Translations under genes and position numbers: made by a program
The notes under the pieces: generated by a model
Database searches by the model: none
What the model was told of the DNA's origin: nothing
The model's input: only the letters and a program-made list of their open reading frames with translations
Part shown: one piece after another, positions 1-52,370 of the stretch
How the letters are laid out: each line of letters begins with the position of its first letter
How positions within the stretch are numbered: the first letter of the stretch is position 1
From: an uncultured Fidelibacterota bacterium
GTDB lineage: Bacteria > Fidelibacterota > Marinisomatia > Marinisomatales > Marinisomataceae
NCBI GenBank assembly: GCA_902599655.1
Contig: CACKGC010000006.1
Location: forward strand, 1 to 52,370
DNA length: 52,370 nucleotides
Direction: 5' to 3'

Positions 1-1204
1 CAATCTTATTTTCAGTTGGGTGCCATGAAGTAGTAAAAACTCCATCAAGGTCTATAGGAATCTTTTTATATTTTCCAGATTTAATATCTACAATGATAAT
101 TGAATCTTGCTCTCCACTCTTAGAAGCAAATGATATAGATTTCCCATCTGGTGACCAAGAAATTCCAGGTTGCAACCATTTTAATTCCTCAAAATCTGGA
201 GTAGTATTTCCTCTAATTAGGCGCCTTTTTTGCTTTTCAGAATCAACCTCATATAAAATTAAATCCATATAGCCATCTTGGTCAGAAAAGTAAGCAATAG
301 TATTACCATCTGGCGAAAATGAAGGGCTAACATTATAAAAATTTCTTGTTTCAGTTCTATCAGTTATTTTTGTTGAAAAGTCATCAAAATTTTCCCTATT
401 TACTAGGTCAGGCCAATATTCCCTTTTAACAAAATCATGCCAATCTTCAGTAAGTTTTTCATAATCAACTCCCAAAGCGCTTTCAAAACCGCGCTCATCA
501 TTCTGCGCTCTTTTCATTTGCTGAAAAATCTCACCAACTTTCTCTCTACCATATTTTTGAGTAATGTATTGCCAAACAGACTGTCCTCCTTTATATGCTA
601 AAATAGAATAATTAAGTTCAGGTATTGAAGGCAGTCTGTCTTCTATTGCTAGATCTCTTAGAACCATATCTGAATTAGTATCCCAGTCAACAGATAAAAA
701 TTCAGCTAAACCTTCATTAGCCCATAGCGGAACTTGTACACGGATTCTTCCACTTATCAAACCTTGCGCATTTCCTCCATACACCAGCTCATTTATCGCT
801 GCATGAACGAGCTCATGATGAATTACATGTTCAAACTGTTCATAAGAACCTTCAAAAGGAATAACAATTCTATTTTTATATAATTCCGTTACTCCCCCAA
901 CACCCTCTGACATATATACATTTACAACGTTTGTTTGCTGGAAATCGTTATGGGATGTATAAACAATAATTTTAATTGGCTTATTACTTCTCCATCTTAA
1001 ATGTTTTCCAATTTGCTCGATGGATCTTTCTGCTACTTTAGATGTAAAAATAGCCAAGTCTTTATTATCTCCGTAGTAATAAATATTGGTATTTGGACTT
1101 ACAATGTATTCCCAGTCAAAGGATTCATATTGAACCTTATTTTGCCCAAAACTTTGTGGATATAAAAGATTAGTTAATAATAATATAGTAAGTATAATGC
1201 GCAT
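1..1204 (-). CDS. Secreted gluzincin-type metallopeptidase with TolB-like propeller repeats (C-terminus cut by window edge)
   Basis: Reading the minus strand from the ATG at 1204 gives an open frame of about 401 codons that runs off the left edge, so the C-terminus is missing. The N-terminus is a signal peptide (MRIILTILLL..., likely cleaved after SFG, before Gln21). A zinc-protease motif HELVH lies at residues 130-134, with a downstream ANEGLAEF whose Glu164 is the probable third zinc ligand: the gluzincin pattern seen in peptidase MA-like proteins. From about residue 290 there are PD40/WD40-like repeats of the TolB type (SPSFSPDGNTIAYFSDQDG, then SWSPDGKSISF). This suggests a periplasmic or outer-membrane-associated peptidase fused to a propeller. 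Its substrate cannot be told from sequence. It is divergent from the LpxH-like gene. Confidence 0.85.
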   Translation of the reverse strand, partial: MRIILTILLLTNLLYPQSFGQNKVQYESFDWEYIVSPNTNIYYYGDNKDLAIFTSKVAERSIEQIGKHLRWRSNKPIKIIVYTSHNDFQQTNVVNVYMSEGVGGVTELYKNRIVIPFEGSYEQFEHVIHHELVHAAINELVYGGNAQGLISGRIRVQVPLWANEGLAEFLSVDWDTNSDMVLRDLAIEDRLPSIPELNYSILAYKGGQSVWQYITQKYGREKVGEIFQQMKRAQNDERGFESALGVDYEKLTEDWHDFVKREYWPDLVNRENFDDFSTKITDRTETRNFYNVSPSFSPDGNTIAYFSDQDGYMDLILYEVDSEKQKRRLIRGNTTPDFEELKWLQPGISWSPDGKSISFASKSGEQDSIIIVDIKSGKYKKIPIDLDGVFTTSWHPTENKI

Positions 1205-1350
1205 ATGATTTTATAAGTTAAAAAATTGATAAAGTTTCAAATAATTTATTTATTCAAAATATTTTTATTATCAAAGATAGTATAATTTAAGACAAAAATT
1301 TTAAATTATTAATTCATTGATGCAATTTTTATAAAAGATTAAGTTTTTTA
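1205..1350. promoter_or_regulatory. Divergent intergenic region, presumed promoters for both flanking genes
   Basis: A very AT-rich 146-nt gap separates two divergently transcribed genes, so it should hold both promoters. I see no convincing -35/-10 pair on either strand. The heptamer TTGATAA at 1226-1232 recurs inverted as TTATCAA at 1268-1274; this may be a chance result of base composition. No RNA gene or riboswitch-like structure is apparent. Confidence 0.35.
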
Positions 1351-2082
1351 ATGCAATTGCCAATCTATTTTTTTGGAGATAATCACTTTTCTCCAACTCC
1401 TTCATTATCTAATGAACATAAAATCAAGAAAATGGAAGAGTTTATTCACGTAATTGAAAAGTCTAAAGGAAGTATCTTTATTATGGGGGATTTTTTTGAT
1501 TACTACTTCGAATACAATAAAAATAATCCAAATTATTTTGAAAAGATTTTTTTATTACTAGAAAAAATAAAAAGCAAAGGAATTGAAATATATTTTATAG
1601 CAGGGAATCATGATTTTTGGATAGGAAAAGAATTTGAATCACTAACAACAAAATCTTTTTTAAATGATCAAATTTTATTTGCAGGAAATAAAAGAATTTA
1701 TGTCACTCATGGAGACGGTATTCTATCTTGGGATAAAGGATATCGATTATTAAAGATTATTTTAAGAAGTAAAATTTTTCGTTTTTTATACTCTTTATTA
1801 CCAAAAAGTATTGCGTTAAAAGTTGCAGAAAAAATTTCATACGAAAGAAAAGATTCACACAACATTGATAATAAAAAGTTAGATAAAATTCATTCTGAGT
1901 TGATTGAATATGCTAGATCAAAGTGGAATAAAGATTGTGACATTGTAATCATGGGTCACTATCATCATTCATTTAATTTTAATGAAAATCAAAAACAATT
2001 AATTATACTTGATGATTGTTGTGATCAACAATTTAATTATGCCAAATATGATGGTAATTCAATTAGTATAAAAAGTTTATAA
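1351..2082 (+). CDS. LpxH-like UDP-2,3-diacylglucosamine diphosphatase / calcineurin-like phosphoesterase
   Basis: The 243-residue protein carries the full calcineurin-type metallophosphatase set in order: D-x-H at residues 10-12, GDFFD at 46-50, GNHDFW at 85-90, THGD at 119-122 and GHYHH near 204. Length and the GDxFD...GNxDFW...HGD arrangement match the LpxH family, which removes UMP from UDP-2,3-diacylglucosamine in lipid A synthesis. The usual LpxH Arg in GNRD is His here, as in many FCB-group homologues. The LPS genes just downstream on the other strand fit this role, but another phosphodiesterase function is possible. There is no clear Shine-Dalgarno. The stop codon abuts the stop of argF directly. 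Confidence 0.75.
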   Translation: MQLPIYFFGDNHFSPTPSLSNEHKIKKMEEFIHVIEKSKGSIFIMGDFFDYYFEYNKNNPNYFEKIFLLLEKIKSKGIEIYFIAGNHDFWIGKEFESLTTKSFLNDQILFAGNKRIYVTHGDGILSWDKGYRLLKIILRSKIFRFLYSLLPKSIALKVAEKISYERKDSHNIDNKKLDKIHSELIEYARSKWNKDCDIVIMGHYHHSFNFNENQKQLIILDDCCDQQFNYAKYDGNSISIKSL

Positions 2083-2091
2083 CTAAACTTT
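2072..2091. terminator. Possible bidirectional terminator hairpin spanning two abutting stop codons
   Basis: AAAGTTTA at 2072-2079, a four-base loop, then TAAACTTT at 2084-2091 form a perfect 8-bp inverted repeat. It contains the TAA of the plus-strand gene and begins at the TAG of argF. Both strands are T-rich after the stem. With one G-C pair it is weak, so the terminator call is tentative. Confidence 0.35.
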
Positions 2092-3006
2092 ATTTGCTAG
2101 AGTTACCATAATAGCATTTTGGGTATGTAGTCTATTCTCAGCTTGCTCAAAAACTATAGAATTTTGAGAATCAATTACTTGATCGGTCACTTCTCTACCT
2201 CTTTCAGCTGGCAAGCAATGCATAAACATATAATCATTTTTTGCATGTTGAATCAAATCATTATTTACCTGCAAAGGAGAAAATATTTTTACCCTTTCAT
2301 AAACTTCTTCTTTTTGACCCATTGATGCCCAAACATCTGTGTAAATAACATCAGCATCTTTTACTCCCTGAATTGGGTCATGAAGAATATTTATTGAAGA
2401 GATATTTTTAGAATTGGCATATGAAATTGTTTCTGCATCAGGTTCATACCCTTCAGGACAGACGCAAGTGAATTCAAAAGGTAATACTGAAGCTAATCTT
2501 ATCCATGAGTTAACAATATTATTTCCATCGCCAACATATACAATCTTTAAATCACTTAAATTATCTTTTTTTTGCTCCCAAATTGTAAACATATCAGTAA
2601 GAATTTGGCATGGATGGTTATAATCAGTTAAACCATTCACAACTGGAACAGTAGCATGTTTTTCAAATTCCAACATATCATTATGACTATATACTCTTGC
2701 CATAATCATATCATTATATCTACTGAAAAGTTGAGCTAAATCACCTGCACTCTCACGAGTTCCTAAGCCGATATCTTGGGGAGCTAAATAAATTGCATGC
2801 CCTCCCATCCAAGCAAAACCTGTTTCAAATGAAACTCTGGTTCGTGCAGAAGGTTTTGCAAATATCATAGCCATGGAGTGGTCTTTGAAGGGTTGATAAC
2901 TTTCTTTATTTCTATATTTAGACTTTAATTCAGCAGCCAATTCAAATAAATCTAAAATCTCATTTTTACTAAAGTCATCTACTTTTATACAATGTTTTAC
3001 GCTCAT
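2083..3006 (-). CDS. argF: Ornithine carbamoyltransferase
   Basis: This enzyme transfers the carbamoyl group from carbamoyl phosphate to ornithine, giving citrulline in arginine synthesis. The 307 residues match the family's usual size. Visible motifs are the carbamoyl-phosphate loop SARTR at 53-57, HPCQ at 131-134, the ornithine SMG loop in DVWASMGQ, and HCLPAERG near the C-terminus. SMG plus HCLP argues for true ornithine transcarbamylase over the acetyl- or succinyl-ornithine forms of some Bacteroidota. It is the last gene of the gatC-to-argF run and overlaps rpoN by ATGA, so its translation is probably coupled to rpoN. No other arginine genes are in the window. Confidence 0.93.
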   Translation of the reverse strand: MSVKHCIKVDDFSKNEILDLFELAAELKSKYRNKESYQPFKDHSMAMIFAKPSARTRVSFETGFAWMGGHAIYLAPQDIGLGTRESAGDLAQLFSRYNDMIMARVYSHNDMLEFEKHATVPVVNGLTDYNHPCQILTDMFTIWEQKKDNLSDLKIVYVGDGNNIVNSWIRLASVLPFEFTCVCPEGYEPDAETISYANSKNISSINILHDPIQGVKDADVIYTDVWASMGQKEEVYERVKIFSPLQVNNDLIQHAKNDYMFMHCLPAERGREVTDQVIDSQNSIVFEQAENRLHTQNAIMVTLANKV

Positions 3007-4292
3007 TTTTCTATCCTTTGATTTACATTTTTAATATCTAATAGCTTTCTATACTTAGCAACCGTTCTTCTTGCTATTAGAAAATCTTTTTCATTTAATT
3101 TCTCTACAATATCTGAATCAGATAATGGAGATTTCTTATCCTCGGCATTAATTATTTCAAGCATCACTTTTTTAAGCTCATTAGTAGATGCAGTTTTACC
3201 AGATTTTTTAGTTAATGCATTTGAAAATAAACTTTTTAAACTAATTAATCCAATTGGTGTATCAATATATTTATTTTTGACCACTCTACTAATGCTTGAA
3301 ATATCTTTATCAATTTTATTTGCAATATCTTCTAATTTTAACGGATTTAAAAATTCACTTTTATTGCTTAAAAAATTTCCCTGCACTAATAAAATCTGCT
3401 CAATAACATCCTTGAGTGTATTGGATCTATAATTCAATGTATCTAAAATATTCTGTGCATCACTAATATGGTTTTTTAAGAAAGTTTTTTCTTCTTTTGA
3501 AGAATTTGAATTCATTGCTGCATCAAGATAGTCTTGCGAAATTTGATACTTATTTAATAGTCTATCATTTATAAGAATCAACCACTTATCTTCTTTTTCC
3601 TTTACTATGGCGTCAGGTAAAACATTTTCGATGCCTAAATCATTATCAAGAATGGGAGAAAAATTTTGATCTGAAATGAATGAAAAAGCTTCATCAATTT
3701 CTTTGTCCGTACAATTTATATGTTGTTTTATTTTATCTTTATTCTGATTTAGAAAATCATCAAAATAATTTTCAACTATCTTGCTTGATAGTGCATTAGA
3801 ATCTCCAATTTGAAAAGTTAAGTACTCTTTCAAATCTTTGCTTCCTACACCCACAGGATTAAGCTCCATTACTTCTTTTCTGACTTGTTCTATTTCTTCA
3901 ACATCAACATTATGATTATCTGCTATTAACTCTAACTCAATATCTAAAAATCCATTCTTATCTAAATTAAATACTATTTCTTTTCCAATTAATTTTGATT
4001 TCTCATCAAGATTTGATGTATCAATTTGAATTATTAAATCATCTGTGATGTCCCTGCTTTCTGGAATATTTGCTAAGAATAATTCATAGCTACTTTGATC
4101 TTGAAATGAATCTACCTGATTATTTGATCTTGATTCTTCAATGCTTTTTTCTTCAATTACAGGGTTTACTTGTATTTCATTTTCCAAATCTTTTTCAAGC
4201 TCATCAATAGATAACTCTAACAGTCTAGATTTTATAATTTGCTGAGGAACTATAGATTGTTTTTGTCTAAGCTTGGTAGAAAGTTTGTTCAT
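3003..4292 (-). CDS. rpoN: RNA polymerase sigma-54 factor
   Basis: The product directs RNA polymerase to -24/-12 promoters and needs an AAA+ activator to melt DNA. The Gln/Leu-rich region I is visible at the start (LRQKQSIVPQQIIKSRLLEL). The C-terminus has the RpoN box as ARRTVAKYR with a preceding helix-turn-helix. At 429 residues it is somewhat shorter than the roughly 470-480 of proteobacterial RpoN; the acidic linker after region I is compact. It follows lptB with a 4-nt ATGA overlap, the common lptB-rpoN neighbourhood of Gram-negative genomes. No sigma-54 activator or hpf-like gene is next to it here. Confidence 0.93.
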   Translation of the reverse strand: MNKLSTKLRQKQSIVPQQIIKSRLLELSIDELEKDLENEIQVNPVIEEKSIEESRSNNQVDSFQDQSSYELFLANIPESRDITDDLIIQIDTSNLDEKSKLIGKEIVFNLDKNGFLDIELELIADNHNVDVEEIEQVRKEVMELNPVGVGSKDLKEYLTFQIGDSNALSSKIVENYFDDFLNQNKDKIKQHINCTDKEIDEAFSFISDQNFSPILDNDLGIENVLPDAIVKEKEDKWLILINDRLLNKYQISQDYLDAAMNSNSSKEEKTFLKNHISDAQNILDTLNYRSNTLKDVIEQILLVQGNFLSNKSEFLNPLKLEDIANKIDKDISSISRVVKNKYIDTPIGLISLKSLFSNALTKKSGKTASTNELKKVMLEIINAEDKKSPLSDSDIVEKLNEKDFLIARRTVAKYRKLLDIKNVNQRIEK

Positions 4293-5020
4293 TGATCCAA
4301 TTTAAAATTTTTACCCAAGTATATTCTTCTGACTTCCTCATCATTTGCTAAGGTTTGGGCATCTCCTGATTTTAATATCTTTCCTCCGTAAAGAAGGTAT
4401 GACCTATCTGTTATTGAAAGTGTCTCTCTAACGTTATGATCAGTAATTAGTACTCCAATATTTTGCTGTTTTAGAGAAATAATCATCTGCTGAATATCTT
4501 CAACCGCAATCGGATCAACACCTGCAAATGGTTCATCTAACAATACAAAGTCAGGTTTTAAAGCTAGAGTACGACATATTTCAACTCTTCTTCTTTCTCC
4601 TCCCGATAATCCAGCTCCAATATTATTTCTTATGTGAGAAATATTAAATTCGTTTAGTAGTTTATCAATTAGTTGATTTTGTTCTTCTTTGTTCGGAATA
4701 ATTGTTTCAAGCACAATTTTCAAATTATCTTCGACACTTAATTTCCCAAAAATTGATGGTTCTTGAGCTAAATATCCAATCCCCATTCTAGCTCTTTTGT
4801 ACATTGGAGACTTTGTTATATCTTCATCTCCAAAAATTATTTTACCTGAAGAAGGCCTTATCATACCAGTAATCATATAAAATGTTGTTGTCTTTCCTGC
4901 CCCGTTCGGTCCTAAAAGACCTACGACTTCACCTTTATTTAAATTTAGATCAATGTCATTAACGGCATAAAAATCTCCATATTTTTTAACAAGATTTTCT
5001 GCTCTTAATACTTTAGTCAT
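4289..5020 (-). CDS. lptB: LPS export ABC transporter ATP-binding protein LptB
   Basis: LptB is the cytoplasmic ATPase that powers extraction of lipopolysaccharide from the inner membrane together with LptF/LptG. The 243-residue protein shows Walker A GPNGAGKTT (37-45), the ABC signature LSGGERRR (138-145), Walker B ending in LLDEP with the LptB-typical FAGVDPIAV, and the switch histidine in ITDHNVRET. The FAGVDP signature and position directly after lptC separate it from LivF-type ATPases. It overlaps lptC by 8 nt and rpoN by 4 nt. The permease genes lptF/lptG and the bridge gene lptA are not in this window. Confidence 0.93.
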   Translation of the reverse strand: MTKVLRAENLVKKYGDFYAVNDIDLNLNKGEVVGLLGPNGAGKTTTFYMITGMIRPSSGKIIFGDEDITKSPMYKRARMGIGYLAQEPSIFGKLSVEDNLKIVLETIIPNKEEQNQLIDKLLNEFNISHIRNNIGAGLSGGERRRVEICRTLALKPDFVLLDEPFAGVDPIAVEDIQQMIISLKQQNIGVLITDHNVRETLSITDRSYLLYGGKILKSGDAQTLANDEEVRRIYLGKNFKLDQ

Positions 5021-5543
5021 TATTAATTCTTCCTCTTGGTTGCAAAATATTCCAATCAGTTAAGTCTATATTAGATTTAAATCCAGTTCCATAAAGTGTA
5101 TCCGTATCTGAAGTAACAAATTTAAGATTTGCATCAGTATAAATTTTATCAGAATTATTATCCCATGTTAAAGAGTCTGTCATAAGTATTTTCCCGTCAT
5201 TAGAAATGACCATAACAGTTCCGTAAGCTTTGATTCTATTTTCTTTTTCATTCACCATCGCAGATTGTGATTTAATTAAAGATTTATGCTGAAAATCTTC
5301 ATCAAATAAATCAACATTAACGTTATCATATAGCTCTAATTGTAATGATTGATTATTCTTTTTTAAGATTTCCGATTTGATTTTTGCAGTAATATTACCT
5401 TTTTTTGTTAATGTAATTTCGACATTTGTTGATAATTGATCATGTACGTCTTTTTCAACATTATTGATAACTTCATTTTTTGAACATGAAACAAAAAAAA
5501 GCATTAAAAAAATTGTTAATTTTTTGTTTAAATCTAATATCAT
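5013..5543 (-). CDS. lptC: LPS export periplasmic protein LptC (lipoprotein form)
   Basis: The 176-residue protein has a short hydrophobic N-terminus ending in a lipobox-like FVSC (Cys about residue 20), so it looks like a lipoprotein rather than the single-pass LptC of Escherichia coli. The rest is beta-strand-rich LptC/OstA-like sequence, with repeats of the type 'NRIKAYGTVMVISNDGK', 'LMTDSLTWDNNSDKIYTD' and 'TLYGTGFKSN'. LptC passes LPS from LptBFG toward LptA. The call rests on these repeats plus placement between kdsC (4-nt overlap) and lptB (8-nt overlap); sequence identity in this family is generally low. Confidence 0.85.
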   Translation of the reverse strand: MILDLNKKLTIFLMLFFVSCSKNEVINNVEKDVHDQLSTNVEITLTKKGNITAKIKSEILKKNNQSLQLELYDNVNVDLFDEDFQHKSLIKSQSAMVNEKENRIKAYGTVMVISNDGKILMTDSLTWDNNSDKIYTDANLKFVTSDTDTLYGTGFKSNIDLTDWNILQPRGRINND

Positions 5544-6082
5544 CTTAGCTCACTAAGTAATTTATCTAATTGTTCAGTAAAATCACCTCTAGATTCAATA
5601 AGTAGGTCGATTACCTCTCTTACTGCGCCTTTACCCCCTTCAAGTAAAGTGGTATAGTGCGAATAATTAGATATATACTTTGGAGCATTTGGTACTGTAA
5701 CAGCAAATCCAACTTTTTCTAAAATAGGTATATCAATAATGTCATCTCCAATGAAACAAACTTCATTATCTAATACCCCATATTTCTTTTTTAATTCATC
5801 GTATGCATCAATTTTACGAATTACTCCATTATATACGTCATCAATTTGAAGCTCTTCTGCTCTTTGAGTAGTTGTAAGAGATTCTCTTCCAGTAATCCAT
5901 GCAGTTTTAATATTAAGATTCAATAATCTAAGCATTACAAAACCAACACCATCAAGAGCATTAAAAGATCTCAACTCATCTCCAGATGTACTTTTAATAA
6001 ATGATCCATCTGTGAGTACGCCATCAATATCACAAATCAATAATTTTATTTTAGAAAGTGAATCTTGTAATTTTCTATCCAT
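5540..6082 (-). CDS. kdsC: 3-deoxy-D-manno-octulosonate 8-phosphate phosphatase
   Basis: KdsC hydrolyses KDO-8-phosphate to KDO and phosphate. The 180-residue HAD-superfamily C0-type protein has the nucleophile motif CDIDGVLTDG (Asp18, Asp20), a TGRES motif II region and the late acidic motif FIGDDIIDIP. Length and the DGVLTDG signature are characteristic of the small tetrameric KdsC enzymes. It overlaps kdsA by 8 nt (ATGGATAG) and lptC by 4 nt, so substrate synthesis and dephosphorylation are encoded back to back. Confidence 0.95.
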   Translation of the reverse strand: MDRKLQDSLSKIKLLICDIDGVLTDGSFIKSTSGDELRSFNALDGVGFVMLRLLNLNIKTAWITGRESLTTTQRAEELQIDDVYNGVIRKIDAYDELKKKYGVLDNEVCFIGDDIIDIPILEKVGFAVTVPNAPKYISNYSHYTTLLEGGKGAVREVIDLLIESRGDFTEQLDKLLSELR

Positions 6083-6896
6083 GACTTAAATATGTTTTTC
6101 TAAAAGCAATAATAGATGTTAATATTTTTTCAAGTTTATCAATAGGCCATTGTGTGCTAGCATCACTTAATGCATTATCTACATCATCATGCACTTCCAT
6201 AAATATTCCATTTGCACCTGATGAAACAGCAGCAAATGTTTGGGAAGGAATAAATTGTCTATTTCCACCTGTATTTGATTCATGATTTCCAGGTATTTGT
6301 GCACTATGGGTGGCATCAAAAATAACAGGATAACCAAATGACTGCATTATAGGAATCGATTTTAAATCTGTAACTAAACTATCAAAACCGAAAGTATTAC
6401 CTCTCTCTGTTAATAAGATATTTTTATTACCACTTTCTTCTAATTTATTAACAATATTTTCTACTTTATAAGGAGATAAAAATTGTCCTTTTTTAACGTT
6501 CACTACTTTGCCAGTTTGCGCTGCTGCAACTAATAAATCAGTTTGCCTACAAAGAAATGCTGGAATTTGAATAATATCTACAACATCGCTCACTGCATTG
6601 GCATGTTCAGGTAGATGAATATCTGTAGTGACCGGAATGTTAAAGTTATTTTTTATTTCTTCTAAAATCTTTAATCCAGCATCTAAACCATCTCCTCTAA
6701 ATGATGAAATAGATGTCCTGTTAGCCTTATCAAAAGAGCTCTTAAAAACAAATGGGATATTTAGCTTAGATGTAATTTCAGTTATTTTTTCAGCAATACC
6801 GAAACAATGATCTCTGCTTTCAATAACACATGGACCTCCAATGAAAGGTATAGCGCTATCTCCAAAAATAATGTTATCTAGCTTTACTTTATTCAT
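6075..6896 (-). CDS. kdsA: 3-deoxy-8-phosphooctulonate synthase (KDO-8-P synthase), metal-dependent type
   Basis: KdsA condenses arabinose-5-phosphate with phosphoenolpyruvate to KDO-8-phosphate. The 273-residue protein shows GGPCVIES, FKSSFDKANRTS, QIPAFLCRQTDLL, NVKKGQFLSP, LTERG and FDATHSAQ. The residue aligning with the metal-ligand Cys of the Aquifex enzyme is Cys23, where the metal-free E. coli enzyme has Asn. The other ligands expected for the metal-dependent class are also visible (His in DATHS, Glu in FMEVH, Asp in LSDAS). It lies 2 nt after pyrG and overlaps kdsC by 8 nt. Confidence 0.95.
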   Translation of the reverse strand: MNKVKLDNIIFGDSAIPFIGGPCVIESRDHCFGIAEKITEITSKLNIPFVFKSSFDKANRTSISSFRGDGLDAGLKILEEIKNNFNIPVTTDIHLPEHANAVSDVVDIIQIPAFLCRQTDLLVAAAQTGKVVNVKKGQFLSPYKVENIVNKLEESGNKNILLTERGNTFGFDSLVTDLKSIPIMQSFGYPVIFDATHSAQIPGNHESNTGGNRQFIPSQTFAAVSSGANGIFMEVHDDVDNALSDASTQWPIDKLEKILTSIIAFRKTYLSHG

Positions 6897-6898
6897 AC

Positions 6899-9175
<2,277 letters not shown>

Positions 9176-9179
<4 letters not shown>

Positions 9180-9487
9180 TGGCTTTCCTTTTTTACAGTT
9201 AAGGGCACTTCAACATAATCAGAATTAGAACTTGGACTATTTGCTAATACATCTTTTTTATCCAATGAGGATTCATAATTATCCTCTCTTAAAGTGTTGT
9301 TCATATCATGAACATTATATAACTCTTCAACGTTTTCAGTATCAATTTCATTTAATGTATCCATATAATTAAGAATATTATTCATATCTTCTGTGCGTTT
9401 TTTAAGTTCTTTGCTTGTTAAAGATAATCTTGACAGTTCAGCAATCTTCTTTACTTCTTGTTCTGAAATTTTATTTTTTTTGGACAT
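9176..9487 (-). CDS. gatC: Aspartyl/glutamyl-tRNA amidotransferase subunit C
   Basis: GatC is the small clamp subunit of GatCAB, which converts misacylated Glu-tRNA(Gln) and Asp-tRNA(Asn). The 103 residues show the family's N-terminal helix pair (SEQEVKKIAELSRLSLT), the NILNYMDTLNEIDTENVEE segment and a C-terminal tail. gatA and gatB are not in the window, so the subunits are encoded apart. It is the first gene of the LPS run; 59 nt separate it from the efflux operon upstream, with no clear promoter or hairpin in that gap, so read-through from the efflux operon is possible. Confidence 0.88.
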
Positions 9488-9546
9488 AAATTATTTTGAC
9501 AATTTAGATGATTAGAAAGACTTCATCAAGAAAAAGGCCCTAAGAG

Positions 9547-10818
9547 TTAGTCGTATCTCATTGAATCAATTGGATTCAACTTTGATGCTTTAATTGCTGG
9601 ATAAAGACCAAAAATTATACCCATAGAAGCACAAATTTGTAGACTATAGAACACCCACTCGTATGGAATTACTGGATCTTGTTCAAGAAAAGTAGCTACT
9701 ACATTACCAAAAGATAAGCCCAAAATAATCCCAACAATTCCACCAAGGATAGAGATTAAAATTGCTTCAATTAAGAATTGCAAAAAGATATCTACTCTTC
9801 TTGCGCCTAAAGCTTTTCTAATACCAATCTCTTTAATTCTTTCTGTTAAAGAAACTAGCATAATATTAGCAATTCCAATCCCGGCGACGATTAAAGAAAT
9901 ACCTGCTACCAGACCAACAAAAATTTTTATAGATGATGTAAAGCTGCCAAAAGTGTCCATTAATTGATCATTGGTTGCAATGTAAAAGTTATTTGGATCA
10001 CCTGGTGAAATTTTTCTTATAGCTCTAAATACTCCAATAGCTTCATCAGTTGCATCTTCCAAAGTATCCATGGATTCTGCTTCTAAAATAAGTTGAAGAT
10101 CAGGTCTTCCTCTCCATCCTTTTCCTCCATAGTATTTTAAATATGTGCTGATAGGAATACCAATCATACTATCCATATTTTGACCTAACAATTCACCTTT
10201 AGGTTCAGTTAAAGCGATTATTTCAAAAGGGATATTGTCAATTTCTATATTTTGTCCCACTGGATTTGAATATGGAAAAAGTTGCTCTTTAATATAATAT
10301 CCAACGATAGCAACCCTACTAGCATTTTCTATATCAACATCTTGAATATTTCTTCCATCAAGGATATCATATTTTGAAACGGATAATACATCCCCATCAG
10401 AACCCCAAAAACTTGCAAGTCTACTTTTCAACTCTTCTTTTCCAACAGAGATTGTTCTATCGCTTGGTTCTTCCGTGGTTGTAGCAGCCATGTTAGTCAC
10501 TAGAGTAAGATTTCGTTTTAATTGCTCATATTCATCCCATGTAATTCTTGGTATTTTTCTTTTACCCCATCCTGCATCATTACCAAATTGTACTTGGACG
10601 GGATTATCTTTAGTAATGTAAAATATGTTGGTTTTCATATCTGCAACTAACGATTCAGTTGACTGTTCAAAAGTTTCTAAAACTGTCATAATTGCAATGA
10701 TAGAAGAAACTCCAACAGTAATACCCATCAGAGTTAACGCAGTTCTTAATTTCGTTTGACCAAAATAAAAAAGTACTCCACCGATAGCATCGACTAAATA
10801 ATTTATTATTCTATTCAT
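9547..10818 (-). CDS. MacB-like ABC transporter permease (FtsX family), second permease of the efflux operon
   Basis: The 423-residue membrane protein has the MacB/FtsX layout: one N-terminal membrane helix (LRTALTLMGITVGVSSIIAI), a large periplasmic MacB_PCD domain to about residue 280, and three C-terminal helices including the conserved cytoplasmic loop ERIKEIGIRKALGARRVDI. There is no fused ATPase domain, unlike E. coli MacB. It overlaps the preceding permease by 8 nt (ATGAATAG), the same coupling used one gene earlier. It probably pairs with that permease as a heterodimer, with the adjacent ATPase supplying two copies. The exported substrate is unknown; antibiotic, lipoprotein or peptide export are all seen in the family. 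Confidence 0.88.
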   Translation of the reverse strand: MNRIINYLVDAIGGVLFYFGQTKLRTALTLMGITVGVSSIIAIMTVLETFEQSTESLVADMKTNIFYITKDNPVQVQFGNDAGWGKRKIPRITWDEYEQLKRNLTLVTNMAATTTEEPSDRTISVGKEELKSRLASFWGSDGDVLSVSKYDILDGRNIQDVDIENASRVAIVGYYIKEQLFPYSNPVGQNIEIDNIPFEIIALTEPKGELLGQNMDSMIGIPISTYLKYYGGKGWRGRPDLQLILEAESMDTLEDATDEAIGVFRAIRKISPGDPNNFYIATNDQLMDTFGSFTSSIKIFVGLVAGISLIVAGIGIANIMLVSLTERIKEIGIRKALGARRVDIFLQFLIEAILISILGGIVGIILGLSFGNVVATFLEQDPVIPYEWVFYSLQICASMGIIFGLYPAIKASKLNPIDSMRYD

Positions 10819-12052
10819 CTCTTAAGGCATCAATAGGATTTAGATTTGCTGCTGTTCTGGCTGGAATCAAGCCTGCTAAAACACCAATGAAAACGCAAAC
10901 AGTAAAGGTGTAAAATACAAGCAATAAGTCAAAACTTATTGGTAATGTTGCGCCATTAAAGTTTGGTATAGGAAAAGAAGCGAGTCCAAAAACGGTTAAT
11001 CGAATGAGCGCAATTCCAACTGATCCTCCAATAATTGCTATGGCCACTGCCTCGCTTAAAAATTGAGTTAATATATTGAAATTGGTTGCTCCCATTGCTT
11101 TTCTAAGGCCAATTTCTCTAGTTCTTTCTCTGACTGAAACAAACATTACGTTCATAATACCAATTGCAGAGACTACCAAAGAAATTCCTGTTACTAAAAA
11201 TCCCATTCCCGCTATTGCATTTTTCATTGTATTAAATTGTTCCATATATGCATCAGCTGAATTAACAGCAAAATTATCATCATCACCTGGAGGAATTTTT
11301 CTAGCAACACGCATAATCATTCCAACTTCCTCTTTTGCAAACGGAATATCTTCAGGACTGGTTTGTAAAACCAGTTCATCAAAACCCCATCTTGTAAGTA
11401 TTCTTTCAAATGTTGTTGAAGGCATAATAACTAAGTTATCCAATGTTCCACCTGGAACCATTCCTATACCTTGTTTTTTCAATTCACCAATAATTTCAAA
11501 AGTAACATTATTTAATCTTATTTTTTTACCAATAGGATCTTTTCCTTGAAAAAACCCGTCTCTTACAGTACCTCCAACAATGATAACTCTTCTTTGAAGA
11601 TCCCATTCATTTTGAGAGAAAAATCTTCCGTTCTCAATTTTTGTGCCACTTAACATATCTTGATAACTTGGGTATACTCCGTTCAATTGTACCCATGAGG
11701 CTTTATTTCCATAAGTTGCTCTAGTCCAAGTATTTTTTTTAATACTTACATCTGTAATGTATTCACTGTATTGGGTAATATACTCTAATGAAGATTCTTC
11801 AATTTTTGGACGGTTTCTATATTTCCACCAATCAAAATCAAAAGACCACGGCCACGTTCCAACATATACTTTATCATTACCATAATAATCCATTGATTTA
11901 GCGAATTCTTTATCAATACTTGAGACTGCTGCGGAAACTATACTTACAGTGAAAATACCTATTGTTAAGCCTGAAGCTGTTAAAATAACTCTAGTAAGAT
12001 TTGATCTAACAGAAAATAAACCTATGATAATATTTTTAAAAAAATTATTCAT
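10811..12052 (-). CDS. MacB-like ABC transporter permease (FtsX family), first permease of the efflux operon
   Basis: The 413-residue protein has the same plan as its downstream neighbour: N-terminal helix ([18 protein letters not shown]), periplasmic MacB_PCD domain rich in Trp/Tyr, three C-terminal helices and the loop [20 protein letters not shown] chose the ATG at 12052 over upstream ATGs at 12082 and 12070: it gives the 8-nt overlap ATGAATAA with the ATPase gene, the bases before it (AGAG) match those at the next junction, and the longer forms would overlap the ATPase by up to 38 nt. It differs clearly from its partner, so the pair is an old duplication or heterodimer rather than a recent copy. 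Confidence 0.87.
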
Positions 12053-12734
12053 CTCTAGCAATTTTTCCATCAAAAATATCAATACGTCTTTTAGAAAGCT
12101 TTGCTACGGACTCTTCATGGGTCACCATAATAATTGTATTTCCATCCTTATGCAGTTTTGCAAAAAATTTCAAGATTTCGTTACCACTTTTTGAATCTAA
12201 ATTACCAGTAGGTTCATCAGCCAAAATGATTGAGGGCTTATTTACCAATGCTCTTGCAATAGCAACTCTTTGTCTTTGTCCTCCTGATAATTCATTAGGC
12301 TTGTGAGTCATTCTATCCTGCAAACCTACAATATGTAATGCCTCTTCTGCACGTTCTATCCTTTCTTTTCTTCCAAGTGAAGAATAAATCAAAGGAACCT
12401 CAACATTTTGCATAGCATTAAGTTTTGGAAGGAGATTAAAAGTTTGAAAAACAAAACCAATTTTTTCATTTCTAATATTGGCAAGCTGGTTATCATCCAT
12501 CTCAGAAATTAACTCATCTTTAAATTTATACTTTCCTTTAGTAGGGACATCTAAGCATCCAATAATATTCATTAATGTTGATTTTCCTGAACCTGAAGGT
12601 CCCATGATAGAAATGTAATCGTTATCATAAATGCTTAATGATACATTATCTAAAGCCTTAACAACCGTTTCACCTAAGTTGTAGATCTTAGATACGGACT
12701 GAATAGATATAATTTCTTTTTTGGACTTAGCCAC
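12045..12734 (-). CDS. ABC transporter ATP-binding protein (MacB/LolD type)
   Basis: The 229-residue ATPase has Walker [10 protein letters not shown] at 45-53, a Q-loop in [11 protein letters not shown], the signature [15 protein letters not shown], Walker [14 protein letters not shown] and the switch VTHE. TGNLDS after the DEP motif is typical of the MacB/LolD/FtsE subfamily, which works with FtsX-type permeases. It is a stand-alone version of the domain fused to the permease in MacB. The start is GTG, overlapping macA by 8 nt (GTGGCTAA). LolCDE would be an alternative identity, but the adjacent adaptor and TolC genes argue for tripartite efflux. Confidence 0.9.
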
Positions 12735-13986
12735 GTTTACGACTTGGTCTAGAATTTTCTTTTACTTTAACAACAGCTCCATCATATAATTCTCTACTAA
12801 TAGCAATAAAACTACCTGTAACAATTGTCTCGTCTACTTCTAAGCCTGAGATAATTTCGTAATCTCTATCTCCAACAATACCTGCTTCAACAATACGTTG
12901 CTCAACAGTATTATCATCTTTCAAGACAAAAACGACGGTTGATTTTTTTTGCTTGCCTCCAAATTGCTTCCTATTGGACCACTGTGACTCTCCATTAACA
13001 CTAACTTCAGCAGAAAATCCTGATTTCTTTTCAGCGCTTTTGCCTGGTCTTGGAGTAGTTAATGCCTGAATTGGAATCGCAATAGCTCCTAGTCTTTCCT
13101 CTGTTATAATATCAACAGTAGCACTCATACCTGGTCTCATTCCATCAACTACTTCTAACATTTGCACTTTAACTTGAAAGTTTGTTACTTGTTGAGATGA
13201 ACCTCCGCTGGATGTAGTAGCAGCATATGCAACTTCTTTTACAAGGCCTTTAAATTTTTTGTTTTGGTATGCATCTACTTGAATTAAGGCTGTATCATTC
13301 AATGATATGTCAGCTATATCATTTTCATTTACATTAACATAGACTTCCATTTTAGATAAATCTGATAATTTCATCAAGACAGTTGGACTAAACATACCAC
13401 CTTGAGCTAAATCTCCTACTTCACCATCAATAAAAGTAATAGTTCCATCTTGTGGAGCAATTAATCTTAGCTTGGACAATGCATCTTCATCTTGAATTAA
13501 TCTAGATTGAGCACCATTATAAGCACTTAGTGCTGATGCATATGAGGAATTGGTAGTTTCCATTTCTTGATCAGATATAAGTCCTTGAGCATAAAGTTTT
13601 GATTGTCTTTCTTGCTGAGCTTTTCTTTGTTCAAGTTGAACTTTTGCTGCTTCAAGGCTTGCTCTAGAAGCTTCCGTAGCAGCTTTTTGTTGACGATCAT
13701 CTAATGACATCAAGAAATCACCTTTTTTCACAAAGTCTCCTTCTTTTACTGCGATTTCAGTAATGTAGGTAGTACTGTTTGCGCTAAGTTTAACTTCTGT
13801 TTCAGGAGTTAAAACTCCATCTGCTACCACTTTGCTAGAAAGATCTTTAGTCGAAACTTTTTGAACTGAAACTTCTAAAGTTCCATCATCATTATTTCCA
13901 TTAAAGAATGATAATCCTAGAACAATAATTACAAGTCCTAAAATTTTCATTTTATGTTGCATAATTTTATCAATTAAATTTTTCAC
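12727..13986 (-). CDS. MacA/HlyD-type periplasmic adaptor protein of a tripartite efflux pump
   Basis: This adaptor should link the inner-membrane ABC permeases to the TolC channel. The 419-residue protein has one N-terminal membrane anchor ([15 protein letters not shown]), the lipoyl half-motif [21 protein letters not shown], a coiled-coil hairpin around residues 100-165, the second lipoyl half ([20 protein letters not shown]) and a beta-barrel plus membrane-proximal C-terminus. A Lys/Ser-rich stretch around residues 310-340 looks like a flexible insert. The start is GTG with AAGGAG five bases upstream, one of the few strong ribosome-binding sites in the window. It lies 9 nt after tolC. Confidence 0.9.
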
Positions 13987-13995
13987 AAATACTCC

Positions 13996-15264
13996 TTATT
14001 TATATTTTCTGTCTAAAGTTCCAATGATATTATCTAGTGTTGCCATTTGAATCGCAGCATCATACTTTGTTGTTACTAATGAAGAGCTGGCTTGAATAAC
14101 TGCTAATTGCGCATCAAGTAACTCAAGAATATCAGCAGATCCAAGCTCATATTTTTGTTCGGCTAATTTTAAATCTTCTTCTGCTGATAATAAAATTTCC
14201 TGTTGAATAGGAATTAACTCTTCGTAATTATTTAATCGATTTAATGAAGAGTAAAGTTCAACCTCAGCATCTTTTTTGGCAGTACCGAGTGAAGCTTCAC
14301 TTTTAGATAACTGTAATTTAGAAATTTTAACGTCATTCCTTTTTCTGAAACCATTAAAAAGAGGTATACTTAAAGTTAAATTTGCACTTTTAATGTAGTT
14401 ATCCTCAAAATATTGCTTAGTAATTTGATCGCTAGATGTAGCATTGTAACCAAGACTCATGCTTAAACTAGGTAAACTTGATGCCCATGATTGTTTCACG
14501 CCAATCTTTGCAGAGGTCACTCTTCTATCTAAAATATTTAAACTTGGGCTATTTAAAAGCATTAACTGATACGCTTCATCGAATGAAGGTATTATTAAGT
14601 TAATTTCTACTTTTTTAGGAAGACTTATCTTAGTATCTGTACCAATAAGACCCATGCTATTTCTTAAATTTTTAAAAGAGTTATTAAAACTAAGTTCTCT
14701 TGTAAGTAAGGTCGATTTAGCAGAACCATATCTCACCGTGGCTTTCAAATAGTCTGTTTTGCTCACTGCTCCAAGATCAAATCGCTGTTTAACCAAATCA
14801 AGTTGTCTTTTTGATAGGTTTAAATCTTCTTTAGCAATTTCATACAACTCTGAGTCTTTTAAATGTTGATAATAAAATGTATATACATTTAAAATTATTC
14901 TAGATGTTGTTTCTCTCTTCTGAATTTTAGTGATTTGATAAGAATTGTCGCTTTGACGAACAGAATTAACTTTTCCTCCAAAGTTGAATAAACTTTGAGA
15001 CAAGTTGACACCCCCGGAATATGATTCTGATCCTGTAATAATAGAGTTTCCATAAGTTGTTTCTCTATAAGAATTACTAGCACTTATTGATGGCAATAGT
15101 AATGCAGCTGATGAATTTCTATTCAACTGTGCAATTCTAACATCTTTTTCTGCATTAGTTATTGCAGACTTGTTTTCTAATGCAATTCTAACTGCCTCAT
15201 CAACACTTAAGGTTTGAGCGCTTATAATACTTAAAAGAATTATAAATAGTATTTTAGTCTTCAT
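13996..15264 (-). CDS. TolC-family outer membrane efflux protein
   Basis: The product should be the trimeric outer-membrane channel of the efflux system. From the ATG at 15264 the protein is 422 residues, beginning with a signal peptide (MKTKILFIILLSIISA, then Gln). Two outer-membrane-efflux repeats are visible: LSVDEAVRIALENKSAI early and LKLAEQKYELGSADILELLDAQ late, with heptad-rich helices between. An upstream in-frame start at 15348 exists but lies above the signal peptide; AAGGAG at 15274-15269 places the start at 15264. It is the first gene of the operon and sits behind the inverted repeats described separately. Confidence 0.9.
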   Translation of the reverse strand: MKTKILFIILLSIISAQTLSVDEAVRIALENKSAITNAEKDVRIAQLNRNSSAALLLPSISASNSYRETTYGNSIITGSESYSGGVNLSQSLFNFGGKVNSVRQSDNSYQITKIQKRETTSRIILNVYTFYYQHLKDSELYEIAKEDLNLSKRQLDLVKQRFDLGAVSKTDYLKATVRYGSAKSTLLTRELSFNNSFKNLRNSMGLIGTDTKISLPKKVEINLIIPSFDEAYQLMLLNSPSLNILDRRVTSAKIGVKQSWASSLPSLSMSLGYNATSSDQITKQYFEDNYIKSANLTLSIPLFNGFRKRNDVKISKLQLSKSEASLGTAKKDAEVELYSSLNRLNNYEELIPIQQEILLSAEEDLKLAEQKYELGSADILELLDAQLAVIQASSSLVTTKYDAAIQMATLDNIIGTLDRKYK

Positions 15265-15285
15265 TTTTCTCCTTGGTACTCTATA

Positions 15286-15300
15286 GACGTAATATACGTC
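15286..15300. promoter_or_regulatory. Operator-like palindrome GACGTA-N3-TACGTC before tolC
   Basis: A perfect 6-bp inverted repeat with a three-base centre lies 22 nt upstream of the chosen tolC start, between the predicted promoter region and the ribosome-binding site. It is richer in G and C than its surroundings. Its size and position suit a dimeric repressor site. No regulator gene is adjacent, so the protein is unknown. Confidence 0.45.
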
Positions 15301-15347
15301 GAAAAGTTTCCATTTTTTATTCCAATAAATATTCTCATTTAAGGACA

Positions 15348-15374
15348 TGTAAAGTACAGTTTACATTTTGTAAA
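15348..15374. promoter_or_regulatory. Three alternating TGTAAA/TTTACA half-sites upstream of tolC
   Basis: TGTAAA at 15348-15353, TTTACA at 15360-15365 and TGTAAA at 15369-15374 form two overlapping inverted repeats with spacers of 6 and 3 nt. They occupy the short gap between the cca stop and the tolC leader. On the minus strand the half-site at 15353-15348 reads TTTACA and could double as a -35 element, with a weak TATTTA 16 nt on. This suggests regulated expression of the efflux operon; the identity of any binding protein is unknown. Confidence 0.45.
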
Positions 15375-15380
15375 GCAAAG

Positions 15381-16802
15381 TTATTTTTTTTGTTGTTTAA
15401 TTTGATCCAAAAATGACATTGCGGAAGAATAATCGTTGCTAATTTCACCATTAATAATTGCGTCTTCTACCATAGTCTTGATTTTTCCAACCTCCTTACC
15501 AGGACCCAAATCAAACATTTTCATAATTTCATCTCCTCTTACTGGAGATTGAAATGCTTTAAGCTTATCTATTTCAATCACTTCATTCATTCTTTTTTCA
15601 ACTCTATCAAAATTGCCTAAATACTTTGTGATATTTTTGGGATTTTTTGTAGTAATATCAGCTCTACATAATTTCATTAAATCATCAATTTCTTCACCAG
15701 CATCAACAATTAATCTTCTAATTGCAGAATCAGTAACATCTTTTTTTGCTAAACTTATTGGCCTCAAATGCAATGCCGTAAGTTTTGCAATGTAATCCCT
15801 TGTTGAATTTGAAAATTTCATATGAGAAGATATGCCTTTTAACATTCTTGCTCCCACATCATCATGTCCATAAAATGTATATCCTTTAGACTTACTTAAT
15901 CTTCGTGTTTTAGGCTTAGCGATATCATGTACTAACGCAGCTAATCTTAAATCAAGCTTATCAGATAATTGTGCTGCATTATCAACAACTTCCAAAGTAT
16001 GATAGAAAATATCTTTGTGATGATATTCATTTGATTGATCAAGCCCATACATTACTGCAATTTCGGGAAATACAAATTCCATAAGACCGGCTTCTTGTAA
16101 AATATTTAATCCAATAGATGGTTTTTTGGTACCTAGAATTTTTAATAATTCATTTGTTTTTCTTTCTTGAGAAACTATTGTAATTCTCTCTGCATTATTT
16201 TTAATCGACTCTAAGCAACTTGGATCTATATCTAATGATAGTTTTGATGCAAAATATGCTGCTCTCATCATTCTCAGTGGATCATCTGAAAATGTTGTAT
16301 CAGAATCGAGAGGTGTTCTCAAAATTTTATTACTTAGATCCTCCATTCCATTGAATGGATCAAAAAATTCACCAAAATTTTCTTTATTCAATGATACAGC
16401 CATTGCATTTATTGTAAAATCTCTTCTTAATAAATCATCTTCAATATTAGACATTACAACTTCAGAAGGACTCCTGGAAGATTCATCATACTTCTCAAGT
16501 CTTGCTGAAGCTACCTCAATTTCATACTCTTTAAATGGAATTTTGGCAGTTGCAAATTTTTTAAAAGGAACGATTTTTGGAACGTTAATTTTTCTAGCTA
16601 ACTTTTCAGCAAAATCAATCCCGTCTCCCTCAACCATAATATCGACATCAATTGATTCTGCTAAAGGATTTAGCATTAAATCTCGAACACAGCCACCCAC
16701 TAAAAAAGCATTTATCTGAGTTTCATCGCTCAACTCAGATATAACTTTAGAAATCTTGGCTAATCTCTTATTTTGGTTAATTATGTCTTTAATTAATGTC
16801 AT
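15381..16802 (-). CDS. cca: CCA tRNA nucleotidyltransferase / poly(A) polymerase family with HD domain
   Basis: The enzyme adds or repairs the 3' CCA of tRNA. The class II nucleotidyltransferase head is clear: FLVGGCVRDLML at about 33-44, the metal-binding DVDIMVEG, RRDFTINAMAV, FFDPFNGMEDL and the DDPLRMMRAAYFASKL neck. An HD phosphohydrolase domain follows (YHHKDIFYHTLEVVDNA, LVHDIAKP) and ends in helices. At 473 residues it matches HD-containing bacterial CCA enzymes, which may repair CCA ends as well; a poly(A) polymerase role cannot be excluded from sequence. It is divergent from the porD-like gene with only 30 nt between the starts. Confidence 0.9.
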   Translation of the reverse strand: MTLIKDIINQNKRLAKISKVISELSDETQINAFLVGGCVRDLMLNPLAESIDVDIMVEGDGIDFAEKLARKINVPKIVPFKKFATAKIPFKEYEIEVASARLEKYDESSRSPSEVVMSNIEDDLLRRDFTINAMAVSLNKENFGEFFDPFNGMEDLSNKILRTPLDSDTTFSDDPLRMMRAAYFASKLSLDIDPSCLESIKNNAERITIVSQERKTNELLKILGTKKPSIGLNILQEAGLMEFVFPEIAVMYGLDQSNEYHHKDIFYHTLEVVDNAAQLSDKLDLRLAALVHDIAKPKTRRLSKSKGYTFYGHDDVGARMLKGISSHMKFSNSTRDYIAKLTALHLRPISLAKKDVTDSAIRRLIVDAGEEIDDLMKLCRADITTKNPKNITKYLGNFDRVEKRMNEVIEIDKLKAFQSPVRGDEIMKMFDLGPGKEVGKIKTMVEDAIINGEISNDYSSAMSFLDQIKQQKK

Positions 16803-16832
16803 TTTGTAAATTAAAAAATATATAGGTCTATT

Positions 16833-17702
16833 ATGCTAAGAAAACTAATTAAAATTTCCTTACCAATAAAAATTGTTAAATACATTATTGTTGTATTACT
16901 CTTTTCAGAATTAAATGCTCAGTTTAAAGAAGCAAATATAACTTTTGATGATCGACTTTTGAGAGATGATGAAAAATCCTCACTATTTAACTTAAAAAAT
17001 GCTATTCAAAGATTTTATGTAGACACTGTTTGGAATGACGAATATAGAGATTTAGAACTCAAGTTAAATATTCAAGTTATTTTTGAAGGTAATGCAAATA
17101 CTGGTAGCTCAGAATCTTTTCTAATACAGTCTTTATTTAGTAATAATATGGATTTACATTTTTTTGATAAAGGTTCTCAATTTTCGCTTAGTCAAAATTC
17201 TTCGCTTTACTATGATAGTGTATATTATGACCCCTTATCAAGTCTTCTTGGTTTTTATGGAAATATAATACTTGGCGCAGAATTAGATACATGGAGCTCT
17301 CTTGGTGGATCGCAGCATTATGAAAAAGCTAGAAGTATAGCTGTACGTGCAAGTTCATCAAATTTTTCCAGAGGATGGGAGCAAAGATTACTCTTAATTA
17401 ATCTATTAACAGATAATGTAGGTTTGAGAAAACTTCGTTTTTCAACATACTTATCATATGAACTTTTTGAAAATGGTAACATTGATGAATGTATATTAGC
17501 ATTAGATGAATTGATTAATAATCTTGATGAGATATTTAATAATTATTCACAAGAAAACTATACCAACATGTTTATGAAATATCATGGACCTAAAATTGGA
17601 GAAATAATGGAAAAATTAGGTCAAAAAGAGATGTTATTAGAACTTCAAGACTTAGACTCTCAAAGATCAAATATATATAAAGAATTTTATTCAAATATTT
17701 GA
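16833..17702 (+). CDS. porD: DUF4835 / PorD-like protein, type IX secretion associated
   Basis: The 289-residue protein has an N-terminal signal sequence ending ELNA before Gln. It matches my memory of the DUF4835 (PorD) pattern: an early 'LKNAIQRFYVDTVWND' segment, a central 'YDPLSSLLGFYGNIILGAEL' followed by 'WSSLGGSQHYEKARSIA', a 'GWEQRLLLINLL' stretch, and a charged C-terminus. In Bacteroidota this family is linked to type IX secretion and gliding, with no enzymatic role known. No other type IX gene is nearby. It is flanked by cca (divergent) and a glycosyltransferase (stop codons overlapping by 16 nt). The family call comes from pattern memory, not a search. Confidence 0.7.
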   Translation: MLRKLIKISLPIKIVKYIIVVLLFSELNAQFKEANITFDDRLLRDDEKSSLFNLKNAIQRFYVDTVWNDEYRDLELKLNIQVIFEGNANTGSSESFLIQSLFSNNMDLHFFDKGSQFSLSQNSSLYYDSVYYDPLSSLLGFYGNIILGAELDTWSSLGGSQHYEKARSIAVRASSSNFSRGWEQRLLLINLLTDNVGLRKLRFSTYLSYELFENGNIDECILALDELINNLDEIFNNYSQENYTNMFMKYHGPKIGEIMEKLGQKEMLLELQDLDSQRSNIYKEFYSNI

Positions 17703-18700
17703 TTGAAATATTTTTTACGCTTAAAAAAATAATCAATAGCTACACTACCATTATAAATTAAATCAAGATTCTTATGTCTTAAATCATTGTTCTTTCTCAC
17801 ATTTACAATAACTCTCAAATTATAGATTAACCAAAAATGAGAATAAAAAATCGCTAAAAATCTTTTAAAATCTAGAGTAAAGATAGAATAGATAGCTGCC
17901 ATTTGATCTAAAATGAATCTCTTTATAATTAAAATTCCTTTTTCAAATGATGGAGAATTTTTAATAAATAAAATCCATGAGTTTCTATGATTTAAGTAAT
18001 GTGATTTAAATGAATTTTGTTTTATAGTTTGCTTTCCGTAATGAAAAACAACTGAAGTTGGTACATTCCATATCCCCCAACCTAGCGCTTGAAGTCTCCA
18101 GCATAAATCTATCTCTTCCATGTAAGCAAAGAAAATGTTGTCAAAAAAATTTAATTCATGTAATAATTCTTTTCTTATTATAAAAGCTGCACCAGAAGCC
18201 CAAAAAATTTTCTTAGCACTGTCATGTTGATTTAAGTCTTTTTCAAGCGTATTGAATAATCTTCCTCTAACGAAAGGGAAGCAATATTTATCAATATAGC
18301 CACCAGCTCCACCAGCATAATCAAATGTATCTTTATCTATTGCATTTAGAATTTTAGGCTGAGCTGCACCCGCATGAGGATTTTTATCTAAAAAATTGAT
18401 TAACTCTTCTATCCAGTTTTTTGTGTGCAATGTATCGTTATTGAGAAAAATAACATATTCACCCATGGCTTTTTTTGCTCCAAAGTTGCAACCTCCACTA
18501 TATCCTAGATTTTTTTTTGATTTTAATAAATGAATGGATGGAAATTGAATTTTAGCTTCATCCGCTGATCCGTCATTTGAATGATTATCTACAACAATAA
18601 CCTCAAAACTATCAATAGAAATATTATCAAATAATGATTCTAAGCAATCAAAAAGTAGCTTTTTACCATTATGGTGAGGGATGATAATTGATAATTTCAT
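17687..18700 (-). CDS. Family 2 glycosyltransferase (rhamnosyltransferase-like)
   Basis: The 337-residue GT-A protein opens with LSIIIPHHNGKKLLFDCLESL, followed by VIVVDNHSNDGSAD, NLGYSGGCNFGAKKA and the metal-binding LNNDT (DxD equivalent). WASGAAFIIRKELL and EEIDLCWRLQALGW follow, the acceptor and catalytic-base region of WbbL-type enzymes. The C-terminal third is basic and probably membrane-associated. Donor and acceptor cannot be deduced. It starts within the stop of the DUF2723 gene (TAATG), which suggests co-expression and perhaps action on the same glycan. Confidence 0.88.
   Translation of the reverse strand: MKLSIIIPHHNGKKLLFDCLESLFDNISIDSFEVIVVDNHSNDGSADEAKIQFPSIHLLKSKKNLGYSGGCNFGAKKAMGEYVIFLNNDTLHTKNWIEELINFLDKNPHAGAAQPKILNAIDKDTFDYAGGAGGYIDKYCFPFVRGRLFNTLEKDLNQHDSAKKIFWASGAAFIIRKELLHELNFFDNIFFAYMEEIDLCWRLQALGWGIWNVPTSVVFHYGKQTIKQNSFKSHYLNHRNSWILFIKNSPSFEKGILIIKRFILDQMAAIYSIFTLDFKRFLAIFYSHFWLIYNLRVIVNVRKNNDLRHKNLDLIYNGSVAIDYFFKRKKYFNQIFE
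17693..17716. terminator. Possible AT-only terminator hairpin between convergent genes
   Basis: AAATATTT at 17693-17700, a five-base loop and a second AAATATTT at 17706-17713 can form an 8-bp stem, with T residues following on the plus strand. It sits at the overlapping ends of the porD-like and glycosyltransferase genes. The stem has no G-C pair, so it would be weak, and chance is a real alternative in DNA this AT-rich. Confidence 0.25.
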
Positions 18701-21576
18701 TAGGAAGACTCTAGTTGCAATATTTCCTCGAGTAATTCTTTTGCATTATCATCAGCAGGATTCTTTTTAATCCAATCATTTAATAATATTTTGGCTTCAT
18801 CATACATTTCAAGATTTTTGTAACTTAGAAAAAGTAGGTAAATAATTTCTGGAAGTGACTGTTGCCAATCTTGCCATTCTTTTTCTGATATTTTTGTTGC
18901 TGTGAACCCTCGTCTTAAAATTGACTGTTCAATAAGCTTATAATTCTGGTATATAGTTTCAAAAATTAATTTTGACTCATCATAATCTTCTAAAAGTTGA
19001 ATGAAAGTCTTCCCATACAATATATAATCTTCAAGCAATAAATCTTTTCTTTCAACAAGCTCTTTCATATGATATTTCATTTTAGCTTGATTACCTACAC
19101 CGCTATAAACTTGTGCAATTTGGTATTGAAGTTGTTTTGAAGGTATAGGAATAATACTGCTTGGCATAATTTCTTCCATTTTCAGAAGAGCCGCTTCAGC
19201 TTTTTGAAAATCTTTATTTAAATAATGAGATATAGAAAGTCTTACAAATCCAGTACGATAATTTTGTACTAATCGCCCTAATTGAGGATCAACATATACT
19301 TTCTCATTTGCAAGATTTCTAAAGATATATCCTCTCTGATATTCTTTTGAAATATCTCTATCAAGTAAATTGTATTTATTTGAATCGTAATCAGTAAACC
19401 AAGAATTATCTCCAATATACGATAATAAATTATCCGACATTTTATTTTGATTAATTATCTGATTTGAATTATTTACTAATCTGTATGCTAAACCTTCCAT
19501 TTGTAAATAGTTATCAAGATTTAGCATGCTTGTTGGGGAAACAGTCACGCCAAAATAAATAGGTCGATTCCAATTATTATCATTAATTATTCTTAAAACC
19601 ATAAGATCTTGTATTCTTAATGCAACGCCTAAATAAGTAGGATTTAATTCCCACTCAATTTTACCTATCTCATTGTTACTATCTTTTGGAGCATTTATAG
19701 AGATTTTCTTTGATTCCCATCTTTTAAAATCTAGACGTTGAATTTCATTATCGCTCATTTTAATAAATGGATTATCCTTGTATCGTTCTCTTAATTGCTC
19801 AACATACCAGGTGGTATTTAAAAGACTCAAATTGGCAACTACTACATCAGTTCTTATTTGTTCAACTTCTTGTAAATACCATAAAGGAAATGTGTCATTA
19901 TCTCCGTTTGTAAAAAGAATTGAGTTTGGTTCACATGTTTGAAGCATATTATATGCCATATCCCAAGCAATGTAGTTTCCTGTTCTGTCGTGTTCATGAT
20001 AATTGGCAATTAACATTCTAGTTGGCATAAATAGAATGAATAACCCTATCATAAAGTAAGATGATTTTAACTTAATTGACTTTTCTAGCAAAGAATCTGT
20101 AATAAAATTGATGAATGAATAGATACCTAAACCAATCCAAATGGAAAAAGTCATAAAACTTGCTACATAAGCATAATCACGCTCTCTTGGTTGTGGAGCA
20201 TCTTGATTGAGATAAAAAATAATTGCAATACCGGTCATTAAAAATAATATCAATAAAGAAAATGCATCTTGTTTATTCTTTCTGAAGTGATACCCTATTC
20301 CAATTAAGCCCATTATAAGTGCAATTGGTAATCCGAATTGTCTCCAATCCACTCCATCTTCATCAGAGGATGCTCCAACACTTGCAACAAATGGGTCTCC
20401 ACTGTCACCTTTACCTGCAAATTGCCATAAGAAATATCTTAAATACATTTTTTTAATTTGGTAATTCCATAAAAAGCTTGCTTGAGATGGAATATCATGA
20501 AACATGTAATCCAATTCCTGATCAAATGAAAATTGTGAGTTGTCATCAGCTGGAGATCCCACAATAGAAACTTTTGAAGGAAGATTATCAAATTTTCTTG
20601 GCAAAATAGTCATTTGACCATATTGGTCTCGGTTTAGATAAGAAATAGCTTCAGAAATAGTTTCAGGATTATTTTCATCTATATTGGGATTTTGGCCAGA
20701 TCGAATAAAAATTGCAAAATATGTGGAATAGCCAATTACAATTAGTAAAACAGATGATAAGAAAATTGATAAAAAAGTTTTGTTTGATTTAATTGAGTAA
20801 ATCGTGGCTATAACCCACAAAATAATTAAAAAACTTAGTCCAACTAATCCTAAAGATGCAGTTAATTGCGGTAGGCCTTTTATAATAATACTCTGAATTC
20901 CAAAAAAAATAACTAAAGAAAATATAAAGGTAAGAATCAAATTTTTGGTGCTCAATCTTCCGATTGAAAAATATATTATCAGTCCAATAAATGGGATAGT
21001 TAACAGATTAAGTAAATGTAAACCTGTTGCTAATCCAATGATATAGCTAATAAATATTAAGTATATGACATGATTTGAATCATGAATTTTTTGAGACCAG
21101 CGCATTATTAGAAATACAACTAGAGCTGTCATAAATCCGCTAAAAGCATACACTTCAGTTTCAACAGCATTAAACCAATGACTATGAGTGAAGGCAAAAG
21201 TCAAAGAAGCAGTCAAAGAGGACCACATCTTAAAAAACTTATTATCACTTGGATCTATTCTATCAATGAATTGATTACAAATGAGAAATAGGAGACTAAT
21301 GGTTAATGCACTTATTATAGGTGAAAAAATATTCACTCTGAATGCAATATCAATACTGATGGGTAATAGACTAAAAAATTTACCAACCAATAAAAATAAT
21401 GGACTCCCTGGAGGATGAGGTACTCCTAAAATATGAGAAGTTGCTATAAACTCTCCAGTATCCCAAAAAGATACTGTAGGAGCCATTGTTGAAAAATATA
21501 CTGCAAATGTTATGAGAAAAATAACTCCAGCAATTAGATTTTCTAATTTTTTGCTATAAGTAGTGAAAAAACTCAA
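18700..21576 (-). CDS. DUF2723 membrane glycosyltransferase-like protein (GT117 / TMEM260-related)
   Basis: This 958-residue integral membrane protein begins with a GT-C-like region of about a dozen hydrophobic segments. Its early luminal loop contains PTVSFWDTGEFIATSHILGV and PHPPGSPLFLLVGKF, the signature of DUF2723, a family related to protein O-mannosyltransferases. After the membrane part (to about residue 520), a soluble region has LFTNGDNDTFPLWYLQ and then helical TPR-like repeats to the C-terminus. The family is common in Bacteroidota and relatives; its donor and acceptor are not well established. The start is a TTG two bases after the DUF1844 gene, the only start upstream of the first membrane helix. 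It is coupled to the family 2 glycosyltransferase. Confidence 0.85.
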   Translation of the reverse strand: MSFFTTYSKKLENLIAGVIFLITFAVYFSTMAPTVSFWDTGEFIATSHILGVPHPPGSPLFLLVGKFFSLLPISIDIAFRVNIFSPIISALTISLLFLICNQFIDRIDPSDNKFFKMWSSLTASLTFAFTHSHWFNAVETEVYAFSGFMTALVVFLIMRWSQKIHDSNHVIYLIFISYIIGLATGLHLLNLLTIPFIGLIIYFSIGRLSTKNLILTFIFSLVIFFGIQSIIIKGLPQLTASLGLVGLSFLIILWVIATIYSIKSNKTFLSIFLSSVLLIVIGYSTYFAIFIRSGQNPNIDENNPETISEAISYLNRDQYGQMTILPRKFDNLPSKVSIVGSPADDNSQFSFDQELDYMFHDIPSQASFLWNYQIKKMYLRYFLWQFAGKGDSGDPFVASVGASSDEDGVDWRQFGLPIALIMGLIGIGYHFRKNKQDAFSLLILFLMTGIAIIFYLNQDAPQPRERDYAYVASFMTFSIWIGLGIYSFINFITDSLLEKSIKLKSSYFMIGLFILFMPTRMLIANYHEHDRTGNYIAWDMAYNMLQTCEPNSILFTNGDNDTFPLWYLQEVEQIRTDVVVANLSLLNTTWYVEQLRERYKDNPFIKMSDNEIQRLDFKRWESKKISINAPKDSNNEIGKIEWELNPTYLGVALRIQDLMVLRIINDNNWNRPIYFGVTVSPTSMLNLDNYLQMEGLAYRLVNNSNQIINQNKMSDNLLSYIGDNSWFTDYDSNKYNLLDRDISKEYQRGYIFRNLANEKVYVDPQLGRLVQNYRTGFVRLSISHYLNKDFQKAEAALLKMEEIMPSSIIPIPSKQLQYQIAQVYSGVGNQAKMKYHMKELVERKDLLLEDYILYGKTFIQLLEDYDESKLIFETIYQNYKLIEQSILRRGFTATKISEKEWQDWQQSLPEIIYLLFLSYKNLEMYDEAKILLNDWIKKNPADDNAKELLEEILQLESS

Positions 21577-21578
21577 CT

Positions 21579-21893
21579 CTATGCTTCTGGTTCTTCTTTA
21601 TTTTCTTCTTTTAAACTATCTTGTTCGTTCTCATTTTTCTCAACTTCAAGATAATTCATTTTTGCCTCAGCTAAAACTTTATCAATATACTCTCTTTCTT
21701 CATCCGTAAGACTAGCATGCATTTTATTGTTAATCATATCTAACATGTCTATTTGAATTGATGCTTGAGTAAGATCGATAGATGTTTCTCCGCTTACTGG
21801 GTTTTGCAATTTTCCAAGTGATACCCATATTCCATAAGCTGTTTGGGAAATCAAGGCATCAAATAATTGTTTTTCTGTTGGTTTTTCTTTCAT
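21579..21893 (-). CDS. DUF1844 domain protein
   Basis: This 104-residue soluble protein matches the DUF1844 pattern: an N-terminal helix with FDALISQTAYGIWVSLGKLQ, 'DLTQASIQIDMLDMINNKMHA' and LTDEEREYIDKVLAEAKMNY, then an acidic Glu/Lys-rich tail of about 20 residues. The usual family text 'LxMLxEKTKGNLT' appears as MLDMINNKMHASLT. No biochemical function is established for the family. It sits 7 nt after recG, with a GAGGA-like ribosome site, and 2 nt before the DUF2723 gene. Confidence 0.8.
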   Translation of the reverse strand: MKEKPTEKQLFDALISQTAYGIWVSLGKLQNPVSGETSIDLTQASIQIDMLDMINNKMHASLTDEEREYIDKVLAEAKMNYLEVEKNENEQDSLKEENKEEPEA

Positions 21894-21900
21894 TTAGTCC

Positions 21901-24000
21901 TCAGTTTACTGTTGTTTTTAAAAATAATTGTAAATATTCATCATCAAACTTATGCTTGATATTTATATGGTTATTCTGGGTCAAATTTGCATCATTCTTT
22001 ATAATTTCAAAAGCATTCATTCTCGCATCTCTAATAATAGGTCCGTCAGTAATTAAATCTGCTATTTTAAATTTTACAAATCCACTTTGCTTTTCTCCAA
22101 AAAACTCTCCGGGTCCTCGTAATTTTAAATCTTCATCAGCAATTTCAAAACCGTTCCTTGAATTTACAATGATACTTAATCTTTCTTTTGTTTTAGGAGA
22201 TTCGCTATCACTACATAAAAGACAATAACTTTCCAAAGATCCTCTTCCAACCCTTCCTCTTAATTGATGAAGCTGACTTAATCCAAATCTTTCAGAATTA
22301 TTGATAAGCATTACGTTAACATTTGGATTGTCAATTCCAACCTCAACAACAGTTGTAGAAACTAAGATATCTATGTCTCCTTCCATAAATTTTTGCATTT
22401 CATTGTTTTTATTTTCGTCTTCTAATTGTCCATGCATTAATCCAACATTTAAATCAGGAAAAATACTATTGCTTAAATATTCATAAGATTCAACTGCAGC
22501 AGATAAGTCTTGTTTTTCACTTTCATTGATTAATGGATAAACAATAATTGTTTGTCCTCCGCTTTCTACTTTTTCCCTTACAAAATTAAAAGCGGTTGAT
22601 AAATTATCTTTTTCTATAAACGAAGTATGAATGTCAGGTCTATTTTTTGGTAATTCATCAATAATAGATAAATCCATGTCACCATTATAGGTTATAGCTA
22701 GAGTTCTTGGTATTGGTGTTGCTGTCATTGCCATTAGATTAGGATTGGTTGATTTTGATAGAAGCTTTTGCCTTTGGTTTACCCCAAATCGATGTTGTTC
22801 ATCAATAACTACAAATCCTAAATTATGGAACTTAACATCCTTTTGAAATAAAGCATGTGTTCCAATTATTATATTAGATTTCCCTAATTTAATGTCCTTT
22901 AAAACCTTGTCTTTGTCTTTCGGCTTCAAGCTTCCAACTAATAAGGAACATTTTATACCTATAGCTTCAAAATGAGATTTAAAATTTTTATACAATTGCT
23001 TTGATAAAAGATCAGTTGGGGCCATTATTCCAACTTGATAATCATTATCTACCACAATTGATGATGCAAGAATAGATACAATAGTTTTACCACATCCCAC
23101 ATCTCCTTGAATCATACGATTCATTGGATTTTCTGAAATAAAATCATCAACGATCTCTCTCAATGATAGCTGCTGACTGCCTGTGAGCTCAAAATCAAGA
23201 TTTTTTAATATCTTATTATATGACTTTGTCTTGAACTTTATAGAATCATATTTATTTTCTTTTATTTTACTTTTTCTCATAGCTAATAATAACTGTAGAA
23301 AGAAATGTTCATCATATTTCAGGCGATGAGTTGACTTTTCTAGTGATTCAAAATTTTTTGGGTAGTGAATATTTCTTAAAGAAATATCTAAATCTTCAAT
23401 ATTGAATTTTTTTCTTAAATCTTTATCAAAATGATCATCAATACTGTCTACTGATTCTAAAGCTAAATAAATTATTTTTCTCAAATTTCTGTTATCGAGT
23501 CCTGATTTTTTTAAATCATCTGTTAAGGGATAAACTGGAATGATAAATCCTGTAGTTAATGAAATTTCATTTGCATTTAATTTATCATATTCAGGATGTA
23601 CTATCTGCGGACTACCTTTATACGCTGCTACCTTACCATGCATTGTTAACAAATCACCAACCTTAAGAGATTGATGAATATAATCTGCAGCGTTAAACCA
23701 CATTAATCTTATGGAACCCGTATGATCTGCTACATTAGCAGTAACAAAGTTTCCTTTTTTCATTCTTCTGAGATTTACAGATTTGACTCTTCCAACCAAG
23801 TTTACTTCATCTCCTTCACTAATAGATCCAATTGTTGAAAGAGATGTTCTATCTAAATATTTTCGAGGGAAATAGTATAATAAATCTTTAATGGTAAAAA
23901 TATTTAATGATTCGAGCACTTTAGCTCTTTTTGGACCTACGCCCTTGATAAATTGAATTGGGGTATCTAACGAATTAGAATTTTGTAAAGCTTCGCTCAA
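21901..24000 (-). CDS. recG: ATP-dependent DNA helicase RecG
   Basis: RecG remodels stalled replication forks and branch-migrates Holliday junctions. The 699-residue protein has the N-terminal wedge/OB domain (PIQFIKGVGPKRAKVLESL, then GDEVNLVGRVKSV), Walker A in GDVGCGKTIVS, the DEQH box in VIDEQHRFGVNQRQ, TATPIPRTLA, and the C-terminal helicase motif LHQLRGRVGRG. The only in-frame start ahead of the conserved wedge sequence is TTG at 24000; an ATG overlapping the upstream stop is in another frame. Translation is probably coupled to the DUF4139 gene ending 7 nt upstream. Confidence 0.96.
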   Translation of the reverse strand: MSEALQNSNSLDTPIQFIKGVGPKRAKVLESLNIFTIKDLLYYFPRKYLDRTSLSTIGSISEGDEVNLVGRVKSVNLRRMKKGNFVTANVADHTGSIRLMWFNAADYIHQSLKVGDLLTMHGKVAAYKGSPQIVHPEYDKLNANEISLTTGFIIPVYPLTDDLKKSGLDNRNLRKIIYLALESVDSIDDHFDKDLRKKFNIEDLDISLRNIHYPKNFESLEKSTHRLKYDEHFFLQLLLAMRKSKIKENKYDSIKFKTKSYNKILKNLDFELTGSQQLSLREIVDDFISENPMNRMIQGDVGCGKTIVSILASSIVVDNDYQVGIMAPTDLLSKQLYKNFKSHFEAIGIKCSLLVGSLKPKDKDKVLKDIKLGKSNIIIGTHALFQKDVKFHNLGFVVIDEQHRFGVNQRQKLLSKSTNPNLMAMTATPIPRTLAITYNGDMDLSIIDELPKNRPDIHTSFIEKDNLSTAFNFVREKVESGGQTIIVYPLINESEKQDLSAAVESYEYLSNSIFPDLNVGLMHGQLEDENKNNEMQKFMEGDIDILVSTTVVEVGIDNPNVNVMLINNSERFGLSQLHQLRGRVGRGSLESYCLLCSDSESPKTKERLSIIVNSRNGFEIADEDLKLRGPGEFFGEKQSGFVKFKIADLITDGPIIRDARMNAFEIIKNDANLTQNNHINIKHKFDDEYLQLFLKTTVN

Positions 24001-24006
24001 AAGACA

Positions 24007-25335
24007 TTACTTCCATTCTTTTTTATAAGTATAAGTAATTAACTCAGTTTGTCCAGGTTCAATCTCTAGTGGAAAATATATTGTTGATGCATCTTCTTTT
24101 ATATACATCGAAGAAGATTCTTTAATCACCCAGTCTCCAAAGATATTTTCTACTGCTTTAACTTTAATAGATTTATCACTGGTATTAAGTATTTGTAGAG
24201 ATATAGTAGATTCTTCACTATTGGACTGTCTATCAAAATTTAAAATTCTTCTTTTACCAATAATGTCAAATGCCTTTCCTCCATCTAAAATTGCTACACC
24301 ACCTTTATATATCTGAGTAAGTGAATTTCTTCCAATAAAGTTCATTGAATTTTCATCATCTTTTTCATAGAGGAATAATACTCCTGATGGTAATGGAAGT
24401 TCTAAATTATTTGAAGCCGAGTTTTCAAATGAAACTTCAATACTTAAAGGTTCATCTCCTTGATCTCTTTCGGAATTTTCAAATATATACTTTTTGTCGT
24501 AAGTAATCTGTCTAGACTCCATTAGGGGTAATTGAATTGATTGCATAGAATCGAGCTTTAGATTTGAACCGATATCAAAGACATAAAAATCTCCCAATGA
24601 ATTTCTAGTGTCCATAGCACTTCTAGATTCCATCATTTGATATGATGATTTTTTAGAAGAGGAATTTAAAGGAACATTACCTTCTACAACTTTTAAATTG
24701 GCGGAAAAGAGACTAACATTTGAATTATTTGTTACCTCTGCATTAACCATTAATGAAGCAGTAGAATCATCACCGTTAATCGTTAATGTGTAAATTGGCT
24801 TCCAAGAAAATCCTGAAGAAATATATGTTAACTCAGCACTAACAGGTTTTTCTTCAATTGAAATTAACTCCCAAACTATTTCAGGAGTAAATTTATCCTG
24901 AACACTATTTGATTTTAATGTAAATGAAAGTAATTGTGATCTTTGAAATACAACAAGGCCTTTACTGGTTTTAACAGATATGCTTGAACCATTAATGTCC
25001 ATCAATAAACCTTCTGTTCTACTTCCACTTATCGGTATAATTTCAACTGGTGAACCTATACTATTTTTTAAAAAACTATCAGTGGATGAAAAATTTTTAT
25101 TTAAGGTCTGAGATAAAACTTCTACTCCTTCAATATTTAAAAAAGGTGAATCAAATAATAAGTTTTTTGAAATATTTGAGAAGGAAGTGATGTTGCTACC
25201 GGATTTCAAATTCCATATAATTGGCTCCTTTATCACAGCAAAATTATCTTTATAAATCGTTAAAGATCTATTTGAAGATTCTTGTTGGGAAAACACCAAA
25301 CTAAAAGATAAAAGTATAAAAATTAATTTTTTCAT
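24007..25335 (-). CDS. Exported DUF4139-family protein
   Basis: The 442-residue protein has a signal peptide (MKKLIFILLSFSLVFS, then Gln). The first half resembles the DUF4140/DUF4139 arrangement: LTIYKDNFAVIKEP near the start, a 'SPFLNIEGVEVLSQTL' stretch, and an ISSGFSWKPIYTLTIN segment typical of DUF4139. The second half is beta-rich, with ELPLPSGVLFLYEKD and a final ITYTYKKEW. The family has no assigned function; members are secreted or surface proteins. The gene overlaps valS by ATGA and precedes recG, an odd place for an exported protein, and probably reflects operon packing rather than shared function. Confidence 0.75.
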   Translation of the reverse strand: MKKLIFILLSFSLVFSQQESSNRSLTIYKDNFAVIKEPIIWNLKSGSNITSFSNISKNLLFDSPFLNIEGVEVLSQTLNKNFSSTDSFLKNSIGSPVEIIPISGSRTEGLLMDINGSSISVKTSKGLVVFQRSQLLSFTLKSNSVQDKFTPEIVWELISIEEKPVSAELTYISSGFSWKPIYTLTINGDDSTASLMVNAEVTNNSNVSLFSANLKVVEGNVPLNSSSKKSSYQMMESRSAMDTRNSLGDFYVFDIGSNLKLDSMQSIQLPLMESRQITYDKKYIFENSERDQGDEPLSIEVSFENSASNNLELPLPSGVLFLYEKDDENSMNFIGRNSLTQIYKGGVAILDGGKAFDIIGKRRILNFDRQSNSEESTISLQILNTSDKSIKVKAVENIFGDWVIKESSSMYIKEDASTIYFPLEIEPGQTELITYTYKKEWK

Positions 25336-27956
25336 TTTAATACCTCAATATTAGAAAGAATTTTTGTTCTTTCAACAAGAAAATCGCTTAGTTTATTTTT
25401 TTCACCATTAACTATATTTTCAGGAGCTTTACTTATAAACTCTTCATTAGACAACTTGCTCTCAATTGATGAAATGAGTTTGTCTAGTTCGCTTAATCTT
25501 TTGTCAAGCTTTTGGAGTTCTTCCTCTTTATTAACTAAATCCCCTAATGGAATATATAGCTCCACTGACTTGCATACTGCTACTGCAGAGTTTTCTGGCT
25601 TTTCTTTTTTTGAACTCAAATTCAAATTTTTAGAATTTGATAAAGATTTAATGAGATCAATTAAAGGATTTAATCTGCTCTCAATTGATTCATTTTTTGC
25701 ATGAGCTATCACGTCAATTTTTTTAGATGGTGGAACATTTAATTCTGAGCGAATAGTTCTAATTGAAGTAACTATTTCTTTAAAATCTAAAATTTCATCT
25801 TTGTCGTGACTTATTTTGCTATTTTTAGCTTTAGGCCAAGATGATATAATAATATCTTCTTCATTAGTATCTTTCAGGTGATTCCAAATCTCTTCCGATA
25901 CAAATGGTGCAATTGGGTGTAATAATAATAGAACTTTCTTAATTATTTTTTTAGAAATATTAAACGAATTACTTTTTGAAGTAATATCACCTTCTCTAAA
26001 TCTGTGTTTTACAATTTCTATATACCAATTACAAAACTCATTCCATGTAAAATCATAGATTTTTTTTATTGCTTCATTAAACTGATATTTATCGAAGTAT
26101 TTATTGACTTCATTGACTGTTTCGTCTAGTGAATCAAGAATCCATTTGTCAAAATTATCTAATGCTTCAATATCAATCTCATCTGCAAATGAATCTTCGT
26201 GATTGAGCATAATAAATCTACTTGCATTCCAAATCTTGGTCATAAAGTTTCTTCCGACTTCAATTCCATGCTCTGAAAAATATACATCAGAACCCTGTGG
26301 TGACATCAGCATTATGGAAAATCTAGTTGCATCAGTACCATATTTTTCAAATAATGTTATTGGATCAGGAGAATTTCCTAAGGACTTACTTAATTTTCTG
26401 CCTTTTTCATCTCTTAAAATGCTTGTGAAATAAACATCATTAAATGGCAAATCACCCATAAATTCATATCCGGACATAATCATTCTTGCTACCCAAAAGA
26501 AAATGATATCTGGACCAGTTACTAGTGCGTTGGTTGGAAAATATTTTGTGGTTTTTACATCTGGCCATCCATGAACTGCAAAAGGCCACAACCATGAACT
26601 AAACCACGTATCCAAAACATCATTATCTTGTTCCCAATTTTCTAAATCTGTTGGCGGTGTGGTTGAAACGAACCAATTATCTTGATTAGCTCTATCAGTA
26701 CCTTTTTTATACCACACAGGTATTTGATGGCCCCAATAAAGTTGTCTGCTTATGCACCAATCTTGAATATTATCCATCCAATGATTGTAGGTTTTAACCC
26801 AATGATTTGGGTAAAATTTAATTTCATTATTTTTAACTGCTTTGCTAGCTGGCTTAGCTAAATCTTCCATTTTTAAAAACCATTGTTCTGACAAATAATA
26901 TTCAATTGGCACATTTCCTCGTTCTGAATATCCAACCTTATGAAAGTAATCCTCTTCTTTTATTAGATGATTTATGTCTTTTAAATCAAGAACAATTTGC
27001 TTTCTAGCAGTCTCCCTTGACATTCCTCTATACTTTTCTGGAGCTTTATCGCTAATGGAACTATCTGCATTCATAATATTAATCATTTCGAGATTATGCT
27101 TTATTCCTACTTCATAATCATTCAAATCATGCGCAGGTGTAATTTTAACACATCCCGTTCCAAATTCAGGATCTACCATATCATCAGCAATAATTGGAAT
27201 GCTTCTACCAACTAAGGGTAATAATGCCGTTTTGCCTATCAATTCTTTATATCTTTTATCATTAGGATTTACTGCTATTGCTGTATCACCTAGCATAGTT
27301 TCTGGTCTGGTTGTTGCAATTTCTATAAATGTATCAGAATCATTAATAGCATATTTAATGTACCAAAGAGTTCCATTTACCTCTTTAAACATAACTTCTT
27401 CGTCACTTAAAGCAGTTTGCGATTTTGGACACCAGTTTACTAGCTTACTACCCTTGTAAATCAATCCTTTATTATATAGTTGAACAAAAGACTCTAAAAC
27501 AGCTTTAGAATAATCTTCATCCATAGTAAAACTAGTTTTATCCCAATCACATGAACATCCGAGTTTTTGAAGCTGATTAATAATAGTACCCCCATACTCT
27601 TCTTTCCATTCCCATGCATACTTTAAAAACTCTTCTCTAGTTAAATCTTTTTTGTTTATTCCTTGCTCTTCAAGCATCTTAGTTACTTTTGATTCAGTAG
27701 CAATTGACGCATGATCTGTACCAGGAATCCAGCATGCATTTTTACCTTCCATTCTAGCTTTTCTAATCAATATATCTTGAATAGTATTATTAAGAACATG
27801 CCCCATATGAAGCTTTCCAGTAACATTAGGTGGAGGAATTACAATTGTATAATGGTTTTCAGATTCATTGCTTGAGAAATATTTTTTCTCAATCCAATGT
27901 TTATACCACTTACTCTCAATATCTGAGGGGCTATGTTTTTTTTCTAGTAACTTCAT
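25332..27956 (-). CDS. valS: Valyl-tRNA synthetase
   Basis: The 874-residue class Ia synthetase attaches valine to tRNA(Val). The HIGH motif is in PPPNVTGKLHMGHVLNN (about residues 41-57), the editing domain has TTRPETMLGDTAIAVNP and GTGCVKITPAHD, the KMSKS motif reads RKLSKSLGN, and a C-terminal coiled-coil arm is present (EELQKLDKRLSELDKLISSI). The arm and the editing sequences separate it from IleRS and LeuRS. It overlaps the phosphohexomutase gene by ATGA upstream and the DUF4139 gene by ATGA downstream. Confidence 0.97.
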   Translation of the reverse strand: MKLLEKKHSPSDIESKWYKHWIEKKYFSSNESENHYTIVIPPPNVTGKLHMGHVLNNTIQDILIRKARMEGKNACWIPGTDHASIATESKVTKMLEEQGINKKDLTREEFLKYAWEWKEEYGGTIINQLQKLGCSCDWDKTSFTMDEDYSKAVLESFVQLYNKGLIYKGSKLVNWCPKSQTALSDEEVMFKEVNGTLWYIKYAINDSDTFIEIATTRPETMLGDTAIAVNPNDKRYKELIGKTALLPLVGRSIPIIADDMVDPEFGTGCVKITPAHDLNDYEVGIKHNLEMINIMNADSSISDKAPEKYRGMSRETARKQIVLDLKDINHLIKEEDYFHKVGYSERGNVPIEYYLSEQWFLKMEDLAKPASKAVKNNEIKFYPNHWVKTYNHWMDNIQDWCISRQLYWGHQIPVWYKKGTDRANQDNWFVSTTPPTDLENWEQDNDVLDTWFSSWLWPFAVHGWPDVKTTKYFPTNALVTGPDIIFFWVARMIMSGYEFMGDLPFNDVYFTSILRDEKGRKLSKSLGNSPDPITLFEKYGTDATRFSIMLMSPQGSDVYFSEHGIEVGRNFMTKIWNASRFIMLNHEDSFADEIDIEALDNFDKWILDSLDETVNEVNKYFDKYQFNEAIKKIYDFTWNEFCNWYIEIVKHRFREGDITSKSNSFNISKKIIKKVLLLLHPIAPFVSEEIWNHLKDTNEEDIIISSWPKAKNSKISHDKDEILDFKEIVTSIRTIRSELNVPPSKKIDVIAHAKNESIESRLNPLIDLIKSLSNSKNLNLSSKKEKPENSAVAVCKSVELYIPLGDLVNKEEELQKLDKRLSELDKLISSIESKLSNEEFISKAPENIVNGEKNKLSDFLVERTKILSNIEVLK

Positions 27957-29266
27957 TTTAAATAATTCTTTAATGTATTAACTAACTCATCAACTTCGTC
28001 TTTTGTTGGTGCTTCAGCAAAAATTCTAATTATTGGCTCTGTATTAGATTTTCTTATGTGAATCCATTTATTTGGCCAAATAAATTTAATTCCATCATCT
28101 TTATTAATTTCGTCACAATCAAATATACTTTCAAGACTATCAAAATCAATTTTACTATTAAGAAGAATCTTATCTTTTACCATTAAATATTTTGGTATAC
28201 TGTAAATTTCATCACTGATTGATTTTCCTGAAATAGATAATAAGCTTAAAATCATAGAAACTGCCACCAAAGAATCCCTTCCTAAGTGTACTTCTTTCAG
28301 AATCACTCCTCCATTTCCTTCGCCACCTATAGAAATATTCAACTCATTCATTTTTTGAACAACATGCGCTTCCCCAATCCTTGTTCTTATAGTTTTGTTT
28401 GTAATATCATCAAGCATCATTGAGGTTGATAGATTAGTTACAACTATACTTTCTTGAAAATTCGAATAATTTTTCACTGCTAAAACTAATGTGTATTCCT
28501 CTCCAATTGCTTTTCCTTTATTAGAAACTATTGATAATCTATCTCCGTCGGGATCTGTAGCAAATCCAATATCAGCACCAACCTCTAAAACTTTTTGCTC
28601 TAAAGCATCTAAATTTTCAGCAAGTGGCTCTGGTATTCTAGAAAAATTACCATCTCCACTACAATTCATTGTTATAACTTCACAATCTAATCGTTCACAA
28701 AGCATTGGTAGAATAAATGACCCTGCTCCATTTACAGCATCAATTACAACTTTAAAGTTATTTTTTCGAATATTATCTATGTCGATGCATTTTGCACCCA
28801 AAACTTTATCTATATGCTCTTCATTTGCTGTGGAATAGTCAGAAACTACTCCAAGTGAATCAGGTGGGTCTATTGAAACATTCTGATCGACTGCTTTAAA
28901 TAATTCTTCACATTGCTTAGGACTTAAAAATGTTCCATCTGTTTGCAAGAACTTTAATCCGTTGTACTCAGATGGATTATGACTAGCTGTAATTACAATA
29001 CCACCATCAAAATTTTCTTTTTCAGTCATGACTTGCATTGTAGGAGTTGTTGCAAGACCACAGTTTTCAACATTGATTCCATTTTTATGAAACGAATCAA
29101 TTACCCATTGAGAAATTTGCTTCCCTGAAGGTCTGCCATCTCTTCCAATAACACATGATTTTATATTTTGAGTAGAAATAAATGCAGAAATGTAATTATC
29201 AATTAATTCAGGGGTAAAATGATCTTCAGCTATTCCTCTAAGACCGGATGCACTTCTAATTAACAT
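27953..29266 (-). CDS. Alpha-D-phosphohexomutase (phosphoglucosamine mutase / phosphomannomutase family)
   Basis: The 437-residue enzyme has the four-domain phosphohexomutase plan: ASGLRG at the start, the phosphoserine loop TASHNPSEYNGLKF (Ser95), the metal loop DPDGDRLS near 240, the sugar loop GEGNGGVI and the phosphate-binding RKSNTEPIIRIFAEA at the end. Which hexose phosphate it uses is unclear. A GlmM role making glucosamine-1-phosphate for cell wall and LPS is most likely, given the GEGNGGV sugar loop and the FCB-like context, but phosphomannomutase is possible. It follows rpsU by 51 nt and is coupled to valS. Confidence 0.85.
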   Translation of the reverse strand: MLIRSASGLRGIAEDHFTPELIDNYISAFISTQNIKSCVIGRDGRPSGKQISQWVIDSFHKNGINVENCGLATTPTMQVMTEKENFDGGIVITASHNPSEYNGLKFLQTDGTFLSPKQCEELFKAVDQNVSIDPPDSLGVVSDYSTANEEHIDKVLGAKCIDIDNIRKNNFKVVIDAVNGAGSFILPMLCERLDCEVITMNCSGDGNFSRIPEPLAENLDALEQKVLEVGADIGFATDPDGDRLSIVSNKGKAIGEEYTLVLAVKNYSNFQESIVVTNLSTSMMLDDITNKTIRTRIGEAHVVQKMNELNISIGGEGNGGVILKEVHLGRDSLVAVSMILSLLSISGKSISDEIYSIPKYLMVKDKILLNSKIDFDSLESIFDCDEINKDDGIKFIWPNKWIHIRKSNTEPIIRIFAEAPTKDEVDELVNTLKNYLK

Positions 29267-29317
29267 AGTTGTAGATTAGAACTTTTTTATTAGAATTGAA
29301 AGAGGAGATATGGACTA

Positions 29318-29512
29318 TTAGTTATTAAACTTTGCTAGTCGTACTGCTCTTCTAATGGTTTGTTTTTTGGCAATTCTCTTTGTAACGCTAGGCTTTTCAT
29401 AAAAAGCTTTTCTTTTAACGTCTTTAAGCACACCAGAACGTTCCCATTTCTTTTTGAAACGTCTAAGTGCTCTCTCTAAAGATTCATTGTCTTTTATGTT
29501 TACTTCAATCAT
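29318..29512 (-). CDS. rpsU: 30S ribosomal protein S21
   Basis: The 64-residue basic protein matches S21: VNIKDNESLERALRRFKKKW at the N-terminus, an internal RSGVLKDVKRKAFYEKPS and a highly basic tail (RIAKKQTIRRAVRLAK). S21 joins the small subunit near the anti-Shine-Dalgarno end of 16S rRNA. It is preceded by a 37-nt gap after rsmA in which TTGGCA and TAAGTT, 17 nt apart, could be a weak promoter. Confidence 0.95.
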   Translation of the reverse strand: MIEVNIKDNESLERALRRFKKKWERSGVLKDVKRKAFYEKPSVTKRIAKKQTIRRAVRLAKFNN

Positions 29513-29549
29513 CGTGCGGAAACTTAGTGATAAAATTCAAAAATGCCAA

Positions 29550-30311
29550 TTAGGATATAATATTATTAGAAATGTCCAAAAATTCATCTATTGTAAGCTG
29601 TTCTGGTCTTCTTTGAAAATCAACCTCACACTTATCTCTATTGATGTCTAATGCAGAAAGGGAATTCCTTAACATTTTTCTTCTTTGATTAAAAGCCATA
29701 CGAACTACCTGACTATATTTCTTTGAATCAATTTTACTTAAATCATATTTATCATTCTTTTTAATTGATATAAAGGCTGATTCAACTTTTGGCTTTGGAT
29801 TGAATACATTTGGAGAAATATAAAAACATATTTTTATATTAAAATACAAACCAGTCATCACTGTTATTCGACTATAATCTTTGGTTCCAATATCTGCTAT
29901 TAATCTTTGAGCGACTTCTTTTTGAACCATTAGATATGATTCACTCCAGTAAGGTAAGTGATCAATAAGCCAAAATATAATGGGAGAAGTAATATTATAT
30001 GGAATATTTCCAATGACCTTTGGATTATTTAAACCTAATTCCTGAAGATTTGTTTTTAAAATATCTTGATTAAAGATTTCAAATGGTGAAAGTAATGGAT
30101 TTTGACTAATTACTTGAATCAGTTCAGGATCAATTTCAACCATTTTTAGAGATTTAGTTTTTTGGATAATTTTTTCAGATAATGCACCATGCCCTGGGCC
30201 TATTTCTAATATTTCATCATCTTTTTTGATATCAATGGTTTTGATTATTTTTTCTAATAGATTATTGTCAACTAGAAAATTTTGTCCCCATTTCTTTTTT
30301 GCAAAAACCAT
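29550..30311 (-). CDS. rsmA: 16S rRNA dimethyladenosine transferase
   Basis: RsmA (KsgA) dimethylates two adjacent adenosines in helix 45 of 16S rRNA using S-adenosylmethionine. The 253-residue protein shows KKWGQNFLVDNNLLEKI at the start, the SAM motif ILEIGPGHGALSEKI, the catalytic NIPYNITSPI and PKPKVESAFI, with a helical C-terminal domain (MAFNQRRKMLRNSL). It begins immediately after the tatD stop codon with no gap. rpsU follows, so two small-subunit genes lie side by side. Confidence 0.96.
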   Translation of the reverse strand: MVFAKKKWGQNFLVDNNLLEKIIKTIDIKKDDEILEIGPGHGALSEKIIQKTKSLKMVEIDPELIQVISQNPLLSPFEIFNQDILKTNLQELGLNNPKVIGNIPYNITSPIIFWLIDHLPYWSESYLMVQKEVAQRLIADIGTKDYSRITVMTGLYFNIKICFYISPNVFNPKPKVESAFISIKKNDKYDLSKIDSKKYSQVVRMAFNQRRKMLRNSLSALDINRDKCEVDFQRRPEQLTIDEFLDISNNIIS

Positions 30312-31070
30312 TTATATATTAAAAAATTGTTCCGCATTTTTTGAAGTAGATAATGCAATCTGCTCTAAAGTTTGACCTCTTAATTCAGCAATTTTTTCGG
30401 CTATTGTCAATACGTACTTTGGTTCATTCTTACTACCTCTAAATGGATGAGGTGCTAAAAATGGACAATCAGTTTCAAGCATAAAATCATTAATTGAAAT
30501 ATTTTCTACCACTTCTGTATTTGTAGCATTTTTAAAAGTTACATTTCCTGAAAAAGAAATTTTGATTCCAAGAGATATTAGTTTTTTTGCGAAATCTAAA
30601 TTGCTTGAAAAACAATGAGACAGTGCTTTATGAAATGGATGTTTTTTCAACACATTAAATATTTCATTATCTGCATCTCTATTATGAAAGACAATTGGAA
30701 GATTTAATTTATATGCAAGATCCATTTGTTCTATCATTACTTTTTTCTGTATATCTTGTGGAGAATGATTTCTATAATTATCAATTCCAATTTCACCAAT
30801 TGCTACCACTTTATTACTTTCAGATAATTTTTCAAGCTCTAGCAAATAATTTTTTGGGACATCTTTTGAATCATGAGGATGAATACCTACTGTAGCAAAA
30901 ACATTGTCATACTGCTCTGCAATTTCTACTGACTTTAATGAAGTTTCAAGATCTGTACCTATACAAATAGTTTTTTTTACATTATTGGATTCTGCTAACT
31001 TCAGAACTTCAGATAAATTATCATACATATTATCATAATAAAGATGTGCATGTGTATCAATTAATAGCAT
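30312..31070 (-). CDS. tatD: TatD-family metal-dependent hydrolase (deoxyribonuclease)
   Basis: The 252-residue TIM-barrel metallohydrolase has DTHAHLYYDNM (HxH metal ligands), VGIHPHDS, the bridging GEIGIDNYRN, FHNRDADNE, an SHCF metal-ligand segment and the terminal ETDCPFLAPHPFRG. These are the TatD/YcfH signatures. The family acts as 3'-5' exonucleases on DNA or RNA and in D-aminoacyl-tRNA quality control; which applies here is not visible. It overlaps metG by 1 nt (TAATG), a common metG-ycfH neighbourhood. Confidence 0.92.
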   Translation of the reverse strand: MLLIDTHAHLYYDNMYDNLSEVLKLAESNNVKKTICIGTDLETSLKSVEIAEQYDNVFATVGIHPHDSKDVPKNYLLELEKLSESNKVVAIGEIGIDNYRNHSPQDIQKKVMIEQMDLAYKLNLPIVFHNRDADNEIFNVLKKHPFHKALSHCFSSNLDFAKKLISLGIKISFSGNVTFKNATNTEVVENISINDFMLETDCPFLAPHPFRGSKNEPKYVLTIAEKIAELRGQTLEQIALSTSKNAEQFFNI

Positions 31071-32545
31071 TAACTGATTCTCGGGAAAATAGGCTTTGAT
31101 ATAGAAATCTTTGATCCTGATTCTAATTTACCCCAAACTAGTTCTACATCATTAGTACCTAGAATATCTAAAATATCCTTGGTTTTTGAAGGCATTACAG
31201 GAGATAACATTACAGCAGCTAACCTCAAGGATTCTGCGCAATGGTATAGTATATTTCCAGCCTGCACTTTGTCACTTTTTACTAATTTCCATGGTTCGTT
31301 TTGTTCCATAAAAACATTAATGCTACGAATGAAAGTCATTATATCATTAATTACTTTATCAATCTCTAAATTATCTAATTGTTCTTTTAAAACTATTTTC
31401 TGAAAATTGGTAGAAAGATCAGATTCTGCTAAACTGCATTCTGGAATTTTTTCATCAAAATTATTCTTTATTAAAGTTGAAACTCTGCTCACTAAATTGC
31501 CAAAATCATTAGCTAAGTCACTATTATATTTTTTTTCAAAAGATTCTGATGAAAATGTTGCATCCATACCTAAAACCATTTCAGACATTAGATAATATCT
31601 AACAGAATCAACTCCGAAGTCATCTATTAACATTAAGGGACTTACAACATTTCCTAATGATTTACTCATTTTCTGATCATCAGTCAGCCACCACCCATGT
31701 GCAAAAATTCTTTGCGGTAATGGCAATCCTAATGATAGCAACATTGTAGGCCAATAAACCGAATGGGTAGTTAAAATATCCTTACCAATTAAATGCACAT
31801 CTGCAGGCCATAAAGAAGAAAACTGCTCATCATTGCTATATGCTCCAATAGCTGATATATAATTGATTAGTGCATCAAACCATACATAAGTGACATAATT
31901 ATCATCAAAAGGTAGTTCTATTCCCCACTCAAGTCGAGATTTTGGTCTGGAAATGCAAAGATCAGACAATTCATTTTTAAGAAAACCAAGCACCTCATTC
32001 TTTCTACTTTTTGGCTGAATTAACAATTCATCTTTTTCAATTTTATCTATTAAGGTTGCTTGGTATCTACTCATTCTGAAAAAATAATTTTTTTCCTTTA
32101 TTTGTTTTACCTGACCAAATTGACCAGAATCAAGCTCCTTTTCTGTAATAAACCTTTCTTCAGATATTGAATACCATCCTTCGTACTCGTCCATATAAAT
32201 ATCACCTGATTCATGAACTTTTGTTAAAATTTGTTGAACAATCTTTGTATGTCTATGCTCCGTAGTCCTAATGAAATCAGAATATTTGATATTTAATTTT
32301 TTCCACAAATCTATAAATGCTGGAGCCATTGAATCGCAGTGATCCTGAGGCGCCTTTCCATTTTTTTCTGCTGCTTGCTGGACTTTTAACCCATGCTCAT
32401 CTAATCCAGTTAAAAAAGTGGGTTTTTCTCCTACTAAAGCCCTAAATCTTGAAATGGTATCTGCAAGTATTGTTGTATATGCATGGCCAATATGAGGCTT
32501 ATCATTGACATAATATATTGGCGTAGTTATATAATACTTTTCCAT
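31070..32545 (-). CDS. metG: Methionyl-tRNA synthetase
   Basis: The 491-residue class Ia synthetase charges tRNA(Met). It shows TPIYYVNDKPHIGHAYTTI (HIGH motif near 18), LTGLDEHGLKVQQAA, YEGWYSISEERF, the EWGIELPFDD segment, YVWFDALINYISA and KMSKSLGNVVSP. The C-terminus ends after the anticodon-binding helices, so the extra dimerisation/tRNA-binding domain of long MetRS proteins is absent. The Cys-rich zinc knuckle of the E. coli enzyme is not evident either. It lies 3 nt after holB. Confidence 0.95.
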   Translation of the reverse strand: MEKYYITTPIYYVNDKPHIGHAYTTILADTISRFRALVGEKPTFLTGLDEHGLKVQQAAEKNGKAPQDHCDSMAPAFIDLWKKLNIKYSDFIRTTEHRHTKIVQQILTKVHESGDIYMDEYEGWYSISEERFITEKELDSGQFGQVKQIKEKNYFFRMSRYQATLIDKIEKDELLIQPKSRKNEVLGFLKNELSDLCISRPKSRLEWGIELPFDDNYVTYVWFDALINYISAIGAYSNDEQFSSLWPADVHLIGKDILTTHSVYWPTMLLSLGLPLPQRIFAHGWWLTDDQKMSKSLGNVVSPLMLIDDFGVDSVRYYLMSEMVLGMDATFSSESFEKKYNSDLANDFGNLVSRVSTLIKNNFDEKIPECSLAESDLSTNFQKIVLKEQLDNLEIDKVINDIMTFIRSINVFMEQNEPWKLVKSDKVQAGNILYHCAESLRLAAVMLSPVMPSKTKDILDILGTNDVELVWGKLESGSKISISKPIFPRIS

Positions 32546-32548
32546 GTG

Positions 32549-33613
32549 CTAATTTAACGCCTTATTTGAATTAATAATCATGTTCATTAATGATAACCTG
32601 GGATTTGCGTTGCCATCAAGCACACTTATTAGCTTTTCAATGTTTTCAATTAATTTGATATGATCCATATTTTTATATTTTTTATTAATAATTAATGCTA
32701 GTTCTTCAAATTCCTCAAATTCAATATCATAACCAACGGACTGATTAATCATAGAAATGAGCTTAATGAACTTCCTAATTACTCGTAGGTGAAAATCAAA
32801 TTCATTTCTTGAGGTTTTATAAAGGCTTTCGATTCTATCAATAAAACCTGAAATAGATTCTGCATTCTTATATCTAATTGCATTAAAATAATCTTTTATA
32901 CAAACTAAAATTTCCTCTTTGTCAAAAGAATTAAGTGAATTGAGTGCATTTAAATTATTATCTGTAATAAAAGAAATGAAATTTGAAGATAATTGGTTGT
33001 TTTTTGTAAAAAATTGTGCAATTGAGTCATTTGTTAATCTAGGAACATATACAGACTGACATCGTGACTTAATTGTTGGCATTACCTTATCAATATAATC
33101 AGTTACTAAAATAAATGTAGTATTGCTCGGTGGTTCTTCTAACACTTTTAAAAGCATATTTGCTGATTCACCACTTCCATGAGATAATGCTTCAGAGTTA
33201 AAAATTACTACAATCTTTCTACTACTGGTCTTAAAGTAGATTTTCTCTTTTAAATTATTAATTGTTACAACAGGAATATTATTACTATCAGATAAAACGT
33301 TTTTCAAAAAAGGATTATACATTTTATTACTTAAAAATTCTTTCCATTGATTATACTCATCAGTTTCAAATGTTTTGCTTTTAAATAAATTCTGGTAAAA
33401 ATCTTTTGATGCTGGAGCAATGAAAGTAATATTTTCGCTAGAAACCAAATCAGTTATTTTTGATGATAAAATCTGAGCCACGAAGTACAATGCTAAGGCT
33501 TCTTTACCTGAGCCAGATGGTCCATGAATGATGTAAGCATTTGAAATTTTTTCTTCTTTTATGGCATTTTCAAACTTTTGCCATGATCCACTTTGTATTT
33601 GACTAATTTCCAT
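32549..33613 (-). CDS. holB: DNA polymerase III delta' subunit-like clamp-loader protein
   Basis: The 354-residue protein has an AAA+ fold start, NAYIIHGPSGSGKEALALYF, in the position of Walker A, a later MLLKVLEEPPSNTTFILVTD sensor region and the SRC motif in IKSRCQSV. The Walker B acidic pair is not obvious, as expected for the non-hydrolysing delta' subunit. A C-terminal helical domain follows. The LEEPP...KSRC combination is the family's hallmark. It overlaps the EnvC-like gene by 11 nt. A tmk gene, often next to holB, is not here. Confidence 0.87.
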   Translation of the reverse strand: MEISQIQSGSWQKFENAIKEEKISNAYIIHGPSGSGKEALALYFVAQILSSKITDLVSSENITFIAPASKDFYQNLFKSKTFETDEYNQWKEFLSNKMYNPFLKNVLSDSNNIPVVTINNLKEKIYFKTSSRKIVVIFNSEALSHGSGESANMLLKVLEEPPSNTTFILVTDYIDKVMPTIKSRCQSVYVPRLTNDSIAQFFTKNNQLSSNFISFITDNNLNALNSLNSFDKEEILVCIKDYFNAIRYKNAESISGFIDRIESLYKTSRNEFDFHLRVIRKFIKLISMINQSVGYDIEFEEFEELALIINKKYKNMDHIKLIENIEKLISVLDGNANPRLSLMNMIINSNKALN

Positions 33614-34772
33614 TAACTAACCATTTTTCTGGATTTAATTTTTGATTATTACCCCAAATTTCAAAATGAATAATATTATCATTTGATACATAGCCAATAT
33701 TTTGGCCTTCTTTAATATTCATATTTTCTGATATTAGCAAATTTTCTAAATGAGTAAAAACAGTGTAGTAACTATTATTGTGATCTATTATCACAGTAGT
33801 CCCATATCCAGCTATAAATGTAACGGTTGATACATATCCATCAAAGACACTTTTAACTGGAAGTGTTGCTCTTGCGCTAATATCAATACCCGGATTATCT
33901 AAAGTAGTATTTAAACGAGGATTCCATTGTGGTCCAAATGATTTAACGACTTTCCCTTGAACAGGCCAATCTAACTTTCCTTTATAATTTCTTATATCCT
34001 TATCAATTCGTTTTAAACTAGCTAACTGCTGCTCATTATACTTTTCTTTATCCGCAATAATTTGTTTACGAAGTTTTTCCAAAGCATCAATTTGTTGTAA
34101 TTGTATTGCGATCTCAGCTTTTACTTCATTCTCTTCCTTTTTGAGTTGCTTCAGTAACTTTTCTTGGTATTTTTTTTTCTGATTTAAATTAGAAATTTCT
34201 GTTTTTTTGTAATTTTTACTTTCTTCAACCTTGTCAAGCAATCCAGAAATTTCAGAAGTTTTCTGTCTATTAAACTTTTGTGTAGTTTTTATTTTATTAA
34301 CAGACTTTTGATTTATTTCTGAAATTATATTAAAGTATTTTAGACGGTAAATCATCTGCGAAAAACTTTTGGAATTAAAAATATAATTTGAAAGATCATT
34401 ATTTCTATTTTTATAAAGACTTATTGATCTTGTTTCATAAGATTTTTTTATATCATTAATCGATTGATTATTTCTGATAATTGCATTTTCAAGATTCACC
34501 AATTGCTTATTATAAAGACTGATTTTTTTGTCATATGCATTAATTAATGCATTAGAGTTTTTAATATTTCTTCTTGTTAGCTCAATTATATCTTTTGTTT
34601 TTTTTGATTGAGTTTTCAATTTTTCAACTTCTTTATTTCCTGAATTGATAGATGCTTTAAGTCTATTAATCTGTTCTTCAGTATCTTTAATTGATTTATC
34701 AAAGCTTTGATCTTGATTAAATGCTAATGAAGTTATCAAAAGTATTATGAGATAAAATTTAAGTTTTTTCAT
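33603..34772 (-). CDS. EnvC-like murein hydrolase activator (coiled coil plus degenerate M23/LytM domain)
   Basis: The 389-residue exported protein has a signal peptide (MKKLKFYLIILLITSLAF), two long coiled-coil segments (about residues 22-115 and 150-262) and a C-terminal LytM domain starting near 268 (LDWPVQGKVVKSFG). Of the M23 zinc and catalytic positions, the first His is Asn293 (NPGID), Asp297 remains, and the HxH motif reads IIH, keeping only His369. This loss, with the coiled coils, is typical of EnvC/NlpD-type activators that switch on amidases rather than cut peptidoglycan. It is divergent from the DUF4159-like gene with 31 nt between the starts. Confidence 0.85.
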   Translation of the reverse strand: MKKLKFYLIILLITSLAFNQDQSFDKSIKDTEEQINRLKASINSGNKEVEKLKTQSKKTKDIIELTRRNIKNSNALINAYDKKISLYNKQLVNLENAIIRNNQSINDIKKSYETRSISLYKNRNNDLSNYIFNSKSFSQMIYRLKYFNIISEINQKSVNKIKTTQKFNRQKTSEISGLLDKVEESKNYKKTEISNLNQKKKYQEKLLKQLKKEENEVKAEIAIQLQQIDALEKLRKQIIADKEKYNEQQLASLKRIDKDIRNYKGKLDWPVQGKVVKSFGPQWNPRLNTTLDNPGIDISARATLPVKSVFDGYVSTVTFIAGYGTTVIIDHNNSYYTVFTHLENLLISENMNIKEGQNIGYVSNDNIIHFEIWGNNQKLNPEKWLVNGN

Positions 34773-34803
34773 TTAAATAAAATTAAAACCTAAATTGTTA
34801 ATA

Positions 34804-35382
34804 ATGATTAAAAAACTAAATATAACTGCATTATTAATAATGCTAATGCTAGTCAATCAATTATTTGCTCAATCAGATAAAATATTATTATATGGAAATT
34901 GTAATGTTGATGAAGCAAATAAATTATCAGAATACCTTAAAACTACTTCAAATATTGATTTAGCATTTGAAATAAATGATGAAGCTAATTTAGTATTTTC
35001 TAGATATTCTATAATATTTCTTTGCGGTAATTCTTATTTAAAATTATCAGAAACTCATATTAAGGAGTTAAATAGAATGATTTTGAATGGAAGTTTATTA
35101 TTAATTGATAATTATAAGTCTGATTATACATTATCAATCTTTCTTAAAAAACTGCTAGCCGAATATCCTGAAAAAAATAATTCCATTTTAGAAGTTTTGA
35201 AAAATAATCCTTATAAAGTGAATTTTGATCAATTACAGTTTAAAACGAAACAAATATATATTAGTGAAAAGCTTAGAGTTTTAGCTTTAAAGGAAGAAAG
35301 TATTTTTGAAAGTGAACTTAATGAGGATAACAACTTAAGATTGGGGTCTAGTATTATATTTAATTACTTAATTGGAAACTAA
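34804..35382 (+). CDS. Small exported protein, DUF4159-like
   Basis: The 192-residue protein starts with a signal peptide ending QLFA before Gln. The body looks like a short DUF4159-type domain: an opening LLYGNCNVDEANKLSEYL, a middle 'YSIIFLCGNSYLKLSETHIKEL', the 'GSLLLIDNYKSD' segment, and 'FLKKLLAEYPE' then 'LKNNPYKVNF'. DUF4159 proteins in FCB bacteria are periplasmic with unknown function. I chose the ATG at 34804 over an in-frame TTG at 34795; neither has a Shine-Dalgarno. The 3' end overlaps the convergent nucleotidyltransferase gene by 4 nt. The assignment is by pattern only. Confidence 0.6.
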   Translation: MIKKLNITALLIMLMLVNQLFAQSDKILLYGNCNVDEANKLSEYLKTTSNIDLAFEINDEANLVFSRYSIIFLCGNSYLKLSETHIKELNRMILNGSLLLIDNYKSDYTLSIFLKKLLAEYPEKNNSILEVLKNNPYKVNFDQLQFKTKQIYISEKLRVLALKEESIFESELNEDNNLRLGSSIIFNYLIGN

Positions 35383-35801
35383 GTTTTACTTTTCTCCGCT
35401 TCGAAAACTCTCCTTCTAAGCTCTGAAGTTGAATAACCATGGTCTCTTGTATTAAAAATACATTTAATAGGGAGCTCATGTCCTGTAAAAGGCTTTCCTT
35501 CATGATCTGCACCAAGAATTCTTACATCTGGCTTCATATTTTTTAAAACTTCAATTAAGTCGGCTTCGGTATCATATGTTACCACTTCATCAACAAACTT
35601 TAAAGAACTTACTATGCCTATTCTTTCTTCATGTGATTGAACAGGTTTATTTTTTTCAGGACGATCTATGCTTGGATCAGATTGTACTCCAACAATTAAG
35701 TAGTCGCAATACTCCTTACATTCTTCAAACATCAAAGCATGGCCGTAATGACAAAGATCAAAAGAACCAAAAGTTATTCCAATAATTTTATTTTTCTTCA
35801 T
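35379..35801 (-). CDS. TagD/RfaE-like cytidylyl- or adenylyltransferase
   Basis: The 140-residue protein is a compact HIGH-superfamily nucleotidyltransferase: GITFGSFDLCHYGHALMFEE carries the GxFDxxHxGH motif, followed by YLIVGVQSDPSIDRP, a VRILGADHEG segment and the terminal STSELRRRV that closes the nucleotide site. Size fits glycerol-3-phosphate cytidylyltransferase (TagD) or the nucleotidyl domain of RfaE. The substrate is not determinable; a sugar- or polyol-phosphate for surface glycans is plausible. It begins inside the mazG end (14-nt overlap) with GGGAGA upstream. Confidence 0.8.
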   Translation of the reverse strand: MKKNKIIGITFGSFDLCHYGHALMFEECKEYCDYLIVGVQSDPSIDRPEKNKPVQSHEERIGIVSSLKFVDEVVTYDTEADLIEVLKNMKPDVRILGADHEGKPFTGHELPIKCIFNTRDHGYSTSELRRRVFEAEKSKT

Positions 35802-36558
35802 GCTTAGCTTTCTCCCAATAATTTAATAGCTCTCTTAATGATATATCTTCAATTTTTTGATTATTTTTTTGGACAATTTTTTCAATAAAATTAAATCGTC
35901 TATAAAATTTCTGATTGGTCTTTCTTAGTGCTAAATCAGCTGAAATATCAAAAAATCTTGCAAGATTAACTATGGTAATTAATAAATCTCCAATTTCCTC
36001 TTCAATATTATTTAAATCATTATTGTTTATAGCCTGCTTTAGCTCTCCTAATTCTTCGTCAACTTTATCCATTGCTTGAGAAAAGTTTTCCCATTCAAAA
36101 CCTACAGCGCCTGTTTTATCTTGATATCTTTGGGCTACAATTAGAGCTGAAAGTGATTTAGGCATACCATCAAGAATGGATTCTCTATTTTTTTCGCTCT
36201 TTTTAATAAGCTCCCAATTTTTTGCATTGGATAAATCTTCACCATCATAGTTTTTGTCAAAAATGTGAGGATGTCTTTTAATTAATTTTTCATTTATTTG
36301 TTGGACAACATCCTCAAACTCGAATGTTTTTTTCTCAGAAGCTATGACTGCTTGAAAAACTACATGTAGAAGCAAATCTCCTAACTCCTCTTTCAAATTT
36401 TCAGAATTTTTTTCTAATACTGCATCTACCACCTCATTTGCTTCTTCAATTAAATGTGGTGTCAATGATTCTGAAGTTTGCTTTCTGTCCCAATCACAAC
36501 CACTATCAGATCTTAGCTTAATTACTATATCAATTAATTCTTTTACTGCTTCACTCAC
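35788..36558 (-). CDS. mazG: Nucleoside triphosphate pyrophosphohydrolase MazG
   Basis: MazG hydrolyses nucleoside triphosphates to monophosphates and pyrophosphate, cleaning the pool of damaged nucleotides and affecting alarmone levels. The 256 residues contain two MazG domains: the first with CDWDRKQTSESLTPHLIEEANEVVDA and ELGDLLLHVVFQA, the second with VDEELGELKQAI and EEIGDLLITIVNLARF. The EExxE and ExxD metal motifs are intact in both. Start is GTG, overlapping ybeY by 8 nt (GTGAGTGA). Confidence 0.94.
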   Translation of the reverse strand: MSEAVKELIDIVIKLRSDSGCDWDRKQTSESLTPHLIEEANEVVDAVLEKNSENLKEELGDLLLHVVFQAVIASEKKTFEFEDVVQQINEKLIKRHPHIFDKNYDGEDLSNAKNWELIKKSEKNRESILDGMPKSLSALIVAQRYQDKTGAVGFEWENFSQAMDKVDEELGELKQAINNNDLNNIEEEIGDLLITIVNLARFFDISADLALRKTNQKFYRRFNFIEKIVQKNNQKIEDISLRELLNYWEKAKHEEK

Positions 36559-36985
36559 TACAAACGTTTCCTGAAAAATTGGAAATAATCTCTTCTTGTT
36601 TTAAAAACATAATTTTTTTGGAATCTTCTGTGTCATCGTTAAACCCAATTAAATGCAATACTCCATGAATTATAAGCCTACTAAGCTCATTATCAAGCGA
36701 AACATTAAATTCCTTGGAATTTATCCTTGCCATTTCTACGCTGATATATATTTCAGCTTCTAAATCATCATCATTCTTAATGGGAAAAGTAACTATATCA
36801 GTTAATACATCATCATTAAAATATTCTTTTTTAAAAGAGTTAAGCTTATCATTATCACAGAAAATCAAGTTGATTTTTACCTGATTATATTGAGCTGTCT
36901 CAAGAGATAAATTTATTAGTTGAATGATATGATCTTTATGGAAATCAATATCTTTATATTCATTAAAAATATTTATTTCATTCAT
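36551..36985 (-). CDS. ybeY: Endoribonuclease YbeY (rRNA maturation factor)
   Basis: YbeY is a zinc RNase needed for 16S rRNA 3'-end maturation and ribosome quality control. The metal motif is HGVLHLIGFND. The third ligand, His in most YbeY proteins, is Asp here, as in Bacteroidota homologues (GxxDKT-type). DIVTFP, the other family hallmark, is present. I place the start at 36985, giving 144 residues and an 8-nt ATGAATGA overlap with the pgpH-like gene; an adjacent ATG at 36988 is equally possible. A longer form reaching 37057 would add 24 unrelated residues over the upstream gene. Confidence 0.9.
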   Translation of the reverse strand: MNEINIFNEYKDIDFHKDHIIQLINLSLETAQYNQVKINLIFCDNDKLNSFKKEYFNDDVLTDIVTFPIKNDDDLEAEIYISVEMARINSKEFNVSLDNELSRLIIHGVLHLIGFNDDTEDSKKIMFLKQEEIISNFSGNVCSE

Positions 36986-39260
36986 CATCTTTTGATGGAT
37001 ATTCAGGTCTAGAATGGTACAATCCCGATAGTACTGGTAGCAAACCATGCTTACCATCTCTTCTACCTTTAATTTTTTGAAGATCTTCCATTGTTAGCGG
37101 ACATTCGTCTAATTGTCCGTCTTCTAATCTACTTCGAATTGCTTTATCAATCATTGTTTCAAATTTTTCCAACGTTGGATTTTTCAGTGAATTAGCTTGT
37201 GCTTCAATTGCTTCAGCTAACATAACAATACCTGTTTCTTTTGATGATGGTTTTGGCCCGGGATATCTAAATTCATTCTCATCAACTTTGCTATTATTTT
37301 CTAATGCTTTTTTGTAGAAAAACTCCATTCTATTTTTGGCATGGTGGGTTTCAATAAAATCTTTCACAATATTTGGTAATCCATATTCATCAGCTAAAGA
37401 AAGACCATCAGTAACGTGTTGTTTTAAAATTTTTGCACTCATATGAGGAGTTATAGAATCATGCTTATTTTCTCCAGTTTGATTTTCTGCATAATATTCT
37501 GGTTTTTTAATTTTTCCTATATCATGATAATATGATCCAACTCTGCATAACAGTGCTCTAGCTCCAATAGCATTTGCACAAGATTCTGCTAGAGTTCCTA
37601 CTTTCACACTGTGAGTGTGAGTTCCGGGAGCATCTTCCATCAATTTCTTTAATAAAGGCTGATCATAATCAAGCAATTCAATTAAGCTCAAATCTGTAGT
37701 TATTCCAAAAAATGATTCAAATAAGGGTACAAGTCCAAATGCTATAATTGGACATAAAAAACTTGAAAGAGCTAAATAACCAACTGTTGAATAGTTATAA
37801 TCAAGGAAATCAATTCCTTTAAAGAGCATTACAGAGAAAAATACAAACAAACTACAGAATACTAGGGTTAACATAGTTGCAATGATTTGTCTTCTTTTTC
37901 GTAATTTTCTTACACTTAAAATTGCAATAAATGATATAAAAAACTGTACTATTGCAAAGTCTAAATCATTTCCAATGAGCAATGAGACTAAAAGTATTAA
38001 TATTGTTGATGAGATAAGAGAAACCGTGGTATCTAGCAATACTGTTAATAAAATTGAAAACATTGCAATTGGAATGATATAAACAGGTAATTGATAACTA
38101 ACTATAATCCAAGAAAAGAAGACTATTAAGTACATCAATAATCCTATCAATAACAATAATTTGGACTTTTTAAAATACTCGTTCCTATAAATGTAAAAGA
38201 AAGAAAAAAGTAAAAACAATAATATTGATACTACAAAGAAAGCTCCTAAATATTCTCTAAACTTATCTGCTGCTCTTTCATATCCAAGCCTTCTTTCAGA
38301 TTCTAATTGTAATGACTTTAACTTAAGTAGTACAGATTCAGTAATTCTATTGTTTGTGTCTACAATAAGCTCATTAGCAAGTACAGTTCCTTGGAATCTT
38401 GATACTTTATCCAATCTTTCTTTTTGTCTTGATTTAGTTAAATCTTTGTCAAAAAGAATATTTGGTTTAGTAAATTCATTTATTAATTCATAACTCAAGG
38501 TAGATTTAATATCAAGCTCATTATCATATATCTGATTTACTTCTTCTCTATTTTTCTTCCAAGCCGTTTCAATATCGTTATAATTTCTTGTTGGAGCAAT
38601 TACGAGCTCACCGCCTTGAACAATACTTATTTCGTTACTAGAAATATTCTCCAATGGCTCATCGATTATACCTTCTGCCCATCTATTTAAACATATTTGC
38701 TTAATCTGGTTTTTGAATAATTCTAAATTTAATGGCTCCGTGAGACTTTCGTTAATACCAAGTAACTGATCCCACTGGGCTTTATCAATCTGAAACTGAT
38801 ATTGATCAAGAAACTCGCTATACAATGTAACGTAAGTTGTACTGTCAGCAATAAAACTAGATTGATAGCTCTCAAATTCTGGTTCATATCTATATTTATA
38901 AAGAGAGTCTTGAGATGAAATAAATAGATCATGTGCTGAGTAAATATCATTTAAATAAATAAAGAAAGTGTCTATTATTGCAATTTGATTATCTACAAAG
39001 TCTTGATCTCTTGAAAATGAAAATGGAACTGAATTTCGAGCTTCATCAAGATCTTTATTCAATTTTTGATCTGTCTTTAAAATACCAAAATCAAATGGTG
39101 CAATTATTGGCTCGTTAGCAATATCATTTAATTGATAAGAATATCTAATAGAAAAACCTGTTGGGAATGTTAATGAAATTGCAAAAGAAAGACCAAAAAA
39201 AATTAGTATTGGAAATTTATTATTACTAAAAAAACTTTTTATTTTTTGAAAATTATTCAT
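36978..39260 (-). CDS. 7TM-HD phosphohydrolase, PgpH-type cyclic-di-AMP phosphodiesterase
   Basis: The protein of about 760 residues has one N-terminal membrane helix, a large extracytoplasmic 7TMR-HDED domain (about residues 30-330), seven membrane helices (about 335-530) and a cytoplasmic HD domain. The HD domain shows HTHSVKVGTLAESCANAIGA, SYYHDIGKIKKPEYY, ITPHMSAKIL and ETHHAKNRMEFF. PgpH-family enzymes cleave cyclic-di-AMP; no cyclase is in the window to confirm the nucleotide. I chose the ATG at 39260, directly after the fabH stop, over an upstream in-frame ATG at 39305 inside fabH. Its coupling to ybeY is a widespread arrangement. Confidence 0.88.
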   Translation of the reverse strand: MNNFQKIKSFFSNNKFPILIFFGLSFAISLTFPTGFSIRYSYQLNDIANEPIIAPFDFGILKTDQKLNKDLDEARNSVPFSFSRDQDFVDNQIAIIDTFFIYLNDIYSAHDLFISSQDSLYKYRYEPEFESYQSSFIADSTTYVTLYSEFLDQYQFQIDKAQWDQLLGINESLTEPLNLELFKNQIKQICLNRWAEGIIDEPLENISSNEISIVQGGELVIAPTRNYNDIETAWKKNREEVNQIYDNELDIKSTLSYELINEFTKPNILFDKDLTKSRQKERLDKVSRFQGTVLANELIVDTNNRITESVLLKLKSLQLESERRLGYERAADKFREYLGAFFVVSILLFLLFSFFYIYRNEYFKKSKLLLLIGLLMYLIVFFSWIIVSYQLPVYIIPIAMFSILLTVLLDTTVSLISSTILILLVSLLIGNDLDFAIVQFFISFIAILSVRKLRKRRQIIATMLTLVFCSLFVFFSVMLFKGIDFLDYNYSTVGYLALSSFLCPIIAFGLVPLFESFFGITTDLSLIELLDYDQPLLKKLMEDAPGTHTHSVKVGTLAESCANAIGARALLCRVGSYYHDIGKIKKPEYYAENQTGENKHDSITPHMSAKILKQHVTDGLSLADEYGLPNIVKDFIETHHAKNRMEFFYKKALENNSKVDENEFRYPGPKPSSKETGIVMLAEAIEAQANSLKNPTLEKFETMIDKAIRSRLEDGQLDECPLTMEDLQKIKGRRDGKHGLLPVLSGLYHSRPEYPSKDDE

Positions 39261-39261
39261 T

Positions 39262-40260
39262 TTACCATTTAATAGCTGCCGATGCCCAAGTATACCCAGC
39301 ACCAAAAGCAGTTAAAATAATATTGTCACCTTTAACCAACTTACCTTCTTCTATTGCTTCGCATAGAGCAATTGGAATAGTGGCTGCTGTTGTATTACCA
39401 TATTTATGAATATTAATATACATTTTTTCCATAGGTAATTTCATTCTTTCAGCACATGCTTCTAAAATTCTTCTATTCGCTTGATGTGCTACTACTAAAG
39501 AAACTTGATCAATTGATAAATTATTATGTTCTAAGGCAATATTAATTGCCTCAGGCATTCTTTTAACTGCATTTTTAAATACTTCTCTTCCATTTTGATG
39601 TGGAAGATGATGCCGATCTTCAACGATTTTAGCATCAATTCTTAAGGGATTAAAAACTGATCCTGGAGCTTTTGCTCGTAGGTGTTCTACGCCATCTCCA
39701 TCAGCAAATAAGTGTGTTGATAAGATCTGGCTATCATCTTCTGATTCTTGCAGCACTACAGCACCAGATCCGTCACCAAATAATACACCTGTTGCTCTTC
39801 CTTCTGGAGTTCGTTCTATAATAGTTGACATTAAATCTGATCCAACTAATAACACATTACTATATTTTCCTGATTTAATATACTGATCTCCCATTTCAAG
39901 CAAATAAATAAAGGCAGAACAAGCAGCGCTTATATCATATGCTGGAATGTTTGATGTAATTCCAAGCTTACGTTGAATAATAGGGGCCATGCCTGGAAAA
40001 TTATAATCTGAACTGACTGTTCCAACAATGATGGCGTCAATATCATTGGGTGTTATTCCAGCGTTTTCTATTGCCTTAACACATGCTGGAAGAGCTAAAT
40101 CAGAATTAGCAGTTCCAGGAAGCACCCATCTTCGTTCTTTAATACCAGATCTGGTTTGAATCCATTCATCTGTTGTATCCATCATTTCTTCAATATCATG
40201 ATTTTTCACAATATTATCGGGAACATTAAATGCAATTCCTGCTATTTTAGATTTTTTCAT
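39262..40260 (-). CDS. fabH: Beta-ketoacyl-ACP synthase III
   Basis: FabH starts fatty acid synthesis by condensing acetyl-CoA (or a branched acyl-CoA) with malonyl-ACP. The 332-residue thiolase-fold protein has the catalytic triad: Cys114 in DISAACSAF, His259 in VVAHQANRR and Asn289 in YGNTTAATIP, plus the N-terminal TRSGIKERRW and the LFGDGSGAVV segment. The start lies only 11 nt after the 3' end of the RNase P RNA on the same strand, with no terminator between, so the two are probably on one transcript. No other fab genes are adjacent. Confidence 0.96.
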   Translation of the reverse strand: MKKSKIAGIAFNVPDNIVKNHDIEEMMDTTDEWIQTRSGIKERRWVLPGTANSDLALPACVKAIENAGITPNDIDAIIVGTVSSDYNFPGMAPIIQRKLGITSNIPAYDISAACSAFIYLLEMGDQYIKSGKYSNVLLVGSDLMSTIIERTPEGRATGVLFGDGSGAVVLQESEDDSQILSTHLFADGDGVEHLRAKAPGSVFNPLRIDAKIVEDRHHLPHQNGREVFKNAVKRMPEAINIALEHNNLSIDQVSLVVAHQANRRILEACAERMKLPMEKMYINIHKYGNTTAATIPIALCEAIEEGKLVKGDNIILTAFGAGYTWASAAIKW

Positions 40261-40271
40261 AATAATTTTTT

Positions 40272-40609
40272 GAGCTGATTTATAAGCCGGGTTCTGTACA
40301 TCTATGATGCGATGATCATTCCTCTCTATCTTATATTTCTATAAAACTCTAGCAATCTACCCTTCCCTCAATTGATACGAGCAGTATCTCGGGTCTATGT
40401 GATCTTGCACCTAGTGGGGTTTACCAGCTAATAATGTTACCATTATCACTGGTGGTCTCTTACACCACCGTTTCACCCTTACCATTTACTGGCGGTCTAC
40501 TTTCTGCTGCACTGTCCATATTCTCACGAATCCCACCTGTTAGGTGGCACTATGCTCTTCGGTGCCCGGACTTTCCTCTCGAAAAATCGAGTAATCATCC
40601 AATCAGCTC
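40272..40609 (-). ncRNA. rnpB: RNase P RNA, bacterial type A
   Basis: This fills the only gap over 300 nt. On the minus strand, GAGCTGATT at the 5' end pairs with AATCAGCTC at the 3' end as a 9-bp P1 stem. In between are the conserved core blocks: GAGGAAAGTCCGGGC (5' half of P4), GGTAAGGGTGAAACGGTGG and GTAAGAGACCACC (the P10-P12 specificity region), AAACCCCACTAGGTGCAAG, and ACAGAACCCGGCTTAT (J-region and 3' half of P4). The length, about 338 nt, is normal for the type A fold. The RNA is the catalytic part of tRNA 5' processing. Confidence 0.96.
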
Positions 40610-40617
40610 TTGTGGAT

Positions 40618-40646
40618 ATAATAAGGGATAGATATTGAATTTAGAA
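40618..40646 (-). promoter_or_regulatory. rnpB: Candidate rnpB promoter
   Basis: On the minus strand TATTAT (40623-40618) is a good -10 element, ending 9 nt before the first base of the P1 stem. A poor -35 match, TTCTAA (40646-40641), is 17 nt upstream. The site lies in the 45-nt gap after the zinc-ribbon gene. Start-site spacing is the main support. Confidence 0.45.
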
Positions 40647-40654
40647 GAAAAAAA

Positions 40655-41362
40655 TTAATTTTCTGATTTGAAAAGAAATCTACTACAGTTACCACAAAAA
40701 ACGATATTTTTAGACAATGCCTCGTTGATACTTTGTGGGGGAACCATTGCACCGCAACCCTCACAGCTATTATCTAAAATTTCAGCTACAACTAAGCCTT
40801 TTCGAGCTTCATAGATCTCAGCATATTTTGACATTGTATCAGAATCAATATTTTGAGCAACCGACTCTCTTTCAGACTTTAATGCATTTTGTTCTTCTGA
40901 CACCTCTTGCATTTTAGCATTTAAGGCATCTTTTTTAGTATTTAACTCTGAAATAATTCCATCTAGCGAAGATTTATCTTCTTCAATTTCTTTGGATAGC
41001 TCTTCTTTTTTGCTCAACAGCTCAATCAGTTCATTCTCTTTTTCAGATAAAAGATTTTTCTCGAAATCTATAGTTTCCATCATTGCGTCATATTCTTTAT
41101 TGGTGCTTATAGAGCCATCAATGAGTTTATCTTTTAAGGAATTAATTTTTTCAGAAGTCGTTTCGACTAAAGTTTCATTAGTGCTAATTGAAACAGATGT
41201 TTCTTTTAATTCATTTTCTTTATTTTGAAGTGATGTTTTAACACCATCTTCATTTTGAGTGAGCTCTTCAACTTTTGAGGGTAAATCTCCAAGTAATTTT
41301 TCAATCTCAAATAATTTATTATCAACTTCTTGCAATAATATTATTTGATTAATTAAACTCAT
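40655..41362 (-). CDS. Coiled-coil protein with C-terminal C4 zinc ribbon
   Basis: The 235-residue protein is almost all charged heptad coiled coil (about residues 10-185) followed by a zinc ribbon whose four cysteines are CEGCG and CGNC near the C-terminus. This is the C4-type zinc-ribbon family (zf-RING_7/CdsZ-like), widespread in bacteria and often near DNA- or RNA-metabolism genes, with a poorly defined role. It is divergent from the SET-metK-ahcY operon. Downstream on the same strand come rnpB and fabH. Confidence 0.85.
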   Translation of the reverse strand: MSLINQIILLQEVDNKLFEIEKLLGDLPSKVEELTQNEDGVKTSLQNKENELKETSVSISTNETLVETTSEKINSLKDKLIDGSISTNKEYDAMMETIDFEKNLLSEKENELIELLSKKEELSKEIEEDKSSLDGIISELNTKKDALNAKMQEVSEEQNALKSERESVAQNIDSDTMSKYAEIYEARKGLVVAEILDNSCEGCGAMVPPQSINEALSKNIVFCGNCSRFLFKSEN

Positions 41363-41386
41363 TAAATAGGATTTCCTAGATTTGTC

Positions 41387-41402
41387 TTCATTTCGAGATG
41401 AA
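41387..41402. promoter_or_regulatory. Near-perfect palindrome in the metK-operon divergent promoter region
   Basis: TTCATTTCGAGATGAA pairs at seven of eight positions with itself and sits centrally in the 103-nt region between the divergent zinc-ribbon and SET genes. The size suits a dimeric DNA-binding protein, but the regulator is unknown. On the plus strand, TATATT near 41452 could be a -10 for the SET gene, with no good -35. Confidence 0.3.
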
Positions 41403-41465
41403 TATATTCTAATTAGACAATAAAAAAAACATTTATTATCAGTTTAAATAATTATATTATTTCAC

Positions 41466-41792
41466 GTGTCAAATTTTGAAAAATTAAAGACTTTTGAGCC
41501 TCTATCATCTTGTTTAACAATTAAAAGGTCTCCTATTCATGGTTTAGGTCTCTTTGCAACATGTGAAATACCAAAATATAAAGATCTTGGGATATCTCAT
41601 GTAAAAGATGATAGATTTTCTCACGGATATATCAGAACCCCTTTAGGGGGATTTTTCAATCATTCAAAAAAACCAAACTGTGAAGCGGTTTATAATGGAG
41701 ATTTTATTAAAATTAAAACTTTAATAAATATAAATTTAGGTGACGAAATTACAGTTGATTACACAAAACATGATTGGATAAAACAAGACTGA
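41466..41792 (+). CDS. SET-domain protein, putative protein lysine methyltransferase
   Basis: The 108-residue protein is essentially a minimal SET domain: KRSPIHGLGLFATCEIPK at the N-terminal SET signature, the GGFFNHSKKPNC segment matching the NHxxxPN SAM/pseudoknot motif, and GDEITVDYT with the catalytic-site Tyr. SET enzymes transfer methyl from S-adenosylmethionine to lysine; the bacterial target is unknown. The start is GTG with no visible Shine-Dalgarno. Its stop overlaps the metK start by 1 nt (TGATG). Lack of pre- and post-SET regions makes a narrow or non-histone substrate likely. Confidence 0.85.
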   Translation: MSNFEKLKTFEPLSSCLTIKRSPIHGLGLFATCEIPKYKDLGISHVKDDRFSHGYIRTPLGGFFNHSKKPNCEAVYNGDFIKIKTLININLGDEITVDYTKHDWIKQD

Positions 41793-42910
41793 TGAAAAAC
41801 TATTTTTTTACATCTGAATCTGTCACAGAAGGACATCCTGATAAAGTTGCTGACCTTATTTCAGATAATGTTGCCAATTATCTAATCAATCAAAATGAAA
41901 GTCATAGAGCAGCTATTGAAACAATGGTCTCGACAAACATGGTAACTATTGCTGGAGAAGTTAAAACTGACTTAATGAACAATACTGATTCAATCGAAGA
42001 ATTAGTTAGGCAAACAGTCAAAAATATTGGTTATGAACAAGAAAACTTTCATTGGAATACATTATCTTTTAAAAACTTAATTCATAATCAAAGTATTGAC
42101 ATTGCAAGAGGTACTGATAATTTTGGAGCAGGTGATCAAGGGATGATGTTTGGCTATGCATGCAGTGAAAATGATTCTTTAATGCCTAGTGCAATTTATT
42201 ATAGCCATAAAATTACTAAAGTACTTTCAACTGCAAGACATGGTGGGCAAGAATGGATGGGTCCAGACGGAAAAGCGCAAGTAACCGTCGAATATAGTAA
42301 TGTGAATAAACCTGTAAGAATAGCAAATGTTATTTGTAGTACTCAACATAGTGAAGATTTAAAAGATAATCAGGAGGAAGTACAGAAAAGAGTAGAAAAA
42401 ATTATCAAACCTGAATTAGATGATATGTTTGATGACAATACTATCTTTAAAGTGAATCCGACTGGGAATTTTGTGACAGGTGGACCAGACGGCGATACTG
42501 GAGTTACAGGAAGAAAAATTATTGTTGATACTTATGGTGGCTATGCTCCTCACGGAGGAGGAGCCTTTAGCGGTAAAGACTGCACTAAAGTGGATAGAAG
42601 TGGAGCATATATGGCAAGATATCTAGCTAAAAATATTGTTGCATCAGGTTCTGCAAAAAATGCCACTGTCCAACTCAGTTATGCTATTGGAATAAAAGAA
42701 CCAGTATCACTATATGTGTACTGTGATGGGAAAGTTAGAAATGACATATCAGAATGGATTTCCCAAAATATTGATTTAACACCATTGGGAATTATTAGGA
42801 AATTCAACTTATTTCAACTTGATCTATCTGAGACTACTAATTATGGTCATTTTGGTAAAGAACATCTTCCATGGGAGAGCACAGATATAAACGATCAATT
42901 AAAATTTTAA
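41792..42910 (+). CDS. metK: S-adenosylmethionine synthetase
   Basis: MetK makes S-adenosylmethionine from methionine and ATP. The 372-residue protein has [18 protein letters not shown] at the start, [12 protein letters not shown], and the long catalytic block [31 protein letters not shown] and [18 protein letters not shown]. Length is just below the usual 380-390. I place the start at the ATG at 41792, overlapping the SET stop by one base; a TTG at 41774 would add six residues not seen in the family. ahcY follows after 8 nt. Confidence 0.97.
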
Positions 42911-42918
42911 GAGGAAAT

Positions 42919-44406
42919 ATGAGATTACAAACCACAGAAAAAAATAAATTAGTTAAGACTGGAAATAAAATGAAAAAACAATCCAAAAGTATTGTTGAGT
43001 CCCTACCTTTCAAAATTAAAGATATCAAGCTTGCAAAGCTAGGTAGAGATAAGATTGATATATCTGAAAAAGAAATGCCTGGTTTAATGGAATTAAGAAG
43101 AAAATATTCTAAATCAAAACCTTTAAAAGGTTTTAGGCTTACTGGTTCATTACATATGACTATTGAAACAGCAATTCTGATTGAAACACTCAAAGATCTA
43201 GGAGCTGATGTTCGTTGGGCAAGTTGTAATATTTTTTCAACACAAGATGAAGCTGCAGCTGCAATTGCTAAAACTAAAACTCCAGTTTTTGCATGGAAAG
43301 GAGAAACGCTTGAAGAATATTGGGATTGCACACTTCAAGCTTTAACTTTTAAAAATGATTTAGGTCCAAATCTTATTGTAGATGATGGTGGAGATGCGAC
43401 ATTATTAATTCACAAAGGATATGAATTAGAAAACTATTTTAATAAATATGGAAAACTTCCAAAGATTACTACAAAGGTTGATGAAGAAGTAGTAATTGAA
43501 AAACTTTTAAGAAAAGTACATAAAAAAAATTCAAATCATTGGCATAGTATTATACCAGATATAATAGGAGTTTCAGAAGAAACAACAACTGGTGTAGCTC
43601 GTCTGCAACAGATGGTTGAAGATGCTTCGTTGCTGTTTCCAGCATTCAATGTAAATGATGCAGCAACTAAATCTAAGTTTGATAATCTTTATGGCTGCAG
43701 AGAATCCTTAGCAGATGGTATTAAGCGCTCAACTGAAATAATGCTAGCAGGAAAGACTGTTGTTGTTTGTGGTTATGGAGATGTAGGAAAAGGATCTGCT
43801 CAATCAATGAAATCATATGGTTGCAAGGTTATTGTAACTGAAATTGATCCAATATGTGCTCTTCAAGCAGCAATGGAGGGATTTGAAGTTAGGAGATTAG
43901 AAGATGTTTTAGATAGAGGAAATATTTTTGTTACTACTACAGGAAATAAAGATATTATTACTTTAAAACATATGAAAAAAATGAAAGATCAAGCCATTGT
44001 TTGTAATATTGGACACTTTGACAACGAGATTCAGGTAGATGCATTAAATAAGTCAAGCGCGAAAAGAGATCAAATAAAACCACAACTTGATAGATATACT
44101 TTTAAGAATGGTAAGCAAATATTCTTATTAGCTGAAGGAAGATTGGTTAATTTGGGTTGCGCTACTGGGCATGCCAGCTTTGTAATGTCTACATCTTTTT
44201 CAAATCAAGTGCTAGCACAGGTTTTCCTTGCAAAAAATAAACCAAAAACTGGGATATATGATTTACCAAGAAAACTTGATGAAGAAGTTGCTAGAATTCA
44301 CCTTAAACACCTTGATGCTGATTTAACAAAACTTACAAAAAAACAAGCGGATTATATCGGTGTCAAAATAAATGGCCCATACAAAAAAGATGAATACAGA
44401 TATTAG
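42919..44406 (+). CDS. ahcY: S-adenosylhomocysteine hydrolase
   Basis: AhcY splits S-adenosylhomocysteine into adenosine and homocysteine, relieving inhibition of methyltransferases. The 495-residue protein shows [43 protein letters not shown], the NAD-binding [25 protein letters not shown] and the terminal YKKDEYRY that caps the partner subunit's NAD. A roughly 40-residue insert (near [17 protein letters not shown]) marks the long bacterial form. GAGG 5 nt before the ATG at 42919 supports this start; earlier in-frame starts overlap metK. Confidence 0.97.
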
Positions 44407-44417
44407 TGTTTAGATAT

Positions 44418-45239
44418 CTATAGAGAATTTTTTAAATCAAAGTTACTAAGAAAATCATAATTTGATAACAAACCTGAATTTAGAGGCCTAAAAGCTTTTA
44501 TATTTTTTTTTGAAAAGAATTCCTCTGATGAAATTGGCTTAATCAAGTCAGAATCATAATTCGAATTCGTAGCAATTATTTTAGCAAAATCATATCTAGA
44601 TATAACTTTATTAGTTCCAGCATGAAAAATACCATTACATTTATTTGAAATTAATATATCAATTATTTTTGAACAATCTTCAACGCTTATAGGATTATTA
44701 AATTGATCATCAATAACAGATATATTTTTTCTATTTTTAAGATTATTTATAACCCAAGAAACAAAACTCGCATCAGAATTTTTACTGAATAATATATTTG
44801 TTCTTAAAATAATATTTTTCTTGAAAAGTTTATTCACTAAAATTTCTGAATTAAGCTTTGATCTACCATAAATATTTATAGGATCAGGATTATCATTTTC
44901 AAAATAAGGACCGGACTTACCATTAAAAACATAATCTGTTGAAAGCTGAATGAATAATCCATTAAATGAGTATTTAAAGTTATTTATTGATTTAAAATTA
45001 ACTTCATAACAATCATCTTCATTGATTTCGCATAGATCTACATCTGTCATTGCTGCGCAATTTAAAATGATATCAGGCTTTACTTCATTAATAACATTCT
45101 CAACATTCTTCGTGTTAGTTATATCTAAATCTTGTTTATTATAACAATAAATTTTATAGTCATCAGAAAATAATGATGAAAATGAAGACGCTAGCTGACC
45201 TTTACCTCCTGTAATTAAAATTCTTTTATACTGCTTCAT
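44418..45239 (-). CDS. rfbD: dTDP-4-dehydrorhamnose reductase-like protein (RmlD family)
   Basis: The 273-residue Rossmann protein has ILITGGKGQLASSF at the start, DLDITNTKNVENVINEVKPDIILNCAAMTDVDLCE, LSTDYVFNGKSGPY and the catalytic YGRSK, all RmlD hallmarks. The typical reaction makes dTDP-L-rhamnose. Its partners rfbA, rfbB and rfbC are not in the window, so they lie outside or the substrate differs. It is the most downstream gene of the polysaccharide cluster, convergent with ahcY across an 11-nt gap, and overlaps the sugar transferase gene by ATGA. Confidence 0.88.
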   Translation of the reverse strand: MKQYKRILITGGKGQLASSFSSLFSDDYKIYCYNKQDLDITNTKNVENVINEVKPDIILNCAAMTDVDLCEINEDDCYEVNFKSINNFKYSFNGLFIQLSTDYVFNGKSGPYFENDNPDPINIYGRSKLNSEILVNKLFKKNIILRTNILFSKNSDASFVSWVINNLKNRKNISVIDDQFNNPISVEDCSKIIDILISNKCNGIFHAGTNKVISRYDFAKIIATNSNYDSDLIKPISSEEFFSKKNIKAFRPLNSGLLSNYDFLSNFDLKNSL

Positions 45240-46105
45240 CTTAAAAACTTAAATATTGTTTTGAGTATTATCAAAAAATCATAAATCAAATTCTTATTAT
45301 CTAAATACAAAAAATCATGTTCAAGATTATGATGTATTTCTCGTTCACGCGCTTTACTTATTTGCCACAAGCCTGATATACCAGGATTTACATTTAATCT
45401 AAAAGTTTCAAGATAATTATAATTTTTTACAATGAATGGCATTTCTGGTCTAGGACCTATAAATGACATTGTTCCATTAAGAATATTGAAAAGTTGAGGC
45501 AATTCATCTATATTTGATTTCCTTAGAAATAGACCAATTCTTGTATAGTAATCGTTTGTCTTATCTGAGCTTTTCATATACTTTGGTGTTGACTTTTTTA
45601 ATGTTCTAAATTTGTATATTTGAAATTCATTTGAGCCAATTCCTATCCTTTTCTGTATAAAGAAGATTGGTAGTCCATCTGTCAAATAAATTATTATTGA
45701 AATAGAAAGTAAAAATGGGGAAAATATGATTAATGCTATAAGAGCAATTATTTTTTCTAAAGAAATTTGTAAAAAAGAATTTTTTTTAATTAATTTATTT
45801 GTCGGGTGCGGTATTCCCCATAAAATATTATTCTTAAAATTAAGGTTAATTGATTCTTCGTTAAAAAAATATGAAATTTTGATTTTTTCATCAAAAGAAT
45901 TGAAAAAATTATACTCTTTTTTTGAAAAAGAATTATTCATATAAATGATTCTACTGAATTTATCGAAATTAACTTTCACATCATTTATTGAAATATTTTT
46001 TTTCAATATGTAAAAAGAAACATTGTTTACTTTAATGTAATCTGAGTACTCTAATTTAAACTTATGGACTAAATTATCTAATCCTAGTACTAATATTTTG
46101 CTCAT
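45236..46105 (-). CDS. Polyprenyl-phosphate sugar transferase (bacterial sugar transferase family, WbaP/WcaJ-like)
   Basis: The C-terminal half of this 289-residue protein is the initiating sugar-1-phosphate transferase domain: one membrane segment (ALIALIIFSPFLLSISIIIY), QKRIGIGSNEFQIYKFRTL, the RIGLFLRKSNIDELPQLFNI segment, and the catalytic GTMSFIGPRPEMP, then NVNPGISGLWQIS. The N-terminal 105 residues are not obviously related to known CoA-binding-like domains. The enzyme should begin assembly of the repeat unit on undecaprenyl phosphate. The sugar is unknown. Confidence 0.9.
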   Translation of the reverse strand: MSKILVLGLDNLVHKFKLEYSDYIKVNNVSFYILKKNISINDVKVNFDKFSRIIYMNNSFSKKEYNFFNSFDEKIKISYFFNEESINLNFKNNILWGIPHPTNKLIKKNSFLQISLEKIIALIALIIFSPFLLSISIIIYLTDGLPIFFIQKRIGIGSNEFQIYKFRTLKKSTPKYMKSSDKTNDYYTRIGLFLRKSNIDELPQLFNILNGTMSFIGPRPEMPFIVKNYNYLETFRLNVNPGISGLWQISKAREREIHHNLEHDFLYLDNKNLIYDFLIILKTIFKFLR

Positions 46106-47040
46106 TTTATTTTTTTAAAATATGAAATGGTTTTGTTTAAACCATTTTCGATATTGACTTTAGGATGATAATTTAATTTTTTTGTTGCTAGAGTTATATC
46201 TGGTTTTCTCTTTAAAGGATCATTTTGAGGTAAATCTTCATAGATAATTTCAGATGATGAATTAGTGAGTTTTATTACTTTTTTTGCTAATTCGTTCATA
46301 TCGAACTCTTCCGGATTTCCTAAATTAATTGGCCCCAAAAACTTATCTTTTAAAATTAAATACGCGTTTATGCCTTCAATCAAATCATCTACGAAGCAAA
46401 ATGATCTGGTCTGCTTTCCGTCGCCATAAATTGTTATAGGTTTATTTGTGATTGCTTGATTTATGAAATTTGATACTACTCTGCCATCATCGGAATTCAT
46501 ATTTGGTCCATATGTATTAAAAATTCGAATTATTTTACAATTCAAATTAAATTTTTTAGAGTATTCATAAAGAAGCATTTCTGCTACACGTTTTCCTTCA
46601 TCATAACAGCTCCTTGGTCCAACAGTATTAACATTGCCGTAGTAACTTTCTGGCTGAGGATGTACATGTGGATCTCCATATACCTCACTTGTTGAAGCAT
46701 GTAGTAAAGTTGAATTATTTTTTAAACAAAAATCTAAAATGTTATATATGCCTTTTATTGATGCAGATGCTGTATCTAAAGGATTTTTTAAATAATATTT
46801 TGGAGACGCTGGGCACGCAAAATTTAGTACCCAATCAAAATTATTTTCCATTTTCAGTTTATTTGAAATATCATGTCTGATAAAGTTGAAGTTTTTATTT
46901 TTTTCAAATTCTTTAAGATTAGTTTTATTTCCTGAAGATAGGTTATCTAAACAGGTTACATGAAATTTTTTATTTAGGTAATAATTACATAAATGAGATC
47001 CTATAAAACCTGCTCCGCCTGTTATTAAAATTTTTTTCAT
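46102..47040 (-). CDS. uxs: UDP-glucuronate decarboxylase (UDP-xylose synthase)
   Basis: This 312-residue short-chain dehydrogenase converts UDP-glucuronate to UDP-xylose. It has the Rossmann start ILITGGAGFIGSHL and the Uxs-specific blocks NFACPASPKYYLKNP, STSEVYGDPHVHPQPESYY, GNVNTVGPRSCYDEGKRVAE (catalytic Tyr/Lys in YDEGK) and IFNTYGPNM. The ACPASP and PRSCYDEGKR signatures distinguish it from GalE-type epimerases. Its substrate would come from the UDP-glucose dehydrogenase encoded two genes upstream in the transcript. ATGA overlaps join it to both neighbours. Confidence 0.93.
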   Translation of the reverse strand: MKKILITGGAGFIGSHLCNYYLNKKFHVTCLDNLSSGNKTNLKEFEKNKNFNFIRHDISNKLKMENNFDWVLNFACPASPKYYLKNPLDTASASIKGIYNILDFCLKNNSTLLHASTSEVYGDPHVHPQPESYYGNVNTVGPRSCYDEGKRVAEMLLYEYSKKFNLNCKIIRIFNTYGPNMNSDDGRVVSNFINQAITNKPITIYGDGKQTRSFCFVDDLIEGINAYLILKDKFLGPINLGNPEEFDMNELAKKVIKLTNSSSEIIYEDLPQNDPLKRKPDITLATKKLNYHPKVNIENGLNKTISYFKKIK

Positions 47041-48167
47041 TTTGTTACTTCTTTAAATACATTCGAATATAAAGTAATAATTCTTTTCCAATTATATCTT
47101 TCTTTAATACGAATTTCTCCTTTATCAATAAACTTGTTCAATATGCTTGGAGATTCTTCAATCTCGTTCACCAATTTTGAAATAGAAGATGAATTTTTTT
47201 CAAAAAATAGTCCATATTTATCATTATCTAATACTTCTCTAGTAAATACAGTGTCTAATGCTAAAATTTTCGCATTATTCGATAATGCTTCAAGCAAGGT
47301 TGGGTTTGTTCCACCATATTCATGTCCATGAAAATATGCATAAGAATGTTTTACTAATTGATCTAAGAGTTTTCTATCTCTAATGTATCCCACAAATTTT
47401 AATCTTTTATCATCAATGGACTTGATTTTATCAGCATAATGATCTTTATAAGGTACATCTCCAACAATTACTAATTTTCTAGTTGAACTAGATTTCAAAA
47501 ATCCGTTCACAATGATGTCAGCATTATTATCAGGAATTAAACGTCCAACAATGATGTAATATGAATTTGGCTCTAAATCGAAATCACTTATCAAATTTGA
47601 ATTGCTGCTTTCATTGATATTGGCACCATACTCAATCACAGTTGACTCACAATAAAATTTCTTTTCATATATATCAGCCATTGCATTAGCATCTGTAATA
47701 ATTCTATTATAAAAAATTGTACTGAACCATGAAGAAAGATAGAAAAAAGTTTTTCCAAAGAAATTCCATTTTGGTCTTTGCCACTCCATTCCGTCAACAT
47801 TTATTACAGATGGAATAAAAAATAACCTAGAAACTAATCCAAAAATCCCATTAGCAGAATTGACTGCGAAAATTAAATCGTACCTTTTAAAACAACAATG
47901 AAAGATAGCTTTAAATGAGTGAACTAATTGAGCAAAATTTTTTCTTTTAGAGGTTGTAAGATATACAAGATTAATGCCATTTACAATTTTTGGCTTATCT
48001 TCAAAAAAATGATCATGGCAATAAACTGTAACTCTAAAACCTTCTTTGACTAAGCCTTCAGCTAATTCCTTAACAAGAGTTTCAAACCCACTATAAACAA
48101 CAGGATAACCTCTACTTCCTATGATAGCAATATGCTTCTTCTTAGTTTTCTGAAATTGCTCTTCCAC
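47037..48167 (-). CDS. Family 4 glycosyltransferase with N-terminal DUF1972 domain
   Basis: The protein of about 376 residues starts with AIIGSRGYPVVYSGFETLV, the DUF1972 opening of bacterial rhamnosyl-type GT4 enzymes. The C-terminal half is a GT-B domain with YYIIVGRLIPDNNADIIVNG, HGHEYGGTNPTLLEALSN (the E-x7-E region) and KERYNWKRI. I prefer the GTG at 48167, which has GGGAG at a good distance, over a TTG at 48206 that would overlap the upstream gene by 65 nt. Its donor and acceptor sugars are unknown. Confidence 0.85.
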   Translation of the reverse strand: MEEQFQKTKKKHIAIIGSRGYPVVYSGFETLVKELAEGLVKEGFRVTVYCHDHFFEDKPKIVNGINLVYLTTSKRKNFAQLVHSFKAIFHCCFKRYDLIFAVNSANGIFGLVSRLFFIPSVINVDGMEWQRPKWNFFGKTFFYLSSWFSTIFYNRIITDANAMADIYEKKFYCESTVIEYGANINESSNSNLISDFDLEPNSYYIIVGRLIPDNNADIIVNGFLKSSSTRKLVIVGDVPYKDHYADKIKSIDDKRLKFVGYIRDRKLLDQLVKHSYAYFHGHEYGGTNPTLLEALSNNAKILALDTVFTREVLDNDKYGLFFEKNSSSISKLVNEIEESPSILNKFIDKGEIRIKERYNWKRIITLYSNVFKEVTK

Positions 48168-48987
48168 GAAGGAGCTCCCAATCTTTCTCGGGTCTATCAA
48201 GTTCAATATTTCTTCTTAAACATGCGTTTATAATATATGATTTTAAATTTAAATCATTCATTTTTGCATTTAAAGCTGAAACATCCTTTGGAAAACAACT
48301 GCCACCATACCCAAAACTTCCATCATGTCCTGGAACCATCCAATGAGATTTACCTAATCTTTGATCTTCTGAAGCAATATTGATCATTGAATTATAATCA
48401 ATTCCTAATGCCTCGCATAAGCTATACATCTCATTTGCAAATGAAACCTTCAAAGCAAGAAAATTATTGATTGTATACTTAATTGTTTCAGCTGAAACCG
48501 AATCAGTTAAAAAATATTTTGAATCTGGAAAAGCAACCTCATACATTTCTTTGACTTCTTGAGAAGCATCTTTTTCTCCCCCAATAACAATAAACTCTTG
48601 ATTTTTAAAATCATCTATGAAGTTTTTTTCAGTCAAGAATTCAGGATTAAATACAATTTTAAGATTTTTATATGTTTCCCCTAGAATATTTGTTGTTTGT
48701 GGTATTGACGTTGATTTGAGTATAATAATTTTATCGTTTTTTGATACTTCGTTTATTGATGACATTACATCTTTCACAATAGACAAATCGCATTCACCTT
48801 TTTTATTCATTGGTGTCGGAACAGCAACAAAAATAATATCTGATGCATTGACTAAATCAATAATATTATTGCAAGTCGATTCCTTAGCATTATCAAAAGT
48901 CTCAATACTATGGTAATCTTTTAATCCTTCAAATACTGCTGAACCAACATATCCCAAGCCAATTATTCCCAATTTTTTTTTATTCAC
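48142..48987 (-). CDS. UDP-glucose/GDP-mannose dehydrogenase family protein lacking the C-terminal domain
   Basis: The 281-residue protein has the NAD-binding N-terminus [14 protein letters not shown] (8-21), [13 protein letters not shown], a KSTSIPQTT segment, FNPEFLTE (113-120), the central-domain helix [20 protein letters not shown] (Lys170) and the catalytic Cys231 in YGGSCFPKD. It then ends, about 150 residues short of the family's usual 430-450, with the UDP-binding C-terminal domain absent. The frame closes with a normal stop, not an evident frameshift. The expected product is UDP-glucuronate for Uxs. The start is GTG with AGGAG seven bases upstream, overlapping the acetyltransferase gene by 8 nt. 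Confidence 0.85.
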
Positions 48988-49690
48988 TATAATCTCCTAG
49001 ATTTTTAATTATTTTTGCTGGTAGCCCACCAATTACCACTCCTTTCGGAAATGATTTTGTCACAACACTCCCTGCAGCAATTACTGTATTATCACCAATT
49101 TTAACACCGTCCAAAATAGTACTATTTGCACCAATCCAACAATTGTTTCCTATCTCAACTCCCTTTCTAGACTCTCCTTGGTTTTTTATGATTACGTCAT
49201 TACTTAAAAAATTATGATTTTCTGAAAATATTCTTATATCCGGTCCCATTATAACATCTCTACCAATTTTAATTCCTCCTTGGCCACTTAAAAAATTTCT
49301 AGCTCCTATAGCAGTATTTGAACCAATATTAATACCCTCACCTATATTTTTTATAACTCCAGTAGATTGTAGTACAGCGTCCCTACCAACTGTACAATTT
49401 TCTCCAAAACGAATCCCTTTTATAGATAAACCATTAATGTACACATTATCATTTAATATGAGATTTTTCCCTGATGATACAGAACCTTTAAAATCAATTT
49501 TTACTTTTCTTCCTATGAAAGTTAGTCCTTTGAAATTGCATGGTGTTAATTTGTAAATCACTCCTTTTAATAATTGAAAAAATCTTAGATATAAGATATT
49601 TAAAATAGCACTGAATGCAATTTTCTTTTCAAACTTATAACTTGAATCACCCTTAATTTTTTGAATAATGACTTCTAATATTTTTATCAT
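48980..49690 (-). CDS. Hexapeptide-repeat acyltransferase (putative polysaccharide O-acetyltransferase)
   Basis: The 236-residue protein has a basic N-terminus of about 60 residues, then left-handed beta-helix repeats ([37 protein letters not shown]) and the CoA-binding segment [20 protein letters not shown], ending in [13 protein letters not shown]. The family transfers acetyl groups from acetyl-CoA to sugars; its acceptor is unknown. It overlaps the following glycosyltransferase gene by ATGA. A serine or sugar acetyltransferase role is less likely in this cluster. Confidence 0.87.
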
Positions 49691-50736
49691 AGCTGTTCAC
49701 ATAGTTTAATAATTTTTTCTGTTGATTTCTTCCAAGAATATTCAGAGGCTTTTTTAATGGATAATTTTTGCTGTTGTTCGTAAAAAAGCTTGTCTTTGAG
49801 TAATAAGTCTATTTTTTCAGCGATCTCGTTCTCACTGTAAGGGTCAACCAAAATACCTGCATTACCTGAAACTTCAGGCATTACTGAAATATTTGAGCAT
49901 ATTACAGGTATCCCAAAGCTCATAGCTTCAACAATTGGGAGACCAAACCCTTCATCTAAAGAAACAAAACAAAATACTTTAGCATTCGAATAGATGTAGC
50001 CCAGCTCCTCATTTGATATATTTTTCAAAAAAACTATTCTTGATTTTAATTTTTCATCAACATTAATGTTTTCCTTTTTCCAACTATCCTCGCCAACAAT
50101 AACCAATTTCATATTTTTGTTCTTAATTAATGACATAGACTTTATAAGAGTAGAAATATTTTTTCGGATGTTTATTCTTCCAACAGCTAAAATATATTCA
50201 TTGGGTAAATTTTTGACACTTTTTGCTATGTTTTTCATTGACTTATCAATACCATGATACACATAGTCCACATTCTTTGAATATCCCTTTCGAATTATTC
50301 TATCTTTTTCATTTTTTGATATTGTAATTACTAAATCTGCTTTTCTTGATAAGTATTTCATTGGAGAAAAATAAAGTTTTTCTTTTTTAGTAAAGAATTC
50401 AGGTCGATCTTCAAAAATTATATCATGTATATAATTAATTTTTTTAAAACTACCAAAAAAAGGTGAAAAGTTTTGAAAAATAATAATGTGCAATTCATTT
50501 GACTTTTTTAAAAAAGGGATTTCAAATACATTTGATAATAAAGGATTTCTTATTTTTGTAAAAATACAATTTATATTACCAAATTTTTTATAGACATTAT
50601 TTTTATCTTTAACGTGAAAAATTGGAACAATAGTATGTAAACTATTGGTAATCATTCTATCAAAAAGATTTCTTACCACAAGCTTACCGCTTACAGGTCC
50701 ATTGAAATACCATCTTGCATCAAATCCTATCTTCAT
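49687..50736 (-). CDS. Family 4 glycosyltransferase
   Basis: The 349-residue GT-B protein has the N-terminal [19 protein letters not shown], a donor-domain start [29 protein letters not shown], and the catalytic-side block [20 protein letters not shown] with [19 protein letters not shown]. The EGFGLP motif holds the donor-phosphate-binding Glu of GT4 mannosyl- or glucosyltransferases. Its sugar cannot be read from sequence. It begins immediately after the stop of the heptosyltransferase-like gene and overlaps the acetyltransferase gene by 4 nt. Confidence 0.92.
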
Positions 50737-51840
50737 TTATCTATTAAATTCCTTGCATAGCATTTTATAGTTAAGTTTTTCAACTGAGTTAGAAGTATTA
50801 GCATATTTTAATCTATTATGTTCTTCATTATAAATAGTTTCACTTGGTAGATATTTTCCAAATTCGGAATCATAGTTAGGAGTTTTTCGAAATGAAATAA
50901 TTGGTAATTCTAAACAATTCGCTAAATGTCTTACACCTGTATCAATAGTAATTAAAAGCTTTGATTTTGAAAGTAAATAATAAAGTTCGTCAATATTTGT
51001 TTTACCCAATAAATTTGAATTACTCCCAATTCCATTTTTTATCAAAAATTTATCAACTTTAATTCGATTTTTTTCAACACCAATAAATAAAACTTTAAAT
51101 CCTTTTTCTTCATAATGCTTTACAACATTTAAGTAAAAATCAAGATTATAGATATAATCGTGCTCTGCAAAAACATTTATTAAAACTAATTTTGAATCAT
51201 TTACATAAGAATTCATTCTAACAGTATCAACGTTATTTAAATCAGGATAAAAATAAGGTTTTTTAGAAATATTAGATTTGCTTTTAGTGAATAACCTTAT
51301 TAAATCAATATTTTGGTCCACTCTATGACTATGTAAATCATATTTTAAGGTATTTGTAAGTAGTTTTTTTAAACCTTTTCCGCTATAACCATATCTAAAA
51401 CTTATATTGGAATTAAATATTGCTAGCGTCTCAATATGGTATGCAGTGGATCTACAAGAAAAAGCAACTTCAGGATTAACATTTTGTATCAAGCTTTTTA
51501 GATTAAAATAGTTCTTAATCCATCTGAAGTTACTATAATTAGAATCCCAGTTCTTATTTACAACGAATACTTTATCGATATCGGGGTTATTTTTTAAGGC
51601 TTTTTCTCCAAGGTGAGTAGTTATGCAATGAATTTGATAGTCTTTAGAATGTTCACTTTCTCTTAAATGTTTAATTGCTGGTGTAAGCATTAGCTGATCA
51701 CCAAAATGACCGACGTCTATCATTAATATAATTTTGTTTGATTTGTTGCGTCTTTTAAAAAGTATAGTGAACCTTGAAATCAATTCTATCATTTTTAATG
51801 GTATAATAAATAAATAGTTTTTTTTATGTTCAAATTTCAT
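50737..51840 (-). CDS. Family 9 (heptosyltransferase-like) glycosyltransferase
   Basis: The 367-residue protein has the GT9 pattern: the N-terminal MLMIDVG-like stretch with GHFGDQLMLTPAIKHLRE, internal FVVNKNWDS, and the C-terminal LLITIDTGVRHLANCLELPI, matching the TxDTGxxHLA donor motif of WaaC/WaaF-type enzymes. The acceptor residue set beyond that is not diagnostic. I use the ATG at 51840 (11-nt overlap with the upstream gene); an in-frame TTG at 51858 would add six residues. Whether the transferred sugar is heptose is unknown. Confidence 0.85.
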   Translation of the reverse strand: MKFEHKKNYLFIIPLKMIELISRFTILFKRRNKSNKIILMIDVGHFGDQLMLTPAIKHLRESEHSKDYQIHCITTHLGEKALKNNPDIDKVFVVNKNWDSNYSNFRWIKNYFNLKSLIQNVNPEVAFSCRSTAYHIETLAIFNSNISFRYGYSGKGLKKLLTNTLKYDLHSHRVDQNIDLIRLFTKSKSNISKKPYFYPDLNNVDTVRMNSYVNDSKLVLINVFAEHDYIYNLDFYLNVVKHYEEKGFKVLFIGVEKNRIKVDKFLIKNGIGSNSNLLGKTNIDELYYLLSKSKLLITIDTGVRHLANCLELPIISFRKTPNYDSEFGKYLPSETIYNEEHNRLKYANTSNSVEKLNYKMLCKEFNR

Positions 51841-52370
51841 AGTTAGTCTTTGTTTCAATCTTAGAGTATAATTCCACCATTGCTATAAAAATCCACGTAA
51901 AAACGAAAGGCAATCCATTTGTAAATAAATAAGATATTATTAATGATAAAATAGCGCAAAAAACAAAAATATTGCTTTTAAAATTATTTATTATGATTAA
52001 CCGAAAATAATAGTATAAAAAAGTCATAAATAGAGAAAAACCAATAATGCCAGTATCATTTAAAAGAGAAGTTAATAATGATGGATCATAGCCAGAAATT
52101 ACCCAGTCAGGCATCCAGTCTTCAACAACATTTGAATATTGAGTACCAAGAAAGCGATAAGCATTTAAACCATTACCAAAAAATGGACTTTCAAGAAATT
52201 GCGAAAAACTAACTCCCATTTGTAATACTCGAGGATTCATAAAACCTTCAGACCAAAAATCAGGTCTTAACAAAAAAGAAAATCTTATAAAGGTTGTATA
52301 AAAAATTGGTATAGAAATTATAAAGGAATAGAAAATTAATATTTTCTCAATTGTTGTAGTTCTAAGCCTA
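51830..52370 (-). CDS. O-antigen polymerase/ligase-like membrane protein (N-terminus cut by window edge)
   Basis: The frame stays open to the right edge, so the gene starts outside; about 179 residues are visible. They include a membrane helix near the edge, a loop with SPFFGNGLNAYRFLG resembling the periplasmic loop of Wzy_C proteins, then NDTGIIGFSLFMTFLYYYF and at least two more helices. The GNGxNxY pattern followed by a short Gly-rich membrane start is the signature used for the call. It could be Wzy polymerase or WaaL ligase. Confidence 0.7.
   Translation of the reverse strand, partial: RLRTTTIEKILIFYSFIISIPIFYTTFIRFSFLLRPDFWSEGFMNPRVLQMGVSFSQFLESPFFGNGLNAYRFLGTQYSNVVEDWMPDWVISGYDPSLLTSLLNDTGIIGFSLFMTFLYYYFRLIIINNFKSNIFVFCAILSLIISYLFTNGLPFVFTWIFIAMVELYSKIETKTNYEI

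Follow-up and report, generated by a model that had tools for sequence, protein, structure and literature searches.

The window analyzed here is a stretch of 52,370 nucleotides from an uncultured Fidelibacterota bacterium, and one of its genes raises a simple question. Synthesis of UDP-glucuronate is textbook chemistry ascribed to a three-domain UDP-glucose dehydrogenase. In this window, the dehydrogenase frame stops after two domains, and a predicted consumer of UDP-glucuronate is encoded close by. Is the gene broken, is the missing domain supplied by another protein, or is the short protein an enzyme in its own right? We consider it likely that the gene encodes a complete, functional and self-sufficient compact two-domain UDP-glucose dehydrogenase, probably a homodimer and probably acquired horizontally.

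The Dehydrogenase Gene and Its Neighbors

The dehydrogenase frame runs on the minus strand from a GTG start at 48987, with AGGAG standing ahead of it, to a TAA stop at 48144-48142. A Pfam search of the 281-aa product found the NAD-binding domain (PF03721; 6.6e-24, 85 bits, cut-off 27) and the central domain (PF00984; 8.5e-25, 87.1 bits, cut-off 25.4). The C-terminal UDP-binding domain (PF03720) was absent. This confirms the short dehydrogenase proposed in the first-pass annotation, which had been made from the sequence alone. The match to TIGR03026, a general model of the nucleotide-sugar dehydrogenase family and not an equivalog, exceeded the cut-off (197.9 against 189.8 bits) and covered positions 72-293 of the model’s 413. 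None of the equivalog models passed its cut-off. Those for UDP-glucose dehydrogenase gave 134.9 bits of the 700 needed (TuaD), 131.7 of 670 (AglM) and 89.8 of 757 (PRK15057), and TuaD and AglM scored higher than the models for UDP-ManNAc (68.6 bits) and TviB (21.6 bits). The protein is the single PF00984 protein of its own assembly, which is 81.5% complete.

The gene belongs to a tight minus-strand run with overlapping ends. Distances were taken between open frames, and the upstream overlap may be merely apparent. The genes of the run are as follows:

48980-49690, minus strand: hexapeptide acyltransferase, upstream, with an 8-base overlap with the dehydrogenase start
48142-48987, minus strand: compact, two-domain nucleotide-sugar dehydrogenase, 281 aa, most likely a UDP-glucose 6-dehydrogenase (Pfam/TIGRFAM, AlphaFold)
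47037-48206, minus strand: family 4 glycosyltransferase (Cps2T-like), overlapping the dehydrogenase 3' end
46102-47040, minus strand: UDP-xylose synthase / UDP-glucuronate decarboxylase (Uxs), the predicted UDP-glucuronate consumer, by match to solved UXS
45236-46105, minus strand: initial sugar-phosphate transferase (Bac_transf), overlapping Uxs
44418-45239, minus strand: RmlD-like NDP-4-keto-sugar reductase, last gene of the overlapping run

Uxs lies two genes downstream of the dehydrogenase. Its matches to the solved UXS chains 4gll, 2b69, 4m55 and 4lk3 range from 6.2e-91 to 4.2e-90 (UDP-glucuronate decarboxylase 1 structures 4gll, 6.2e-91, and 2b69, 6.6e-91), and the next chain stands at 1.7e-36. 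By these matches, 46102-47040 reads as a clear UDP-glucuronate decarboxylase, and the suggested pairing of the dehydrogenase with a UDP-xylose synthase that needs UDP-glucuronate holds up. We found no convincing galU in the 81.5%-complete assembly, where the best match reached 60.5 bits against a cut-off of 326.8. The weak galU-type matches lay at C3:134-787 (60.5 bits) and C4:138-635 (33.7 bits) of G000; of 14 control genomes, just 5 give a match above the cut-off of this model. Elsewhere in the window, a gene for a 958-aa TMEM260-like protein O-mannosyltransferase family protein (18700-21576) adjoins a family 2 glycosyltransferase (17687-18700), forming a second glycosylation spot.

The Missing Domain

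The glycosyltransferase downstream could start in frame at TTG 48206 or GTG 48167. Its residues 23-384 of 389 match the whole length (1-384) of the closest family model, at 201 bits, below the cut-off of 500. Since this gene is intact and overlaps the dehydrogenase 3' end, there is no room for a C-terminal domain there. A C-domain model derived from 14 full-length relatives was run against all six frames of the 52-kb window and found no remnant at E ≤ 100. This makes a frameshift or assembly error very unlikely and answers the concern, raised with the first-pass annotation, that an error might hide a longer frame.

The same annotation had suggested that the short enzyme might be completed by another protein, an idea that the search for one did not support. 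PF03720 was absent from the genome’s own assembly (706 kb, 81.5% complete), and just one of 24 genus genomes (G019) had the domain, within a separate 395-aa dehydrogenase. As a control, the search found PF03720 in 14 of 14 genomes, 13 of them over the cut-off. Near the 160 loci collected below, a scan of frames of at least 40 aa gave six C-domain matches (L088, L047, L071, L048, L049 and L057). Each match lies in a frame of its own, 421-445 aa long, as expected of a complete dehydrogenase and not of a free domain. Replacement of the domain by something in trans is not supported. We conclude that the gene is complete, neither truncated nor frameshifted. G019 encodes its 395-aa enzyme (C1:135382-136362) alongside its own short form and offers a usable internal comparison.

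Distribution of the Short Form

A search with an alignment of the short form found a relative in 14 of 24 congeneric Marinimicrobia genomes. Twelve are complete frames of 280-302 aa, one runs into a contig end (G016, 202 aa) and one is divergent (G010, 293 aa). We then drew 120 genomes from the phylum, and 100 matched the short-form profile at 1e-20 or better. In five of these, the match spans the whole short model with 386-393 bits, and all five are from the window’s genus, which contributed nine of the genomes drawn. The scores of the other 95 do not exceed 203.5 bits, and most of their frames measure about 434-485 aa; in seven cases the best match is in a frame of 211-399 aa. Of 17 genomes from other families of the order, 14 had a match, with best-match frames of 439-454 aa. 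As sampled, the short form is confined within its phylum to this small-genome genus.

Scans with the genus alignment (A1), using patterns drawn from the short-form alignment (FNPEFLTE or FNPEFLT, and KVSF[LAM]NE[MI]), gave at least 494 confirmed relatives in genome contigs and at least 576 in viral contigs, and the best 80 of each were kept. All 160 kept loci encode the short form, one of them (L112) split by an intein; this describes the nearest relatives, not UDP-glucose dehydrogenases at large. Every frame of the viral set (best 80 of at least 576) stops no more than 16 residues from where the profile match ends. In the genome set (best 80 of at least 494), 79 of 80 end within 33 residues of that point, and L079 and L114 are cut by the contig at the other end. 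Short forms are thus abundant, and the worry that relatives might lack them can be set aside. Judged by its sequence, the dehydrogenase is a member of a conserved, widespread compact subfamily.

The bacterial hosts in the records include Marinimicrobia, Bacteroidetes, SAR86, other Gammaproteobacteria, Pelagibacter, Halobacteriovorax and Actinomycetes; Daviesbacteria, Amesbacteria and WWE3 represent the CPR, and Woese-, Pace- and Nanoarchaeota the archaea. Metagenome bins may mislabel some of these. Several loci have features of their own. In the Microgenomates gene L112:5932-7902, a LAGLIDADG-type intein (Intein_splicing PF14890, 39.8 bits; LAGLIDADG_3 PF14528, 35.1 bits) stands directly before the catalytic Cys and is followed by the usual tail. 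Viral contig L139 holds two different short dehydrogenases (3295-4149 and 4980-5846; 285 and 289 aa stop to stop), both DW-tailed and with one other frame between them. Four loci from actinobacterial bins (L075, L077, L081 and L084) encode longer proteins of 323-346 aa, or 378 aa stop to stop in L084, with several loop insertions; the C-domain is likewise missing and the tail reads DWxxQVGRA. Campylobacter phage vB_CjeM_WX1 (L034:2992-3765) has a very divergent 257-aa dehydrogenase in a region that also carries queE and radical SAM genes, so it may serve another pathway.

In an unrooted tree from a quick search, a starred branch (97) separates all 22 full-length rows from the remaining 86, every one of them short. 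The label “short” needs two changes on this tree, with two phage rows and G010 labelled apart. The window row lies within 48 short rows that mix viral contigs and several phyla (support 90, not starred). L034, L088, L047 and L015 have long branches, and two long-branch joins may be false. We read the mix of viral contigs and phyla as horizontal transfer, in an unspecified direction, with viruses taking part. The window’s gene probably arrived by horizontal transfer, within a gene pool to which marine viruses also belong.

Residues Kept and Lost

Conservation was counted over 83 diverse short rows (alignment A2), made from the 160 loci minus L112 (intein) and L079 and L114 (contig ends), with 75 of the 157 dropped at ≥70% identity. 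The conservation of P115, E116, E120 and N185 is partly forced by the scan patterns; that of the tail, K170, N174, R210, C231 and D235 is independent of them. Two catalytic codons and the tail lie as follows:

48478-48480, minus strand: codon of K170, the equivalent by motif of Lys204 in S. pyogenes UGDH; 83/83 in A2
48295-48297, minus strand: codon of C231, the equivalent by motif of the catalytic Cys260; 83/83 in A2
48145-48195, minus strand: conserved C-terminal tail R265..D269-W270..G275-R276, in place of the missing domain (A2 conservation)

Passages of PMC4794789 describe 18 residues invariant across 229 nucleotide-sugar dehydrogenases. Seventeen have equivalents in the window protein, matched by motif and not by alignment to the S. 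pyogenes sequence: G10, G12, G15, T58, S92, T93, P115, E116, E167, K170, N174, N185, G228, G229, C231, D235 and N260. Each is kept in 80-83 of the 83 short homologs. The catalytic Cys260, Lys204, Asn208 and Asp264 correspond to C231, K170, N174 and D235, with the Cys, Lys and Asn present in all 83 rows and the Asp in 82. The first-pass annotation had listed the NAD motif (GxGxxG), K170 and C231, and all three are there together with N174 and D235. Equivalents of Glu145 (83/83), Asp29 (83/83) and Arg244 (82/83) are also kept; the same passages describe Arg244 as extending across to the sugar of the other subunit.

The 18th invariant residue, Lys320, falls in the missing domain. It holds the diphosphate of UDP-glucose, and Arg327 makes a salt bridge to the NAD pyrophosphate (passages of PMC4794789). 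Both residues of motif 3 are lost with the C-terminal domain, which counts against our preferred explanation. According to passages of PMC4794789 and PMC3184952, many UDP contacts lie in the N-terminal and central domains, with an arginine added from the other subunit. The published N-terminal, central and cross-subunit contacts that could be mapped are kept in the window dehydrogenase. The earlier statement that full-length homologs use the C-terminal domain for UDP binding was therefore too strong.

The protein had also been described as about 150 residues short. The UDP-binding domain is indeed gone, but about 30 of those residues are lost inside the N-terminal domain. The spacing from GxGxxG to the TP motif is 38-46 residues in all but one of 82 short rows (the exception has 61), compared with 66-76 in 19 of the 22 full-length rows (those measurable by script). 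The segment lost is the region of published motif 10 (NSGxxxK..PIxEPG), which by eye is absent from the printed short rows.

Tyr10 (S. pyogenes numbering) has a role in thioester hydrolysis according to passages of PMC4794789. It is a Tyr in 19 of 22 full-length rows, and the 83 short rows have Phe (54), Tyr (14), Ile (12), Val (2) or Trp (1). The window protein has a tyrosine, Y13. The 12 rows with Ile at this position are all CPR or DPANN except L092 (Raymondbacteria); 11 of them carry the tail DWxxIP instead of DWxxLxGR, and L105 ends in DWLK.

The Tail and the Predicted Fold

The tail is conserved well beyond the 43% mean column identity of the short-form alignment: R265 is found in 83 of 83 rows, D269 and W270 in 82 each, G275 in 71 and R276 in 61. 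AlphaFold gave a model with a mean pLDDT of 96.4 and a pTM of 0.91, with a pLDDT of 90 for the block 271-280. The 50 best Foldseek matches listed for this model were all UDP-glucose dehydrogenases. The structural neighbors include 3vtf (Z 28.1, rmsd 1.8 over 263 aligned residues), 3gg2 (27.6), 2y0e (27.6) and 1dlj (26.9). In a fold search of viral models, the best four were annotated as UDP-glucose or UDP-glucose/GDP-mannose dehydrogenases, three of 256-308 aa and one of 788 aa.

Residue 272 of the model, the last aligned, pairs with residue 329 of 1dlj. In passages of PMC4794789 this is Ser329, two residues past Arg327 in motif 3. The same end point pairs with 348 in 2q3e_D, 333 in 3vtf, 340 in 2y0e and 321 in 7kws. 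The end points are not uniform (3gg2_A reads 78..414, and 3pjg pairs 277 with 315); the aligner reports where each alignment begins and ends, and a published residue is linked to the S. pyogenes number alone. The helix turn at residues 269-272 of the model appears to occupy the position at which motif 3 of the lost domain would enter its helix; we treat this as a lead and not as proof.

SDR Genes Beside the Short Form

Uxs homologs (44.8-58.7% identity) lie within 6 kb of the short form in 8 of 80 genome loci (best 80 of at least 494). Their sources are Marinimicrobia, Bacteroidetes, Gammaproteobacteria, a “Pelagibacteraceae” bin, CPR and Pacearchaeota (DPANN). Three are on the same strand as the short form (L042, L047 and L109). 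The other five are on the opposite strand (L046, L049, L057, L080 and L093), which makes those five neighbors and not operon partners.

Extended SDRs in general adjoin short forms more often than they adjoin other frames. In the non-redundant set, an immediate neighbor of the short form on its own strand is such an SDR at 12 of 32 viral loci, against 17 of 322 other frames, and at 9 of 49 genome loci, against 35 of 493. Outside that set, the viral counts are 22/48 against 31/494 and the genome counts 3/29 against 11/274. The control frames (≥100 aa) were picked greedily and are not called genes; spurious frames would lower the control rate, and the inclusion of both genes flanking each SDR increases it. 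Two of the 80 genome loci, L075 and L077, are omitted from these counts, their dehydrogenase frame not having been picked. A profile of 17 viral SDRs came nearest to 4zrm, a UDP-glucose 4-epimerase, at 296.7 bits, with UXS at about 203, and the viral partners are on this evidence more likely epimerases than UXS.

Within the genus, SDR matches at 1e-25 occurred in 10 genomes, all among the 14 that have the dehydrogenase, and in none of the 10 that do not. Matches at the level of UXS (55% or more) were limited to the window genome and G005, several of the genus genomes being incomplete. A true Uxs therefore accompanies the short form in 2 of 14 genomes; eight have a different SDR, and four have none at 1e-25. 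With Uxs in so few, UDP-glucuronate may be destined for other products, or the substrate may not be the same throughout.

Proposed Function and Alternatives

From residue conservation, the absence of PF03720, the predicted fold, gene order and the identity of the partner, we infer a substrate, an activity, a dimer and a role for the tail. The most likely reaction is UDP-glucose + 2 NAD -> UDP-glucuronate, and the product would feed Uxs to yield UDP-xylose for a surface glycan. By analogy with solved enzymes, K170, N174 and D235 would act in the first oxidation, and C231 would form the thiohemiacetal/thioester in the second. The subunits would pair through the long central helix (residues 163-194), placing R210 of one subunit in contact with the sugar in the other, and a 12-residue loop would wrap the UDP moiety. 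The tail R..DWxxLxGR would probably fold back to cover the site of motif 3, closing off the diphosphate/NAD side. A dimer here would agree with the loss of the C-terminal loops, given that the enzyme of S. pyogenes is an obligate dimer. The first-pass annotation had held that the short enzyme probably works; with the catalytic set kept and a genuine UDP-glucuronate decarboxylase alongside, its sequence suggests that it very probably does.

Decay of the gene, or a sequencing or assembly error that removed the C-terminal domain, scarcely comes into question. The protein is shorter than the 439-454-aa enzymes of the order’s other families, but distant bacterial, archaeal and viral relatives have a similar length and the same tail, the window has no C-domain remnant in any frame, and the overlapping downstream gene is intact. 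Nearly as improbable is that many members stop short of efficient thioester hydrolysis. The family tyrosine is present in far fewer short rows (14/83) than full-length rows (19/22), but Phe may be tolerated, and Y13 makes the argument inapplicable to the window protein. The missing UDP-binding function could instead come from a partner protein such as the neighboring SDR (Uxs or epimerase), which binds the same UDP-sugar and could pass it on within a complex. The conserved tail could be a docking segment for such a partner, and a same-strand extended SDR adjoins the short dehydrogenase at 43 loci (11 genome, 32 viral). We still find this unlikely: the adjacent SDRs differ in kind (UXS, GalE-like, TviC-like), most genome loci have none adjacent, and a free PF03720 protein was not found in the genus.

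A little more probable, though still not favored, is a dehydrogenase of this family with another main substrate (e.g., UDP-GlcNAc, UDP-Gal or another NDP-hexose), with Uxs fed in some other way. TIGR03026 is general and every equivalog fell below its cut-off; the SDR adjacent in L059 is TviC-like (281 bits against a cut-off of 760), and those in viruses are nearer to UDP-glucose 4-epimerase than to UXS. Against this, the UDP-glucose equivalogs TuaD and AglM outscore those for UDP-ManNAc and TviB, the Uxs alongside needs UDP-glucuronate, and the gene encodes the sole PF00984 protein of the 81.5%-complete assembly. We therefore keep to a self-sufficient UDP-glucose dehydrogenase as the likely explanation. 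A bolder version, which we put forward tentatively and at somewhat less than an even chance, is that the short proteins form a separate class of minimal four-electron sugar dehydrogenase. In these, a tail of about 15 residues (R..DWxxLxGR) would do the job of a UDP-binding domain of about 120, and the class would be common to marine phages, streamlined bacteria, CPR and DPANN and moved by viruses.

If the compact form does work alone, it would be a minimal catalyst for a four-electron oxidation and would make it possible to test directly whether the UDP-binding domain serves binding, closure or control of the hexamer. It could also serve as a marker for viral transfer of surface-sugar genes between ocean phyla, and calling such short genes truncated would be wrong for a widespread group.

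Comparison with Known Enzymes

The three-domain UDP-glucose 6-dehydrogenases (EC 1.1.1.22; 3vtf, 3gg2, 2y0e, 1dlj and 2q3e) have the same N-terminal and central fold as the window protein (Z 26.9-28.1, rmsd 1.8-2.0) and share 17 of the 18 family-invariant residues with it. The window’s gene order, which includes a UDP-glucuronate consumer, is a further likeness. Unlike them, the short form has no PF03720, about 30 fewer N-domain residues, a longer VPGxDG loop before GGxC and the conserved R..DWxxLxGR tail. Marine metagenome UDP-glucose dehydrogenases that are 39-64% identical to the E. coli enzyme have been assayed, in passages of PMC9927302 that do not give lengths. In the open-licence PMC literature, we found no description of a short class, its tail or its activity.

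Two-domain enzymes of the 3-hydroxyisobutyrate dehydrogenase type also use NAD and have a similar length (288-300 residues) and a related fold (Z 21.4-21.9). They differ in sequence (12-20% identity), and the nucleotide-sugar dehydrogenase residues Cys, Lys, Asn and Asp are all in place in the window protein.

Short proteins labelled UDP-glucose dehydrogenase already exist in phage records, and their presence in databases is not new. Those of phage C48C1 (319 aa) and Campylobacter phage WX1 (257 aa) carry this annotation and likewise end after the central domain, and BFVD entries of 256-308 aa are similar in length to the compact form. The C48C1 dehydrogenase also adjoins an epimerase. It is 34% identical to the window protein; the short phage proteins fall on a separate, long-branched side of the tree, and by eye the two that were printed lack the DWxxLxGR tail.
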